This document shows, one piece after another, positions 1 to 59,930 of a stretch of 59,930 nt of DNA; within the stretch, counting starts at the first letter, position 1, and every line of letters starts with the position of its first letter. Source of the stretch: Acidobacteriota bacterium (lineage in GTDB: Bacteria > Acidobacteriota > Thermoanaerobaculia > UBA5066 > Gp7-AA6). Both the position numbers and the translations under genes were made by a program. A model generated the notes under the pieces. The model made no database searches. It had not been told where the DNA came from and saw only the letters and a program-made list of their open reading frames with translations. The DNA is taken from assembly GCA_027307335.1 (NCBI GenBank), contig DAHUXD010000019.1, positions 70,712 to 130,641 of the forward strand. Direction: 5' to 3'.

Positions 1-2
1 GG

Positions 3-884
3 CGCCTGTCGCCGGTCGAGACGATCGGCGGCGGCACGGTGCTCGATCCGCTGCCCGCTCCGTGGCGACGCCGCTCGGGACCGGACGCGCTCGCGGCGCT
101 CGCCGCGCTCGAGTCGGGATCTCTCGCCGATCGCCTCGTGCTCTGGGTCGAGCAGGCGCGCGACCGGGGCGCGGGGGAGGAGGAGCTCGCCCGCCGCGCC
201 GGCGTCCGGCCGGAGGCGGTGCGGGCCGCCCTCGCGGCGGCGATCGCCGCTCGGAAGATCCACGCCCTCCGGCGCTCGCCGGAGCGCTATATCGCCGAGT
301 CCGCGCTGGCCCGGCTCGCCACCCGCGCCGGCCGCGAGCTCGAGACGCTCCTTCGCGCCTCGGGAGCGGGCGTCGGCATTTCGCGCAGCACCCTCCTCCA
401 GCGCATCCTGCCGGGGGCCGAACCGCGGTGGACCGAGGCCGTCGAGTCCGCCCTGGTCGCGCGCGGCGTCGTCGCGATCGCCGGCGACGAGGCCCGTCTG
501 CCCGGAAGGAACGACCTCGTCGGCGCGGACCGCGAGCTTTCGGACCGCATCGCGAGCGTTTTTCGCGAGCGCGGTCTCGACCCGCCGTCGCCGGCGGAGG
601 TCGCGCAGGCCGTGAACCACCATCCGAAGGTCGTCGAGGGCCTGATCGCCTACCTGGTCAAGCGGGGCGACCTCGTCCGGCTTCCCGGAGGATGGTTCGT
701 CGCGAAGGCCGCCGTCGAAGACGTCGTGGCACGGCTCCGCGCGTCGGACCGCACGGCGCTCGAGGTCCCCCAGTTCAAGGAGATGTTCGGCCTCACGCGC
801 CGCCTCGCGATTCCCCTGCTCGAGTACCTCGACGGCGCGAAGGTGACGCGCCGCGTGGGGGACCGCAGAGAAATCGTCAGGTAG
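3..884 (+). CDS. selB: SelB, selenocysteine-specific elongation factor, C-terminal part (5' truncated by window)
   Basis: SelB brings Sec-tRNA to UGA codons by binding a SECIS hairpin through C-terminal winged helices. The reading frame is already open at the window edge (…PVETIGGGTVLDP), a stretch typical of the end of SelB domain III. What follows is about 270 residues of charged helical winged-helix repeats. The end, with FGLTRRLAIPLLEYLD and then TRRVGDRREIV, is characteristic of the last SelB winged helix, which contacts SECIS RNA. The GTPase domain lies outside the window. The gene ends at a TAG and faces the convergent TonB-like gene. A selenoprotein and the rest of the Sec machinery are expected elsewhere in the genome; none is seen here. 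Confidence 0.9.
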   Translation, partial: RLSPVETIGGGTVLDPLPAPWRRRSGPDALAALAALESGSLADRLVLWVEQARDRGAGEEELARRAGVRPEAVRAALAAAIAARKIHALRRSPERYIAESALARLATRAGRELETLLRASGAGVGISRSTLLQRILPGAEPRWTEAVESALVARGVVAIAGDEARLPGRNDLVGADRELSDRIASVFRERGLDPPSPAEVAQAVNHHPKVVEGLIAYLVKRGDLVRLPGGWFVAKAAVEDVVARLRASDRTALEVPQFKEMFGLTRRLAIPLLEYLDGAKVTRRVGDRREIVR

Positions 885-941
885 GACGGAAGCGATCGAT
901 GGGAGAGGGTCCGGGCGGCGACGTTCCCTCTCTCGTCCGTC

Positions 942-958
942 GGGCCGCGGAGCGGCCC
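942..958. terminator. Possible bidirectional hairpin between convergent genes
   Basis: A perfect 7-bp stem, GGGCCGC-gga-GCGGCCC, lies between the convergent selB and TonB-like stops. It has no T-run on either side, so this is only a candidate terminator judged from position. Confidence 0.3.
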
Positions 959-974
959 GCTCAGGTTTCGAGTC

Positions 975-1979
975 TCAGGGACCGATGTCTTTACGGAGCG
1001 CGACGATCTGCTTGATGTCGTCCGAGTAGGAAATCGTTCCCCCGAGCGTCAGCTCGTTCCAGGTCTCCACGGCCGCGCCTCCCGCCTGCGCGGGGCGAAG
1101 CGCCCACGCCGACATGGACCGGCGGACGTAGGCGAGAAGGACGGGATCGCTGACTTCGATCGGAATCGAACGCGTGATCTTTCCGGAGCCGTCCACCTTG
1201 ACCCAGAGCTTGACCGAGAACGGCCCCTTGTAGGAGTCCGCCGACCAGGGCGTCTTCTGCGGGATCGGCGCCGTGTCGACCTGATCGATGGCCACGCTGC
1301 CGTCGGTCGGGCCGGGCACGTGTCGCGCCTCGAGCCATTCGGAGTCCGCCGGCCACTCGAAGGGTTTCGGAATCGGCGTGGACGCTTCGATCGGGGTGAG
1401 GGTCATCTGAGTGAGCTTGGGCGATCGCAGCTCGACCGAGAGCTCGATGCGGTACGGCGCCCACGTCTCCACCGCCTGGCCGCCGCGGCGCGCCGGCGCG
1501 AACGTCCATCGCGAAATCGACTTGAGCGACTCGGCCGCGAGGGAGGGGATCGGGTCGTGGTCGCGGCGGATGCTCAGCGGGTGCCCGGTGGGATCCAGAT
1601 GCACCGTCACGAAGAAGGAGGCCGACAGCGTGGCGTCGTTGAACACGAGCTTCTGCGGCAGCCCGGCGGGCGCGTCCACGGTCTTCCCGAACGGGTTGTC
1701 GGCCGGCAGCCGCTCGACCGCGATCGAGGGGACGTCGCGGATCTTCAGTGCGTCCGGCGCGATCGGGGTCGGCGTGGGCAGCGTGATCTCGGTCGGGCTC
1801 GGGGCCGGCGCGCCTCCGGGCGTCGCGGCGAGTGGCGGCGGGGGAGCCGCGGGGGCGGCGGCGGCCGGAGGCGCCGCGGGCGTCGGCGTCGGAGCAGGCG
1901 GTGTTTGAGCGCCCGCGTACACGGCCATTCCGGCGGCCCACAGCGCCGCAATGGGCAAGGCTCGACTCAGCCGTCGCAT
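975..1979 (-). CDS. Secreted proline-rich protein with TonB-C-like domains
   Basis: This is a 334-residue exported protein of unknown specific role. It has an N-terminal signal peptide (about 1-24, ending AGAQ), then a Pro/Ala-rich spacer (about 26-70). Two segments follow that resemble TonB C-terminal folds. The first has FFVTVHLDPTGHPLSI and SLKSISRWTFAPARRGGQ; the second has FSVKLWVKVDGSGKI and SMSAWALRPAQAGG. The pattern of a beta-strand, a Gly turn and then a W-x-F/L-x-P-A motif is common in the TonB-like proteins that Acidobacteria encode in large numbers. No N-terminal membrane anchor of classical TonB type is obvious beyond the signal peptide. It could instead be a periplasmic energy-transducer-like or cell-envelope protein. 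Confidence 0.6.
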   Translation of the reverse strand: MRRLSRALPIAALWAAGMAVYAGAQTPPAPTPTPAAPPAAAAPAAPPPPLAATPGGAPAPSPTEITLPTPTPIAPDALKIRDVPSIAVERLPADNPFGKTVDAPAGLPQKLVFNDATLSASFFVTVHLDPTGHPLSIRRDHDPIPSLAAESLKSISRWTFAPARRGGQAVETWAPYRIELSVELRSPKLTQMTLTPIEASTPIPKPFEWPADSEWLEARHVPGPTDGSVAIDQVDTAPIPQKTPWSADSYKGPFSVKLWVKVDGSGKITRSIPIEVSDPVLLAYVRRSMSAWALRPAQAGGAAVETWNELTLGGTISYSDDIKQIVALRKDIGP

Positions 1980-2033
1980 TTGAGCCCGGAAAGTATATCG
2001 GAGGGATGACCGTGCCGGCGTACGGCAGCGCGA

Positions 2034-4640
2034 TCACTTCGCCTCGAGCCAGTTGACTCCCGATCCGACCTCGACGGCGAGTCGGACCTTCAGTTGGGCC
2101 GCGCCCTCCATGATCTCGGCGACGAGGCCTTCGACGCGCTCGAGCTCCGCGTCGGGCGTCTCGAGCACCAGCTCGTCGTGGACCTGCAGGACGAGCCGCG
2201 CCGAAAGCTCGCGCTGCCGGAGCGCCTCGTCGAGCCGGATCATCGCGATCTTGATGATGTCGGCCGCGGTGCCCTGGAAGGGCGCGTTCAGGGCCATGCG
2301 CTCCGCGTTCGCGCGCACGGCGCCGTTCGACGCCGCGATGTCGGGGATCGGGCGCACGCGTCCGAACAGCGTCTTCACCTCGCGAGTCCGACGCGCCTCC
2401 TCGAGGATCCCGTCGAGCGTCGCGCGGACGCTCGGAAACTGATTGAAGTAGGAGTCCACGTAGCTCTTCGCCTCGGAAGTCGAGACGCCGAGCTCCTTGC
2501 CGAGCGTGAACGCCGCCATGCCGTAGAGGAGCGCGAAATTGATGCGCTTCGCCGCGAAGCGCATCTCGTGGCTGACGAGATCGGGCGCGACGTTGAAGAT
2601 TTTCGCCGCGGTCGCGCGGTGAATGTCCTGCCCCTCCTCGAACGCGCGGATCAGCGCCGCGTCTCCCGAGAGGTGCGCGAGGATCCGCAGCTCGATCTGC
2701 GAGTAGTCCGCGACGACGAGCTTCGACCCGGCCGGGGCGACGAACGCCTTGCGGATCTCGCGGCCCGTCGCGGTCCGGATCGGGATGTTTTGCAGGTTGG
2801 GGTCCGACGAGGAGAGGCGGCCGGTCGCCGCAACGTTTTGCCGGAACGACGAGTGCACGCGCCCCGCTTCGTCGGCGATCGCCGGCAGCGCGTCCACGTA
2901 CGTGCCCTTCAGCTTCGAGATCTCGCGGTACTCGAGGACGCGCTTCGGCAGCGTGAGCCCCTGCTCCGCGAGCTCGGTCAGGACTTCGACGCCTGTGGAC
3001 GACGTGCGTGTCTTCGCTGTCTTCTTCGAGGAGGGGTACTTCAGCTTCTCGAAGAGGATCTGGCCGAGCTTGACCGGCGAGTTGACGTTGAACTCCTCGC
3101 CCGCCTCGTCCCAGATCGTCCGCTCGAGCGCGCGCAGCTCGCCCTCCATGCGCTTCGAGATCTCCGCGAGGAGCGGACGGTCGATCGCGACGCCGGCAAG
3201 CTCCATCCGCGCGAGCACGGGGGTGAGCGGCCGCTCGACGTCGCGGTAGAGACGATCGAGCTCCGGCCGCGCCGCGAGCTCGGCGGAGAGGACGGGCGCG
3301 AGCGCGGCGGCGGCCGACGCTCGTTCGGCGAGCCAGCGGTCCGCGTTCGCGATCTCGTACGGCCCCGGGAGCGCGCAGGCCGAGACGCCGGCCTCCTTGT
3401 CGGCCATGAGGCGCTGACCGAGCCGCTGGAAGGCCATCGGCTCCAGCTCGGCGCTCGCGACGCCGGGCGCGAGCACGTACTGCGCGAGACAGACGTCGAA
3501 GAGGTCCGCGCGGACGCCGTCGCCGGATCGGGCGAGCAGCGTCTCGAGGGGCTTCGCGTCGCCCATGGCGAACGCGGTGCCGGCGTGCTCGAGCGTCCGG
3601 AAGCGCTCGACGATCGCGGCGGTCTCCGCCTCGGCGATGCGCGTCTTCCCCGCCTCGCTCACGGCGAGGAGCGCCTGCGCGCCGCGCGTGAGGAGCGCCA
3701 CGCCGACGCGGCCCGACGCCGCGGGGAACGGCTCGCCCGCGCGGAGACGCTCGACGGCGACCTCGGGCGCGACGGCCGCCTCGCCCTGGATCTCGGCCGC
3801 GAGCGAATGGAACTCGAGCCGGACGAACAGCTCCTTCAACCGGCCGAAGTCGGGATCGGAGCGCCGCAGCGCGTTCGCGTCGAAGTCGACCGGCAGGTCG
3901 ACCGGAATGTCGACGAGGCGCCGCGAGAGCAGGGCGTCTTCCCGATGCTCGCGGAGGCTCTCGCCGACCTTCCCCTTGATCTCGTCCGCGTGCTCGAGGA
4001 GACCCGCGAGGCTGCCGTACTGCGAGATCCACTTCTTCGCCGTCACGGCGCCGACTCCCGGAACCCCCGGCACGTTGTCGACGCTGTCGCCCATCAGCGC
4101 GAGGACGTCCGCGACCTGCGCCGGCGGCACGCCGAAGAAGGCGGCCACGCCCGCGTCGTCGAGGAAGATCTCCTTGCCGGTATGGAACACGCGGATCCGC
4201 TCGTCCGAGACGAGCTGGAGCATGTCCTTGTCGGCGGTCACGATCACGACGTCGTACCCGGCGGCCTCCGCCTTCTTGGCGAGCGTGCCGATCACGTCGT
4301 CGGCCTCGTAGCCGGGCAGCTCGAGGACCGGAATGCGGTAGGCGGCGAGCGCCTCGCGGATCTCCGGGAGCTGGACGGAGAGATCGTCCGCCATGGCGGG
4401 GCGGTTCGCCTTGTAGTCGGCGAACGCCTCGTGGCGCTGCGTCCGCTGCGGGCCGTCCCACGCGGCCGCGAGCAGATCCGGCTGGTGCTCGCGCAGCATC
4501 TTCCGCAGCATCGTGACGAAGCCGTAGACCGCGTTGGTGGGGCGGCCGGCCGAAGTCGAGAGCCGCTGAATCGCGTGGTACGCCCGGTGGATGTTCGACA
4601 TGGAGTCGACCAGGTAGAGGGTCGGGCGCTTTCCGGGCAT
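2034..4640 (-). CDS. polA: DNA polymerase I
   Basis: PolA fills gaps and removes Okazaki primers. The 868-residue product has an N-terminal 5'-3' exonuclease/FEN domain (LYLVDSMSNIHRAYHAI, then EADDVIGTLAKK and VTADKDMLQLV, about 1-290), a middle domain (about 300-460) and a family A polymerase domain. Polymerase motif A is DYSQIELRILAHLSGD, the O-helix is KRINFALLYGMAAF and motif C is LQVHDELVLE. In the middle domain the proofreading exo I motif (usually DTE) is replaced by VGVALLT. No acidic equivalents of the other 3'-5' exo motifs are visible, so proofreading is probably absent, as in many Taq-like PolA. The start at MPGKRPTLYLVDS fits the family. The gene stands alone. Confidence 0.96.
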   Translation of the reverse strand: MPGKRPTLYLVDSMSNIHRAYHAIQRLSTSAGRPTNAVYGFVTMLRKMLREHQPDLLAAAWDGPQRTQRHEAFADYKANRPAMADDLSVQLPEIREALAAYRIPVLELPGYEADDVIGTLAKKAEAAGYDVVIVTADKDMLQLVSDERIRVFHTGKEIFLDDAGVAAFFGVPPAQVADVLALMGDSVDNVPGVPGVGAVTAKKWISQYGSLAGLLEHADEIKGKVGESLREHREDALLSRRLVDIPVDLPVDFDANALRRSDPDFGRLKELFVRLEFHSLAAEIQGEAAVAPEVAVERLRAGEPFPAASGRVGVALLTRGAQALLAVSEAGKTRIAEAETAAIVERFRTLEHAGTAFAMGDAKPLETLLARSGDGVRADLFDVCLAQYVLAPGVASAELEPMAFQRLGQRLMADKEAGVSACALPGPYEIANADRWLAERASAAAALAPVLSAELAARPELDRLYRDVERPLTPVLARMELAGVAIDRPLLAEISKRMEGELRALERTIWDEAGEEFNVNSPVKLGQILFEKLKYPSSKKTAKTRTSSTGVEVLTELAEQGLTLPKRVLEYREISKLKGTYVDALPAIADEAGRVHSSFRQNVAATGRLSSSDPNLQNIPIRTATGREIRKAFVAPAGSKLVVADYSQIELRILAHLSGDAALIRAFEEGQDIHRATAAKIFNVAPDLVSHEMRFAAKRINFALLYGMAAFTLGKELGVSTSEAKSYVDSYFNQFPSVRATLDGILEEARRTREVKTLFGRVRPIPDIAASNGAVRANAERMALNAPFQGTAADIIKIAMIRLDEALRQRELSARLVLQVHDELVLETPDAELERVEGLVAEIMEGAAQLKVRLAVEVGSGVNWLEAK

Positions 4641-4804
4641 CGGGCTCGGATTCTATGCGGCGGCTTCGCGAGGAGCCGGAGGAGGACAAAAGGGGCGATT
4701 GGCGCGCCCTTCGTCGGAGCGACACGGCGGCGGAGCGCCGCTTTCCGCTCGCGCGGCGAGCGGAAGCCCTGAGCACTCAGGGAATTCGGCGGAAGGAGGG
4801 AAGG

Positions 4805-4847
4805 CGGAAAACAAAATCGCGCGACCCGTTTCCGGTGTCGCGCGATT
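4805..4847 (-). terminator. Rho-independent terminator downstream of the hutI-cyclodeaminase operon
   Basis: AATCGCGCGAC and GTCGCGCGATT form a perfect 11-bp stem (4815-4825 with 4837-4847) around an 11-nt loop. Read on the minus strand it is followed by TTTTGTTTTCC. It lies about 115 bp after the cyclodeaminase stop and upstream of polA. A smaller hairpin (AGGAGA/TCTCCT, 4913-4930) precedes it. The remainder of 4641-4961 holds no convincing gene and should contain the polA promoter, which I could not identify. Confidence 0.75.
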
Positions 4848-4961
4848 CAATAGAGACAGAATAACGAAATGACAGGTCCGCGTCAAGAGAATTCGTCGGC
4901 GTCGCGTCGCGAAGGAGAAGACTCTCTCCTGCAGTGAATTAACAGCGTCGGGAGAGCGCGT

Positions 4962-5591
4962 TCAGAAGCGCTTGCGGACGACGGCGAGGACCTGGGACCG
5001 GAGGCGCTGCGATTCTTCCTGGAGCACCGCGGTCTCCTTCTGGAGCTCGGAGACGATTGAGGCGTCCTCGACGCCGCCGAGGTTGATGCCGACGTTCAAG
5101 AGCGCGCCCTCGACGCAGGCGTCGAGCAGCAGCGCGGCCGCTCCCACGTCCGAGACCGCGTTGGGGTTTCCCTTCTCGGCCAGCTCGGGCAGGGCGGCGA
5201 GCAGCCGCGCGGCGGCGCGCGCGGTGCGCATCGGAACCTCCGCGGCGCGGCGATTGGCCGCGGCGATGCGCCGGGCGCGCTCGGCCTTCTGCTCTTCGCT
5301 GTCCTTCGGCAGCCGCCGTGCGCCGACGACCTCGTCGTAGGCCTCAGAGTCCTCGCGCGCGAGCGTCAGGAACTCGGCGCGGGCGAGCGGCGCGGCCACG
5401 GCGATCGGCCGGACCGCGTCGTGAGAGGCGGCGTACTTCTCCTTCGACAGGGTCAGGCCCGCGACCATCTCCGCCAGTGCCGCTCCCATGGCTCCGGCGA
5501 CGGCGGCGGCGGTGCCACCCCCGGGGGTCGGTGTCTGGGCGGCCACGGCGGCCAGGAAGTCGTCGAGGGTGAGCCGGGAAAAATCCGTCAT
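4962..5591 (-). CDS. Formimidoyltransferase-cyclodeaminase C-terminal family protein (cyclodeaminase/cyclohydrolase)
   Basis: The 209-residue, all-helical protein belongs to the FTCD_C family. It acts on formimino- or methenyl-tetrahydrofolate, returning one-carbon units from histidine breakdown. Family features seen are LTLDDFLAAVAAQTPTPGGG and AAVAGAMGAALAEMVAGLT near the N-terminus, KGNPNAVSDVGAAALLL in the middle, and ALLNVGINL. The ATG overlaps the hutI stop (ATGA), so the two are translationally coupled. That supports a role in the histidine/formimino-folate pathway rather than a free-standing FchA cyclohydrolase. No transferase domain is fused, unlike the mammalian enzyme. A stem-loop with a T-rich tail ends the operon downstream. 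Confidence 0.88.
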   Translation of the reverse strand: MTDFSRLTLDDFLAAVAAQTPTPGGGTAAAVAGAMGAALAEMVAGLTLSKEKYAASHDAVRPIAVAAPLARAEFLTLAREDSEAYDEVVGARRLPKDSEEQKAERARRIAAANRRAAEVPMRTARAAARLLAALPELAEKGNPNAVSDVGAAALLLDACVEGALLNVGINLGGVEDASIVSELQKETAVLQEESQRLRSQVLAVVRKRF

Positions 5592-6847
5592 GACGGGCGG
5601 CTCCATGCGATGCGGCCGTCGCGCACGACGGTCGCGGCGAGGTTGACCCCCCAATGATAGACGAGGTGACGGTCGTCGGGCGCGTCGAGCACCACGAGGT
5701 CCGCGCGCTTGCCCGGCTCGAGCGAGCCGACCTCCGCGGCGAGCCCGAGCGAGGCGGCGGCGTTCAGCGTCATGCCGGTCAAGGTCTCCTCGACCGAAAG
5801 GCCCGAGTCGAGGCACGCGTGCGCCGCCACGGAGGGCAGCGACTCGGTGAAGCAGGTGCCGGGATTCGCGTCCGACGCGATCGCCACCGGCACGCCGGCG
5901 GCGACGAGGTCGCGCGCCGGTGCGCGCCGCGACCGCATCCACCACGCCGTTCCGGGCAGCACCACGGCGACCGTTCCCGCCGCCGCGAGCGCGGCGATCT
6001 CACCGGCGCCGATGAAGAGGAGGTGGTCGGCCGACGCGGCTCGGAGCTCGGCGGCGAGCCGCGCGCCGCCGGAGAGGGCGAGCTCGTCCGCGTGCACGCG
6101 GAGGCCGAGGCCGGCCTGCCGGGCGCTCTCGAGGATCGTCCGCGATTCCTCGACCGTGAAGACGCCCTGCTCACAGAAGACGTCGGCGAAACGGGCGAGA
6201 TTCTCGCGGGCGGCGCGCGGCACGATCTCCTCCGCCACGAGACGCACCCATTCACCCCGGTCGTGCTGGAACTCGGGCGGGATCTCGTGCGCCGCGAGCA
6301 CCGTCGGCACGAGACGCGGCAGGTCCGGATCCCCGCCGAGCGAGCGGAGGAGCTCCAGCGCGCGGATCTCGTCGCGCACGGTCAGGCCGTAGCCGGATTT
6401 CGCCTCGGCGGTCGTCGTGCCGTGCGCGAGCATCGCGCGGAGCCGCCCCCGCACGGTCGAGGAGAGGGCCGCGTCCGAGCCGGCCCGGGTCGCGCGCACC
6501 GTGGCGTTGATGCCGCCGCCCTCGGCCGCGATCGTCGCATAGGTCTCGCCGGCGAGCCGCCGTCCGATCTCGGCGCCGCGATCGCCGAGCCACACCGGAT
6601 GCGTGTGCGCGTCGACGAGCCCGGGGATGACGGCGCGCCCGGCGGCGTCGATCGAGATCTCGGCGGCCTTTCCGGCGTGCTCGCGCGCGTAGTCGGCGTC
6701 GCCGCCCACGAACACGAAGCGCCCGTTCTCCGCACGGACCGCCGCGTTGGCGATCCGTCGGATCTCGCCCTGCTCCTTCCCGCGCCGCGCGGTGGTTCCC
6801 ACCGGCGTGGCGAGGCACCCGATGTTGCGGACCTCGAGGGAGCTCAA
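5588..6847 (-). CDS. hutI: Imidazolonepropionase
   Basis: HutI hydrolyses 4-imidazolone-5-propionate to formiminoglutamate, the third step of histidine degradation. The amidohydrolase signature is complete: VIPGLVDAHTHPVWLGDR near residue 65-85 (metal-binding HxH), TTTAEAKSGYGLT, VLAAHEIPPEF, LRVHADELALSGGA, and IASDANPGTCFTESLP near the C-terminus. The only start that keeps the first beta-strand (SLEVRNIGCLATP) is a TTG at 6847, giving 419 residues, normal for the family. It has no clear Shine-Dalgarno sequence, and a dispersed repeat begins immediately upstream. The stop overlaps the start of the cyclodeaminase gene. hutU, hutH and hutG are not in the window. Confidence 0.92.
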   Translation of the reverse strand: MSSLEVRNIGCLATPVGTTARRGKEQGEIRRIANAAVRAENGRFVFVGGDADYAREHAGKAAEISIDAAGRAVIPGLVDAHTHPVWLGDRGAEIGRRLAGETYATIAAEGGGINATVRATRAGSDAALSSTVRGRLRAMLAHGTTTAEAKSGYGLTVRDEIRALELLRSLGGDPDLPRLVPTVLAAHEIPPEFQHDRGEWVRLVAEEIVPRAARENLARFADVFCEQGVFTVEESRTILESARQAGLGLRVHADELALSGGARLAAELRAASADHLLFIGAGEIAALAAAGTVAVVLPGTAWWMRSRRAPARDLVAAGVPVAIASDANPGTCFTESLPSVAAHACLDSGLSVEETLTGMTLNAAASLGLAAEVGSLEPGKRADLVVLDAPDDRHLVYHWGVNLAATVVRDGRIAWSRPS

Positions 6848-7030
6848 GGCAGCCCGCAAGTCCCGCGGCGCTTCGAGTCGCTTACGGAAAGCGCCAGCCC
6901 GCAAGTCTGGCCTGCGCGCTTCGATGGGGTCAGGTCTTCGGTTTTCGGAGCTCTTTCTCCAGCGCGGCCACACGAATCTCGCGTCGTCGCTCCGAAAACG
7001 CGAGAGACCTGACCCCGAGTACGGCATCCG
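6848..7030. repeat. GGGGTCAGGTCT inverted-repeat element, copy 1
   Basis: The core is GGGGTCAGGTCT (6926-6937) and its reverse complement AGACCTGACCCC (7005-7016). A second nested pair sits inside, GTTTTCGGAGC and GCTCCGAAAAC. About 75 bp on the left flank (with 'cccgcaagt' twice) also belong to the element, because the whole block recurs inverted at 10074-10245. It looks like a REP/BIME-type non-coding repeat of the kind mobilised by RAYT transposases; no transposase is in the window. Confidence 0.85.
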
Positions 7031-7074
7031 TACAACAGCGGGGTGGGCAGGCGCGAGTGGGTTCGCATCGCATG

Positions 7075-7593
7075 CTACCCGGCCGTCTCTTCCTTGTTCG
7101 CCTTGCGCGTCAGGTACGACAGCGGCCGCTCCTTGTCGTCTTCCTCGCGGTCGAACTCGAGGACCTGCTGGAAGAGCTCGATCATCTTCTGGAGCTGGAG
7201 CCGGAAGTTCGTGCGCTGGAGCTTCAGCTCGTGGATCGACTTCTCGATCTCCGCCGCGCGCTGCAGCGCGCTGTGCGTGAGCTTCTCCCCCGAGTCCTGG
7301 GCCTCGCGCACGACGAGGTCGGCCTCCCGGCGGGCGGCCTCCCGGATGTCCTCGGAGGCCGCCTGCGCCGACAGCAGCGTCTGCTTGAGGATCCGCTCGC
7401 GCTCGCGGTGCTCTTCGTTCTCCTGCTCGAGACTCCGCAGGCGCCCGTCGAGCTCCGCGTTCTCGCGGGCGAGCAATTCCATGTCCTCGGCGGCGTCGGT
7501 GAGGAACTGCTGCACCTCCATAGGGTCGTAGCCCTTCCACTTGCGCGTGAAATCGCGTTTCTGAATCTCGAGCGGGGTCATCCGTGGACGCAT
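7075..7593 (-). CDS. divIVA: DivIVA-domain coiled-coil protein
   Basis: This 172-residue cytoplasmic protein opens with a DivIVA-type N-terminal segment (RMTPLEIQKRDFTRKWKGYDPMEVQQFL). In known DivIVA proteins this segment binds curved membrane. A long heptad-rich coiled coil follows (about 40-155), ending in a charged tail. It is expected to oligomerise and mark division sites or poles. It lies 15 bp after yggT in the same orientation, the arrangement yggS-yggT-divIVA (ylmE-ylmG-divIVA) conserved next to division genes in many bacteria. Here no ftsZ or sepF is nearby. Copy 1 of the repeat element lies just beyond its stop. Confidence 0.85.
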   Translation of the reverse strand: MRPRMTPLEIQKRDFTRKWKGYDPMEVQQFLTDAAEDMELLARENAELDGRLRSLEQENEEHRERERILKQTLLSAQAASEDIREAARREADLVVREAQDSGEKLTHSALQRAAEIEKSIHELKLQRTNFRLQLQKMIELFQQVLEFDREEDDKERPLSYLTRKANKEETAG

Positions 7594-7608
7594 GGAAACC
7601 TCCGTGAA

Positions 7609-7896
7609 TCAGACGCCGATGGCGAGGCGCCTCAGAAAGCTCATCAGCAGGTAGATGATTCCGAGCACGAAGAGCGGTGAAATGTCGATGCCGCCCATCC
7701 GCGACGGCGGGACGAGGCGGCGGAAAGGACGGAAGAGCGGCTCGGTCACTCCCCAGAGGAATCGGACGATCGGATTGCGCGGGTCGGGGTTCACCCACGA
7801 GATGAGCGCCGAGATGATCACGATCCACCAGAGCCCCTGGAGGACCCAGAGGATGACATCCAAAAACGCGCCCGCCGCGGAGCCGCCGACGTTCAC
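7609..7896 (-). CDS. yggT: YggT/YlmG family membrane protein
   Basis: The 95-residue integral membrane protein has two hydrophobic helices (LDVILWVLQGLWWIVIISAL and ISPLFVLGIIYLLMSFL). Between them is the YggT hallmark, an SWVNPDPRNPIVRFLWGVTEPLFRPFRRL-type loop. Family members affect osmotic tolerance, division-site organisation and nucleoid or thylakoid layout, but their biochemistry is unknown. The start is a GTG at 7896 whose GTGA overlaps the yggS stop, so the two genes are translationally coupled. An ATG start would require a much longer, unrelated N-terminus. Confidence 0.85.
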   Translation of the reverse strand: MNVGGSAAGAFLDVILWVLQGLWWIVIISALISWVNPDPRNPIVRFLWGVTEPLFRPFRRLVPPSRMGGIDISPLFVLGIIYLLMSFLRRLAIGV

Positions 7897-8615
7897 GGCG
7901 CCGTCCTCGGGCCGAAGAGCGCCGTGCCGATGCGGACCTCGGTCGAACCCTCCTCGACCGCGACGGCGAAGTCGTGGGACATGCCCATCGAGAGCTCGGG
8001 CAGAGGCCGGCCGGAGTCGGCGGCGAGCCGGTCGCGCAGGACCGCGAGGCGCCGGAAATAGGGCCGAGACCTCTCGGGATCCTCGTCGTACGGCGGCACC
8101 GCCATCAGGCCTCGGACCTCGAGGTGCGGGCAGGCGAGCGCCGCCTCGAGGAGGCGGGGGGCATCCTCGGGCGGGACGCCGGACTTCGACGCCTCGCCGC
8201 CGACGTTGACCTCGAGCAGGACGGGCAGCGTCCGGCTCGGCCACGCCTCGGCGAGGATCCCCTCCAGCCGGGTCGCAAGTCTTTCCCTGTCCAGAGTTTC
8301 CAAGGCTGAGAACCATTGTAGCGCCGACTTCGCCTTGTTGGTCTGCAGAGGCCCGATCAGGCGCCATGAAATCGCCGGAAACTCGCCCCCGAGCGCCTCG
8401 ATCTTGGCCGTCCCCTCCTGGACCCGGTTCTCCCCGAAGAGGACGATGCCGGCGCGGACGGCGTTCCGGACCGTGTCCGCGCTCTGCGTCTTCGTCACGG
8501 CCATGAGCGCCACGTCCGCGGCGCGGCGCCCCGCCCGACCGGCCGCCCGGGCGATCGTCTCGAGAGCGCGGTCCCGCCGCGCGGCGATGTCCTCCGCGGG
8601 GACCGCGGCGTTCAT
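7893..8615 (-). CDS. yggS: YggS/PLPBP family pyridoxal-phosphate homeostasis protein
   Basis: The 240-residue PLP-binding TIM-barrel protein buffers free pyridoxal phosphate and amino-acid pools; no catalytic reaction is established for the family. Seen motifs are VALMAVTKTQ, with the PLP lysine at about residue 42, FGENRVQEG, ISWRLIGPLQTNKAKSAL, LEVNVGGEASKSGV and LSMGMSHDFAVAVEEGSTEVRIGTALFGPR near the C-terminus. The length is typical. Its ATG overlaps the rnhA stop and its stop overlaps the yggT start, giving a tight chain rnhA-yggS-yggT-divIVA. Confidence 0.95.
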   Translation of the reverse strand: MNAAVPAEDIAARRDRALETIARAAGRAGRRAADVALMAVTKTQSADTVRNAVRAGIVLFGENRVQEGTAKIEALGGEFPAISWRLIGPLQTNKAKSALQWFSALETLDRERLATRLEGILAEAWPSRTLPVLLEVNVGGEASKSGVPPEDAPRLLEAALACPHLEVRGLMAVPPYDEDPERSRPYFRRLAVLRDRLAADSGRPLPELSMGMSHDFAVAVEEGSTEVRIGTALFGPRTAP

Positions 8616-9049
8616 CCCTCGCGGCCGAAGCGCTCGCCGGCGAGCTGCCGCTCGCTCGCGTCGGCGCCGAGATTGGCGAGGCGGTCCGCCTTCTTGTTCT
8701 CCTCGCGGCGCACGTGCTGGATCGCGAAGCGTCGAAACCGCTTCGCCCGCGCGAGCGCCTCGGCGAAGAGGGGCTGGAGGTGCGGCGCCTTCACGCGGTA
8801 GCGGCCCCGCATCTGCTCGACGAGCAGCAGGCTGTCCGACGCGATCGACACCTCGGTCGCGCCGCGCTCCTCGGCCCGCCGCAGCGCGAGCAGCAGGGCC
8901 CGGTACTCGGCGACGTTGTTGGTCGCGTGGCCGAGCGCCTCGAAGTGCTCCTCCGCGGCCCGCTCGCCCTCCGGCGCGACGTAGACACCGGCGCCCGCCG
9001 GTCCGGGGTTTCCGCGGGCGGCGCCGTCGACGTGAGCGTGGAACTTCAT
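8612..9049 (-). CDS. rnhA: Ribonuclease HI family protein
   Basis: This RNase H-fold enzyme of 145 residues would cut the RNA strand of RNA-DNA hybrids. The carboxylates expected for two-metal catalysis are in place: D8 (HVDGAARGNPGPAGAG), E48 (NNVAEYRALLLAL), D72 (IASDSLLLVEQM) and D122 (KKADRLANLGAD). It lacks the basic protrusion of E. coli RNase HI and matches the shorter archaeal/RNHCP-like branch. It is the first gene of the coupled rnhA-yggS-yggT-divIVA set. The link between RNase H and yggS is positional only. Confidence 0.92.
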   Translation of the reverse strand: MKFHAHVDGAARGNPGPAGAGVYVAPEGERAAEEHFEALGHATNNVAEYRALLLALRRAEERGATEVSIASDSLLLVEQMRGRYRVKAPHLQPLFAEALARAKRFRRFAIQHVRREENKKADRLANLGADASERQLAGERFGREG

Positions 9050-9097
9050 GGGCGGAATCCGGGAGCCGGAAGCCGGGAGCCGATTCCGGCTAACGGC

Positions 9098-9811
9098 TCA
9101 CGACGACTGCAGCTCGTAGTACAGGATCCGCTTGCAGCTGTCGCAGTACACGATCTCGCGGCCCTGCTTGAGGATCTGCATCGCGGCCGGACGGACCTTG
9201 ACGTGGCACGCGGAGCAGGAGCCGCCGATCACCACGGCGACCGCGAGGCCGTGCTTCTTGTCGATCAGCCGGCGGAACTCGGCCCGGTCGCGCGGCGGAA
9301 TCTCGGCCTCGAGGCGCGCGATCTCCTCGCGCGCCCCCGCGAGCTGCTCGTTGATGTCGCGCTGCTCGGCGCGCCAGTCCTTCATCCGCTCCTCGTGCTG
9401 CTCGGTCTCGGCCGGAAGCGTCTCCTCGCGCTCGGAGAGCTCGCCGGAGGCCTTCTCGATCTCCTCTTCGAGCTCGAGGAAGCGGTCCTCGGTGCCGCGG
9501 ATCAGCTTCTCGACGCCGTCGATCTCGTTCAGCGCCGCCGAGTATTCGCGCGAGGACTGCACGCTGCGGAGCTGCGTCTGGTACTTCTTGAGCTTCTCCT
9601 TCAGGTCCGCGAGCTCGGACTCCGCCTTGCGCTTCTCGACGGCCGCCTCGGCGAGCCGCGCCTTGAGCGCCGCGACCGCCTGGACCTTTTCCTGGAACTC
9701 CCGGTCCACCTCGACGAGGTCCTCGGGGACCGTGTCGCGCCGCCGCTCGCTCTCCTGGACGAAACGGATGCGGGTCTGGAGCCGGTAGAGCTGATCGAGC
9801 AGATCCGTCAT
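9098..9811 (-). CDS. Coiled-coil C4 zinc-ribbon protein (CdsZ/CT398-like)
   Basis: The 237-residue protein is almost entirely coiled coil up to about 190. It ends in a C4 zinc ribbon (CSAC … CDSC, about 199-226) with the usual ILKQGREIVYCDSCKRILYY tail. Such proteins resemble chlamydial CT398 (CdsZ) and Helicobacter HP0958, which bind sigma-54 or flagellar and secretion components; the function in this organism is unknown. The start at MTDLLDQLYRLQ is chosen because the longer frame (15 more residues) runs through the terminator hairpin. Its own promoter must therefore lie within or just after that hairpin, or it depends on tRNA read-through. A sigma-54-dependent operon exists in this window, which makes the CT398 comparison interesting. 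Confidence 0.8.
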   Translation of the reverse strand: MTDLLDQLYRLQTRIRFVQESERRRDTVPEDLVEVDREFQEKVQAVAALKARLAEAAVEKRKAESELADLKEKLKKYQTQLRSVQSSREYSAALNEIDGVEKLIRGTEDRFLELEEEIEKASGELSEREETLPAETEQHEERMKDWRAEQRDINEQLAGAREEIARLEAEIPPRDRAEFRRLIDKKHGLAVAVVIGGSCSACHVKVRPAAMQILKQGREIVYCDSCKRILYYELQSS

Positions 9812-9828
9812 CGCGCCGCCCCGGGCAT

Positions 9829-9859
9829 AAAAAAGGGTGTTCCGGTTGGGGAACACCCT
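9829..9859 (-). terminator. Terminator of the tRNA(CAU) transcript
   Basis: On the minus strand GGGTGTTC and GAACACCC pair across an 8-nt loop and are followed by TTTTTT. It sits about 60 nt downstream of the tRNA and only 18 nt before the ATG of the zinc-ribbon gene. Confidence 0.8.
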
Positions 9860-9921
9860 CTTGAAGTCGGCCTGTTGTCGTCTCGGTCTCGGGTCAGTAT
9901 CCTCAAATTTTCTTCCTCGCC

Positions 9922-9998
9922 TGGTGGGTCCACCCGGATTCGAACCGGGGTCTGACCGGTTATGAGCCGGTGGCTCTGGACCGCTGAGCTATGGACCC
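9922..9998 (-). tRNA. tRNA-Met (CAU anticodon; elongator Met or Ile2)
   Basis: Read on the minus strand, the acceptor stem is GGGTCCA/TGGACCC with discriminator A and encoded CCA. The D stem is GCTC/GAGC, the anticodon stem ACCGG/CCGGT with loop CTCATAA (anticodon CAT), and the T stem CCCGG/CCGGG with loop TTCGAAT. All stems pair perfectly. It is not the initiator, because pair 1-72 is G-C rather than the mismatch typical of fMet. Elongator Met and lysidine-modified Ile2 tRNAs cannot be separated by eye. A -10-like TATATT (10004-10009) lies just upstream. A terminator follows. Confidence 0.93.
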
Positions 9999-10003
9999 CG
10001 ATG

Positions 10004-10009
10004 AATATA
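10004..10009 (-). promoter_or_regulatory. Putative -10 box of the tRNA(CAU) gene
   Basis: TATATT on the minus strand lies 5 nt before the mature tRNA 5' end. The best -35 is a weak CTTGGC at 16-bp spacing. This implies almost no leader; the upstream edge abuts the repeat region. Confidence 0.35.
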
Positions 10010-10073
10010 ACAAACGGGGTCCAAAGCCAAGCCAGTCGAGCAGCCGAACGGGCTCTTCCCGGATGTCGAACTC

Positions 10074-10310
10074 GGGGTCAGGTCCCTCGCGCTTTCGGAG
10101 CGATGACGCGATCTTGACTCCGCCACACCCGCGAAGAGCTCCGAAAACCGAAGACCTGACCCCATCGAAGCGCGCAGGCCCGACTTGCGGGCCGCCTCTT
10201 TCTGTCTGCGACTCGAAGCGCCGCGGGACTTGCGGGCCGGTCCTCCGGCCCCCGTCGTCGCTCCGAAAACGCGAGAGACCTGACCCCGAGCGCGGCATCC
10301 GGGATGCCGC
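10074..10310. repeat. GGGGTCAGGTC inverted-repeat element, copy 2 (composite, inverted relative to copy 1)
   Basis: Three core motifs are present: GGGGTCAGGTC (10074-10084), AGACCTGACCCC (10152-10163) and AGACCTGACCCC (10276-10287). The stretch 10074-10245 is the reverse complement of 6850-7016 with good identity, including the cccgcaagt-type flank. The stretch 10254-10300 repeats the right end of copy 1 in direct orientation (cgtcgctccgaaaacgcgagag…). The element therefore looks like one and a half units joined head to head, between the tRNA(CAU) gene and the rpoD stop. Confidence 0.85.
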
Positions 10311-10319
10311 AGCTCGGCT

Positions 10320-12026
10320 CTACCGGATCGTTTCCAGGAACGGCTTCAGCTTCTTCGCCCGCGAGGGGTGCCTCAGTTTCCGGAGCGCCTTGGACTCGAT
10401 CTGGCGGATCCGCTCGCGCGTGACGTTGAACGACCGCCCGACCTCCTCGAGCGTGTGCTCCGAGCCGTCGCCGACGCCGAAACGCATCTTCAACACCTGC
10501 TCCTCGCGCGGCGTGAGCGACTTGAGCACCCGCCGTGTCTGCTCCTGCAGGTTCGAGACGAGCACCGCGTCGATCGGGGAGAGTACGCCGCGGTCCTCGA
10601 TGAAGTCGCCCAGATGCGAATCCTCCTCCTCGCCGATCGGCGTCTCGAGGGAGATGGGCTCCTGCGCGATCTTCATGATCTTGCGGACCTTCGATACCGG
10701 CATGTCCATGCGCTTCGCGATCTCTTCCGCGTTCGGCTCGCGGCCGAGCTCCTGGACGAGCGAGCGCGAGGTGCGCGTCAGCTTGTTGATCGTCTCGATC
10801 ATGTGGACCGGGATGCGGATCGTGCGCGCCTGGTCGGCAATCGCGCGCGTGATCGCCTGGCGGATCCACCACGTCGCGTACGTCGAGAACTTGTAGCCGC
10901 GCCGGTGCTCGAACTTCTCGACGGCCTTCATCAGGCCGATGTTCCCCTCCTGGATCAGGTCGAGGAACTGGAGACCGCGGTTCGTGTACTTCTTCGCGAT
11001 CGAGACGACGAGCCGCAGGTTGGCGACGATCAGCTCGTGCTTGGCCTGGTCGGCCTCCGCCTCGCCCTCGCGCACCATGCGCAGCGTCTTCTTGACGTCC
11101 TCGTGCGAGACGCCGAACTTCTGCTCGAGCTCGCGGAGCGACTTCTTGTACTTGGCGATCCGGCGCTTGTAGAAGTCGATCCGCGTCGGGTTCTTCTCCT
11201 TCTTGAGGACGTTCGTGTCCTGGCGGATCGTCAGCTCTGGAGCCCCCATCTGCCGGTCGATGTCGCGCAGGATCCCGATGGCGCGGTTCAGGACGGCCGG
11301 CGTGAAGTCGGCGGCGCGGATGAGCTTGGCCATCTCGGCGATCTTCCGGTCGATCGACGATTCGATGCGCGCGAGGGTCTTGGTGCCCTTCTTGATCGTG
11401 CGCGCCTTGAACTTCATCCGCTTGATGTCGCCGTCCAGCGCGCCGATCTTCTTGAACGTGTTGAGAATCCCCTCGATGCGGCGCGCGGCGCGGTCGTCGA
11501 GGTTCTCGGCCGGCGTCTCGTCGTCCTCGTCGTCCTCGTCCACCTCGTTGACGAGCTCCTGGACGATGCGCGAGTCGCGGCCCGCGTTCTCGAGGAGCTT
11601 CAGGATCTCTTCGAGGACCACCGGGTTGTTGGCGAGCGCCTGGTAGATCTTCGCCTCGCCCTGCTCGATGCGCTTCGCGATGCGGACCTCGCCCTCGCGG
11701 TCGAGCAGCTTGACCGTCCCCATCTCGCGCAGGTACATGCGAACGGGGTCGTTGGTCTTCTCGACGGCCTCGCGCGCCTCGTCGGCGGCTTCGCTCTCGA
11801 GCGCGGCGCGGCGGCGCGCGGCCCGGTCCGGGTCCGTGACGATCTCGATGCCGAGCCCGGCGAGCCTTTCGTAGACCTGCTCGAGGTCGCTCGGGTCCGC
11901 CGTGGCCTCGTCCGAGAGGACGGTGTGGATCTCCTCGTAGAGGAGATAGCCCTTCTCCCGTCCGCCCTTGACGAGCAGCTGGACTTCCGGAAACTTATCG
12001 TCGATCGCGATGGCCAAGTTCGTCAT
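10320..12026 (-). CDS. rpoD: Primary sigma factor RpoD (sigma-70)
   Basis: This is the housekeeping sigma factor that directs RNA polymerase to -35/-10 promoters. The 568-residue protein has an acidic region 1.1 and a large non-conserved segment with an EDDEDDE patch. Region 1.2 is [22 protein letters not shown]. Regions 2.1-2.4 carry [18 protein letters not shown] and [17 protein letters not shown]. Region 4 carries [16 protein letters not shown] and [18 protein letters not shown] near the C-terminus. The ATG overlaps the dnaG stop, placing it last in the rpsU-mutS2-dnaG-rpoD operon. The consensus promoters before rpsU and tRNA-Asn in this window fit its specificity. Confidence 0.97.
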
Positions 12027-13807
12027 CCTTTCCTTTTGAGGTCGGCGATCCGCCGGCGGACGCGTTCCTTCCGTTGCACGAGATCCTGAATGTCCGACCC
12101 TTCGCTCTCGGCACGGCTGATCGCTTGCTGGAGCCCGGAGCTCTCACTCTCCAAATGATTTATTTCGAGGGCCTTGAGGAGCTGGTCGACGCCCTTCTCG
12201 GTCGGCTCGAGAGATTCGTCCAGCGCGATGCCAGAGAGGAACGTCCGCTCGTCATCCGTAAGGTGTGCGATTTGCCGTTGGAAATCAATAGTTTCCGAGG
12301 CCGAATCGGCCTCCCGCAGCGCCGCCACCACCTTCTTGACCCTCGGATCGGTCAGGAAATCGTCTTTCAAAGTGCTCAGAATCAGCGACTTATGGTCGCC
12401 GCCGCCGACCAGGAGGCGGACCAGACGTTTCTCGACCGCGGGCGCCTCCAGCGCCGATAACGCGGCCGAATTCCCCGGAGTTCCCACACTCTTAGAACGC
12501 GTAATTCCCGGGGAAAGGTTCGCCTTCTCGCCCTCCCAGAGGACCTCGAGCGGGACGGCGACGCCGCGGGCGAGCTTGCGGTACTCCTCGTAGCGGAGGA
12601 CCCGGTCCGGGATGGCGCCGAGGATCTCCTGGATCGACGCGATCCGCTCCCGTTTCTCGGCCGAGGAGAGCGTCGGATCTCCCGGGTTCCTGTCCTCGAG
12701 GAGCCACGACAGGTAGTCCGGCGCCTCGTCGATCCGGGCGGCGAGGGACTCGGGGCCTTCGCGCCCGAGGACGTCGTCGGGATCCTCGCCCTCCGGCAGC
12801 CTCGCGACGCGAGCCTGGAACCCCTGGGCGAGGAGCAGCTGCAGCGCGCCCCGCGTCGCGTTCTTCCCCGCCGAGTCGCCGTCGTAGCAGACGACCGCGT
12901 GGGGGCAGAGGCGGCGGAGCTTCTCGGCCTGCTCGGGGGTCAGGGCGGTCCCCATCGACGCGACGGTCTCCGCGATGCCCGCCCTCACGAGCGCCAGGTG
13001 GTCGAAGTAGCCCTCGACCAGCACGACGCGGTCCTTGCGGCGGATCGTCTCGCGCGCCTCGAACAGGCCGTAGAGGATCCGCTTCTTCGAGAACACCGGC
13101 GACTCGGGCGAGTTGAGGTACTTCGGCTCGCCCTGCGGCGAGAGCGTCCGCCCGCCGAAGCCGACGGGCCGACCGCGGTCGTCCTTGATCACGAAGAGGA
13201 GCCGGTCGCGGAACCGATCATAGGCGCCGGTGCCCTTCCCTTCCGCGCGGGGCTGGAGGAGGCCGGCCTCGACGAGGAGGTCCTCGGGATACGCGCCGCC
13301 GAGCGCCTGGCGCAGAGAATCCCAGGCGTCGGGCGCGTGGCCGAGGCCGAGCTTCTTCCAGAGCTCCGGCGGCACCCCGCGCTCCTGGAGGTACTTCGCG
13401 GCCGCGCTGCCCGGCCGCGTCAGGCGCTCCGCGTAGAAGCGGTGGGCGGCGGCGACGGCCTCGAGGATCCTGTCGCGGCGGTCCTCGCGCGGGCCGCGCC
13501 GCTCGCGTCGCGGAATGGTGACGCCGAACCGGCCCGCGAGCGCCTCGACCGCCTCGGGAAAGTCGAGCCGGTCGATCTCGCGGACGAACCGGATGACGTC
13601 GCCGCCGGCGCCGCACCCGAAGCAGTGGTAGAGGCCCTTGTCGCGGTCCACGGTGAACGACGGCGTGCGCTCGTTGTGGAACGGGCAGAGGCCCTTCCAG
13701 GAACGCCCGGCCTTCTTCAGCGTCGTGTGGTCGTTGATGACCGCGACGATGTCGGCGGCGCTGCGCAGTTCGGCGAGGACGCTGTCGTTGATGTCGAGAT
13801 CGGGCAT
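12023..13807 (-). CDS. dnaG: DNA primase
   Basis: DnaG makes RNA primers at the replication fork. The 594-residue protein has an N-terminal CHC2 zinc finger ([11 protein letters not shown] … [15 protein letters not shown], about 40-75). Next comes the primase core with KYLQERGV and GFGGRTL. The TOPRIM domain has [13 protein letters not shown] with the catalytic Glu and [16 protein letters not shown] with the metal-binding Asp pair. The C-terminal helicase-binding region (about 430-594) is divergent, as is usual. The gene overlaps rpoD by 4 bp (ATGA) and follows mutS2 after 39 bp. Confidence 0.96.
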
Positions 13808-13846
13808 AGGTCGTGAGCCGTGAACCGAAATCCGTGAGCCAGAGTT

Positions 13847-16423
13847 CTACCTCAGTTCGAGAATCGTCGCGCCGTTGCCCCCTTCGTTCTTGCCGCCGGC
13901 GCGCATCGAAGCGATCGAAGCGTGTCCCCGGAAGTGCTCGCGCAGGCCGTCGCGCAGCCGCCCCGTGCCATGGCCGTGGACGACCCGAAGTCGGGAAGCG
14001 CCCGAGACGAGCGCCTGATCGACGGCCTTTTCGACCGTGTCGATCGCCTCGTCCACGCGCTGGCCGATGACGTGGACTTCGGGCGTCGGGCCTCCGAGAT
14101 CCTCGGCCGGGGAATCCGCGGACCGCTTCCTGCCTCCCGCCTCCTGCCGCTTCTTCGTTTCCGCCGCCGGCCGGCCGCGATCCGCCGTCTTCGTCCGTGC
14201 CGGTTCCAGCTCGCTCCGCCGCACGCGCAGGCGCTTGCCGCCGACTTCCATGCGGGCCCAGTCGCCCTCGAACGCGAGCACCACGCCCTCGGCGCCGAGA
14301 CCGCGGACGCGGGCGCGGCCGCCGGGCTCGACCGAACGGGCGATCTCCTCCTCGGCCTCGAGCGCCTGCGCCACGACGGGCTCGGCGTGGGCGGCCCGCG
14401 CCGCCTCCTCGATCACGCGCGACGCGGACACCTGCGCGAGGCGTGTCGTCTCGACCCGGGCAGCCTCGAGCTCCCGCTCGACCCGCCGCGCGAGCTCCGC
14501 CTCGGCGCGCTCGAACCCGGCGAGCCCCTCCGCGAGCATCCGCGCGCGCTCCTCGGCCGCCTTCGTCCGCTCCGCCTCGAGACGCTCGCGCTCGCGCCGC
14601 GCGGACTCGCGCTCCCGCTCGAGCTCGCGCTCGGCGTCCCGCAGCCGTTCCAGCGCCTGCTCCGCCTCCGTCTCGGCGCGGTCCCGCCGCTTCCACGCGT
14701 CGCCGAGCAGGACCGTCGCCCGCTCGAGCACCGATTCCGGCAGCCCGCGCTCGCGCGCGACCGAGAGCGCGTGGCTCCTTCCCGCGAGCCCCGCGTGCAG
14801 GCGGTACGTCGGGCGCCCCGTCTTCTCGTCGAACTCCATGGCGGCGGTCAGCGCGTCGGCGCGCGAGGCCGCGAAGGTCTTCACGGCGGAGAGGTGGGTC
14901 GTCACGAGGGCGCGCCCGCCCCGCGCGATCAGCGCCTCGAGATACGCGCGCGCGATCGCGCTGCCCTCCTCCGGATCGGTCGCGCCGCCGACCTCGTCGA
15001 CGAGCGCGAGCGTGTCCGGTCCGGCGTCCGCCAGGATCTCCGCCAGGCGCTCCATCGAGGAGGAGAACGTGGAGCGGTCCGCGAGGATCGCCTGCGCGTC
15101 GCCGATCTCGGTCCGGATCGCGCGGAAGACCGGCATCCTGGTGCCCGGGCCGGCGGGCACCGGAATCCCCGACTGGACGAGCATCGCGAAGAGGCCGGCG
15201 GTCTTGAGCACGACCGTCTTGCCGCCCGCGTTCGGTCCCGAGACGACGAGGAGGCGGCGATCGGCGGGCAGATCGAGATCGAGCGGGATGGCGTCCGAGC
15301 CCTCGCGGCCGGGGCCGAGCACGCGCTGCCGGAGCTTCCCGAACTTCGCGTCGAGCAGTGGGTGCCGCGCGCCCCGCAGGACGAAGGCGCCGTCGTCGGC
15401 GATCTCGGGAATGCGCCCCGCGCCGACCTCCCCGAAGGCGACCCGCGCCTCCAGCGCGTCGAGGGCCGCGAGCTCGCCGACCGCGGCCTCGATCGCCTCG
15501 CGCTCGGCGAGGAGCGCGCGGCCGAACTCGGCGAGGAGACGCTCGGCCTCGCGCCGCTCCTCCGCGGCGAGCAGCGCGAGGTCGTTGTTCGCCTCGACCA
15601 CCTCCAGCGGCTCGACGAAGACCGTCTGCCCGGATCCGGATCGGTCGTGGACGATCCCGGGCACGCGGCCGCGCGCCGAGGCGAGGACCGGGAGGCAGTA
15701 GCGGTCGTTGCGGAGCACCACGATCGTGTCGCCGAGCGCCTCGTGCCGTTCGCCGACGATGCGCTCGAGCTGCCGCGCCACTTCGTCGCGGCGGCGCCGC
15801 AGACGGGAGCGGGCGGCGGCGAGCGCGGGCGAGGCGTCGTCCTTGAGCAGTCCGTCGGCGCCGAAGAGACGCGCGGCGTGCGCGAGCAGCGGGAGGAACG
15901 ACGGCATGCGATCCCGCCGCGCCCCGAGCAGCGGCCCGTCCGCCTTCGCGAGAGCGCGGCGCACCGCCTCGGCGGCGCGGGCGGCCCGGACGATCGAGCG
16001 GAAGTCCTCGGGGCCGCCGGCGCCGCCCGACTCCTCGAGCGCGTCGAAGAGCGGCGCGACGTCCTCGACGCCACCGAGCGGGAGACTGCCGTGCCGGAGG
16101 CGGAACGCCCCCGCCTCCTCGGTCTCGGCGAGGCGGAGGCGGACGGCGGACTCCTCGGTGGCGGGCGCCAGAGACAGAATCGCCGCCCTTCCGGGCGGCG
16201 TTCGGGTCAACGATGCGACGAGGCGGAGGACGACGTCGAACTCGAGGGCTTCCCGATCCGCGCCGTCCGCGCCCCGCGGGTTTACGGAGTGGCTCGCTTC
16301 TCCTCCGAGAGTTTGCGAAGCATCTTCTTGCGTGCCTGGATCATCTTGCGCTTGCGCTTGGCGCTCGGCTTCTCGTAGTGCTGCCGCTTCTTCAGCTCGG
16401 AAAGGATTCCGGACTTCTCGCAC
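13847..16423 (-). CDS. mutS2: Endonuclease MutS2 (start uncertain)
   Basis: MutS2 suppresses recombination or rescues stalled ribosomes, depending on species. The core has the MutS-type lever/clamp region and a Walker A ([14 protein letters not shown], about 393-406). Walker B and signature follow with [21 protein letters not shown] long coiled coil (about 610-690) and a C-terminal Smr domain ([16 protein letters not shown]) complete it. The conserved N-terminus ([15 protein letters not shown]) begins only after the rpsU stop, yet no in-frame ATG, GTG or TTG lies between that stop and the domain. The only upstream start is GTG 16423 inside rpsU, which adds about 56 non-conserved residues. A non-standard start or a base error is possible. 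The gene sits inside the rpsU-dnaG-rpoD operon. Confidence 0.87.
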
Positions 16424-16494
16424 TTGCGCTTGAAACGCCGCATGGCGTTCTCGAACGACTCATCTTCCTTGACGTGGACCAGAGGCAAAGACAC
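16282..16494 (-). CDS. rpsU: 30S ribosomal protein S21
   Basis: The 70-residue basic protein is a typical bS21: [26 protein letters not shown], then [20 protein letters not shown] and a lysine-rich tail. It binds 16S rRNA near the anti-Shine-Dalgarno helix in the 30S subunit and influences initiation. The start is GTG at 16494, preceded by GGGGGTGAG. It heads the macromolecular-synthesis operon and has a near-consensus sigma-70 promoter about 35 bp upstream. The last part of the gene overlaps the longest possible mutS2 frame. Confidence 0.95.
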
Positions 16495-16528
16495 TCACCC
16501 CCTTACCCGCACGATCCGTGAACGGCTA

Positions 16529-16557
16529 ATACTAGGGAGGCCCATCGGAACTGTCAA
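16529..16557 (-). promoter_or_regulatory. Sigma-70 promoter of the rpsU-mutS2-dnaG-rpoD operon
   Basis: On the minus strand TTGACA (16552-16557) and TAGTAT (16529-16534) are separated by exactly 17 bp. The expected start is near 16522, giving a leader of about 27 nt before the GTG of rpsU. Confidence 0.8.
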
Positions 16558-16643
16558 CGGGAACGGGGCAAAGTCTTGTATTTACAGCAACTTGGGTGCG
16601 CTCGCGACGCCCTCGCTTTACCTTCCTTCGAGGTGCCCGCATA

Positions 16644-17858
16644 ATGCCGGGAGAAGTGTCGCCGATCGATCCCGAAGAGCGCCTCAAGCTGCTCGAGACC
16701 GAAATCGAACGCCGCCTCTCCGAGCGCTTTGCCGCGCTGAAGGAGGAGTTCGATCGCCTGCGTCTCGAAGCCGACCGGCGCTGGTTCGGATTCCTCGAGC
16801 GCTTCGACCAGGACCTGAAGGGCGTCGTCCCCGCGGAGCTCATTTCGGGAGAGAGCGCGCGCGTCATCGAGCGCAAGGGAATGGTCACGGCGGACGCCGC
16901 GCGCGCCCTCGACCAGGCGACCACGCAGGTCGACGTGCTCCACCGGTATCTCGACGAGTGCCGCCGGTACTGTTCGCGCGCCGCCCTTCTCGTCGCGCGC
17001 GGCGGATCCGTCGCGGTTTGGAAGGCGGTCGGTTTCTCCGCGCACGGTCTCGAAGACGAGGCCGTCCGGCAGATCTCGATGCCGCTCGCCGAGGGCGGCC
17101 TCGTCGCGCGCGTCATGTCGGGCGTGGGGCTGCGCCTCCACAGCTCGAACGAGATGTCCTCGCTCCTGCGCGCGGCGCGCGTCTCCGACGGCGTCGCGAT
17201 TCCGATGGTCGTGCGCGAGAAGATTTCCGGTGCGCTGTACGCCGACGCCGTCGCCGGCGAAGAGGAGCGCTTCGACCCGGACGCGCTCGGGATGCTGACG
17301 TTTCTCGCGGGCCTCCTCGTCGACCGGCTCGCGTCGCGCAAGCTGAAGCCGGCGCCGGCGCTGCGGCCGCTCGAGACCGCGAAGAAGTCGGAGCCCGCCG
17401 GCATGTGGATGGAGCCGGAGTCGGTCGGAGCGCCGGCCAGCGAGGCCGCGGCGCCGCCGCCCCCGCCGCCTCTGGCCATGCCCCCGCCGCCGGCCGAGGA
17501 GCGCCCCGCTGCCGAGCCCTCGTTCGTGGCGCCGGAGACGGGAGCGCGTCCGACGCCGGAGCCCGCGCGCCAGCTCTCGGGACCGCTCGCCGAGATGACG
17601 CCGGGCGACGAGCGCAAGGAGGAGGCGCGGCGGTTTGCCCGCCTGCTCGTTTCGGAGATCAAGCTCTACAACGAACGCGCGGTCCTCGAGGGCCGGGAGC
17701 ACGGGAACCTCTACGAGCGCCTGCGCGACGACATCGACCGCAGCCGTCAGATGTACGAGGAGCGCATTCCGGGCGACGTCCGCGCCGACAGCAACTACTT
17801 TTACGAAGAACTGGTCGAAATCCTCGCGGATGGCCGGCCCGACGCCCTCGGACTCTGA
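16644..17858 (+). CDS. GAF-domain protein with proline-rich linker
   Basis: This cytoplasmic protein of 404 residues has an N-terminal coiled-coil stretch (EERLKLLETEIERRLSERF) and a GAF-like sensory domain (about 90-235; VDVLHRYLDECRRYCSRAAL … GVAIPMVVREKISGALYAD). A Pro/Ala-rich low-complexity linker follows (about 270-325), then a charged C-terminal helix with RFARLLVSEIKLYNERAVLEGREHGNLYERL. That C-terminal motif is common in Acidobacteria proteins of unknown function. The start at MPGEVSPIDPEE is preferred over an upstream in-frame GTG, as the extra residues are arginine-rich and lie in the leader. Its stop overlaps the start of the transglycosylase gene. Ligand and partner are unknown. 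Confidence 0.7.
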   Translation: MPGEVSPIDPEERLKLLETEIERRLSERFAALKEEFDRLRLEADRRWFGFLERFDQDLKGVVPAELISGESARVIERKGMVTADAARALDQATTQVDVLHRYLDECRRYCSRAALLVARGGSVAVWKAVGFSAHGLEDEAVRQISMPLAEGGLVARVMSGVGLRLHSSNEMSSLLRAARVSDGVAIPMVVREKISGALYADAVAGEEERFDPDALGMLTFLAGLLVDRLASRKLKPAPALRPLETAKKSEPAGMWMEPESVGAPASEAAAPPPPPPLAMPPPPAEERPAAEPSFVAPETGARPTPEPARQLSGPLAEMTPGDERKEEARRFARLLVSEIKLYNERAVLEGREHGNLYERLRDDIDRSRQMYEERIPGDVRADSNYFYEELVEILADGRPDALGL

Positions 17859-20058
17859 GCGCCCCCGCTCCGCCCCGTCCGTCCTCCCGCTCCGCCGTTT
17901 CGTGACGCGCGCGGTCGCGGCCGTCCTCGCGCTGCTGCTCGTCGCCGGGCCCGCGTTCGCGGACATCGGCGCGGCCGAGACGACGGCCGAGGAGGACGCG
18001 GAGTTCGCGAAGGCCGCCGATCTCCTCGAGGCGGGGCAGCGCTCGGTGGCGGAGAGCGCGCTGCAGGCGCTCCGCTCCCGGGCGAATCGTCCGGCCTGGG
18101 ACGCGCGCGTCGCGCTGCTCCTCGCCGCCGACGACGTGCGCCGGCGGGACTACGCGGCCGCGGCGCTGCGCCTCGAGACCTCCGCGTCGCCGATCGGCCT
18201 CGAGCCCTACCGCGAACTCTTCCGCACGCAGGCGCTCGAGCTCGGCGGCGATGCGGAGGCGGCGATCGCCGCGGCGAAGCGGGCGGCGGCGTTCCCGGGC
18301 CCCTTCGCGTACCGTGTCGAGGCCGCGACGCTCTTGGCGCGGCTGCTCGAGGAGGCGAAGCGGCCGCGCGAGGCCGCCGAGGCGCTGGCGGCCGTCGCCG
18401 GTTCGGCCGCGCCCGCGGACGCGGCGCCGATCGCGATCGCGCGCATCCGGCTCGGCCTCGCGCTCCACGATCCGGCGAGCGTGCGCGAGGCGGCGCGCGC
18501 GCTGCTCCTCGAGGCGCCGACCGCGGATGCGGCGCGCTCGACGCCGCCGTGGGCGCGGAGCGCGGCCGCCGAGGCGGAGCGGTCGCTCACGCCCGCGGAG
18601 CGAGGACGGCGCGGCCGCGCGCTCGTCGCGGCGAACGATCCGCGGCGGGGCGTGCGCCTTCTCCTCTCGGACCGGCCCGCCGCCTGGCCGGACGACGAGC
18701 GGAGCCGGAATCTCCTGGCGCTCGCGCGCGGCGAGCTCGCGTTGAAGCGGCCGAAGGAGGCGGAGGAGGCGGCGTCCCGCATTCCGGACGACGGCTCGCT
18801 CGAGTCGGCGGAGGGCCGGCTCCTGCGGTGCGACGCCGTGCTGGCGCGGCTTCGGAAGAAGGGAGCCCCGCCGGCGCCTCGCGATCCGCGCTTGGCGCCG
18901 ACGGTGCGCGCGCTCGAGTCGCTCGAGGATCCGGCGGCGCCGGCGAGCGTCCGGGCGGCCGCCGCCGGACGGCTCGTGCGCCTGCTCGCCGAGGAAGAGG
19001 ACTTCGACGGCGCCGCATCGCATGCACGCATCCTGGTGGAGGCGGCGCCGGGCACGATCGACGGATTCGAGCCGCTGTGGCTCTCGGCCTGGAAGCTCTA
19101 CCTCGCGGGCGATTACGCGGGCGCGCTCGCGCGGTTCGAGACCCTCGGGGCGCTGTACGACGACTTCTCGCGCGGCCGGCGCGTCGCCTACTGGCGTGCG
19201 CGGTGCCTGGCGACCGAGGGACGCCGCGAGGAGGCGACGGCGCTCTTCGGCGAGCTCGTCGCTGCCCACCCGCCGGACATCTACGCGCGCTTCGCGCGGG
19301 CGAAGGTCGGCGCGGCGGCCGCGGCGGCCGAACCGCTGCCTCCGCTCGGCGATCCGTCGACGCAGACGGCGGCGTTCGCGTGCGTCGACGAGCTCGTGCG
19401 CCTGCGGCGCTTCGAGGAGGCTGCGGCGGAAGCGAGGCGCCTCCCGCCGTCCCGGGGCCGGGACCTCCGCCTCGCGCAGACCGACTTCGCGCTGGGACGC
19501 TTCTCGATCGCCGCGATCGAGATCAAGCGGGCGATTCCGGAGCTCGGCACGGCGCAGGAGGGCCGGGTGCCGGAGGCGTGGCGGCGCATCTATTACCCGA
19601 TCGAGGAGGGCGGCTTCCTCGCCACCCGGGCACGCGAGTTCGACGTCGATCCCGCGGTGCTGCGCGGACTCGTCCGGCAGGAGAGCGTCTTCGACGCGCA
19701 CGTGAAGTCGCACGCCGGCGCCGTCGGCCTCATGCAGCTGATGCCGTCGACCGCGAAGGGCCTCGCCCGCGCGGTGCTGCACACGCGCTATCGCGGCGGC
19801 GCCTTCCTCTACGACCCGGGCGTCAACGCGGCCCTCGGCGCCGCGTACTTCAAGCGTCTCCTCGCCGAGTTCGACGGCTCCACGATCCTCGCGCTCGCGG
19901 CGTACAACGGCGGCCCCGGGCGCGTCGCACGCATCGCGCGCGAGAATCCGCGGCTCGCGGAGGACGAGCTCTTCGAGTCCATTCCCGTGTACGAGACGCG
20001 GGACTACGTGCGGCGCGTGCTCCTGTATTCCGAGTCCTACCGGGAGCTGTATCCGTAG
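17830..20058 (+). CDS. Soluble lytic transglycosylase (Slt-type) with TPR-like N-terminus
   Basis: The periplasmic or outer-membrane muramidase cleaves peptidoglycan with anhydro-sugar formation. A signal sequence (about 22-44, RAVAAVLALLLVAGPAFA) is followed by an alanine-rich, helical, TPR-like superhelix (about 50-590). The C-terminal goose-lysozyme-like SLT domain has FDVDPAVLRGLVRQESVFDAHVKSHAGAVGLMQLMPSTA, with the catalytic Glu in RQES at about 618, and ILALAAYNGGPGRV. Architecture and length (742 residues) match Slt70 relatives. The ATG at 17830 overlaps the GAF gene by 29 bp; a GTG at 17902 would give a shorter signal peptide and is also possible. Confidence 0.87.
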   Translation: MAGPTPSDSERPRSAPSVLPLRRFVTRAVAAVLALLLVAGPAFADIGAAETTAEEDAEFAKAADLLEAGQRSVAESALQALRSRANRPAWDARVALLLAADDVRRRDYAAAALRLETSASPIGLEPYRELFRTQALELGGDAEAAIAAAKRAAAFPGPFAYRVEAATLLARLLEEAKRPREAAEALAAVAGSAAPADAAPIAIARIRLGLALHDPASVREAARALLLEAPTADAARSTPPWARSAAAEAERSLTPAERGRRGRALVAANDPRRGVRLLLSDRPAAWPDDERSRNLLALARGELALKRPKEAEEAASRIPDDGSLESAEGRLLRCDAVLARLRKKGAPPAPRDPRLAPTVRALESLEDPAAPASVRAAAAGRLVRLLAEEEDFDGAASHARILVEAAPGTIDGFEPLWLSAWKLYLAGDYAGALARFETLGALYDDFSRGRRVAYWRARCLATEGRREEATALFGELVAAHPPDIYARFARAKVGAAAAAAEPLPPLGDPSTQTAAFACVDELVRLRRFEEAAAEARRLPPSRGRDLRLAQTDFALGRFSIAAIEIKRAIPELGTAQEGRVPEAWRRIYYPIEEGGFLATRAREFDVDPAVLRGLVRQESVFDAHVKSHAGAVGLMQLMPSTAKGLARAVLHTRYRGGAFLYDPGVNAALGAAYFKRLLAEFDGSTILALAAYNGGPGRVARIARENPRLAEDELFESIPVYETRDYVRRVLLYSESYRELYP

Positions 20059-20064
20059 GGGCCC

Positions 20065-21906
20065 CTACCAGGACCCGTGCGGCACGACCAGGACCGAGCA
20101 GCCCGCCTGCCGCAGCACCTGACGCGTGATGCGCTCGCCTCCGGCCGAGGCGCCGACGACGACGAGGTCGTGCGGCGTCTCGCGGAGAAGGCCGAGGATG
20201 CCTTCGACGGGGCTCTCGGCCGCGCGCATGCAGTGCGTTCCCGAAACGCCGAGCTCCCGCAGCGTCGCGACGCCCCGCTCGAGGTGCAGCGGCACCATCG
20301 GCAGCGGCGTTTGTCCGGGCCGGACCACGTGGAGCAGCGTGACGGCGGCGCCGAGGCGCCGCGCGAGCCAGCCGCCCGCGCGGATGTCCGACTTGCCGGG
20401 CTCCCCGACGGCCGTGCAGATGAGGATCCTCTCGATGCGCCGCGGACGGCCGCGGGCGAGGAGCAGCGGCGTCCGGATCCGCCCCGCGAGGATTTCGCCG
20501 AACCGCGGGGGCTCCCGCCGGCCGCGCCGGGACTCGACCTCGCCCGCGCCGATCACGACGAAGTCGTACGGTCCCTCGCGCTGCTCGGACACGATCTCCG
20601 TCACGAGATCGCCGCGGCGCACGCGCACCGACGGCGTCTCGAGTCCGGCGGCGGCGGCGCGCTCGGCGAGCGCCGCGCGCATCGCGTCGATCCGGCGCGC
20701 GTCGGAGGTGACGCCGAGGACGGTGGCGACGGCGTCGAGCGACGCGACGAGCGGCCGCGCGAGCTCGAGCGCGGGCGCGATGCCTTCGCCCTCGTCGCAC
20801 ACGAGGAGCCTCGGCGTCGGCTGGCGCAGGATGTGCCACGACTCGAGCACGACCCAGGGCTGCCGCGGCGGCTCCGCGAGGTGCGCCGGCATCGACGCCT
20901 CGAGCGTCACGCCTTCCTCGCCGAACGCCGGCGCGGGCACGAGCTGACGCACCCCCGGAAGCGGCGGCACCCGGACGCGCAGGCGGCGGACGGCGCCGGA
21001 GAAGTTGTTCTCCAGGATCTCGCCCCGGCCGAGGCTCGCCGCCTGCGGCGCCGGCTCCGCTCCCTCCAGCGAAACCTGCTCCGGCCGGATGAGGACCCGC
21101 ACGCGATCGCCCTCCTCGTGCGGCACGTCGGCGGGGATGGGCAGCGTCAGCGTTCCGAGGCGCACCTGGTCCCGCGTGCACTGGCCGACGAGCACCGTGC
21201 CGCCGCCGAGGAACTGCGCGGCGTAGAGCGAGCGGGGCCGCGCATACAGGTCGCTCGGTGTGCCGACCTCGAGCAGCCGTCCGCGATCCATCACCCCGAT
21301 CCGCATGCCGAGCTCGAACGCCTCCTCCTGGTCGTGCGTCACGAGAATCGTCGTGACGCCGAGCGATCGCTGGATGTCCTTCAGGCTCTGGCGCAGCTGC
21401 GCGCGGATCTTGACGTCGAGCGCGCCGAACGGCTCGTCGAGGAGCAGCACGTTCGGCCGGTACGCGAGGGCGCGCGCGAGCGCGACGCGCTGGAGCTGGC
21501 CGCCCGACATCTGGTTCTCGTAGCGGCCGCCGAGGCCGCCGAGGCCCACGAGGTCGAGGAGCTCGTCGCGGCGCTCGGCCCTCGCGCTCCGCTTCACGCC
21601 GCGGATGCGGAGGCCGAACTCGATGTTCTCGCCGACCGTCATGTGCCGGAAGATCGAGTAGTTCTGGAAGACGAACCCGACGCCGCGCTCCTGCGCCGGC
21701 ACCGGCGTCAGGTCCTTTCCCTCGAGGCGGATCACGCCGTCGTCGGGAGCGATCAGGCCGGCGATCAGCCGCAGGATCGTGCTCTTGCCGCTGCCCGAGG
21801 CGCCGAGGAGCACGAAGAGCTCGCCCTTCTGAACCTCGAGCGTGACGCCGTCGACCGTGGCCTGGCCAGCGTACCTCTTGGTGACGTTCTCTAGCTCGAT
21901 GGACAT
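20065..21906 (-). CDS. Sulfate-type ABC transporter ATPase fused to two universal-stress-protein-like domains
   Basis: The first 240 residues are a CysA-like ABC ATPase: Walker A GASGSGKS, Q-loop FVFQNYSIF, signature MSGGQLQRVALARAL, Walker B VLLLDEP and H-loop ILVTHDQEEAFEL. A TOBE-like segment follows (about 245-360). The last 250 residues are not part of normal CysA. They look like two USP/UspA-like units, the first with SEQREGPYDFVVIGAG, the second with RILICTAVGEPGKSD, AAVTLLHVV and HDLVVVGASAGGERITRQVLRQAGCSVLVVP. The second unit ends with the G-(x)9-G-S/C pattern of nucleotide-binding USPs. The protein should energise the permease encoded 10 bp upstream; the USP part may gate it by nucleotide or stress state (inference). 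Confidence 0.88.
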   Translation of the reverse strand: MSIELENVTKRYAGQATVDGVTLEVQKGELFVLLGASGSGKSTILRLIAGLIAPDDGVIRLEGKDLTPVPAQERGVGFVFQNYSIFRHMTVGENIEFGLRIRGVKRSARAERRDELLDLVGLGGLGGRYENQMSGGQLQRVALARALAYRPNVLLLDEPFGALDVKIRAQLRQSLKDIQRSLGVTTILVTHDQEEAFELGMRIGVMDRGRLLEVGTPSDLYARPRSLYAAQFLGGGTVLVGQCTRDQVRLGTLTLPIPADVPHEEGDRVRVLIRPEQVSLEGAEPAPQAASLGRGEILENNFSGAVRRLRVRVPPLPGVRQLVPAPAFGEEGVTLEASMPAHLAEPPRQPWVVLESWHILRQPTPRLLVCDEGEGIAPALELARPLVASLDAVATVLGVTSDARRIDAMRAALAERAAAAGLETPSVRVRRGDLVTEIVSEQREGPYDFVVIGAGEVESRRGRREPPRFGEILAGRIRTPLLLARGRPRRIERILICTAVGEPGKSDIRAGGWLARRLGAAVTLLHVVRPGQTPLPMVPLHLERGVATLRELGVSGTHCMRAAESPVEGILGLLRETPHDLVVVGASAGGERITRQVLRQAGCSVLVVPHGSW

Positions 21907-21916
21907 GGTGAGCGGG

Positions 21917-22732
21917 CTAGCGCCCCCGCCGCTCCGTGTACCGGAGCAGGAAGAAGAAGATGACGAACGACAGCGTCGCGAGCACCGCGGCGACGGCGTT
22001 CGCGGCGGCGACGTTGCCCGCCTCGAACTGCGCGAAGATGTAGAGGGGAGCCGTCTGCGTGCGCAGCCGCAGGTTGCCCGAGACGAGCACCGTGGCGCCG
22101 AACTCGCCGAGCGAGTGCGCGAACGTCAGAAGCGCGCCGGAGAAGAGGCCGCCCTTCAGCGCCGGCAGGATGACCCAGCGGAACGCCTGCCATCGGCTCG
22201 CGCCGATCGTGTAGGCGGCCTCCTCGTAGGTGCCCTCGATCTCGTCGAGCACCGGCTTGACCGCGCCGAGCATGTAGGGAAACGTCACGAACAGGTGCGC
22301 CAGCAGCACGCCCGCCGGCGCGAACATCGGCTGAATGCCGAGCGGCGCGAGCAGCCGGCCGAGCAGGCCGATCGGCCCCCACAGGAGGAGCAGCGACGTG
22401 CCGACGACGACGGTCGGGATCGCGACCGGCAGGTTGACGACGATGCCGAGCGGCTGCTTGCCGCGGAAGCGGTAGCGCGAGAGGACGTAGGCCGTGTACG
22501 TCCCGAAGACGGCGTTGATGGCCGCGGTCGCGAACGCGATCAGGAGGGAGAAGCGCAGCGCGAACTGGGCGTCGCGCGACGTGAGCACGCGCAGGAAGTC
22601 GTCCGCGCCGCCCCGGAACGCGAAGATGAAGATCGCCGAGAGCGGCATCAGGATGAGCGGGAGCAGCACGAGCAGGACGATCCCGACCGGGACCGCCGCC
22701 CGCGGCGCCGACGGGGCGCTCGGCGACGTCAT
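21917..22732 (-). CDS. Sulfate/thiosulfate ABC transporter permease (CysW/CysU-like)
   Basis: The inner-membrane permease has 271 residues and six predicted helices. The ABC-permease EAA loop is EEAAYTIGASRWQAFRWVILPALKGG, where it would contact the ATPase. Features typical of the CysT/CysW/ModB branch are NLPVAIPTVVVGTSLLLL and LGEFGATVLVSGN. Canonical sulfate systems encode two different permeases, but only this one lies between the binding protein and the ATPase, so it probably homodimerises, as in molybdate ModB. Its ATG overlaps the stop of the binding-protein gene (ATGA). Confidence 0.88.
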   Translation of the reverse strand: MTSPSAPSAPRAAVPVGIVLLVLLPLILMPLSAIFIFAFRGGADDFLRVLTSRDAQFALRFSLLIAFATAAINAVFGTYTAYVLSRYRFRGKQPLGIVVNLPVAIPTVVVGTSLLLLWGPIGLLGRLLAPLGIQPMFAPAGVLLAHLFVTFPYMLGAVKPVLDEIEGTYEEAAYTIGASRWQAFRWVILPALKGGLFSGALLTFAHSLGEFGATVLVSGNLRLRTQTAPLYIFAQFEAGNVAAANAVAAVLATLSFVIFFFLLRYTERRGR

Positions 22733-23769
22733 CGGTTCGGCGTGGCCTTCATGACGCGGTCCTTCCAGACGCCCTCGACGATCTCGCGGCGCGCCCGCTT
22801 CCAGCCGCCGAAGTCCGCGATGCGAAACGGGTCGGCGATGCTCCCGAACCCGGGGTTCGCGGCGTCGAGCTCCGGCCGCACGCTGCGGAATCCGAAGCGC
22901 ACGAACACCTTCTGCGCCTCCTCGCTCCAGAGGAAGCGCACGAAGCGGTCGACGAGCGCCCGCTCGCGCGGACGGATGTTGCGGTCGACCACGATGAGCG
23001 TGTGCTCCGAGAGGATCGTCCGCGGCGGATACGCGACGTCCGCGCGCAGCCTCCCGCGGCTCTTGTCGAAGAGCGCGTCCTGCTCGTAGGTGACCAGCGC
23101 GTCGCCGAACCCGTTCTCGAACTGGGTGCGCGCGGCGCGCGCGGACGCCGCCTGCGCGACGACGTTCTTCCAGACGCCGGCGAGCACCGCCACTCCCGCC
23201 GCGGGTCCGCCGGGGGAGCCGCGGAAGCCGGAGCCGTACTCGGCGACGACGGCCCAGTTGGCGCCGCCGGAGGTCATCGGGTCGGGGTGGACGACGCGGA
23301 CGCCGGGCTTCCCGAGGTCCTCGAAGCCGCGGATGCCGAGCGGGTTGCCGGGACGGACGAGAATGACGAACGGCGTCAGGTTCAGCACGCCCGCGTTCGG
23401 CAGGCGCTTCCAGGAGTCGCGCGGGATCACGCCGGCGTCGGCGAGGCGGTCGGCGTCGCTCTCGAGAGAGAGGAGCGCGACCTGCGCGGGAACTCCCATC
23501 ACGATCTGGTTCGTGACGGTGCCGGAGCCGCCGAAGGAGGACGCGAACTCGACGCGGCCGCCGCCCTCCGCGGCCCATACCTTCTGAAAGGCCGGGAAGA
23601 TTCCGTCGTGGAAGGCGTCGGCGAGGATCGAGAACCCGTAGAAGACGATCGTCGGCGGATTGCGCTCCGCGCGGGCGAAGGGCAGCCACGGCCACGCCGC
23701 ATAGACGAACAGGGCCGCGAGCAGGACCGCGGGGAGGACCCCGCGCCAACGCGAAGACGTGCCTTCCAT
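22729..23769 (-). CDS. Sulfate/thiosulfate-type periplasmic substrate-binding protein
   Basis: This 346-residue exported protein has an N-terminal hydrophobic signal/anchor (VLPAVLLAALFVYAAWPW). The type II periplasmic-binding fold shows Sbp/CysP-like signatures: FYGFSILADAFHDGIFPAFQ, FASSFGGSGTVTNQIV, ADAGVIPRDSW, VILVRPGNPLGIRGFEDL and VVHPDPMTSGGANWAV. The residues around SGGAN and GGSGTVT are those that bind oxyanions in the family. Sulfate, thiosulfate or another tetrahedral oxyanion cannot be told apart. It is the first gene of the three-gene transporter operon and diverges from yjbQ. Confidence 0.88.
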   Translation of the reverse strand: MEGTSSRWRGVLPAVLLAALFVYAAWPWLPFARAERNPPTIVFYGFSILADAFHDGIFPAFQKVWAAEGGGRVEFASSFGGSGTVTNQIVMGVPAQVALLSLESDADRLADAGVIPRDSWKRLPNAGVLNLTPFVILVRPGNPLGIRGFEDLGKPGVRVVHPDPMTSGGANWAVVAEYGSGFRGSPGGPAAGVAVLAGVWKNVVAQAASARAARTQFENGFGDALVTYEQDALFDKSRGRLRADVAYPPRTILSEHTLIVVDRNIRPRERALVDRFVRFLWSEEAQKVFVRFGFRSVRPELDAANPGFGSIADPFRIADFGGWKRARREIVEGVWKDRVMKATPNR

Positions 23770-23799
23770 GAGCTCCTTCTGCCGGGCGGGGAGTTTCGA

Positions 23800-23847
23800 C
23801 GCGGCGTTCTCCCGCGACGCGCTTTCTCGCGGCGTTCTCCCGCCGCG
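23800..23847. repeat. Two short CGCGGCG-TTCTCC hairpin repeats
   Basis: CGCGGCG-TTCTCC-CGCCGCG (23828-23847) is a perfect 7-bp hairpin. Immediately before it, 23800-23819 is an imperfect copy (right arm CGCGACG). A third member with loop TTCTCT lies at 56793-56812. They fill the intergenic region between the divergent binding-protein and yjbQ genes. Confidence 0.55.
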
Positions 23848-23873
23848 CGAGGATATCGCCTTAGACTCGAGCG

Positions 23874-24290
23874 ATGCGGAGCGCGTCGGAGTTCCGGGTG
23901 AAGACGTCGCGGAAGATCGAGCGGCGCGACGTCACGAAGGAGGTCGCGCGCGCGTGCGACGCGCTCGGGCGACCCGCGGCCGTGCTCGTGTCCGTGCCGC
24001 ACACGACCGCCGCGGTGACGGTGGGCGAAGCCTGGGACCCGGACGTGACGGGCGACATCGAGCGCGCGCTGGCCGCCTGGGTGCCGGACGTGCGGTTCGA
24101 TCACGGCGAGGGGAACTCCGCCGCGCACTTCCTCTCCGAGGCGATCGGCGTCTCCTGCCTTCTGCCGTGCGACGGCGGGAAGCCGGCCCTCGGCCGCTGG
24201 CAGGGCATCTTCTTCATCGAGCTGGACGGGCCTCGCGAGCGGACCGTGCGGGTGACCGCGATCGGTCAGCAAACCACTGATGAGGGGTGA
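23874..24290 (+). CDS. yjbQ: YjbQ/UPF0047 family protein
   Basis: This 138-residue protein of the YjbQ family (annotated as secondary thiamine-phosphate synthase from complementation data; physiological role unsettled). Family signatures are intact: VSVPHTTAAVTVGE, DHGEGNSAAHFLSEAIG and LGRWQGIFFIELDGPR, carrying the conserved His and Asp/Glu that bind a metal in solved homologues. The start is the ATG at 23874. The last four bases overlap the first in-frame start of the longest sdpR frame, but the conserved sdpR start is downstream. Confidence 0.88.
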   Translation: MRSASEFRVKTSRKIERRDVTKEVARACDALGRPAAVLVSVPHTTAAVTVGEAWDPDVTGDIERALAAWVPDVRFDHGEGNSAAHFLSEAIGVSCLLPCDGGKPALGRWQGIFFIELDGPRERTVRVTAIGQQTTDEG

Positions 24291-24328
24291 TTTGTCGGCA
24301 GCGGAAACTTTCCCATTCCGGATGCCGT

Positions 24329-24352
24329 ATATTTAGATCGAAGGCTAAATAT
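24329..24352. promoter_or_regulatory. SdpR operator: perfect ATATTTAG-N8-CTAAATAT palindrome
   Basis: ATATTTAG (24329-24336) and CTAAATAT (24345-24352) form a perfect inverted repeat, strikingly AT-rich in a GC-rich region, ending 3 nt before the ATG of the ArsR-family regulator. The position suits autorepression by blocking RNA polymerase or the ribosome-binding region. Confidence 0.75.
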
Positions 24353-24355
24353 CAA

Positions 24356-24643
24356 ATGCTTCGCTCGGAAGTCTTTCGCGCTCTCGCCGATCCGAACCGC
24401 CGGCGCATCCTCGCGCTCTTGAAGGGCGGCTCGCGCAGCGCCGGCGAGATCGCCGAGGAGTTCCCGATCTCGATGGCGTCGCTCTCGCACCACTACGGCG
24501 TGCTCAAGGCGGCGGACCTGATCCGCTCCGAGCGCCGCGGCCAGCGCATCGTGTACTCGCTCAATACGAGCGTGTTCGAAGACGTCGCGTCGAGCCTCGC
24601 CGATCTCTTCCGCGTCGAGAAGTCCGATGGAGGTGTCTCGTGA
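24356..24643 (+). CDS. sdpR: ArsR/SdpR-family autorepressor
   Basis: This winged-helix DNA-binding protein of 95 residues resembles B. subtilis SdpR: VFRALADPNRRRILALLKGG, then SAGEIAEEFPISMASLSHHYGVLKAADLIRSERRGQRIVYSLNTSVFED. There is no ArsR-type metal-binding cysteine set, which fits the SdpR branch, where the partner membrane protein SdpI sequesters the repressor. The start MLRSEVFRALADP is chosen over a longer frame because the latter would translate through the operator palindrome. It overlaps sdpI by 4 bp (GTGA). Confidence 0.85.
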   Translation: MLRSEVFRALADPNRRRILALLKGGSRSAGEIAEEFPISMASLSHHYGVLKAADLIRSERRGQRIVYSLNTSVFEDVASSLADLFRVEKSDGGVS

Positions 24644-25293
24644 AGCGCATGTCCGACGTCCTGGGATTCCTGCTCGTCGCCGCGGCGTTCTTCGCCGTGA
24701 CGGTCCAGTACGCGAGCCTGCCCGATCCGATGCCGACGCACTGGAACGCCGCCGGGCAAGTCAACGGCTGGATGCCGAAGTTCTGGGGCGCGTACCTCCT
24801 GCCGCTGCTGATGGCGGGGATGTGGCTTCTCTTCCTCGTGCTGCCGAAGATCTCGCCGCGCGGCTTCGAGATGGAGCCGTTCCTGCGGGCCTGGGGAATC
24901 CTGAAGGTCACGATCCTCGCCCTGATGGCGACCATCGGCGCGCTCGTGCTGCGCGCCGCTCAACACGGCGGCGAGATGTCCCAGACACCCATCTTCGTCG
25001 CGCTCGGGATCCTCTTCGCCGTCATCGGGAACCTGCTCGGCAAGGTGACGCGCAACTTCTTCGTCGGCATCCGCACGCCGTGGACCCTCGCGAGCGAGGA
25101 GGTCTGGCTCCGCACGCATCGGCTGGCGGGAAAGCTCTTCGTCGCGGCCGGACTCCTGATGGCGGCCTCGGCGTTCGTCGGCCTCCCGCTCTGGTCCACC
25201 ATCGGGGTGCTCGTCGTCGCGAGCCTGGTTCCGGTCGTCTACTCCTACGTGATCTACCGGCGGATCGAGGGACTCCCGGGCCGCGCCGCCTAG
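24640..25293 (+). CDS. sdpI: SdpI-family immunity/signal membrane protein
   Basis: The 217-residue polytopic membrane protein combines a DUF1648 N-terminus (LPDPMPTHWNAAGQVNGWMPKFWGAYLLPL) with the SdpI domain (NLLGKVTRNFFVGIRTPWTLASEEVWLRTHRLAGKLFV). There are about six membrane helices. In Bacillus, SdpI gives immunity to the SdpC toxin and, when occupied, sequesters SdpR at the membrane. No sdpC-like toxin gene is visible within the window, so here the pair may sense foreign toxins or another envelope signal. It starts with a GTG overlapping the sdpR stop and ends convergent with the hemerythrin gene, overlapping it by 4 bp. Confidence 0.88.
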   Translation: MKRMSDVLGFLLVAAAFFAVTVQYASLPDPMPTHWNAAGQVNGWMPKFWGAYLLPLLMAGMWLLFLVLPKISPRGFEMEPFLRAWGILKVTILALMATIGALVLRAAQHGGEMSQTPIFVALGILFAVIGNLLGKVTRNFFVGIRTPWTLASEEVWLRTHRLAGKLFVAAGLLMAASAFVGLPLWSTIGVLVVASLVPVVYSYVIYRRIEGLPGRAA

Positions 25294-25700
25294 CGGCCGG
25301 AGAAGAGCTCGCGCTCCTCGCGCGCCGTGTGCGCGTCCCAGCGGCGCGCGAGATTGCCCGCGAGCCGGAGCGCGCCGGCGACGTCGCCGCGCCCGTCGAG
25401 GAGCCTGCGGATCATCGCGGACAGCTCCCGCACCTGGACGTGCTCGAGCCGCAGCTCGCGGCGGAGCCGCTCGCCGGGCGTCTCGTTCTCGGCGGCCGCG
25501 AGCTTTCCGGGGACCGGCGCGAGCAGCTTCTCCTCCTCGAGCGCGGTGTGGCGCCGGAGCGCGTCGTCGAAGCCGCCGATGGCCCGGCCCGCCGCCGCCG
25601 CATCGCCGTTCGTGGCCGCCGCGAGGAACCGGCCGAAGAGCTCGTCGAGCGACCGGTGCTCGTCCGCGAGCGCCTGCAACTCCGGAGTCACGTCGGGCAT
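25290..25700 (-). CDS. Hemerythrin-like HHE domain protein
   Basis: The protein has 136 residues and a four-helix HHE-cation-binding pattern: ALADEHRSLDELFGRF, LRRHTALEEEKLL, LRLEHVQVRELSAMI and RWDAHTAREERELF. The spaced His and HxxxE residues fit a di-iron site. Such proteins sense or buffer O2, NO or iron. It is a stand-alone cytoplasmic gene, convergent with sdpI and divergent from the small lipoprotein. Confidence 0.82.
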   Translation of the reverse strand: MPDVTPELQALADEHRSLDELFGRFLAAATNGDAAAAGRAIGGFDDALRRHTALEEEKLLAPVPGKLAAAENETPGERLRRELRLEHVQVRELSAMIRRLLDGRGDVAGALRLAGNLARRWDAHTAREERELFSGR

Positions 25701-25723
25701 CCTACCGAAGAGACAATGGGGCC

Positions 25724-26167
25724 ATGAGGCACACGATCCGGATCACCGCGGCTCTCTCGCTCCTCTCGCTCGCCTGCGGCACGCCGAAGGACCCGGTGCG
25801 CGCGACGCTCGACGCGCTCGTGAAGGGCGCCGATGCGCGCGACGCCGGCGCGCTGTTCGACCGCATCGCGCCCGGATTCTCGGCCGCGGACGGGTCGAGC
25901 CGCGACGAGGCGCGCGCCCTCGTCGAGCGGTACTTCGCGGCGTACGAGATTCTCGACGTCCGGCTCGAGGACGTCCGGATCGAGCGCGGCGGACCGGAGG
26001 CCGCGCGGGCGCGATTCCGGGCGAGGCTGTCCGGCCAGCCTCGGAGGATCGGGGGCCTCGACGGTCTCGTGCCTTCCTCGGCCGTCTACGACTTCGACCT
26101 GCGCCTGACGAACGAGGGCGGCGCGTGGAAGGTCGCATGGGCTCAGTGGAATCCGGCGGGGGGCTGA
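25724..26167 (+). CDS. Small lipoprotein, NTF2/SnoaL-like
   Basis: The 147-residue protein has a lipobox (LSLLSLAC, Cys at about 18), so it should be anchored to a membrane as a lipoprotein. The mature part, with DPVRATLDALVKGADARDAGALFDRIAPGF and later VRLEDVRIERGG and FDLRLTNEGGAWKVAWAQWNP, follows the helix-then-beta-sheet layout of NTF2-like folds. The closing W-x-V-x-W strand is typical of them. Ligand and role are unknown. Confidence 0.6.
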   Translation: MRHTIRITAALSLLSLACGTPKDPVRATLDALVKGADARDAGALFDRIAPGFSAADGSSRDEARALVERYFAAYEILDVRLEDVRIERGGPEAARARFRARLSGQPRRIGGLDGLVPSSAVYDFDLRLTNEGGAWKVAWAQWNPAGG

Positions 26168-26242
26168 GGGACGTACTGAACGGGAGCGCTCCCGCGGGAA
26201 TGGGCTTCTGTTACGCCGGGTGAGAGTTCGGGGAGGTCGTTC

Positions 26243-26893
26243 ATGAAGTGGATCGTCCGGATCGGCATCGTCGCGCTGGCCGCGGTGCTCGCGTCCCACT
26301 GCGTCCTGGGACAGACGCCGGCGCCCGCGCGGACCGCGTCGACCAAGCCCGCCCTCGCGCCGGTCGCGAAGGCCGCGTTCGCCGGCGGCTGCTTCTGGTG
26401 CATGCAGGGGGAGTTCGAGGAGCTGCCCGGCGTGAAGTCCGTGATCGCGGGCTACACGGGCGGCACCACGCCGCATCCCACCTACGAGCAGGTCTCGTCC
26501 GGCGCGACGGGGCACTTCGAGTCGATCGAGATCACGTACGACCCGAGGAAGATCTCGTACGAGAAGATCCTCGACACCTACTGGCACAACGTCGACCCGT
26601 TCACGCCGTACGGCCAGTTCTGCGACAACGGCCCGCAGTACCGCACCGCGATCTTCGTGCACGACGACGCGCAGCGCGCCGCGGCGGAGGCCTCGAAGGA
26701 AAAGATCGAACAGACGGCGAAGAAGAAGGTGGTCACGCAGATCCTTCCGGCCTCGACGTTCTGGCCGGCGGAGGAGTACCACCAGGACTACGCGAAGAAG
26801 AATCCGTTCCGGTACGGGCTGTACCGGAAGGGCTGCGGCCGCGACGAGCTCCTGGAGCAGATCTGGGGGACGCCGCCGAAGGAGAAGCCATGA
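26243..26893 (+). CDS. msrA: Exported peptide methionine (S)-S-oxide reductase
   Basis: MsrA reduces the S-epimer of methionine sulfoxide. A signal peptide (about 1-23) implies periplasmic repair. The catalytic motif FAGGCFWC is at 48-53, with the nucleophile C50. It continues with [59 protein letters not shown] and AEEYHQDY. The C-terminal Cys in RKGCGRDE may resolve the disulfide. The stop overlaps the msrB start (ATGA), so both exported reductases are made together. Confidence 0.95.
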
Positions 26894-27429
26894 TCGCGAT
26901 CGTGCTCGCCGCGCTGATCGCCGGAGCGCCGGGCGCGCCGACGCCCGCGCCGGCGGCGAAGGCGTGGAACGCGTCGACGTTCGTCAAGCCGTCCGACGCC
27001 GAGCTGCAGAAGAGGCTGACACCGCTCCAGTACCAGGTGACGCAGCACTCCGGCACCGAGCCCGCGTTCTCGAACGCGATGGCGCACACGACGGCCGCCG
27101 GCATCTACGTCGACATCGTCTCGGGCGAGCCGCTCTTCTCCTCGCTCGAGAAGTACGACTCGGGCACCGGGTGGCCGAGCTTCTGGAAGCCGCTCGACAA
27201 CGTCAAGCAGGCGGACAAGGGGAGCGTCTTCTTCGGCATCGAGGTGCGCTCGGCGCACGCCGACTCCCACCTCGGCCACGTCTTCACCGACGGCCCGCCG
27301 CCGACGGGGCTGCGCTACTGCATCAACGCGGCCGCGCTGCGGTTCGTGCCGGTCGACCGTCTCGAGGTCGAGGGCTACGGCAAGTACCTCGTCCTCTTCG
27401 AGACGAAGAGCGCGGCGGCGAAGAAGTAG
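26890..27429 (+). CDS. msrB: Exported peptide methionine (R)-S-oxide reductase
   Basis: MsrB acts on the R-epimer. The 179-residue product carries a short N-terminal hydrophobic signal. Family motifs are [50 protein letters not shown] and [27 protein letters not shown]; the last holds the catalytic Cys (about 143). The two CxxC pairs that bind zinc in many MsrB proteins are absent, so this is the zinc-free form. It pairs with msrA for envelope oxidative-damage repair. Confidence 0.93.
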
Positions 27430-27461
27430 TCGCTGGGATCGAGCGCGCGGCGGAGGCGCGG

Positions 27462-27490
27462 TTGACTCCCCGGATGGAGTCCGCTACTCT
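27462..27490 (+). promoter_or_regulatory. Sigma-70 promoter of tRNA-Asn
   Basis: TTGACT (27462-27467) and TACTCT (27485-27490) are separated by 17 bp. The expected start near 27497 leaves a 10-nt leader before the tRNA. Confidence 0.7.
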
Positions 27491-27506
27491 CCCCGATCCG
27501 CTCTTT

Positions 27507-27581
27507 TCCTCAGTAGCTCAATGGCAGAGCATCCGGCTGTTAACCGGAGGGTTGTAGGTTCAAATCCTACCTGAGGAGCCA
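27507..27581 (+). tRNA. tRNA-Asn (GTT)
   Basis: The acceptor stem is TCCTCAG/CTGAGGA with discriminator G and encoded CCA. The D stem is GCTC/GAGC. The anticodon stem is TCCGG/CCGGA with loop CTGTTAA (anticodon GTT), and the T stem is GTAGG/CCTAC. All pair perfectly. The last 25 bp of the locus recur at 29953-29977, marking it as an integration target. Confidence 0.96.
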
Positions 27582-27583
27582 CT
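27559..27583. repeat. attL-like site at the tRNA-Asn 3' end
   Basis: This covers the T-loop to just past CCA. The 25 bp are identical to 29953-29977; with one mismatch the match extends 3 bp to the left. Integrase targets commonly use this part of tRNA genes, and integration regenerates an intact tRNA, as here. Confidence 0.75.
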
Positions 27584-27727
27584 GCTTCTTTTTTCCGCGA
27601 ACGACCATAGGCTGCGGGGAGCTCTGGTCCTCCAGCGTCATTTCGTTTTCGAAGTAGGAAAAGGTCGGTTCCGCGGGCAACTCTCAGAAAACGCCTCAGG
27701 AGACCCTGCCGTTGACTCAGCAGATCG

Positions 27728-29677
27728 TCACGGTAGAACGAAGGTGTTCACCAGGAACGCAGCGGCCTGCCCGCGATTGAGCGAGTCGTTCGGGCAGTAG
27801 AGAAGCGGGCTCGCCTGACACCCGCCGGTGATTCCTTCCGCGTAAAGCTCTTCGATCCAGTTCGCGAAAGTGCTCGGGCACGGCACGTCCACGAAGAGGC
27901 CCGAACAAACAGGCGGCACGTACCCGGAGCCATGCCTCGCCTTGAGAAGGAAGACGGCGACCTCAGCACGCGTCGCGGGGTCCGAGGGACAGAAGTTGTC
28001 GCCGCCGCAGCCGCCGGTAATTCCCTCGGCCGAAAATGCCTCGATCCAATCGGCGAACGGGGAGGGGCAGGGAACGTCGAGGAATTGGCCGGTGCAAGAC
28101 GGGGGAATGTAGGTCGGACCGTGTTCCGCTTTCAGCAGAAAGACGGCAATCTGGTCGCGGAGCAACGGGTAGTCGCGACAGTAGTAGCCCCCCGTACACC
28201 CGGCGGTGATCCCGTCGCGGAAGATCCGTTCGACAGCATCGTGAAACACGTCAGACTGGGGAACGTCGAGAAAGTCGGCGAAGAATCCTCCGGTCAAAGT
28301 CACCGAAGGTCCCGGAGAGCCCGGATTCGTAATCGTGACGTCGTTGAGGGTCCCTGGCCCGAGTGCGGGGCGAAAATTCCCGCTAATAATGTTCGGGTCC
28401 AGGACGGCGCCGAGGGGGACCGGCGCGCCGTCGGTCGTCACGCTCGCGCCGGGAACGAAGCCGCCACCCAGGATGTACACACTCGTAAAGTCCGCGTATG
28501 GCCCCGAGCTCGGAACAATAGAGTTGATCGCGAGGGTCGTCGAGGTCAGGCGGAACACGGCGTCTTGGCCGAAGAAGTTGGAGCTCAGAAGACCCCACAA
28601 GTCACCATCGGCCGTCTGGACCAGGCCCCCGGGATAGGCGACGTTGGCGTCGAAGAAATCGAAGAGTGTCGAGAGGTTTCCCGACGCATCGACGCGGAAG
28701 ATCTCCCCGAGTCCATTGGCTCCGCCGTTCGTCGTCCATCCGTAGAGATTGCCGTCGGCCGACTGCAGGACTCCCTTGTTACCCACGAAGGCGGGACCGA
28801 ACGGACGTTGAGTCGTGATATTCCCGGCCAGGTCCATCGAAAACACCGTTCCCCCCTCGGTCGGACCGCAAGCCAGGGTCGTGCCATGGAGATTGCCGTC
28901 GCTGGATTGGACGAGCGAGTCCGGAACGTTGCCATCCGTGTCGCAGTCGAAGGCGTGAACCGTCGTGTAGTTGCCGGAGGCATCCATCCGAAAGATCTCC
29001 CCGAAACCGCCGCCCGTCGAGTTCAACGCTCCGTAGAAGTTGTCGTCCAGGCCCTGAAGGAGATTGGTGACGGCGGTCTCAGGCCCGAGCGTGATCAGTG
29101 TCGTCAAGTTGTACTGAGCGTCGAGTCTGTAGATCGTTCCACCTCCGGATTGAGTGCAGTGGCAGTGAGGAAAGGGCGGAGGCGTACACGTGACCTGCGT
29201 GCAGTGAGTGGGTGTCACCCCATAGAAGTTGCCGTCGCTGGCCTGGATCAGGTCGGTGGTCGAGACTCCGGAGGGGTACTGATAAAGGAGCTGGACGTTT
29301 CCGGCGAGGTCCATGCGGAAGAAATTCGTCGGCTCGAGGTAAGGGGTCATCGTGCCGTAGAGGTTTCCGTCGAGGCCCTGAAGCAGCGTGTCGATGGAGC
29401 CCGGGTTTTGCCAGTGGAAGTCGTGGATGTTCTCGGCCGCGCAGGATGGGCTGATTCGAAAAACGGACCCCTCCACGGTCGGAAGGTAGAGGTTCCCGTC
29501 GGAGCCGACGAGAATGTTCCGGAAGCCGTCGAAAACGGTCGAAAAGCCGTCGACGAGCTGGAACTGCGATGGCTGCGCGCCACTCGGGACGGCGATGGCG
29601 AGGGCGGTCGCCATGAAAGCACTCAATCGCAAGGCGCTTCCGACAACGCACCTCGAGGAGACGAACCCGCTCATCAT
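27728..29677 (-). CDS. Secreted GloVer-repeat / TIG / SLH-like surface protein
   Basis: The 649-residue exported protein starts at ATG 29677, with AAGGTGAG in front. A signal peptide (about 1-35, ending PSGAQ) precedes seven Gloeo-Verruco (GloVer, choice-of-anchor) repeats of the type LLQGLDGNLYGT, SDGNFYGVT and QSADGNLYGWT (about 45-370), probably a beta-propeller. An IPT/TIG-like domain (SIVPSSGPYADFTSVYILGGGFVPG) and three SLH-like modules end the protein. Each module contains GITGGC…YC and TRAEVAVFLLKARHG-type stretches. It is the only gene in a tRNA-flanked segment and is clearly less GC-rich than its neighbours. A related SLH-like tail occurs in the protein at 50644-53895. Confidence 0.85.
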   Translation of the reverse strand: MMSGFVSSRCVVGSALRLSAFMATALAIAVPSGAQPSQFQLVDGFSTVFDGFRNILVGSDGNLYLPTVEGSVFRISPSCAAENIHDFHWQNPGSIDTLLQGLDGNLYGTMTPYLEPTNFFRMDLAGNVQLLYQYPSGVSTTDLIQASDGNFYGVTPTHCTQVTCTPPPFPHCHCTQSGGGTIYRLDAQYNLTTLITLGPETAVTNLLQGLDDNFYGALNSTGGGFGEIFRMDASGNYTTVHAFDCDTDGNVPDSLVQSSDGNLHGTTLACGPTEGGTVFSMDLAGNITTQRPFGPAFVGNKGVLQSADGNLYGWTTNGGANGLGEIFRVDASGNLSTLFDFFDANVAYPGGLVQTADGDLWGLLSSNFFGQDAVFRLTSTTLAINSIVPSSGPYADFTSVYILGGGFVPGASVTTDGAPVPLGAVLDPNIISGNFRPALGPGTLNDVTITNPGSPGPSVTLTGGFFADFLDVPQSDVFHDAVERIFRDGITAGCTGGYYCRDYPLLRDQIAVFLLKAEHGPTYIPPSCTGQFLDVPCPSPFADWIEAFSAEGITGGCGGDNFCPSDPATRAEVAVFLLKARHGSGYVPPVCSGLFVDVPCPSTFANWIEELYAEGITGGCQASPLLYCPNDSLNRGQAAAFLVNTFVLP

Positions 29678-29952
29678 CCACTCACCTTCTTGGGAGGTAC
29701 CGCAGATCGCATGCCCCCCCTTTCCCTTAAAGACGAAAACGACGGGAAGAACCGGACAGGCCGCCTTCAGTTGAAGAGTGGTTGAGAAGGGGAGAACGTG
29801 ACAGCGATGGTTGGCCCCCAAGCGGCCAGGTCGCGTACTTCCTCTCGCCCGGCTGGCTGAAGATCGACCCCACCTCAAGCACTCTCAGAAAAAAGGGCCG
29901 CCGACTCAGAAAGAACCGCCGAAATCCTCAGGTTTTCGGAGAAAGCGGAAGT

Positions 29953-29977
29953 TTCAAATCCTACCTGAGGAGCCACT
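29953..29977. repeat. attR-like duplicate of the tRNA-Asn 3' end
   Basis: The 25 bp are identical to the tRNA-Asn T-loop, acceptor strand and CCA at 27559-27583, and no tRNA body lies in front. The bracketed segment is 2394 bp long. The copy lies 51 bp before the first kinase gene. Confidence 0.75.
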
Positions 29978-30010
29978 AGTCTCCGAGCCTCGGACCCGAG
30001 AGGCGCGGTG

Positions 30011-30031
30011 TAGTCTTTCGGCAGTTCGATG
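30011..30031 (+). promoter_or_regulatory. Near-leaderless promoter motif of kinase 1
   Basis: A GGTGTAGTCT -10-like box (TAGTCT 30011-30016) lies 12 nt before the ATG, and GCAGTTCGATG follows. The same layout precedes kinase 2. No Shine-Dalgarno is visible, so translation is probably leaderless or nearly so. Confidence 0.5.
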
Positions 30032-32719
30032 ACACTCTCAGCCGGGACTCGTCTCGGCCCCTACGAGATCCTCGCGCCGCTCGGAGCGGGCGGAATGGGC
30101 GAGGTGTATCGGGCGAGCGACGCCAAGCTCAAGCGCGAGGTGGCGATCAAGGTTCTGCCAGAGTCCGTGGCGAGAGATCGCGAGCGGCTGGCGCGGTTCG
30201 AGCGCGAGGCGCAGGTGCTGGCCTCGCTCAACCATCCCAACATCGCGACCATTCACGGCGTCGAGGAATCGGGTGGCGCGTTGGCTCTGGTCATGGAGCT
30301 GGTCGAAGGGCCGACGCTCGAGGATCGGATTGCGGAGGGGCCGGTTCCTGTCGCGGAGGCTCTTCCGATCGCTCGCGAGATCGCGGAGGGGCTCGACTAC
30401 GCGCACGAGCGAGGAATCATCCATCGAGACCTGAAGCCCGCCAACGTCAAGCTGACCGGGGACGGGAAGGTCAAGATCCTCGACTTCGGCCTGGCGAAGG
30501 CGCTCGATCCTGTCTCGGGAGCCTCGTCGCCGGATGTGACGCGTTCGCCGACGATCACGGCGGCGGCAACTCAGGCAGGGGTGATCCTGGGGACGGCGGC
30601 GTACATGTCGCCGGAGCAGGCGCGTGGAAGGCCGGCCGACAAGCGCTCCGACATCTGGGCGTTTGGCTGCGTCCTGTGGGAGATGCTCACGGGCAAGCGC
30701 CTCTTCCACGGTGAAACGGTATCCGACACGCTGGCGGCGGTTCTCCGAGCGGACATCGACTGGGCAACCTTGCCTGCCGGAACGCCCCCGGCGATCCGGC
30801 GGCTGCTCGAACGCTGTCTCGAACGGGACCCGAAGCGGCGGCTGCGCGACGTCGGGGAAGCCCGCATCGCGATCGAAGAGGGTCCAGCGAGTCTCATCGC
30901 CGCCCACTCGGAGGTTGCCCCGGGACTGATTTCGAGGCGTGCCGGGCGGGGGCGGATGGTGGCGGCGGCGCTGGCGGGGGTGGCGGTCGGTGCCGGGCTC
31001 GTCGCGGGAGTCGCCGCGATGCGTCACGGGCGATCGGCGAGGGACTCCACGGTTCGGCTCAACGTCACCCTCCCGCGGGGGCAGGCGATGGTGGTGCAAG
31101 ACCTGCCGAACTTCGCGTTGTCGCGCGACGGAGCGGAGATGGCTTACGTCGCCAGGAAGGAGTCCGGGAAGAGCGCGCTCTACTTGCGGTCCCTAGGCTC
31201 TTTCGAGCCCAGGGAGCTCCCCGATACCGAAGGCGCGTTGGCGCCCTTCTTCTCTCCCGATGGTCAGTGGGTGGCATACCTCGTCGGAGGAAAGCTCCAG
31301 AAGATGGCCGTGTCGGGAGGGCCTGCCCAACCGGTTTGCGACTCGCCGGTTTCAGACCTCGGAGTCGGTGCGTGGGCCGACGACGGAAGCATCCTCGTTC
31401 CGTCGACGAACGGGAGTCTGACGCGCGCCGCCCCGTCGGGCGGAAAGTGCGTCGAGATCGTCAAGCCCGATGCATCGCGCGGCGGAATTCTGCAACCCGA
31501 ATCGCTTCCGGGCGGAGAGGGGATTCTCTTTGCGGGCGTGGGAGGTTTTCAAGCGAGCCAGGCCCACATCGCGGTGCTCGACCTCAAGACGGGCAAGTCG
31601 GAGGTGATCATTTCCCAGGGCACGAACCCCCGCTATGTGGAGCCCGGGTTCGTCGTGTTCGGCCGCTCCGGCGCCATCCTGGCCGCGCCGTTCGATCCGC
31701 ATGGCCTGAAACTGCTGGGCCAGCCTTTCCCGGTCGTCGAGGGAGTCATGCCCGACTCCGCGTCCGGAATGGAGCAGTTTGCCGTTTCGAGGAGCGGCGT
31801 GCTCGCCTACGTCGCCGGAGCGCGCACGGCCGTCAAGAGACGGATCGTGATGGCGGACCGGAAGGGCGTTTCCACGGTGGTCACCGCGGACGCGAATTCC
31901 TACGAAGATCTTTCTCTTTCGCCGGACGGGCGCGAGATCGCCATGACCGTCGAGGGCGCAACCTGGAACATCTGGGTCCACCAACTCGATCGCGGAACTC
32001 TGACGCGGCTGACGTTCGAAAACGACAACCGCGACCCACTCTGGACGCCCGACGGGAAGCGGGTCGTCTACACGTCGCTGCGAAACGGCCTGTGGGGCCT
32101 CTACTGGACGCCCGTAGACGGGAGCGGTCCGGAAGAGCTGCTGCTGGCTCGCAAGAACTGGCTATTCGCCACCTCGTGGTCTGCTGACGGCCGCTTTCTG
32201 GCTTTCGGCGAACAGGATCCGAAGACCGGGGTCGACATCTGGATTCTTCCCATGGGGGGAGACCGCAAGCCCTATCCCTTCGTGCGCTCCTCGTTTCGGG
32301 AATGGTTCGGAGAGTTCTCGCCAGACGGCCGCTGGATCGCCTACGAATCGAACGAATCCGGCCGGAGCGAGGTCTACCTGCGTCCCTTTCCGGGCCCCGG
32401 CGGCAAATGGCAGGTCTCGACGGAAGGGGGCGCCCGGCCGGAGTGGTCTCGAGACGGACGAGAGCTCTTCTATTTCGAAAACGACAGGATCATGCGCGTC
32501 ACGGTGGACGGCGGCCAGGCTCTCGCGGTCGGTCGGCCGGAGCTCCTGTTCCCGTGCAATTGCTTCGATTCCGGCCGCTACTACGAGGTGACTCCGGACG
32601 CCAAACACTTCCTGCTCATCCAGAACGCGCAGCCGGTCAGCCCCGTCGCCGAGCTCAACGTCGTGCTCGGCTGGGGACGCGAGCTCGAACGGCGGATGCA
32701 CGAGAAGCCGGCCCAGTGA
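30029..32719 (+). CDS. PknB-type Ser/Thr kinase with TolB-like propeller, paralogue 1
   Basis: The 896-residue membrane kinase has an N-terminal Hanks-type domain (about 12-275). The glycine loop is [12 protein letters not shown], the ATP lysine K41, the catalytic loop [12 protein letters not shown] (D134), and the activation segment DFGLAK, then [14 protein letters not shown] single membrane helix follows (about 310-331). The extracytoplasmic part is a WD40/TolB (PD40) propeller with repeats such as [37 protein letters not shown] and [12 protein letters not shown]. This architecture is expanded in Acidobacteria. The signal and substrates are unknown. It is adjacent to paralogue 2 in the same orientation, and both share a 5' motif. 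Confidence 0.93.
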
Positions 32720-32889
32720 CGCTGCCGCCGCTAGTCGCCTGAGACTTCAGAATCGTCGCCCTGATCGGTAGTCCAGCCTCGAGCCGGGGGGCGAAGGCTT
32801 CCAATCTCCCGTAGCCAGCCCCCGAAAAGGTTCCAACTGAGAACTATGTGGGGAGCCGCTACCCCCCCCGAACAATTACTCTCGTAACC

Positions 32890-32919
32890 ACGGTGTAGAG
32901 TTTTCTGCCAAGTTCGATG
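32890..32919 (+). promoter_or_regulatory. Near-leaderless promoter motif of kinase 2
   Basis: CGGTGTAGAGT (TAGAGT box at 32896-32901), then TTTCTGCCAAGTTCGATG, is strongly similar to the 5' region of kinase 1. It has no Shine-Dalgarno. The rest of 32720-32916 shows nothing else recognisable. Confidence 0.5.
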
Positions 32920-35499
32920 GCTCTTTCCGCGGGTACCCGCCTCGGCCCCTACGAAATCCTGTCGCCGCTCGGCGCCGGGGGGATGGGCGAGGTCTATCGG
33001 GCGCGCGATACGCGCCTCGGCCGCGAGGTCGCGATCAAGGTGCTGCCGGCTGAGCTCGCCGAGAACCAGGAACGGCTGAGGCGCTTCGAGAAGGAGGCCC
33101 GCTCGGCCTCGGCGCTCAACCACCACAACATCGTCACGGTCTTCGACATCGGGGCGACGGACGGCGTCCCCTGGATCGCGATGGAACGCGTCGAAGGGGA
33201 GACGCTGCGCGGGCTCCTCGCCGCTGGAGCGCTGCCGCTGAAGAAGCTTCTCGGAATCGGGTCCCAGATCGCGGACGGTCTCTCCCGAGCCCACGCCACC
33301 GGGATCGTCCACCGCGACCTGAAGCCCGAGAACGTGATGGTCACGCGTGACGGGATCGTCAAGATCCTCGACTTCGGCCTCGCCAAGCTGACCTCTCCGG
33401 CGGCCGAGAGCGGCGAGCTGACCGAGTCGCCCACCGTATCGGCCGCGACGGAGGCCGGCGTCGTGCTCGGCACCGTCGGCTACATGTCGCCCGAGCAGGC
33501 GCTCGGTGGAGCGCTCGACTTCCGCTCGGACCAGTTCTCTCTCGGCGCGATCCTCTACGAGATGGCTGCCGGCAGTCGAGCCTTTGCGCGGCCGAGCGCT
33601 CCGGAGACCATGACCGCGATCATTCGCGAGGAGCCCGAGCCGCTCTCCTCCGCGGCGCCCGCAGCCCCTCTGGCGCTTCGCTGGATCGTGGAACGGTGCC
33701 TCGCCAAGGATCCGGAGGAGCGCTACGCCTCGACGAAGGATCTCGCCCGCGATCTGTTGCGGCTCAGGGACGGCCTCTCCGAGGCGAGCCTGTCGGGTGC
33801 CGCGGCTGCCGCCGTCGCCGCCCCGGTTCCGCGCCGGAGCCTCCGCAGCGTCGTCGCCCTGGTGGCGGCGGTGGCCCTCGTCTTGGGCGCGATCGCCGGC
33901 GTCGTCGCGACACGAAAGCCCCCGCCGGGACCGCCGGTCTACCGCCCCCTGACTTTCCGCCGCGGGTATCTCTTCAACGCCCGCTTCGCGCCCGACGGAA
34001 GAACCGTCCTCTACTCGGCGGCCTGGGGACAGGGGAGTCAGGCGGTGCGGATGTATTCGACTCGTCTCGACAGCACGGAATCCACCGCGCTCCCGCTCCC
34101 GAACGACTCCGGCATCCTCTCGATCTCGGGCTCCGGCAAGCTCGCGCTTCTGCTCGACGGAGATCCCTACGTGATCGCCGAGGCGTCGCTGGCGGGCGGG
34201 GCGCCGCGTCAGCTCGTCGAGGCCCGGCATCCGGACGAAGTCGCTGCGGACTGGGAGCCGGGCGGAGATCGTCTCGCCGTCGTTCGCGAGGGCCGGCTCG
34301 AGTTTCCGGTCGGAAAGGTCCTCGTGCCGGCGTCGGCCGAAGGCCGGGTCCACGCCCTCCGATTTTCGCCCGACGGTCGGCGGATCGCGTTCCTCGAGAG
34401 GCGGGGACATTTCGTCGATGCCGTGGGTGTCGTGGATTTGACCGGCAAGAAGACGATCCTCTCGGAGGGATGGAACACCGGGATGTCCCTCGCGTGGCAC
34501 CCGACGACGGGCGAGATCTGGTTTTCGGCCCGGGAGGGCGGCGGCAGTCTGGGGGTCATCGAGCTCTACGCCGTCTCTCTGTCCGGTGTACGGCGCACGG
34601 TGGCCCAGACCCCGCAGCTGCTGATCGTGAGGGACATCGCCCGCGACGGGCGAGTGCTCGTGCAAAGCGACGACTGGCCGATGACGATGATGTGCCTGCC
34701 GCCGGGAGCGTCGCGCGAGGTCGATGTGACCTGGCTCGATTTTTCGGACGGCCAGGCGCTCTCTGACGATGGGCAGGATCTTCTCTTCACCGAGGGGGGT
34801 GCCGGCGCCGGAGCGAAGGGCGCAACCTACATGCGCAAGACCGACGGGTCCGCGCCTGCCGTGCGGCTCGGGGACGGCGAGATGGCCCGGGACCTCTCTC
34901 CCGACAAGAAGTGGGCCTTGCAGGTCTGGCCGGACCGGCTCGTTCTGCTTCCGGTGGGACCGGGCGAGTCGAAGACGATCCAGGACAAGAGCCTCGACTA
35001 CAAAAACGCGAGGTGGTTTCCGGATGGGAGAAGGCTGATCATCGAGGCGGCAGCCCCGGGGCGCCCGTCTCGGGTGTACGTGCGCGACCTGGATGGCGGC
35101 CCGCCCCGGCCAGTCACACCCGAAGGAACCGCGGGAGGGCGAATTTCCCCCGACGGCAAGCTCGTCGCCGCCCTGGAGACGAAAAGCGGCCAATGGGCTC
35201 TCTACCCGATCGACGGCGGCGAGCCCCGTCCCATCCCGGGCATACAGGCGGGCGAATACGTCATCCGCTTCGATGCGAGCGGGACGAGCCTGTTCCTGGC
35301 TTCGGGGAGCCTGCCTCTTCGCATCGACCGGCTCGACCTCGCGTCCGGCAAGCGCTTCGCCTGGAAGCAGATCGTGCTGGCCGATCAGACAGGCGCGGAT
35401 TCGATCGGCAGCGTCCAACTCACGCCCGACGGCAGGTGCTACTGCTACAGCTTCATGCGCAGCCTCTCCCGGCTCTACGTCGTCGACGGGTTGCGCTGA
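32917..35499 (+). CDS. PknB-type Ser/Thr kinase with TolB-like propeller, paralogue 2
   Basis: This 860-residue kinase has the same layout as its upstream neighbour. The N-terminal kinase has [46 protein letters not shown] and DFGLAKLTS, then [14 protein letters not shown] and [16 protein letters not shown] transmembrane helix (about 308-330, [20 protein letters not shown]) leads to an extracytoplasmic PD40 propeller ([37 protein letters not shown]). The kinase halves of the pair are close, whereas the propellers differ clearly, so the two probably sense different signals. It ends about 170 bp before the DGPF gene. Confidence 0.93.
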
Positions 35500-35572
35500 C
35501 CGCGGGAGACGCCGCAGGCGAAAGAAGCGATCGATGCCTGCCCGATCGACCCGGGTGGCCGACTTCATCCCG

Positions 35573-35599
35573 TGTCGATTCGGGCCTGCCTCGCCCGAC
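35573..35599 (+). promoter_or_regulatory. ECF42-type promoter before DGPF gene 1
   Basis: TGTCGA (35573-35578), 17 bp, CGAC (35596-35599). It matches the TGTCGA / CGA(T)C pattern that I recall being reported for ECF42 sigma factors. The segment GTCGATTCGGGCC is nearly repeated in the promoter at 36142. Confidence 0.65.
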
Positions 35600-35671
35600 G
35601 TGGTAACAGAGCGAGGGTCGGCCCGGGCGAAGGCCGTCCGGGAAAGGCCGTCGATCGAAAGGAGTAGCGAA

Positions 35672-36088
35672 ATGCGCGTGATGGTGCTGGTGAAGGCGAC
35701 GAAGGAGTCGGAGGCGGGTGCGCTGCCGGATCCGAAGGCCGTCGCGGAGATGGGCAAGTTCAACGAGCAGCTGTTGAAGGCCGGGGTCATCCTGGCGATG
35801 GACGGACTCCGGGCGAGCTCCAAGGGCAAGCGGGTCCGCTTTTCGGGGGGAAAGAAGACGGTCATCGACGGGCCGTTCGCCGAGACGAAGGAGCTCGTCG
35901 CGGGCTTCTGGCTGTGGCAGGTCAAGTCGATGGAAGAAGCCGTCGAGTGGCTGAAGCGGGCTCCCTTCGAGGACGGGGAGGTCGAGATCCGGCCGGTGTT
36001 CGAGGCCGAGGACTTCGGCGACAGCATGACGCCCGAGCACCGCGAGAGATTCGAGAAGTTCCGCCGGGACAGGGGGATGACGTCGTAG
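35672..36088 (+). CDS. DGPF/YCII-related protein 1
   Basis: The 138-residue YCII-like (ferredoxin-fold) protein starts MRVMVLVKATKESEAGALPD and contains the signature VIDGPFAETKELVAGFWLWQV (about 70-90) and EIRPVFEAEDF. AAAGGAGTAGCGAA precedes the ATG. Genes of this DGPF class almost always travel with ECF42 sigma factors; their biochemical function is unknown. It is followed by a small membrane ORF and the sigma gene, and an ECF42-type promoter lies 73 bp upstream of its expected transcription start. Confidence 0.88.
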   Translation: MRVMVLVKATKESEAGALPDPKAVAEMGKFNEQLLKAGVILAMDGLRASSKGKRVRFSGGKKTVIDGPFAETKELVAGFWLWQVKSMEEAVEWLKRAPFEDGEVEIRPVFEAEDFGDSMTPEHRERFEKFRRDRGMTS

Positions 36089-36141
36089 CGGCGGCCTCGC
36101 GTCGCCGCCGCCCCCGCGCGGGTCGATTCCTTCACTGGGCT

Positions 36142-36168
36142 CGTCGATTTCGGGCCGGCTGGTTCGAC
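36142..36168 (+). promoter_or_regulatory. ECF42-type promoter before the small membrane ORF and sigma gene
   Basis: CGTCGA (36142-36147), 17 bp, CGAC (36165-36168). With GTCGATTTCGGGCC it closely repeats the promoter at 35573. The expected start near 36175 lies about 19 nt before the ATG at 36194. Confidence 0.6.
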
Positions 36169-36193
36169 GTCTCAGTGGAGGAGGACTCGGCCG

Positions 36194-36367
36194 ATGAACT
36201 TCCTGATGATGTGGCGCCACGCCGACCCGGTGCGCCATCTTCTCGATCTCGCGATGACGGGGTCGGTCGCGACGCTGTGGTGGATCGCGCCGCCCCTGAT
36301 CCTCTGCGCGGCGGTGTGGCGCGCGCCGGCCGCGGCCCCGCGGGGCTCCAGAAATAGCGTGCTGTAA
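36194..36367 (+). CDS. 57-residue single-helix membrane protein (small ORF)
   Basis: A short ORF not related to any family I recognise. It starts ATG after GGAGGAGG at about 8-nt spacing and encodes MNFLMMWRHADPVRHLLDL. One hydrophobic helix follows, TLWWIAPPLILCAAVW, and then a basic tail. It lies between DGPF gene 1 and the sigma gene and has its own ECF42-type promoter. Evidence for translation is the ribosome-binding site, the promoter and the clean membrane segment; codon bias is hard to judge at this size. Confidence 0.5.
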   Translation: MNFLMMWRHADPVRHLLDLAMTGSVATLWWIAPPLILCAAVWRAPAAAPRGSRNSVL

Positions 36368-36391
36368 TCGGGGGCCTTGGAAGCCCCCGAT
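36367..36391 (+). promoter_or_regulatory. Hairpin sequestering the sigma-gene start codon
   Basis: ATCGGGGGC (36367-36375) and GCCCCCGAT (36383-36391) form a perfect 9-bp stem. The 7-nt loop CTTGGAA holds the TTG start codon of the ECF gene. No Shine-Dalgarno is visible next to it, so translation may depend on coupling to the small ORF, whose stop ends at the stem. Confidence 0.6.
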
Positions 36392-37660
36392 GCCGACCCG
36401 GACGTCCACCGCGTCATCGACGCCGTCTGGCGGATCGAGTCGCCCCGGCTGATCGCCGGCCTCGCGCGAATCGTGCGCGACGTCGGCGCCGCGGAGGATC
36501 TCGCGCAGGACGCGCTCGTCGCGGCGCTCGAGAAGTGGCCGCGGGACGGCATTCCCGAGAAACCCGGCGCCTGGCTGATGGCGGCGGCGAAGCACCGGGC
36601 GATCGACATCCTCCGGCATCGCGCCGTCGCGGACCGCAAGCACGGGGACCTCGGCCGGGAGATCGACGCGCGACGAGAGGCGGCGGTGAAAGACCTCGAG
36701 GACGCGATCGACGACGACATCGGAGACGACCTGCTGCGGTTGATGTTCACCGCGTGCCATCCCGTCCTCTCGACCGAGGCGCGCGTCGCTCTGACGCTGC
36801 GCCTGCTCGGAGGGCTCTCGACCGACGAGATCGCGCGGGCCTTCCTCGTCCCGGAGGCGACCGTCGCCCAGCGCATCGTGCGCGCCAAGAAGACGCTGGC
36901 GGAGAAGGAGGTCCCGTTCGAGGTGCCGCGAGGGACCGAGCGAGCCTCGCGCCTGGAATCGGTCCTCGAGGTCCTCTACCTGATCTTCAACGAGGGCTAC
37001 CTGGCGACCGGCGGCGAAGACCTCACACGCCCCGGGCTCTGCGAGGACGCCCTGCGCCTGGGTCGCGTCCTCTCCGAGCTCGCGCCCGCCGAGCCGGAGG
37101 TGCACGGGCTCGTCGCGTTGATGGAGATCCAGGCCTCCCGGCTCCGCGCGCGCGTCGGCCCCTCGGGCGACCCGGTCCTGCTCGCGGATCAGGATCGCGG
37201 GCTGTGGGACCAACTGCTCATCGGCCGCGGCCTGGCGGCGCTCGAGCGCGCCGCCCGGCTGCCGAACGGACGCGGCCCGTACGTCCTGCAGGCGGAGATC
37301 GCCGCATGTCACGCGAGGGCGTCAACCGTCGCAGCCACGGACTGGCCGCGGATCGCATCCCTCTACGGCGAGCTCGCCCGCGTCGCTCCCTCTCCGGTCG
37401 TCGAGCTCAACCGCGCGGTCGCCGTCGGGATGGCGTTCGGCCCGGCGGAAGGGCTCGCCGTCGTCGAACCGCTCGCGGCCGAGCCCTCGCTGGCCGCCTA
37501 TCACCTGCTTCCCGCCGTGCGCGGCGACCTTCTCGCGAAGCTCGGCCGCAGGAGCGAGGCGCGGGCCGAGTTCGAGCGGGCAGCGGCGCTGACGAAGAAC
37601 GCCCGCGAGCGGAGCCTCCTCCTCGAGCGCGCCGCGGCGGCGGCGCCCCCGCGACACTAG
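36377..37660 (+). CDS. ECF42-type RNA polymerase sigma factor with C-terminal extension
   Basis: The 427-residue protein has sigma region 2 (RIVRDVGAAEDLAQDALVAALEKWP and PGAWLMAAAKHRAIDILRH, about 28-85) and region 4 (LRLLGGLSTDEIARAFLVPEATVAQRIVRAKKTL, about 140-175). A 220-residue C-terminal helical domain (DUF6596/TPR-like) contains LIFNEGYLATGG, GLVALMEIQASRLRAR, VELNRAVAVGMAFGP and RSEARAEFERAAALT. This is the ECF42 layout. These sigma factors lack a normal anti-sigma factor, and the extension is thought to control activity. TTG is the only in-frame start before region 2. DGPF/YCII genes flank it on both sides. Confidence 0.9.
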   Translation: MEAPDADPDVHRVIDAVWRIESPRLIAGLARIVRDVGAAEDLAQDALVAALEKWPRDGIPEKPGAWLMAAAKHRAIDILRHRAVADRKHGDLGREIDARREAAVKDLEDAIDDDIGDDLLRLMFTACHPVLSTEARVALTLRLLGGLSTDEIARAFLVPEATVAQRIVRAKKTLAEKEVPFEVPRGTERASRLESVLEVLYLIFNEGYLATGGEDLTRPGLCEDALRLGRVLSELAPAEPEVHGLVALMEIQASRLRARVGPSGDPVLLADQDRGLWDQLLIGRGLAALERAARLPNGRGPYVLQAEIAACHARASTVAATDWPRIASLYGELARVAPSPVVELNRAVAVGMAFGPAEGLAVVEPLAAEPSLAAYHLLPAVRGDLLAKLGRRSEARAEFERAAALTKNARERSLLLERAAAAAPPRH

Positions 37661-37683
37661 GGGACCGGGACAACTCCGGCCCC
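37660..37683. terminator. Possible terminator between convergent sigma and DGPF genes
   Basis: GGGG-a-CCGG and CCGGCCCC pair with one bulge across a 7-nt loop. A TCCTTTT run follows on the plus strand at 37690-37696. Confidence 0.35.
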
Positions 37684-37685
37684 GC

Positions 37686-38039
37686 TCAGTCCTTTTCGGG
37701 GGCCGGCACGAAGAAAATCTCCCGCACCTCGCTCGGCATGCCGGACGCTTTCGCGCCCTTCCGCGCCCACGCCAGCGCCTCGTCCAGATTGGCGGTTTCC
37801 ACGATCGAAAGGCCGGCGATGTGCTCCTTGGCCTCCATGTACGGCCCGTCGGTGACGATGACCTCACCGTTTGGCTGGACCCTCAGCGACTTCGTCTGGC
37901 CCAGGCCGCAGGCGAACTTCCGGACGCCGGCAGCGATCATTTCCTTGTTGAGCGCATGGATGTCGCGGACCATCGCTTCGGTCATCCTGGATGGGTCGAA
38001 GTTGTCGGGAAGGTAACCGGAAATCAGATATTGCGGCAT
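37686..38039 (-). CDS. DGPF/YCII-related protein 2
   Basis: The 117-residue protein of the same broad class begins MPQYLISGYLPDNFDPSRM. The class motif here is VIVTDGPYMEAKEHIAGLSIVE (DGPY in place of DGPF). It continues with LDEALAWARKGAKASGMPSEVREIFFV. It is convergent with the sigma gene and has a related upstream promoter element (38094-38120), suggesting that it belongs to the same regulon. GAAGGAGAGGAC precedes the ATG. Biochemical role unknown. Confidence 0.85.
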   Translation of the reverse strand: MPQYLISGYLPDNFDPSRMTEAMVRDIHALNKEMIAAGVRKFACGLGQTKSLRVQPNGEVIVTDGPYMEAKEHIAGLSIVETANLDEALAWARKGAKASGMPSEVREIFFVPAPEKD

Positions 38040-38093
38040 GTCCTCTCCTTCGGTTGTCTCTCAGGCGGGCTGATTGCCGGCCTTCACCACCAC

Positions 38094-38120
38094 CACGAAC
38101 GGCCGGGCCGGAATTCGACG
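38094..38120 (-). promoter_or_regulatory. ECF42-like promoter before DGPF gene 2
   Basis: On the minus strand CGTCGA (38115-38120), 17 bp, CGTG (38094-38097). The stretch GTCGAATTCCGGCC resembles GTCGATTTCGGGCC of the plus-strand copies. The -10 part deviates at the last base. Confidence 0.5.
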
Positions 38121-38241
38121 CGTCGTCCCGGAAATTGATATCACCGTTGGAAACCTGCCCGAGTAGCCACGTTCCGGGGGGCTCCTCCTCGAGTGGCTCG
38201 CCGTCCGGTGCGCGGGTGAGTCCGGACGCTCGGGTAAGAAG

Positions 38242-38469
38242 GTGACGAGCCGGAAGCAGGCGATCGCGATCGGGCTCTCGGAAGCGAGGCGCGAGGGAGA
38301 CGAGGTCCCGAGCCGGGGCCGTTCGCGCAAGAGCAGCGGTCGGAGCCGCAGCAGTTCGCGCAGCCATCGCGGCAGCTCCCGAGGCCGAAGCCGCTCGCAC
38401 CGCACGTCCGCAGCCGCTGATCCGGGCAGCGTGACGGCCCCCTCGGGCCTTCGCCTCAGTGCGCGGTGA
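38242..38469 (+). CDS. DUF6496-like small basic protein, probably N-terminally truncated
   Basis: The frame contains SGKKVTSRKQAIAIGLSEARREG, which I recognise as the core of small basic DUF6496-type proteins. It is followed by an Arg/Ser-rich tail ([20 protein letters not shown]). The core begins before the only start codon (GTG 38242), and a TAG lies upstream at 38164, with no ATG between. This suggests a 5'-truncated remnant, though GTG initiation is possible. It overlaps the end of emrB on the other strand by 14 bp. The rest of 38040-38455 holds only the DGPF gene 2 promoter region. Confidence 0.4.
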   Translation: MTSRKQAIAIGLSEARREGDEVPSRGRSRKSSGRSRSSSRSHRGSSRGRSRSHRTSAAADPGSVTAPSGLRLSAR

Positions 38470-40003
38470 CGGCGACCGGCCCGCCCCGTCCTCTCTTGAA
38501 GAGGAGGAGGAGGGGAATGCACGCGAGGAAGAAGATCCCCACGATTCGAAACGCGTCCATGTAGGTCAGAAGAAACGTCTGCTGGACGACCGTCCCCTCC
38601 ATCGCGGCCAGCGCCTGCTGGCGGGCCTGGGCGAGGGTCGATCCGTGGGCCATCATGCCGCGCGTCATGGCGTCGAGACGCGCCCGCACGGCGGGGTCGT
38701 ACTCGGAGACGTACCGCAGCAGGTTCGAGCGGTGCGTCCAGGAGCGCTTCGTCACGTACGTCGTGATCAGCGCGACGCCGAAGGATCCGCCGAGCTGCCG
38801 CATCATGTTGGTCAGACCGGCGCCCTGCGCGATCGCGGGCCCGCGGAGACCCGAGAGCGCCAGGGTGGTCAGCGGCACGAAGAGAAGCCCGAGACCGACG
38901 CCGCGGAAGATGAGCGGCCAGAAGAAGTCGGGCCGTCCCGACTCGAGAGTCGATTTCGAGAGCAGGTGCGTGAAGTAGAAGAACGAGAGGAATCCGGCCG
39001 CGTTCATCAGCTGCGCCGGGACCTTCTTCTGCAGGAGCTTCCCGACGGTCGGCATCATCACGGCGGTGGCGAGTGAGCCGGGCAGGAGGATCAGTCCCGT
39101 CTGCATCGCGGTGAATCCGAGGAGAGTCTGCGCGAACACCGGGAAGATGAAGACCGACGAGTAGAGGCCGAAGCCCAGGATGAACGTGAACGCCGTCCCG
39201 ACCGCGAGCGACCGGTCCTTCAGGACGCGAAGGTCCACGACCGGATGCTCCGCGGTCAGCTCCCGGATGATGAACGCGATGATGCCGGCCGCCGCGACGA
39301 TCGACAGCACGATGATGTAGGTCGCGGCGAACCAGTCGTCGCGCTCGCCGCGCTCGAGCACGATCTGCAGCGACCCGATGCCGACGACCAGGAACAGGAT
39401 CCCGGCCCAGTCGACCCCGCCCACCTCCCGCTTGTGCTCGGGGTCCCGGATGAAGGACAGCGTCAGGAGCGTCGCGACGATGCCGATCGGCAGGTTCACG
39501 TAGAAGATCCACGGCCAGGAGTAGTTGTCGGTGATCCAGCCGCCGAGCGTCGGTCCGATCGTGGGACCGACGACGACGCCGAGGCCGAAGAGTCCGTTGG
39601 CCAGGCCGAGCTCCTCCGGGGAGAAGGTCTCGACGAGGATCGATTGCGACGTCGCGAGCAGCGCGCCGCCGCCCATCCCCTGGATGAAGCGAAACGTCAC
39701 GAGCTCCCAGATGTTGGTGGCGTGTCCGCAGAAGAAGGACGCGACCGTGAAGAGGACGATCGAACCCGCGAAGTAGTTGCGCCGGCCGAACTTGGCCGAC
39801 AGCCATCCCGCCATCGGCACGACGATCACGTTCGCGACGACGTAGGCCGTCACGACCCAGGCGACCTCGTCGAGCGTCGCGCCGAGGTTGCCCATCATCT
39901 GCGGCAGCGCGACGTTGACGATCGACGTGTCGACGAGCTCGATGACGGAGGCGAGGATCACCGTCAGCGTGATGATCCACTTCCGGGCCCCGCTTTCGGA
40001 CAT
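38456..40003 (-). CDS. emrB: DHA2-family MFS drug exporter (EmrB-like)
   Basis: This inner-membrane proton antiporter of 515 residues has 14 predicted helices. DHA2/EmrB signatures are LDEVAWVVTAYVVANVIVVPMAGWLSAKFGRR (motif A), TFRFIQGMGGGALLATSQSIL and FGLGVVVGPTIGPTLGGWITDNYSWPWIFYVNLPIG (motif C). It should move lipophilic compounds or fatty-acid-like toxins through the EmrA adaptor and the TolC channel. It is the last gene of the tolC-emrA-emrB operon, 13 bp after emrA. Confidence 0.94.
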   Translation of the reverse strand: MSESGARKWIITLTVILASVIELVDTSIVNVALPQMMGNLGATLDEVAWVVTAYVVANVIVVPMAGWLSAKFGRRNYFAGSIVLFTVASFFCGHATNIWELVTFRFIQGMGGGALLATSQSILVETFSPEELGLANGLFGLGVVVGPTIGPTLGGWITDNYSWPWIFYVNLPIGIVATLLTLSFIRDPEHKREVGGVDWAGILFLVVGIGSLQIVLERGERDDWFAATYIIVLSIVAAAGIIAFIIRELTAEHPVVDLRVLKDRSLAVGTAFTFILGFGLYSSVFIFPVFAQTLLGFTAMQTGLILLPGSLATAVMMPTVGKLLQKKVPAQLMNAAGFLSFFYFTHLLSKSTLESGRPDFFWPLIFRGVGLGLLFVPLTTLALSGLRGPAIAQGAGLTNMMRQLGGSFGVALITTYVTKRSWTHRSNLLRYVSEYDPAVRARLDAMTRGMMAHGSTLAQARQQALAAMEGTVVQQTFLLTYMDAFRIVGIFFLACIPLLLLFKRGRGGPVAVTAH

Positions 40004-40016
40004 CCGTCCGGTGTCC

Positions 40017-41045
40017 CTAGCTCCGGACGTCCACGGTCGCCGTGACGCTCATGCCCGCGCGCAGCGGGTGCGCGGGGTCGGGCGGCTCGTCCAGAACGAT
40101 CTTGACCGGAACGCGCTGGACCACCTTGGTGAAATTGCCGGTCGCGTTGTCGGGCGGCAGGAGCGCGAACTTCGCGCCGGTCGCGGCGGCAATCGACTGG
40201 ACCTTCGCGCGGAACGGCCGCTTGGGGTAGGCGTCCACCTCGATCGTGACCGGCTGGCCGACGCGCATCTTCTTCAGCTGGGTCTCCTTGAAGTTGGCGA
40301 CGATCCAGGGCTGCTCGTCGGAGACGATCGCGAGGAGCGGCTGACCGGCCTGGACGTACTGCCCGACCTCGACGCTCTTGCGCGAGACCGTGCCGGTCGA
40401 GGGCGCCGATACCTCGGCGTACGACTCCTGGAGCCGCGCCAGTTCGAGGTCCGCCTGCTTCTGGCGGACCTTCGCCTCGGCCGCCTCGACCTGACCGAGC
40501 TCCGCCCGCACCTGCGCCTCGGCCGCGTCGGCGGCCGCCTTCGCGGCGTCGTATTGCTGCTGCGAGACCTCCTCCTTCTGACGGAGCGCCGCGTAGCGCT
40601 TCAAGTCCGCCGCCGTCTTCTCGCGGTTCGTCTCCGCGGCCTGGACCGACGAGCGCGCGACGAGGACGGCCGCGCGCACGTTCTGGAGGTCCGCCGCCGC
40701 GGTCGCCGCCCGCGCGCGATAGTCGCGCGCGTCGATCGTCAGCAGCAGGTCCCCCTGCTTGACCCTCTGGTTGTCGTCGACGAGCACCCTCTCGACGAAG
40801 CCCGCGATCTTCGGCAGAACGGGGTCGATGTGCGCCTCGACCTGGGCGTCGTCCGTCTCGACGTGGATCCGGTAGAACGAGATCTCGCGCCAGCCCCAGA
40901 TCCCTCCCGCGATCAGGCCGGCGGCGAGAACGCCGAGCAGCACGAGGCGGCGCGGGCCTCCCTTCGCCTTCGGCGCGGGCGGAGGTGCGGGCGTCTCCTC
41001 GGCCGGCTTTGGGACGCGCGCGGCGGGGGCACGGCTGGATTCCAT
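40017..41045 (-). CDS. emrA: EmrA/HlyD-type membrane fusion protein
   Basis: The 342-residue periplasmic adaptor has a Pro-rich cytoplasmic tail, one N-terminal membrane helix (LVLLGVLAAGLIAGGIWGW) and biotinyl-lipoyl halves (VETDDAQVEAHIDPVLPKIAGFVERVLVDDNQRVKQGDLL and VSAPSTGTVSRKSVEVGQYVQAGQPLLAIV). An alpha-helical hairpin and a beta-barrel (VKIVLDEPPDPAHPLRAGMSVTATVDV) complete the EmrA pattern. The ATG at 41045 has GAGGGAG in front. A GTG at 41084 that overlaps the tolC stop (GTGA) would add 13 residues, so coupling by overlap is possible. Confidence 0.93.
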   Translation of the reverse strand: MESSRAPAARVPKPAEETPAPPPAPKAKGGPRRLVLLGVLAAGLIAGGIWGWREISFYRIHVETDDAQVEAHIDPVLPKIAGFVERVLVDDNQRVKQGDLLLTIDARDYRARAATAAADLQNVRAAVLVARSSVQAAETNREKTAADLKRYAALRQKEEVSQQQYDAAKAAADAAEAQVRAELGQVEAAEAKVRQKQADLELARLQESYAEVSAPSTGTVSRKSVEVGQYVQAGQPLLAIVSDEQPWIVANFKETQLKKMRVGQPVTIEVDAYPKRPFRAKVQSIAAATGAKFALLPPDNATGNFTKVVQRVPVKIVLDEPPDPAHPLRAGMSVTATVDVRS

Positions 41046-41080
41046 CGTCTTCTCCCTCTCTTCCGTCGTCGTTTCCTGGC

Positions 41081-42670
41081 TCACGAGCGGCCTCCCGGGA
41101 TGAGCTCCCGGATCTGACCCGTGGCGTGCCACAGGTCGTAACGCGCGCGCTGCTGGTCGGCGGCGGCCGCGATGCGGTCGGCCTGCGCGGTCACGAGCGA
41201 GGCCTGCGCGTTGTCGACCTCGATCGAGGACGTGACGCCGTTCTCGAACCGGTCGCGGGAGAGGCCGAGCTCCTCCTCGGCGAGGCGCTCGTTCTCGACC
41301 GCGACGCGCGAGCGGTCGCGCGCGCTCTCGTAGGCGAGGATGGCGCGCCGCACCTCCTCCTCGACCTGGCGCTCCGTTTCGGTCTTCTCGTAATCGAGCT
41401 CGCGCCGCCGGCTCTTCGCCTCGGCGACCCGCGCCGCGATGCGGCCGCCGGTGTAGATGGGCACGGACACGAGGCCGACGATCTGCCGCGTCCACCAGAG
41501 GTCGTTGGCCCGGTCGCCGCTGTACGCGCCCTGGAGCTGCGCGGAGAACGTCGGAAGGCGCTCGGCTTTCTCCGCCGAGATCGTCAGGTCCTCGGCGACC
41601 AGGCGGGCGGCGATCGACTGGAGCTCCGGCCGGTCGCGCCGCGCGGCCTCGAGGGCCGAGCCCACCGCCGGCGCCGGGTCGTCGCTCGCCTGGAGCGCGT
41701 CGGCGAGGCGGACGCCCAGGGACTGATCGGCGCCGATCGCATGCAGGAGCGCGAGGCGCGTCGCGTTGCGCTGGTTCTCGGCGACGAGGAGCGCCTGGCG
41801 CTGGCGCGCGAGCGCAACCTCGGCGCGCGTCGAGTCCACCTTCGTCGCGACCCCGGCGCGCCGCTGGTCCTCGGCGAGGTCGCGCAGCTTCGTGAACAGC
41901 GTCACGTTGGCCTGCGCCGTCTGGACGCTCGCCTCCGCGCTCTGGAGGAGGACGTAGAGCGTCGCCACCGCGGCCGCGACGTCGTTCTCCGCGCGGCGGC
42001 GCTCGACCTCCGTGACCGCGGTGCCCTGCTGCGCGGCCTTCCAGCGGCGGCGCGCGGCGATGTCGACGATCTGGCTCGCCGCCGAGACCTGGAACACGAG
42101 CAGGTTGAACGGGCCCACGACGGGCGTTCCGTTGAAACCGTTCGGAAACCCGAGCGTGGCGAGGTTGATCGACTCGTTGCCGCCCTGGATCTGGCCCGTG
42201 ACGGTCGGCAGGAGGCTCGACCGGACCTGGAGGGCCTGGGCGGACGAGGTCTCCACGTTCTGCGCCGCGATGCGCGCGGCCGTGCCCTCCGAGAGCGCGC
42301 GGCCGACCGCGTCCGAGAGCGACAGCGTGAGATCCTCGCCGGCGGCGATCGACGACGCGAGAAGGAGCAAGCCCGCGACCGCGAGCGATCCGCGGCGGCC
42401 GGCGTCGGTTCCCTCCGCCCGGCACCACTCCCTGAGGTAGTTGGGACAGCGGACGAGCCGCGCGCGCCTCCCGGGGCCGCGCACGAGGAGATCGACGCAG
42501 TCGCGGTCGGCCCGGACGAGCTCGCCGAGGTCGAGCGTGACCGCCCGGCCCGCTCGGGAGTTCTCGGCGAGGATGTGCCGCAGGAGGGGAAGACTCTCGG
42601 TGGTCAGCGCGCCGGACAGCGCGAGCGTGACGTCCCGCGGACTCTCGTGGAGTGTTTCGATCTTCAGCAT
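41081..42670 (-). CDS. TolC-family outer-membrane channel with N-terminal STAS-like domain
   Basis: The TolC part (about 115-529) has paired outer-membrane-efflux repeats: LSLSDAVGRALSEGTAARIAAQNVE, GVATKVDSTRAEVALARQRQALL, PIYTGGRIAARVAEAKSRRRELDYEK and NGVTSSIEVDNAQASLVTAQADRIAA. It would form the exit duct for EmrAB. The first ~85 residues instead look like a STAS/anti-anti-sigma domain (VTLALSGALTTESLPLLRHIL, AVTLDLGELVRADRDCVDLLV). Only after that comes an apparent signal peptide (SLAVAGLLLLASSIAAGED, about 94-112). No ATG or GTG lies in frame between them. Either this is a true fusion, an unrecognised internal start is used, or a frameshift merged two genes. Confidence 0.85.
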   Translation of the reverse strand: MLKIETLHESPRDVTLALSGALTTESLPLLRHILAENSRAGRAVTLDLGELVRADRDCVDLLVRGPGRRARLVRCPNYLREWCRAEGTDAGRRGSLAVAGLLLLASSIAAGEDLTLSLSDAVGRALSEGTAARIAAQNVETSSAQALQVRSSLLPTVTGQIQGGNESINLATLGFPNGFNGTPVVGPFNLLVFQVSAASQIVDIAARRRWKAAQQGTAVTEVERRRAENDVAAAVATLYVLLQSAEASVQTAQANVTLFTKLRDLAEDQRRAGVATKVDSTRAEVALARQRQALLVAENQRNATRLALLHAIGADQSLGVRLADALQASDDPAPAVGSALEAARRDRPELQSIAARLVAEDLTISAEKAERLPTFSAQLQGAYSGDRANDLWWTRQIVGLVSVPIYTGGRIAARVAEAKSRRRELDYEKTETERQVEEEVRRAILAYESARDRSRVAVENERLAEEELGLSRDRFENGVTSSIEVDNAQASLVTAQADRIAAAADQQRARYDLWHATGQIRELIPGGRS

Positions 42671-42693
42671 GGGCGCCCCCGGTCGAAGGCAGC

Positions 42694-42709
42694 TTCAAAC
42701 CGCATGCCA
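42694..42709 (-). promoter_or_regulatory. Sigma-54 promoter of the efflux operon
   Basis: On the minus strand TGGCATG-CGGT-TTGAA, versus consensus TGGCACG-N4-TTGCA. The spacing is correct, with one mismatch in each element (the -12 C is A). The expected start near 42683 gives a 13-nt leader containing GGGGGC before the ATG at 42670. Confidence 0.6.
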
Positions 42710-42746
42710 GCGCGTGCTGCGCGCAAGCTCCTGATCTACAGGGACT

Positions 42747-42796
42747 TTACGAACGCATGGTATTACGCCTTTTCGTAAATTTACGGTATGGCGTAA
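42747..42796. promoter_or_regulatory. Tandem TTACG-N6-CGTAA palindromes (activator binding sites)
   Basis: Two perfect 16-bp sites lie at 42763-42778 and 42781-42796. A third, degenerate site lies at 42747-42762 (right arm TGGTA). Centres are 16 and 18 bp apart. They are 64-113 bp upstream of the expected sigma-54 start, the normal distance for enhancer sites, and immediately after the activator gene. Confidence 0.7.
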
Positions 42797-42800
42797 CGAA

Positions 42801-44423
<1,623 letters not shown>

Positions 44424-44532
44424 GGCGGGATGATCTCACGCGGCGTCGCGACCCGAGCAACCTGCGGGCACCCGCGTCGTACTCTCCTGCAGGCCGCCTC
44501 TCGGGCGAGGCGGTCCCGCTCGAGGAGGACCG

Positions 44533-46956
44533 ATGCGCCACCTGCTCCGGGACCTGCGCACGGCCGCGCGGATGCTGCGGCGGAGCCCGGGCTTCGCCGC
44601 GGTCGCCCTTGCGACGCTCGCGATCGGGATCGGGTCGAGCGCGGCGATCTTCGGCGTCGTCGACGCGGTCCTCCTCCGGCCGCTGCCCTACGGAGAGCCG
44701 GACCGGCTCGTCGCCCTGCAGCAGACGCTGCCCTCCCGCGGCATCGCGCAGACGGGCTGCTCGTACCTGAACTACCTCGACTTCGCCCGGGCGAAGTCGT
44801 TCGCGGCGCTCGGCGCCATCCGCATGCACGACTTCACGCTGACGGGACAGGGCGAGCCCGCGCTCGTCGTCGGCGGCACGGCGACCGCGAACCTCTTCGC
44901 GATGCTGCGCGCGCGTCCGCGGATCGGCCGCGGCCTCGAGCCGGCGGACGGAGAGCCGTCCGCGCCGGCGGTGGCCGTGCTCGGCGACAAGCTCTGGCGC
45001 GAGCGCTTTCAGGCGGATCCGGCCGTCCTCGGCCGCACGGTGCGCCTGGACGAGCAGCCGTTCACGATCGTCGGCGTGATGCCGGCGTCCTTCCGGACGC
45101 CTCCGGACGTGCCGCCCGCCGAGCTCTGGACGGTCCTGAATCGGGATCCCGTGTTCGGCGACCTGCGGCAGAAGCGGGGCGGCCACTACCTCACCGTCGT
45201 CGGACGCCTTCGCGACGGCGCCGCGCGGGCCGAGGCGGAGGCGGAGCTCGCGACCGTCGCGAAGTCCCTCGCCCGTGCCTATCCGAAGGAGAACGAGGGC
45301 TGGGGCGTGCGGCTAGTGCCGCTCGCGGAGAGCCTTGTCGGCGGCGTGCGGACCGCGCTCGGCGTGCTCTTCGGCGCGGTGGCGTTCGTCTTCCTGATCG
45401 CCTGCGCGAACGTCGCCAACCTCCTGCTCGCCCGCGCGTCGGGACGGTCTCGCGAGGTCGCGATCCGGTCGGCGCTCGGCGCGAGCCGCGGCGATCTCGT
45501 CCGGCAGTTCCTCGTCGAGAGCCTTCTGCTGGCGCTCCTCGGCGGGGGACTCGGACTGGCCCTCGCGGCATCCTCCGTCCGCGCGCTCCGCGCCTGGCTG
45601 CCGCAGAACCTGCCCCGGGTCTCCGAGGTGGGCGTCGATGCCCACGTTCTGCTCTTCGGCCTGGGTGCGTCGGCCGCGGCCGCGCTGATCTTCGGACTGG
45701 CTCCCGCGATCGCCGCGGCGGACCGGCGGCTGTGGGGCGCCCTCCGCGAAGGCGCCGCCGGGACGGGCGAGAGTCGTGGCCGCCGCCGCCTGCGCGGCGG
45801 GCTCGTCGTTCTCGAGACGGCGCTCTCCTTCGTGCTCCTCGTCGGCGCCGGCCTGCTCGCGCGAAGCCTCATGCGCATCGAGGAGGTTCCGCTCGGCTTT
45901 AACCCGGAGCGCGTGCTGACCGCCGGCATGTCGCTGCCGCGCTCGCAGTACTCGACGCCCGAGCAGTGGCGCGCCTTCTACAACAGTCTCGTGGGGCGGC
46001 TCGAAGGCGCCCCGGGCGTCCAGACCGTCGCGGCGTCGCTGCCGCTCCCGCTCTACGGAGGCGGCCTGAACTTCGGGTTCGGCGTCGAGGGCCGCGTCGA
46101 GCCGCCGGGAGCGGACCTGTCCGCCAACTACACGGCGCTGACGCCCGGCTACTTCCGGGCGCTGCAGATTCCCCTGGTGCGCGGCCGCCCGATCACCGAG
46201 CGCGACACCGCGGACGCGCCGAAGGTCTGCGTCGTCTCGCAGACGCTCGCCCGGCAGGTCTTCCCGGGCGAGGACCCGATCGGACGGCGGCTCGTGTTCG
46301 GCTTCAAGGAGAGCGTTCCGCGCGAGATCGTCGGCATCGTCGCGGACGTCCAGCGAGACGGACGCGGCGAGCCGTCGCGCCCGGAGATGTACGTGCCGTT
46401 CGCGCAGGAGCCGTGGTGGGCGGCGTATCTCGTCGTGCGCACGGCCGGCGATCCCTCCCATGTCTCCGGCATCGTGCGCGAGGCGGTGCACGCGCTCGAC
46501 CCGGGCCTTCCGATCGAGAGCGTGCAGCCGATGGTCGAGATCGTGCAGGAGTCGGTCGCGCCGCCGCGCTTCCGCGCGACGCTCCTGTCTCTCTTCGGCG
46601 CCGCCGCGCTCGTCCTCGCGATCGTCGGCATCTACGGCGTGCTCTCGTACAGCGTCGGCCGGAGGACGCGCGAGCTCGGCATCCGCGTCGCGCTCGGGGC
46701 GGAGCGCGGGGACGTGCTCCGGCTCGTGATCGGCGAAGGTCTGTGGCTGACCGGGGCGGGGCTCGCCGCCGGAGCGGTCGGGGCGGCGATCCTCAGCCGG
46801 TTTCTCGCGACCCTCCTCTTCGGCGTCGGCCGCTTCGACCTCGCGACCTGGGCCGGCGTGGCGAGCGCCCTGCTCGCCGCCGGGCTCCTCGCGTGCTGGG
46901 TCCCGGCGCGCCGCGCCACGCGCGTCGATCCCGTGACGGCGCTGCGGGCCGAGTAG
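44533..46956 (+). CDS. ADOP-family MacB/FtsX-like permease
   Basis: The 807-residue member of the Acidobacterial duplicated orphan permease family begins LLRDLRTAARMLRRSPGFAAVALATLAIGIGSSAAIFGVVDAVLLRPLPY. It has two MacB_PCD periplasmic domains (about 50-245 and 455-665) and two FtsX domains, with LLARASGRSREVAIRSALGASRGDLVRQFLVESLLLALLGG and YGVLSYSVGRRTRELGIRVALGAERGDVLRLVIGEGL. No ATPase is encoded beside it, which is the meaning of 'orphan'. The family is known for MacB-like mechanotransmission or export, but the cargo here is unknown. GAGGAGGACC precedes the ATG. Confidence 0.95.
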   Translation: MRHLLRDLRTAARMLRRSPGFAAVALATLAIGIGSSAAIFGVVDAVLLRPLPYGEPDRLVALQQTLPSRGIAQTGCSYLNYLDFARAKSFAALGAIRMHDFTLTGQGEPALVVGGTATANLFAMLRARPRIGRGLEPADGEPSAPAVAVLGDKLWRERFQADPAVLGRTVRLDEQPFTIVGVMPASFRTPPDVPPAELWTVLNRDPVFGDLRQKRGGHYLTVVGRLRDGAARAEAEAELATVAKSLARAYPKENEGWGVRLVPLAESLVGGVRTALGVLFGAVAFVFLIACANVANLLLARASGRSREVAIRSALGASRGDLVRQFLVESLLLALLGGGLGLALAASSVRALRAWLPQNLPRVSEVGVDAHVLLFGLGASAAAALIFGLAPAIAAADRRLWGALREGAAGTGESRGRRRLRGGLVVLETALSFVLLVGAGLLARSLMRIEEVPLGFNPERVLTAGMSLPRSQYSTPEQWRAFYNSLVGRLEGAPGVQTVAASLPLPLYGGGLNFGFGVEGRVEPPGADLSANYTALTPGYFRALQIPLVRGRPITERDTADAPKVCVVSQTLARQVFPGEDPIGRRLVFGFKESVPREIVGIVADVQRDGRGEPSRPEMYVPFAQEPWWAAYLVVRTAGDPSHVSGIVREAVHALDPGLPIESVQPMVEIVQESVAPPRFRATLLSLFGAAALVLAIVGIYGVLSYSVGRRTRELGIRVALGAERGDVLRLVIGEGLWLTGAGLAAGAVGAAILSRFLATLLFGVGRFDLATWAGVASALLAAGLLACWVPARRATRVDPVTALRAE

Positions 46957-46970
46957 TCCGCGAGTTCTTT

Positions 46971-48578
46971 CTAGGCTCGGACGCCTACTTCCACCGTCCG
47001 CTGCTCCGTCGTCGGCTCGTCGATGGCCGCGCCGGCGCGAATCGCGCGCAGCCGCGCGCCACGCGTGCGCCACCAGGCGGCCGCATCCGCGTCGGTCCAC
47101 GGCGGCACGGAACAAGCGGCGAGTATGCGATCCAGCTCCTCGACGCTCTCCGGCCGGTCGTTCGGGTCCTTCGCGAGCGCGCCGAGAACGGCCGCCTCGA
47201 GGTCCGGCGGGACAGTCTGTGCGGTGCGGCGCGACGGGGGCTCGGGCGCCTTGCCGAGGTGGTCGGCGAAAATCTGCGGCAGCGGCCCGTCGAACACGGC
47301 CGTGCCCGTGAGGAGGAAGTAGGCGGTCGCGCCGAGCGCGTAGATGTCGCTGCGGGCGTCGATGCGGTCGGGAGAGCGCAGTGCCTCGGGCGAGAGGTAG
47401 TGGGGCGTGCCGAGCACGATGTCCTCGCGCGTCGCGCCCGGCCCCGCCGCCGCCGCGAGGTCCTTCACGAGGCCGAAGTCCACGACCTTGGCGACGTCCG
47501 CGCGTCCGCCCCGCTCGCAGAGCAGGATGTTGGCGGGCTTGATGTCGCGGTGGATCAGTCCGACGCGATGGGCCTCGCCGAGCGCCTCGCACACCTGGCG
47601 GAGCACCCGAACGACCCGGCCCGCGGGCATCGGGCCGTCCCGCGAGACGAGCTCCTGCAGGTCGATCCCGTCGAGGTACTCCATCGCGTAGTAGAAGAGA
47701 CCGTCCGGCGTCCTTCCGAAGTCGTAGATCGCCACCGTGTGCGGCGAGGTCAGGAGCGAGGTCATCTGCACCTCGCGCTCGAAGCGGGCGAGGTCCATTT
47801 CGCCGGCGCGCTCGGGCGGCAGGATCTTCACGGCGGTGGGGCGGCGCAGCAGCGCGTGACGCGCGCGGTACACGGCGCCCATTCCGCCCTCGCCGATCTT
47901 CGACTCCAGCGTGTACGGTCCGAGCCGCCGCGCATCGCGAATCGTCTCGCGGAGCCCGTAGATGACGCTGGAGGTCTTCGCCGAGAGAAGGATGATGAGC
48001 GCGGCGAAGAGAGAGGTCCAGATGGTGTAGGCCCAAGCCGGCAGGATGCCCGACGCATGCCCTCGGTACGCGAAGTACGTCACGAAGGGAAGCGAGATCA
48101 GGCACGCGGTTCCCAGCCAGGCCGTCCGCGAAGGCTCGCTCGGAATGATCGCGGCGCGATACAGCAGGATTCCCATCAGGGAAACGATCGCGAGCAGGTC
48201 CGGGCGCAGGACGACCGGGACCGAGAAGGACATGCCGATCATCGCGAGCGACACGAAGAAGAAGCCGCCCGCATCGATCACGTGGAGGACGGACCCGGGC
48301 AGCGGGCCGCCGCGCGTGGCGAGCCACATCGCCAGGAGGACGCTGAGCCAGCCCAGGTTGAACAGGTGCGCCGGCCCGATCGGCAGTCCGTGCTCGAGGA
48401 TCGGCCGATACCAGAACAGGTCGATGATCCAGCTCGCGAGGAAGAACGCGAAGGCGACCAGGAACACGATGCGGGCGAACCGCGAGATTCGCTCCTGCAG
48501 GAACTCGCGGCTCTCCTCGGAGCCCCAGGGGGAGGGCGCCGCCGTCGGTCGTGTCGATTTCGAGGTCGAGTCGGCCAT
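46971..48578 (-). CDS. Ser/Thr protein kinase with N-terminal membrane domain
   Basis: The 535-residue protein starts with about six membrane helices (35-205; FLVAFAFFLASWIIDLFWY, LLAIVSLMGILLYRAAII, AWAYTIWTSLFAALIILL). A cytoplasmic Hanks-type kinase follows (about 218-490). Its motifs are IGEGGMGAVYRARH, AVKILPPE, GLIHRDIKPANILL, VVDFGLVKDL, GTPHYLSPEAL and SDIYALGATAYFLLTG. The order (membrane sensor first, kinase second) is the reverse of the two propeller kinases. The signal is unknown. It is convergent with the ADOP permease. Confidence 0.92.
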   Translation of the reverse strand: MADSTSKSTRPTAAPSPWGSEESREFLQERISRFARIVFLVAFAFFLASWIIDLFWYRPILEHGLPIGPAHLFNLGWLSVLLAMWLATRGGPLPGSVLHVIDAGGFFFVSLAMIGMSFSVPVVLRPDLLAIVSLMGILLYRAAIIPSEPSRTAWLGTACLISLPFVTYFAYRGHASGILPAWAYTIWTSLFAALIILLSAKTSSVIYGLRETIRDARRLGPYTLESKIGEGGMGAVYRARHALLRRPTAVKILPPERAGEMDLARFEREVQMTSLLTSPHTVAIYDFGRTPDGLFYYAMEYLDGIDLQELVSRDGPMPAGRVVRVLRQVCEALGEAHRVGLIHRDIKPANILLCERGGRADVAKVVDFGLVKDLAAAAGPGATREDIVLGTPHYLSPEALRSPDRIDARSDIYALGATAYFLLTGTAVFDGPLPQIFADHLGKAPEPPSRRTAQTVPPDLEAAVLGALAKDPNDRPESVEELDRILAACSVPPWTDADAAAWWRTRGARLRAIRAGAAIDEPTTEQRTVEVGVRA

Positions 48579-48706
48579 CAGGGCCGCCGCGCCGTCACGT
48601 CTCTAGTCTATCCGCGCGTTTCGCCGGATCTTCACCGGAAGTCTGAGAGAATGCCCGTCTCGCCGGGACGGCCCCGGCGGTTCATCGAGCAGCGAAAGGA
48701 GCACGC

Positions 48707-49294
48707 ATGAAACTCGGAAGATGGGCTCTCGTCGGTCCGATCGCGATGGCGCTCGCCGCGGCGCCCGCGGCGGCGCAGCAGCCGGGCGACAAGACCGAGG
48801 CGGAATGGAACGCGCAGAAGGTCGAGGCCAAGCGCAGCCAGATCGACGCGACCGCGGGAGCGGCGCTCGACAAGCTCTTGAAGGAGAACGCGAACGCGAA
48901 GGAGCTCTACGACAAGGCGTACGGCTGGGCCGCGTTCGACAACCTGAAGCTCGGCTTCTTCTTCTCGGGGGGCGGCGGCAAGGGCGTGGCCGTCGACAAG
49001 AAGACCAACAAGCGGACCTACATGGACATGGGCTCGGCGGGCTTCGGCCTCGCGTTCGGCGGCAAGAAGTACGAGGTCGTCTTCCTCTTCCAGACGAAGG
49101 CCGCGTTCGACGCGTTTGTCGACAAGGGCTGGCAGGCGCAAGGCTCGGCCAGCGGCACTGCGGGCACAGCGCAGGGCGGCGCACAGACCGCGTTCGTCAA
49201 CGGGATGGCGATCTATCAGATCGGGAGCGCGGGCCTGATGGCCAACGTCGACCTGACCGGATCCAAGTACTTCAAGTCCAAGGACCTCAACTAA
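48707..49294 (+). CDS. Secreted SYLF/YSC84-domain lipid-binding protein
   Basis: The 195-residue exported protein has a signal peptide (1-23, PAAAQ) followed by a SYLF/YSC84-like region. Key stretches are SQIDATAGAALDKLLKENANAKELYDKAYGWAAFDNLKLGFFFSGGGGKGVAVD, MDMGSAGFGLAFGGKKYEVVFLFQTKAAFDAFV and NGMAIYQIGSAGLMANVDLTGSKYFK. The domain binds phospholipids in eukaryotic homologues; bacterial members are periplasmic and of unknown role. AAAGGAGCACGC precedes the ATG. A strong stem-loop follows the stop. Confidence 0.8.
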   Translation: MKLGRWALVGPIAMALAAAPAAAQQPGDKTEAEWNAQKVEAKRSQIDATAGAALDKLLKENANAKELYDKAYGWAAFDNLKLGFFFSGGGGKGVAVDKKTNKRTYMDMGSAGFGLAFGGKKYEVVFLFQTKAAFDAFVDKGWQAQGSASGTAGTAQGGAQTAFVNGMAIYQIGSAGLMANVDLTGSKYFKSKDLN

Positions 49295-49311
49295 GTCCCC
49301 GACCGATCCGC

Positions 49312-49343
49312 GGGGCGGCCGCCCGGCCGCCCCGATTCTCTTC
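49312..49343 (+). terminator. Terminator after the SYLF gene
   Basis: GGGGCGGCC-GCCC-GGCCGCCCC forms a perfect 9-bp stem, 18 bp after the stop, followed by a pyrimidine-rich GATTCTCTTCC. Confidence 0.6.
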
Positions 49344-49401
49344 CCGGCTCCGGACTCGATATTCTTCCCTCCAGCGATTCCCGACCGCACAGGAGGTGAC
49401 G

Positions 49402-49962
49402 ATGGTCCCGCTCTCCGCGCTGGTGCTGCCCATCCTGGTCTCCGGCGTCATCGTCTTCGTCGCGAGCTCGATCATCCACATGGCGCTCACCTATCACCGG
49501 AGCGACTGTGATCCGCTCCCGACCGAGGATCAGCTGCTCGATTCGATGCGAAAGCTGGGAGTGCCGCCCGGCGATTACTACCTTCCGCACGCCGGCAGCA
49601 TGGCCGTCATGAAGTCGCCGGAATACAAGGCGAAGCTCGATCGCGGGCCGCTCGCGGTGATGACGGTCCTCCGCGGCAAGGGCACGCCGATGGGCCAGCG
49701 CCTGTTCCAGTGGTTCCTCTTCATCCTGGTCGTGAGCCTCTTCAGCGGATACGTCGCCTCGCGCACGCTCGGACCCGGCACGCCCTATCGCGTGGTCTTC
49801 CGCATCGTGGGCACCGTCGCGTTCGCCGGCTACGCGCTCGGGCTCTGGCCGAACTCGATCTGGTGGTCGAAGAAGTGGTCGACGACCATCAAGGGGACGT
49901 TCGACGGGCTCGTGTACGCGCTGCTGACGGCGGGCGTCTTCGGCTGGCTCTGGCCGAAGTAA
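49402..49962 (+). CDS. Conserved membrane protein of unknown function
   Basis: The 186-residue protein has an ideal ribosome-binding site (AGGAGGTGACG) before its ATG. It has four predicted membrane helices: an N-terminal one (VLPILVSGVIVFVASSIIHMAL), two central (WFLFILVVSLFSGYVASRTL and VVFRIVGTVAFAGYALGLW) and a C-terminal one (LVYALLTAGVFGWLWP). A soluble loop, with HRSDCDPLPTEDQLLDSMRKLGVPPGDYYLPH, separates the first two. I do not recognise a functional family. It is followed after 19 bp by the FUSC-like gene and may be co-transcribed. Confidence 0.75.
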   Translation: MVPLSALVLPILVSGVIVFVASSIIHMALTYHRSDCDPLPTEDQLLDSMRKLGVPPGDYYLPHAGSMAVMKSPEYKAKLDRGPLAVMTVLRGKGTPMGQRLFQWFLFILVVSLFSGYVASRTLGPGTPYRVVFRIVGTVAFAGYALGLWPNSIWWSKKWSTTIKGTFDGLVYALLTAGVFGWLWPK

Positions 49963-49981
49963 GACGAACGGCTCGCGGGTC

Positions 49982-50536
49982 ATGAGGCGTCCCGGCGGCA
50001 ACGCCGTGCGCATGGCCGTGCTCTCCGCGGCCGTGTCGGGGCTCGCGTTTCTCGGCGGGAGCCGGTTCACGTCGCTCTTCGAGGGCACCTCGCCCCTCCT
50101 CGGCGGGCTCTGGTCGATGATCTCGTCGCTCGTGGTTCTGCAGTCCTCGAGACGGCACACGATCCAGTCTTCGCTGCGGCGCGTCCTCGGGACGCTCATC
50201 GGCGCCGTCCTCTCCGGCCTCTACCTTTCGGTTCTGCCGTTTTCTTTCTGGGGCATGGTCGCGTGCGTCGGCGTGACCGTGCTCATCGGCGAGATGGCGG
50301 GCGCGCCCGATCACGCGCGTCTCGCGGCGATCACGGTCGTGATCGTGATGGGCACCGCGGTCGCGAACCCGGCGGTGCCGCCGGTCGTGGACGCGGCGCT
50401 GCGCTTCACCGAGGCGTGCATCGGCACCGCGATCGCCGTCGGCGCGGTCTTCCTCTGGCCGCAGGCGGCGCGGTCGTTCGAGGCGGACGCCGCTCCATCG
50501 GCTTCTTTCCCGGAGCGAAAGGGAAGCGACGAGTGA
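49982..50536 (+). CDS. FUSC/aromatic-acid-exporter-like membrane protein (short form)
   Basis: The 184-residue protein has about five membrane helices. The FUSC-type pattern is VVLQSSRRHTIQSSLRRVLGTLIGAVLSGLYL, then VGVTVLIGEMAG, AAITVVIVMG and RFTEACIGTAIAVGAVFLWP. The motif 'R…G…GA' at the end of helix 2 and 'E…IG…IA…V' in the last helix are typical. Full FUSC exporters are about 650 residues, so this resembles the single-unit ArAE_1-like form. A palindromic repeat lies after the stop. Confidence 0.7.
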   Translation: MRRPGGNAVRMAVLSAAVSGLAFLGGSRFTSLFEGTSPLLGGLWSMISSLVVLQSSRRHTIQSSLRRVLGTLIGAVLSGLYLSVLPFSFWGMVACVGVTVLIGEMAGAPDHARLAAITVVIVMGTAVANPAVPPVVDAALRFTEACIGTAIAVGAVFLWPQAARSFEADAAPSASFPERKGSDE

Positions 50537-50555
50537 GCGGCGAGGTCCAGCGACC

Positions 50556-50607
50556 GTAGGGGCGGCCCTCGTGGCCGCCCGCGGGCGGGGACGAGCCCCG
50601 CCCCTAC
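50556..50607. repeat. 52-bp GTAGGGGCGG palindromic repeat
   Basis: It starts GTAGGGGCGG and ends with the near-reverse CCCCGCCCCTAC. The middle contains ggccgcccgcgggcgggg, which can also pair. This is the layout of intergenic palindromes common in GC-rich environmental genomes. It lies between the convergent FUSC-like and SLH-like genes and may double as a terminator. Confidence 0.65.
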
Positions 50608-50643
50608 AAGGATCGACCCGAACCCGAACTTCTGTTGCGAGTC

Positions 50644-53600
50644 CTAGGGACCGTACAACAGCAGCGAGAACGTCTTCGTCAGGAACACGGCCATCTGCTG
50701 GCGCGTGTTCGGGTTGGCGGGGCAGTAGAGTAGCGGGCTCGCGCTGCAGCCGGCGGTGATCTGCCGGTTGTAGAGGTCCTCGATCCACGGCGCGAACGGG
50801 TTCGACACGGGCACGTCGCCGAAGATGCCCGTGGCCGGCGGCGGGACGTAGCCGGAGCCGTTCAGCGACTTCAGGAGAAACGCCGACATCTGCTGCCGTG
50901 TGACCGAGTTGTCGGGACAGTAGAGCAGCGGCGACGCGCTGCAGCCTCCCGTGACGCCCTCGGCGTACAGCTCCTCGATCCAGTCGGCGAAGAGGCTCGG
51001 GCAGGCGACGTCGCCGAAGACGCCGGTGCAGGGCGGCGGCACGAACGACTTACCGTGTTTGGACTTCAGCAGGAAGACCGACATCTGCGCGCGCGTCACC
51101 GAATTCGTCGGGCAGTAAACGCCGACGCCGCAGCCGCCGGTGATCCCGTTGTGGAAGATGTCCTCGATGAACGGGTAGAAGCCGCTCGACGACGAGACGT
51201 CGGAGAAGGACAGCCCCGCGTGGACCGTCCAGCGCTTCGCCCATTTGTGGTGCGGATCCGAGGTCGAGAGGGTCTCGTCGAAGGTGGTGTCCCAGTGCTG
51301 CGACGGGCGCGGAATGTTCTGGAACTGGAACTGGAAGCAGTCCCCGGTCGCGGTGAGGCAGTCGGAGCTCGCGAGCGACGCGACGCTTCCGTAGCTCGCG
51401 TCGGGATCCGGATTGGCCGTGTCGAGTCCGTTCGAATCCGACAAAGCGGAGCTGTGGCCCGTGAGGAAAGTGGCGACGAGGCCGTCGTTCTCCCACGTCG
51501 GCGCCGCGACGAACGCTTCGCCGGGATCGGCGACAGCGTTGCCCGACGGGTCGGCCGAAAGCGCCGTCGGCGCGAGCTCCGAGGGCAGACTCCCGCGGCA
51601 GATCACGCGCTCGGCGGCGTCGGTCGGACTGGGGCCGGGGCCGTCGAAAGACCGGTTGACCGTCGTGTTCGAGGTCTCGTCCACGCTGGTGCTCGTCAAA
51701 GCGCTGACCGTCAGGCCGGGATCCGCGACGGCAGCCGGAATCGAGACCTCCTCGTCGAGGCAGCCGACGAAGTCTCCGCCGGGCCCGACCCGGACCACGA
51801 GCGCGCGATCGTTCGATTGGACCGTGTCGGCGCCGGCCGCGATCAGACCGCCGTCGAAGGTCGGCTGGACCGCATCGAAGGAGGCGGCGCTCGACGGCAG
51901 GGCGGCGAAGGCGCGCGCCCACTGGGGTGCGCCGTTGAAGTCGAGTTGGAGCAGCGTGGCCCGCTGGAGGCCGCCGCTGACGCCGAACCCGGCGACGCCG
52001 ATTCCCTGAAGCATCGGCGCGATGGCGGTGGCGTATTGGGGACCTCCGGAAATCCCCTCCTGCCACGACACGTTGCCCAGGGAGTCCAGCTCGACCACAG
52101 TGGCCCCTGCCGGTCCGCTGCCCGCGGCGAGCGTCCCTCCGAAGAGGTTGGCCAGGCCGAAGAGGAGCTCGTTGCCGCTCGTCCCGAGTCCCTGGTCCCA
52201 CGAGATGGTCTGGCCGTCGTAGCTGAGCTTCAGAAGGCGGAAATCCGAGTCGTTCGGGCCCCGCACGAGATCGCCTCCGACGACGAGACCGTCCCCCGTG
52301 TCGGCGAGGGTGATCGCCGTGGACGCACCGGCGTCGGCGGGGTACTGGCGCAGCCAGGCCAGCGTCCCATCCGCGTTGATGCTTCCGACCGCGAAGGTTC
52401 CGGAGGAGCCGGCGACGGTACCGGCAAACGCGTAGCCGCCCGACGCCGGGATGAGGGCGTGGACCGAGTTGCCGCAGTTTCCCGCGTCGCACGTGAGGAA
52501 GGTGTTCGACCAGATGCCGTTTCCGTCGGCATCGACCTTCAGAATCCACATCGGATTTCCCGGCGTCGCGTACGAGCCGGCCATCACCAGGCCGCCGAGA
52601 TACGGGTCTTTCACGATGGCGGCGGCGTAGAAACCCGTCGCGGGGAGGAAATCGTTGACGTAGAGAGCCTGAGACGTGACCTCGCCCGAATCATCCAGCC
52701 GGAGGAGCCAGAAGCTCGCTCCGCTGGTCGGGAACCCGAGGGTCGTCGCCAGGACCGCGTACCCGCCATCCGGCGTCCTGATGACGCAGTGCGCCCTTTC
52801 GCCGGTTCCCTGTCCGCTCCCCAGGAGATCCGCCCAGCTGTTCACTGGAGGCGCCTGCGCCGCACTCGTCGCGACGACGAACGCGCCGTCGGCCGCCTTC
52901 GTCGAGAAGTAGAGGACGCGGCGCGAACCGACGAGCGTGACCTCCGGGTGCGAGAAGTCGAACTGGTTCGGCGCGCCGTCCACGCGCACCGCGTCGCCGT
53001 TCGAGAAGAGGCCGGCGGGCGCCGACCACGTCTGGCCGCCGTCGCCCGACTGCGCGTAGTAGATCTGCTTGTTCACGCGCGAGCCGTCGGGGTGGCGCAG
53101 CGCATAGTAAACGCCGAGCGTGCCGTCGCCCTGGTCGAGGACGCGCGCGACGTTGTGGACGTACACGCCCAGTGGGTCGCCCGGGTGCGTCAGGAAGTAG
53201 ACGTAGCCGGTGCCGGTGATGAGGTCCTGATACGTGTCGGCCGGCGGCGTGACGCTCGGCGGCGTCGCGTCGACGTACTCCCACTTCGACAGCCCGCCGA
53301 TCCGGTCGTCCGCCACGTAGAGCTTGCCGTTCACGATCCCGTACGGCCCGGTGGTCTGGCCGTACGTGCCGAGCCCGTTGGTCGGGTAGACGGGGCCCTG
53401 GTGAGTCACCGAGAGCGTCGACGGATCGACGCCGATGTCGTTGACGCTCTCGTTGTAGTTGTAGTCGCCGTACTGTCCGGGAACGGCGGCGTTCTCGGTC
53501 CAGATCAGGAGCTTCCAGTCGCTTCCTATCTTCGCCGCGCGCGGGAACTCGAACTGCGGCTCGGTCGCCGCGCCGTAGATCGGGAAGGGACTGCCGCCCG

Positions 53601-53895
53601 CGAAGGAGAGGTTCCCGTCCGAGACGAAGTGCACGCCGTCGGACGACGTCGCGTGGCGAAGACCTTCGATCGTGAGGGCGCTCGAGTTCGCGACCCACAT
53701 GTGAAAGAGGCCGCTCGACGCGTCGTACACGACGCTCGGGAACATCGAGTAGTTCGACGGGTCGGTGTCGGTCCCCAGGCGGACGCCGTCGAGCGTCACC
53801 GAGACGAAGGAATTGGAGAAGACGGGCGCGGCCGCGAAGAGAGGCGCGCCGGCGAGCAGGGCTCCCGCGCAGAGGAGCAAGGCGAATCGCTTCAT
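50644..53895 (-). CDS. Large secreted propeller/SLH-like surface protein
   Basis: The 1083-residue exported protein has a signal peptide (1-22, LFAAAP). The N-terminal part (about 25-345) looks like a sialidase/BNR-type propeller (YDASSGLFHMWVANSSALTIEG, YYAQSGDGGQTWSAPAG). A second repeat block (about 360-735) has units such as RTPDGGYAVLATT, GGLVMAGSYATPG and DGGLIAAGADTV, resembling delta-60/WD-like repeats. Three SLH-like modules close it: FSDVSSSSGFYPFIEDIFHNGITGGC, ADWIEELYAEGVTGGC and APWIEDLYNRQITAGC, each followed by a YCP motif and a TR(A/Q)QM(S/A)VFL segment. It is probably displayed on the cell surface; the substrate is unknown. It shares the SLH-like tail with the island gene. 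Confidence 0.85.
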   Translation of the reverse strand: MKRFALLLCAGALLAGAPLFAAAPVFSNSFVSVTLDGVRLGTDTDPSNYSMFPSVVYDASSGLFHMWVANSSALTIEGLRHATSSDGVHFVSDGNLSFAGGSPFPIYGAATEPQFEFPRAAKIGSDWKLLIWTENAAVPGQYGDYNYNESVNDIGVDPSTLSVTHQGPVYPTNGLGTYGQTTGPYGIVNGKLYVADDRIGGLSKWEYVDATPPSVTPPADTYQDLITGTGYVYFLTHPGDPLGVYVHNVARVLDQGDGTLGVYYALRHPDGSRVNKQIYYAQSGDGGQTWSAPAGLFSNGDAVRVDGAPNQFDFSHPEVTLVGSRRVLYFSTKAADGAFVVATSAAQAPPVNSWADLLGSGQGTGERAHCVIRTPDGGYAVLATTLGFPTSGASFWLLRLDDSGEVTSQALYVNDFLPATGFYAAAIVKDPYLGGLVMAGSYATPGNPMWILKVDADGNGIWSNTFLTCDAGNCGNSVHALIPASGGYAFAGTVAGSSGTFAVGSINADGTLAWLRQYPADAGASTAITLADTGDGLVVGGDLVRGPNDSDFRLLKLSYDGQTISWDQGLGTSGNELLFGLANLFGGTLAAGSGPAGATVVELDSLGNVSWQEGISGGPQYATAIAPMLQGIGVAGFGVSGGLQRATLLQLDFNGAPQWARAFAALPSSAASFDAVQPTFDGGLIAAGADTVQSNDRALVVRVGPGGDFVGCLDEEVSIPAAVADPGLTVSALTSTSVDETSNTTVNRSFDGPGPSPTDAAERVICRGSLPSELAPTALSADPSGNAVADPGEAFVAAPTWENDGLVATFLTGHSSALSDSNGLDTANPDPDASYGSVASLASSDCLTATGDCFQFQFQNIPRPSQHWDTTFDETLSTSDPHHKWAKRWTVHAGLSFSDVSSSSGFYPFIEDIFHNGITGGCGVGVYCPTNSVTRAQMSVFLLKSKHGKSFVPPPCTGVFGDVACPSLFADWIEELYAEGVTGGCSASPLLYCPDNSVTRQQMSAFLLKSLNGSGYVPPPATGIFGDVPVSNPFAPWIEDLYNRQITAGCSASPLLYCPANPNTRQQMAVFLTKTFSLLLYGP

Positions 53896-54091
53896 CGGAA
53901 TCTCCTAACGCCTTGATGGTAAAGGTTATCGGGCGCCCTGTCAGTGATATCGACACGTCAGGATTCCGCGGGGACGTCGCCGGCTTGCATCCATCCATCC
54001 TTCCGGCGGCATACTTCTTCCCGGCGCGAGGCATTTCGCCCGCGCTTCTCAAGACCCGTCGGGAGCGATGGCCCCGGCGAGAGGAGGTCCG

Positions 54092-54571
54092 ATGTATCCC
54101 GGATTCATTCCCCATTGGAAGGCGCGGTGCGCGCAGCGCCGCGCCGCGCACGCCGGTTTCGGCGGACGGCACGAGGACTGGTCGTACGCGATGGCTCCCG
54201 ACGACGAGGCCGCCCTCGGATTCGGCGGCGGCCACTTCGGCGTGCGCCGGCCGCTGCGCTTCCTCGCATACAAGCTCGGCCTCGACGACGCCCAGGTCGC
54301 CGAGCTCGCGAAGATCCTCGACGAGATCAAGACGGAGCGGGCGCAAGCGGCGGTCGATCACCGCCGCGCGCTGTCCGCCTTCGCCGACGCGATCTCCGGA
54401 GAGACCTTCGACGAGGCGAAGGCGGGCTCGGGCGCCGCGCTGCGTCTGCAGAGCGCCGAGCGGCTGAAGGGCGCGGTCGTGTCGGCGCTCGGGCGGCTGC
54501 ACCGGCTGCTCGAGCCGGCGCAGCGGGAGCGGCTGGCGTACCTGATCCGCACGGGAACCCTGTCGCTGTAG
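54092..54571 (+). CDS. Spy/CpxP-like helical protein
   Basis: This 159-residue protein starts MYPGFIPHWKARCAQRR, with GAGGAGGTCCG before the ATG. The body is helical with the Spy-like layout: LRFLAYKLGLDDAQVAELAKILDEIKTERAQAAVDHRRALSAFADAI … AERLKGAVVSALGRLHRLLEPAQRERLAYLI. This resembles LTxxQ-type and heavy-metal-resistance proteins ('L…AQ…L…L', then 'L…QR…L'). There is no clear signal peptide, which is unusual for the periplasmic members, so assignment is tentative. A GGGGTCAGGTCT repeat follows 8 bp after the stop. Confidence 0.55.
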   Translation: MYPGFIPHWKARCAQRRAAHAGFGGRHEDWSYAMAPDDEAALGFGGGHFGVRRPLRFLAYKLGLDDAQVAELAKILDEIKTERAQAAVDHRRALSAFADAISGETFDEAKAGSGAALRLQSAERLKGAVVSALGRLHRLLEPAQRERLAYLIRTGTLSL

Positions 54572-54578
54572 GTTTCGT

Positions 54579-54644
54579 GGGGTCAGGTCTCTAAAAATGT
54601 GACCTTTGGGGGAGGCAAGTTCACACTTTCAGAGACCTGACCCC
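54579..54644. repeat. GGGGTCAGGTCT inverted-repeat element, copy 3 (66 bp)
   Basis: GGGGTCAGGTCT (54579-54590) and AGACCTGACCCC (54633-54644) bracket 42 bp with further partial pairing (TGTGA/TCACA). Only the 12-bp ends match copies 1 and 2; the interior differs. It lies between the convergent Spy-like and DinB genes and is followed by seven Ts, so it could serve as a terminator. Confidence 0.85.
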
Positions 54645-54650
54645 GTTTTT

Positions 54651-55157
54651 TTACCTCGGCGAGCCGGCGTCGATCCAGCGCAGGTAGTCCGTCGACGCGG
54701 CCTTCTTTCCGAGCTGCCGCAGGAGCGTCGCGACCTGGCCGCGGTGATACGTGCCGTGGTTCGCGACGTGCACGAGGGCCTCGCCGATCGGATACGTCCA
54801 CGTCTGGCCGGCGAAGTTGACGTAGCTCACTGCCTCGGTCATCCGGTCCCGGGACAGCCCTTCGACGAACTCCCGAAGCCCCCGTTGCACCGGTTCCCAC
54901 CGCTCGCGGATCGTCGAAACCGACGTGAGGAACTCCGCACCGGGCAGCGCCGACGGCGAGCGGCCGTGGAAGCGCTCGAGCCAGACCCAGTCCGCGCCAT
55001 AGAGGTGCGCGAGCGTCCCCTGCACCGAGCCGAAGCTGCCGCCGATCGGCTTGCCGAGCTCCTCGGCGTCGAGGGCGGCGGCGGACTCGAGCGTCTTGGC
55101 CGTCGCCCACCGGCCGTAGGCGAAGAGATTCGCGAGGTCCTCGGGCGTGCGCGTCAT
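54651..55157 (-). CDS. DinB-family protein
   Basis: The 168-residue four-helix protein of the DinB/YfiT superfamily has FAYGRWATAKTLESAAAL, FGSVQGTLAHLYGADWVWLERF and GEALVHVANHGTYHRGQVATLLRQLG. It ends with TDYLRWID. The three His residues (LAHLY, HVANH, TYHRG) form the metal site. Members act as thiol-dependent transferases or hydrolases; the specific reaction is unknown. GGAGGAGCTCC precedes the ATG. Confidence 0.9.
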   Translation of the reverse strand: MTRTPEDLANLFAYGRWATAKTLESAAALDAEELGKPIGGSFGSVQGTLAHLYGADWVWLERFHGRSPSALPGAEFLTSVSTIRERWEPVQRGLREFVEGLSRDRMTEAVSYVNFAGQTWTYPIGEALVHVANHGTYHRGQVATLLRQLGKKAASTDYLRWIDAGSPR

Positions 55158-55197
55158 GGAGCTCCTCCGGTTCCGGCGTTCCGGCCGGGCGGAGATG

Positions 55198-56694
55198 CTA
55201 CTTCGACCCCGCGGTCTTGCGGTAGCGCTCCGCGAGCGTGCGGACGTCCGCGCCGGAGGAGAGGATCTCGAGCCAGCGCGTCGTATACAGCCAGTCGCGG
55301 AAGAGCGGAGCGACACCGGGCCCGCCGGCACGCTCGGCTTCGGCGACGAACTCGGCGGTCGTGGCGCCGCCGGCGTGGTGCCGCGCGGCGTGCGCCCCGA
55401 TGATCGATCGGAACGTCGCCGGCCCGACGAGACGGTAGAGCGCGAAGAACATCAGCATCCCGGTGCGGTAGGAGTCTCCCGTCATGCCGGCGCGGCCGTA
55501 GTCGATCATCGGGACGGTCGCGAGGCGCGGATCCTCCCGCGCGCGCTCGAGCTGCCGCCGCGCGGTCTTCTCCGCCTGCGCGTCGAGGGAGGGCGCGCCG
55601 TCGAGCGTCTCCTGCGTCAGCGCCTCGAGGAACCCCGCGAGCCCCTCGTTCCAGCGGCAGTCCACGGCGTCCTTCGACGGCACGTTCCAGAGGTGCGAGA
55701 TCTCGTGGTAGAGCTCGTGGATCTTCGCCGGATCGCGGAAGGCCGCCGCCGCCTGGAGGATCGATGTCACGTCCGCCTGCGATCCCCACCCGTCCGGAAT
55801 CTCGATGATCGTGTAAGTCGTCGCGCCGGGCAGCGGTCCGAACCAGCCGCGGTAGAGGGCCAGGGCGGCGGCGGCGGAGCGGAGGACGCGCTCGGCGCCC
55901 GCGACGTCGTCCGGCAGCGCGAAGAGGCGCAGCCCCGGCGCGTCGAGCTCGCGAAACCGCGCGACCGCGAAGTCCATGCGCCAGGCCGGCTTCCGGTTCC
56001 GGTACACGTACGTGGCCCGGCCCTCCCGCACGGTCCTCTCGACGAGGAGTCCGCCGTTCGCGACGACGTGGGAGTCCGGCACGGTGACGCGAGCCAGGTA
56101 ATCGAACTCGGGCAGCGGCTCGCTCCGGATCTTCTCCCACGACGGCGGTCGGAGCGTCGGGTAAGCGTCGGCGTCCTCCCGCACGATCGTGAACGCTTCG
56201 CCGATCGAATCCTGAATGTAGAGCGCCCCGGTCTCGACGTAGCCGGCGAGGTAGCCCGCGTACGCGATCTCGACGGTCGTCTCGCTCCCGGGCTCGAGCG
56301 GCGGCGCGAGGAGGACGCGCACGCGGTTCGCCTGTCTTTTCGGATCGTCCTCGAACGCGACGACGCTCTGGGAAAACGGCAGCGGCGATCCGGACCCGCT
56401 CCGCACCGCGGAAACGGTCAGCAGCCGATAGAGCAGGAACGAGGCCTCGCCGGCGGCGGACGGGCCCGCGTTGCGAATGGCGATGCGCGCGCTCGCCGTC
56501 ATCTGCTCCTCCTTCAGGTCGAGCGCGACGTCGAGCTCGTACCGAACCGGACGGAGCGGCTCCGCGGCGACGGAACGCCGCTCCGGAGTCTCGGGCCGGA
56601 CGGAGTGCGGGCCGAGACTCGGAAGGGTCGCCGCGAACGCGGCGCGGCTCGCGAGGGCGAGCAGGCCCAAGGCGATGGCGACGCGGATTTTCAC
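55198..56694 (-). CDS. Exported M1/M61-like zinc aminopeptidase
   Basis: The 498-residue protein has a signal peptide after a GTG start (KIRVAIALGLLALASRAAFA). An N-terminal M1-type beta domain (RPVRYELDVALDLKEEQMTASARIAIRN) is followed by the gluzincin core: HELYHEISHLWNVPS (HExxH, about 326-330) and downstream RWNEGLAGFLEALT, providing the third zinc ligand. An APL-like PLPGATTYTIIEIPDGWGSQA stretch sits before it. The spacing between HExxH and the Glu is shorter than the 18 residues typical of M1, and there is no GAMEN motif, so it is a divergent M1/M61 relative. It probably digests peptides outside the cytoplasm. Confidence 0.82.
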   Translation of the reverse strand: MKIRVAIALGLLALASRAAFAATLPSLGPHSVRPETPERRSVAAEPLRPVRYELDVALDLKEEQMTASARIAIRNAGPSAAGEASFLLYRLLTVSAVRSGSGSPLPFSQSVVAFEDDPKRQANRVRVLLAPPLEPGSETTVEIAYAGYLAGYVETGALYIQDSIGEAFTIVREDADAYPTLRPPSWEKIRSEPLPEFDYLARVTVPDSHVVANGGLLVERTVREGRATYVYRNRKPAWRMDFAVARFRELDAPGLRLFALPDDVAGAERVLRSAAAALALYRGWFGPLPGATTYTIIEIPDGWGSQADVTSILQAAAAFRDPAKIHELYHEISHLWNVPSKDAVDCRWNEGLAGFLEALTQETLDGAPSLDAQAEKTARRQLERAREDPRLATVPMIDYGRAGMTGDSYRTGMLMFFALYRLVGPATFRSIIGAHAARHHAGGATTAEFVAEAERAGGPGVAPLFRDWLYTTRWLEILSSGADVRTLAERYRKTAGSK

Positions 56695-56792
56695 GAGAGC
56701 CTCGACGGGGAGACGCGCGGCGGCGCGCCGGGTTTCGAAAGAGGCGATTTTCTTCGAAGTCTGGCCCTCGCTGCGCTCGGCCCTGCCTTCGA

Positions 56793-56812
56793 CGCGGCGT
56801 TCTCTCGCCGCG
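56793..56812. repeat. CGCGGCG-TTCTCT-CGCCGCG hairpin
   Basis: A perfect 7-bp hairpin directly after the mini zinc-ribbon stop. The same motif with loop TTCTCC occurs at 23828-23847, and both are preceded by TTCGA. Confidence 0.55.
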
Positions 56813-57016
56813 CTAGTGGTCCGGCGGGATCTGCTCCGGCCGCTTGCCCCGGTCGGCCGGATCCCGGCGCGCGTGCCGCCGCTCGTCGAAGGCGACCCCC
56901 TCGTAGCAAATGGGGCATTTGAGCCGCCCATCCCTCGGAATGGGAGCGAAGCGCGGCGAGCGGCAGGCCGCGCAGAACCACCGCGCGAAGCGACGTTCCT
57001 CGCCCTCGTAGCCCAT
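56813..57016 (-). CDS. Mini zinc-ribbon protein
   Basis: The 67-residue protein has two CxxC knuckles (C15-C18 in WFCAACRS and C34-C37 in LKCPICYEG) spaced for one treble-clef or ribbon zinc site. The highly basic, Arg/Asp-rich tail could be disordered. I do not recognise a specific family. It lies in line with the peptidase gene and after the basic protein gene on the same strand. Confidence 0.6.
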   Translation of the reverse strand: MGYEGEERRFARWFCAACRSPRFAPIPRDGRLKCPICYEGVAFDERRHARRDPADRGKRPEQIPPDH

Positions 57017-57055
57017 CGGGCGAATGGTAACGCGGACCGACGGGCGCGGCCGCCG

Positions 57056-57463
57056 CTAGGCGGCGAGCGACCGCGCGGCCTTGATCGCCGCGGCGACGCC
57101 GGAGCTCTTGCGGATCGCCCGGACCTTCGTCCGGGCCTCCTTCGAGAGGCTGCGGATCGCCGCGAGGTACCGTCCCTGCGCCTGACGCGCCGCCTTCTGC
57201 GCGCGGCTCAGAACCCGCCGAGCCTGAGGCCGCGCGCGGCGCGCCGCCCGCCGGGACGCCTTCGCGAGCCGCCGGGCGGTCGGGCGAGCGGCCTCCTCGA
57301 GAGCCGAAAGCCGCGCGCGCAGATCGCGAATCAGCTTCTCGCGGCGACTGAGGGCCCGGGCGACGTCGGCCACGGCGACCTTCCCGTCCTCGATCAGGAG
57401 CTGCAGGGCCGCCGCCGCGTGCTCGGCGGACAAGCGGAGTGCCTTCTTCGTCTTGCGTCTCAT
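57056..57463 (-). CDS. Ala/Arg-rich basic helical protein
   Basis: The 135-residue, very basic protein begins RRKTKKALRLSAEHAAAALQLLIEDGKVAVADVARALSRREKLIRDLRARL. The middle is KasRR/ARR-rich (RRLAKASRRAARRARPQARRV), like histone-H1-type tails, and the end is KVRAIRKSSGVAAAIKAARSL. AGGAGGTTCC precedes the ATG. A nucleoid or RNA association is plausible from composition alone; no family is recognised. Confidence 0.6.
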   Translation of the reverse strand: MRRKTKKALRLSAEHAAAALQLLIEDGKVAVADVARALSRREKLIRDLRARLSALEEAARPTARRLAKASRRAARRARPQARRVLSRAQKAARQAQGRYLAAIRSLSKEARTKVRAIRKSSGVAAAIKAARSLAA

Positions 57464-57789
57464 GGAACCTCCTCGAAACGGCGGCCGATCGGGCCGCTTT
57501 CCGGCCAGGCATCGTACATCGAGATCCTGTCGGAGGACGCGGGCCGGTGTCGACCGCGCGGTCGGTCGCCGACCTGTTCCCGCGACCGAGGAGGCTCGAC
57601 CGGCGCCGCCCTGACCTCTCTGAAGCCAGGACGATGTGCGCGTCGAACGCCGTTCCCCAAGTCCCCGCAGCGATCTCGAGAACAATGGAAGGAGGCCCCA
57701 TGGGCTCCCGAGCTTCGTTTCGGGCTGCCGCCGCGCCGGAATCTCCGGACGCCCGCGGGGCGTATGTGCTCGGGAAAGGAACCGACACC
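57464..57789. other. Intergenic region upstream of pirin
   Basis: There is no stand-alone gene here. The pirin frame stays open through most of it, and an ATG at 57700 has a strong GGAAGGAGG in front, so part of it may encode an N-terminal extension of pirin. GACCGCGCGGTC is a small palindrome within it. I see no convincing promoter. Confidence 0.4.
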
Positions 57790-58491
57790 ATGATCCGCAT
57801 CCGGCCCGCCGGCGAGCGGGGGCACTTCGACCACGGCTGGCTCGACACCCGGCACACGTTCTCGTTCGGTGACTACCACGACGACCGCCACATGGGCTTC
57901 CGCGCCCTGCGCGTGATCAACGAGGACCGCGTGCGGCCCGGTCAGGGCTTCGGCACGCACGGCCATCGCGACATGGAGATCGTCACCTACGTTCTCGACG
58001 GCGCGCTCGCGCACGAGGACAGCATGGGAAACGGCTCGGTCATCGCGCCCGGCGACATCCAATACATGAGCGCCGGCACGGGCGTGCGGCACAGCGAGTT
58101 CAACGCGTCGTCGACGGAGCCCGTCCACTTCTACCAGATCTGGATCCTTCCGAACGTCGCCGGCGCCGAGCCGCGCTACGCGCAGAAGTCCTTCGACGCC
58201 GCCTCGCGCACGGGACGCTGGCGCCTCGTCGCGTCGGGCTCCGGCGCCGACGAGTCGATCGCGCTGCGTCAGGACGTGAACCTGTACGCCTCGGTGCTCG
58301 GCAAAGGAGAGAAGCTGCCGCTCGAGCTCCCGGAGGGACGGCACCTCTGGGTGCAGGCGCTGCGCGGGTCGGTCTCGGTCGGCGGGCGAGAGCTCTCGGC
58401 GGGTGACGGCCTCGCCGCGTCCGGCGAGCGGAAGTTTTCCTTCGCCGCCGGCGATCAGGGAGCGGAGCTGCTCGCGTTCGACCTGGCGTAG
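57790..58491 (+). CDS. Pirin-family bicupin (YhhW-like)
   Basis: The 233-residue iron-binding bicupin has family signatures RPAGERGHFDHGWLDTRHTFSFGDYHDDRHMGFRALRVINEDRVRPGQGFGTHGHRDMEIVTYVLDGALAHEDSMGN. The metal ligands are H in GTHGH and the later H/E in MSAGTGVRHSEFN. YhhW-type pirins have quercetinase activity in vitro. The ATG at 57790 fits the family start and has GGAAAGGA 9 nt before it. An in-frame ATG at 57700, with a better ribosome-binding site, would add 30 residues. It overlaps the convergent gene by 37 bp. Confidence 0.92.
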   Translation: MIRIRPAGERGHFDHGWLDTRHTFSFGDYHDDRHMGFRALRVINEDRVRPGQGFGTHGHRDMEIVTYVLDGALAHEDSMGNGSVIAPGDIQYMSAGTGVRHSEFNASSTEPVHFYQIWILPNVAGAEPRYAQKSFDAASRTGRWRLVASGSGADESIALRQDVNLYASVLGKGEKLPLELPEGRHLWVQALRGSVSVGGRELSAGDGLAASGERKFSFAAGDQGAELLAFDLA

Positions 58492-59168
58492 AGCTCGGGC
58501 GCCGGCGCGAGGCGCGTCTGGAGCTCCATGCTGTCGTCGTTCAGCTCGATGCCCGTCACGGGGCAGATCTCCCACGCCGTCGCGCGCGTGACCGACGCGC
58601 CGGCGAGCGACGCGGTGTTGAGCGCGGTCGACGCCGCCTCGAAGTCGAAGAGCAGCCAGCCGCGGATCGAGACGTACTGCAGCAGGTACTTGGCGCGGAT
58701 CGCGCCCGTCGACCAGTCGAACCCGTTCTTCGCCTGGAGGCGCCGCCAGCGCGGGGTGATCACCGCCACGAACCGGTGTCCGTTGTCCGAGACGCTCGCT
58801 CCGGGAGTCAGGTACAGCACGGTGTCGTGATCGGCCGGATTCGCCGAGTGGCAGTTCGCGCTCGTCGGGCCGCCGTCCTGAACGTCGAGCACGTACGCGG
58901 TGATCTCGACGGCAGTGCTGCTCTGCCAGCGGTCGGTGTCGTCGCCGGGCTCGATGAGCGCGCTCGCGTCGGCCGTGTCGTCGTAGTCGTCGTCCGAGGG
59001 CTCCTCCATCCGCGCGCGGAGCTCGTTCAGCCGCTGGATCTTCGCCTTCTTGGCGTCGCCCTGCGGCGGGCAGCGGCCGCCGCTGCCGCCGCCGGACTGG
59101 GCGGCGAGCGGCGCGGCGAGGAGCGTGGCGAGGGCTGACACGACGACCGCGAGAACGCCGTTTTTCAT
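58455..59168 (-). CDS. Secreted protein of unknown function
   Basis: The 237-residue exported protein has a signal peptide (1-23, LAAPLAAQ). A Gly-rich start and an acidic stretch (EEPSDDDYDDTADAS) are followed by a domain with AVEITAYVLDVQDGGPTSANCHSANPADHDTVLYLTPGA and FVAVITPRWR. It ends with WEICPVTGIELND. The middle domain resembles OB-fold-like 'DUF' proteins that accompany heme or phosphodiesterase-like proteins, but I cannot name a family. Its 3' end overlaps pirin by 37 bp, and it diverges from the MFS gene. Confidence 0.65.
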   Translation of the reverse strand: MKNGVLAVVVSALATLLAAPLAAQSGGGSGGRCPPQGDAKKAKIQRLNELRARMEEPSDDDYDDTADASALIEPGDDTDRWQSSTAVEITAYVLDVQDGGPTSANCHSANPADHDTVLYLTPGASVSDNGHRFVAVITPRWRRLQAKNGFDWSTGAIRAKYLLQYVSIRGWLLFDFEAASTALNTASLAGASVTRATAWEICPVTGIELNDDSMELQTRLAPAPELYARSNASSSAP

Positions 59169-59221
59169 GAGTGGGGCTTCAGGTTAGCAGAATGCGGGCG
59201 GGCGTGTGGCAAGCTCCCGCG

Positions 59222-59930
59222 GTGTCTTCCTCAACGAGCGATGAATCGCCGCGGCGGTTCCGCGCGCTCGCTCTGATCGCCGCCGGCGAGCTCTTCGGCA
59301 TGTCGCTCTGGTTCTCCGCCTCGGCGGTCGCGCCGGCGCTGAAGTCCGTGTGGCGGCTGTCCGACTCGTCATCGGCGTGGCTGACGCTCGCGGTCCAGCT
59401 CGGGTTCGTCGCGGGAACGCTGACGAGCGCGCTGCTCAACCTGTCGGACGTCTTCCCGACCCGCCGGCTCTTCGCCGTGTGCGCGTTCCTCGGGGCCGGC
59501 GCCAACGCCGCGCTCGCCGTCTTCGCGCGCGGCCCGGGCCTCGCGGTGCCGCTGCGCTTCCTCACCGGGTTCTTTCTCGCGGGGGTGTACCCGCCCGGCA
59601 TGAAGATCATGGCGAGCTGGTTCCGGAAGGGGCGCGGCATGGCGCTTGGCGTCCTGGTGGGCGCGCTGACGGTGGGGAAGGCGTTCCCCTACCTGGTCAA
59701 CGCGCTCGGCGGCTCCGACTGGCGCGCGGATCTCCTCGTCGTCTCGATCCTCGCCGTCACCGGGGGCGCGATCGTCCTCCTCTTCGTCGAGGACGGGCCG
59801 TTCGCGGCGCCCGCCGCGCGCTTCGACGCGGCGCAGATCGTCGAGGTCTTCCGGAACCGCGGCGTGCGGCTCGCGGACTTCGGCTACTTCGGGCACATGT
59901 GGGAGCTCTACGCGATGTGGACCTGGATCC
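59222..59930 (+). CDS. MFS transporter, N-terminal part (truncated by window)
   Basis: The frame stays open to the window edge, about 236 residues. It starts SSTSDESPRRFRALALIAAGELFGMSLWFSASAVAPAL, then WLTLAVQLGFVAGTLTSALL and GFFLAGVYPPGMKIMASWFRKGRGMALGVLVGALTVGKA. This is a NarK/'nitrate-nitrite-like' MFS pattern with the FRKGRGMALG loop, and about six helices are seen. The GTG at 59222 is a typical start for these proteins; an in-frame ATG at 59192 would add 10 residues. The substrate is unknown. Confidence 0.85.
   Translation, partial: MSSSTSDESPRRFRALALIAAGELFGMSLWFSASAVAPALKSVWRLSDSSSAWLTLAVQLGFVAGTLTSALLNLSDVFPTRRLFAVCAFLGAGANAALAVFARGPGLAVPLRFLTGFFLAGVYPPGMKIMASWFRKGRGMALGVLVGALTVGKAFPYLVNALGGSDWRADLLVVSILAVTGGAIVLLFVEDGPFAAPAARFDAAQIVEVFRNRGVRLADFGYFGHMWELYAMWTWI

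Follow-up and report, generated by a model that had tools for sequence, protein, structure and literature searches.

Cis-mobilizable elements (CIMEs), as defined in PMC5704250, derive from an ICE or IME through the loss of modules and can be mobilised by an element that has accreted to them. They have mostly been described in Firmicutes, beside functional elements. In Dehalococcoides, 15 ssrA islands without an integration module have been proposed to be CIMEs (PMC3146451); one RNA gene and a serine recombinase serve the tandem array there. A 2.6-kb remnant with a truncated integrase is found at a tRNA site in Pseudomonas (PMC2647930), and fragments of tRNA genes that integration leaves behind are expected to be widespread (PMC9897764). 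Autonomous islands and prophages with tyrosine integrases use tRNA genes as sites, have the direct repeat at both ends and carry the integrase beside the tRNA gene. The Tycheposon is a tRNA-associated element which encodes a tyrosine recombinase. At E. coli tyrT the 3' end of the tRNA gene is repeated without a tRNA body in units of less than 200 bp, and the downstream DNA is repeated with it.

The window (the whole stretch of Acidobacteriota DNA that was analysed, 59,930 nucleotides) contains, directly downstream of a tRNA-Asn gene, a segment which probably was inserted site-specifically and persists as a CIME-like remnant that retains attL and attR (Table 1). As in a CIME, both att sites are derived from the target, here the 3' end of a tRNA gene, and genes for integration and transfer are absent; unlike a CIME, it has a single cargo gene, and no related ICE or IME ancestor or helper was identified. 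With the Dehalococcoides islands it shares the repeat of an RNA-gene 3' end, the absence of an integrase and a core that begins in the T-loop. This genome differs from Dehalococcoides in that many tRNA genes carry one segment each, and only the tRNA-fMet copies are array-like. Site use and the direct repeat at both ends are as in autonomous tyrosine-integrase islands, but the segment has no integrase of its own, and identification as a Tycheposon was rejected because it has no recombinase. It adds to the known but little-studied remnants or hitchhikers of mobile DNA. What is unusual is how many integrase-less segments a single genome contains, and that different tRNA genes have cargo in common. 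Since island finders mostly begin from an integrase, such segments of 2-17 kb are easily missed; they offer a testable case for the share of Acidobacteriota gene turnover which proceeds via non-autonomous elements at tRNA sites.

Table 1. Features of the tRNA-Asn segment (positions in the window) and of tRNA 3'-end copies elsewhere in the genome
Feature	Position	Strand	Basis or remarks
Left flank outside the segment: msrA, msrB	26243..27429	+	ORFs, Pfam
tRNA-Asn(GTT), intact, putative integration target	27507..27581	+	ARAGORN, Rfam
attL-side core: T-loop through CCA of tRNA 3' end, then CT	27559..27583	+	Repeat and genome search
Putative inserted segment	27584..29952		GC 0.612, lowest-GC 2.37 kb in window; excised circle would be 2394 bp
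Three CTCAG motifs, left inner end (27683, 27695, 27716)	27680..27720	+	Possible arm-type sites, weak
Sole intact gene: 649-aa secreted GloVer beta-propeller, TIG-like, three SLH-like repeats	27728..29677	-	ORF, Pfam, TIGR03803
Relic: C-terminus of Ser/Thr kinase-TPR gene (ERDSDGW...YFLSPGWLKIDPTSSTLRKKGR)	29794..29901	+	blastx E 1.7e-4
Three CTCAG motifs, right inner end (29884, 29905, 29927)	29881..29931	+	Possible arm-type sites, weak
attR-side core: 25-bp exact copy without tRNA body	29953..29977	+	Repeat and genome search
Right flank outside the segment: Ser/Thr kinase-PD40 gene	30029..32719	+	ORFs, Pfam; start 52 bp past attR
Three tandem tRNA-fMet 3' halves, contig C53 (L302)	379-402, 7617-7640, 12982-13005	-	
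Pro(CGG)			Score 48; 2.9 kb; no integrase; kinase
Thr(CGT)			Score 42; 7.9 kb; no integrase; oxidoreductase-SDR-TetR-permease-nucleotidyltransferase
Arg(CCG)			Score 34; 7.5 kb; no integrase; SOUL/CFA synthases/amine oxidase/MerR-B12
SeC			Score 23; 6.3 kb; tRNA called by ARAGORN; no integrase; cupin/channel/sulfatase/DUF1254
Gln(CTG)			Score 17, weak repeat; 2.3 kb; no integrase; acyltransferase
Pro(TGG)			T-arm+CCA pattern; 17.0 kb; no integrase; kinases and large surface protein
Ala(GGC)			Score 29; 145 bp
Glu(CTC)			Score 17; 107 bp
Val(GAC)			Score 17; neighbouring tRNA gene
Pro(GGG)			15.8-kb prophage remnant; integrase-bearing
Gly(CCC)			T-arm+CCA pattern; 70 kb; integrase-bearing

The tRNA-Asn gene and the copy of its 3' end

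The exact repeat of 25 bp described in the initial annotation was confirmed. It consists of the final 23 bases of tRNA-Asn, whose CCA is encoded, and the next 2 bases, where identity ends. Both copies are on the same strand at a spacing of 2394 bp, and a slightly longer repeat (27556-27583 versus 29950-29977) is identical at 27 of 28 nt, the 25 on the 3' side being exact. That the distal copy has no tRNA body, as stated in the initial annotation, was confirmed by ARAGORN and Rfam, neither of which called a tRNA there. Allowing up to three mismatches, the 25-mer was found at these two places only in the whole draft genome (4,368,427 bases, 65 contigs), and the reversed 25-mer, used as a control, gave no genome matches at the same threshold. 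In a same-strand search for tRNA 3' ends the distal copy scored 25. Controls on the opposite strand and with reversed queries did not exceed 14; those with swapped loci did not exceed 17, with the exception of one pair of neighbouring tRNA loci. A chance repeat, or an artefact in the assembly of this metagenome-assembled genome, is hardly credible: the genome is a draft in 65 pieces, but an exact 25-bp repeat stands against controls at 14-17, and like arrangements recur independently at other tRNA genes, as well as in another genome.

The GC content of the segment (61.2%) is the minimum among all 2.37-kb windows of the 60 kb (mean 0.700, sd 0.029). The earlier estimate of 70-80% for the surroundings was too high, the immediate flanks having 66-70%.

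Most likely, a reaction of the tyrosine-integrase type inserted the element site-specifically at the T-loop and 3' end of tRNA-Asn. The incoming DNA would have restored the tRNA gene, the old 3' end being displaced 2.39 kb downstream, and the integrase would have been lost or never carried, so that the cargo gene and the end of a relic kinase remain. We infer the integration step and the class of enzyme, as well as any residual mobility of the segment. In IMG/VR contigs the 3' ends of tRNA-Asn genes serve as provirus att sites, and in one of these (L225) the provirus core begins at the same T-loop base as the core described here.

Such a repeat could also arise if part of the tRNA region were duplicated in tandem by slippage or unequal exchange, for which no integrase is needed. 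Duplications of tRNA 3' ends of 80-250 bp do occur, at Ala and Glu in this genome and at others in two related genomes (G002 and G013, below). Duplication of this kind should, however, have extended into the DNA past the tRNA as well, as at tyrT, whereas identity at tRNA-Asn stops 2 nt past its end; furthermore, the segment is 2.4 kb long, low in GC and without a second copy elsewhere, and the DNA to the right of attR is unlike that to the right of the tRNA. This origin is considered very unlikely.

To the right of attR, positions 30029-35499 hold a tandem pair of Ser/Thr kinase genes, of a type which is very numerous in these genomes. Kinase genes start shortly 3' of a tRNA 3' end at the Asn attR, at Pro(CGG) and at one fMet copy on contig C53. 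A degenerate tRNA-Asn-like 3' fragment lies 30 bp past tRNA-Asp on contig C6 of this genome (G000; L079, 5572-5614), with flanks resembling the attR and kinase start region of the window. A second, very divergent tRNA-Asn(GTT) on contig C51 (L109, 1044-1119) is possibly carried by a mobile element.

Gene content and inner ends of the segment

The content of one gene, given in the initial annotation, was correct for intact genes; a relic of 36 codons between this gene and attR had been missed. No transfer genes were found in the segment among its ORFs or by Pfam search, the sole intact ORF encoding the surface protein. The reported lack of an integrase was borne out, since neither the ORFs nor a Pfam search gave a PF00589 match in the segment. 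Six PF00589 tyrosine recombinases are encoded in the genome, none of them near it. The initial annotation had also proposed a search for a tyrosine integrase with tRNA-Asn as its attachment site, and none specific for this tRNA was found in this genome. Nor was an integrase-carrying relative of the element found, and inside, apart from the intact gene, there was only the kinase-gene relic. In blastx this relic matched best the kinase encoded in the segment at tRNA-Pro(CGG) (E 1.7e-4). Its presence beside attR shows that the interior of the segment has decayed.

The intact gene is convergent with tRNA-Asn, and its product has a signal-peptide-like N-terminus. Its description as a GloVer/TIG/SLH-like protein held: five GloVer repeats were recognised by TIGR03803 (E 4e-49), and three SLH repeats were weak, one of them above the Pfam cut-off. 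AlphaFold2 modelled the protein with modest confidence (pLDDT 62) as a beta-propeller, then a beta-domain and three helix pairs; virginiamycin B lyase (2qc5) was matched by the modelled propeller at E 3e-12. The gene looks functional, and its product is presumably located at the cell surface, with an anchor of SLH type. Its C-terminal half has about 30 paralogues in this genome; the same search detected none in two genomes of the same family, and among 148 genomes of the class none has an orthologue of the gene. Because the SLH domain clusters with paralogues of its own genome, the gene need not itself be foreign. A phage origin was rejected, a pattern search of IMG/VR having given no relative. 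A second SLH-family paralogue in the window begins at 50662 on the minus strand (1086 codons, stop to stop). At tRNA-Ser(GCT) a paralogue lies directly downstream, yet no att copy was present within 14 kb.

The CTCAG motifs at the inner ends are possible arm-type sites, which is suggestive only. The right inner end also contains a 12-mer (ACTCTCAGAAAA) common to the left one, and its CTCAG motifs overlap the kinase relic. Any 5-mer present three times at both ends was obtained in 11 of 2000 GC-matched pairs of windows.

Segments at other tRNA genes of the genome

Same-strand copies of the 3' end were sought over as much as 14 kb downstream of nearly every tRNA gene (45 by Rfam), and the genome was additionally scanned with a T-arm+CCA pattern; the sequence read comprised the stretches around tRNA genes, recombinases and paralogues. 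All tRNA 3'-end duplications found in the scan were on the same strand and downstream (Table 1). Absence of an integrase at Asn, Pro(CGG), Gln, SeC, Thr, Arg, Pro(TGG) and on contig C53 is based on the Pfam integrase search, while several of the cargo names rest on reading of translations rather than on profile search. Integrases accompany only the Pro(GGG) and Gly(CCC) segments in this genome, and integrase-less tRNA segments (2-17 kb) outnumber integrase-bearing tRNA islands in the draft. The proposal that the layout at tRNA-Asn is integrase-generated is supported by the like layout at the other tRNA genes and by the two integrase-bearing islands.

Each of the three tRNA-fMet 3' halves on contig C53 is preceded by a conserved end sequence (TTTTCGCTTCCTGTAGACGAtTGGCTCGTCCTC). 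These copies flank cassettes of 5.4 and 7.2 kb, with a kinase, an SLH paralogue and other cargo, and neither an integrase nor a tRNA-fMet body was found on the contig. The arrangement looks like an accretion array of successive site-specific insertions.

No single end motif for all integrase-less segments was found beyond chance. GACTC was slightly enriched at segment ends (13 versus 5.5 expected, P 0.005, post hoc). One helper integrase for all segments is thus not supported, as a common end motif is lacking. The integrase of the Pro(GGG) prophage was judged by inspection to be an unlikely helper for the Asn segment, since its core (TTCGAATCCCGGCATCCCGACC) has little in common with that at tRNA-Asn.

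The Gly(CCC) island of about 70 kb (G000:C57:23599-93702; L153, L110, L150, L304, L305) extends from the tRNA to the place where its 3' end recurs, and a gene for a tyrosine integrase adjoins the tRNA. Two SLH paralogues are inside, one of which is the closest relative (66%) of the C-terminus of the surface gene product in the window.

Related genomes and shared cargo

Among named records the same tRNA-Asn was found only in QHVV01000004.1 (G001, Acidobacteria gp7 MAG) and JAIVJS010000021.1 (G002), both of the same family. The comparison with empty sites that had been suggested was in part informative. Neither genome has a distal copy of the tRNA-Asn 3' end, which is compatible with a variable insertion site. 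Neither offers a clean empty site in which the two flanks are joined, the downstream genes of the two being related neither to one another nor to the window, and the ancestral junction cannot be reconstructed because the right flanks are not syntenic. Synteny via the right-flank kinase was uninformative, with more than 50 candidate kinases per genome.

In G002 (40 tRNAs) a single segment, found at Gly(CCC) and 1.4 kb long, exceeds 1 kb; the tRNA-Met locus of this genome is complex. G013, from another family of the same order (40 tRNAs), has a 3.0-kb segment without an integrase at tRNA-Met, besides two segments in which an integrase adjoins the tRNA. An oxidoreductase-SDR-TetR module is colinear between the tRNA-Thr segment of the present genome (L098, 1366-9250) and the tRNA-Met segment of G013 (L194), with identities of 76% over 1523 bp and 66% over 492 bp. 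The SDR gene was found at high identity (78%) in only these two of 148 genomes of the class, the third match having 51%, and both high-identity copies adjoin a tRNA gene. The module at tRNA-Thr and tRNA-Met indicates that the same cargo was placed behind two tRNA genes where an integrase is now absent. From these sequence comparisons the segments appear to have moved rather than to have been made in place, and the best evidence for this is the Thr/Met pair of sister segments, not the Asn segment.

Of the two origins named in the initial annotation, a deletion remnant or a mini-element mobilised in trans, the second is conceivable, though the less probable reading. The Asn segment would then be a single-gene cassette that never carried an integrase and still moves by means of one from another source, such as a phage, an ICE or a lost helper. 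The identical 25-bp att cores, from which excision would regenerate an intact tRNA-Asn, and the CTCAG repeats at both inner ends are consistent with this, as are the many integrase-less cassettes, the tandem fMet array with its conserved right ends, and the occurrence of one cargo at two tRNA genes in two families without an integrase. Against it, the internal kinase relic implies decay, no integrase of the genome is known to use tRNA-Asn, and the segments have no end motif in common. The more probable reading is that the Asn segment belongs to a larger set of integrase-less cassettes at tRNA genes in this lineage, either as a decayed member or as one with cargo only. Such a cassette would be mobile only with an integrase that recognises its att sites, supplied in trans or via an accreted neighbouring element.

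A broader proposal, which we regard as doubtful, is that this lineage uses its tRNA genes as a distributed cassette system in which integrases acting in trans exchange integrase-less cargo between tRNA genes. If so, surface-protein, kinase and stress genes would be swapped in an integron-like manner with tRNA 3' ends as sites. The TetR-SDR-oxidoreductase module at Thr and Met would be a trace of such a system, and so would the fMet array, whose right ends are conserved.

The short tandem duplications (80-250 bp) that involve a tRNA 3' end were located at L086 (Ala), L117 (Glu), L216, L175 (G002), L186, L190, L192 and L214 (G013). Several of these tiny duplications extend at least 20 bp beyond the end of the tRNA and recall the tyrT repeats of E. 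coli.
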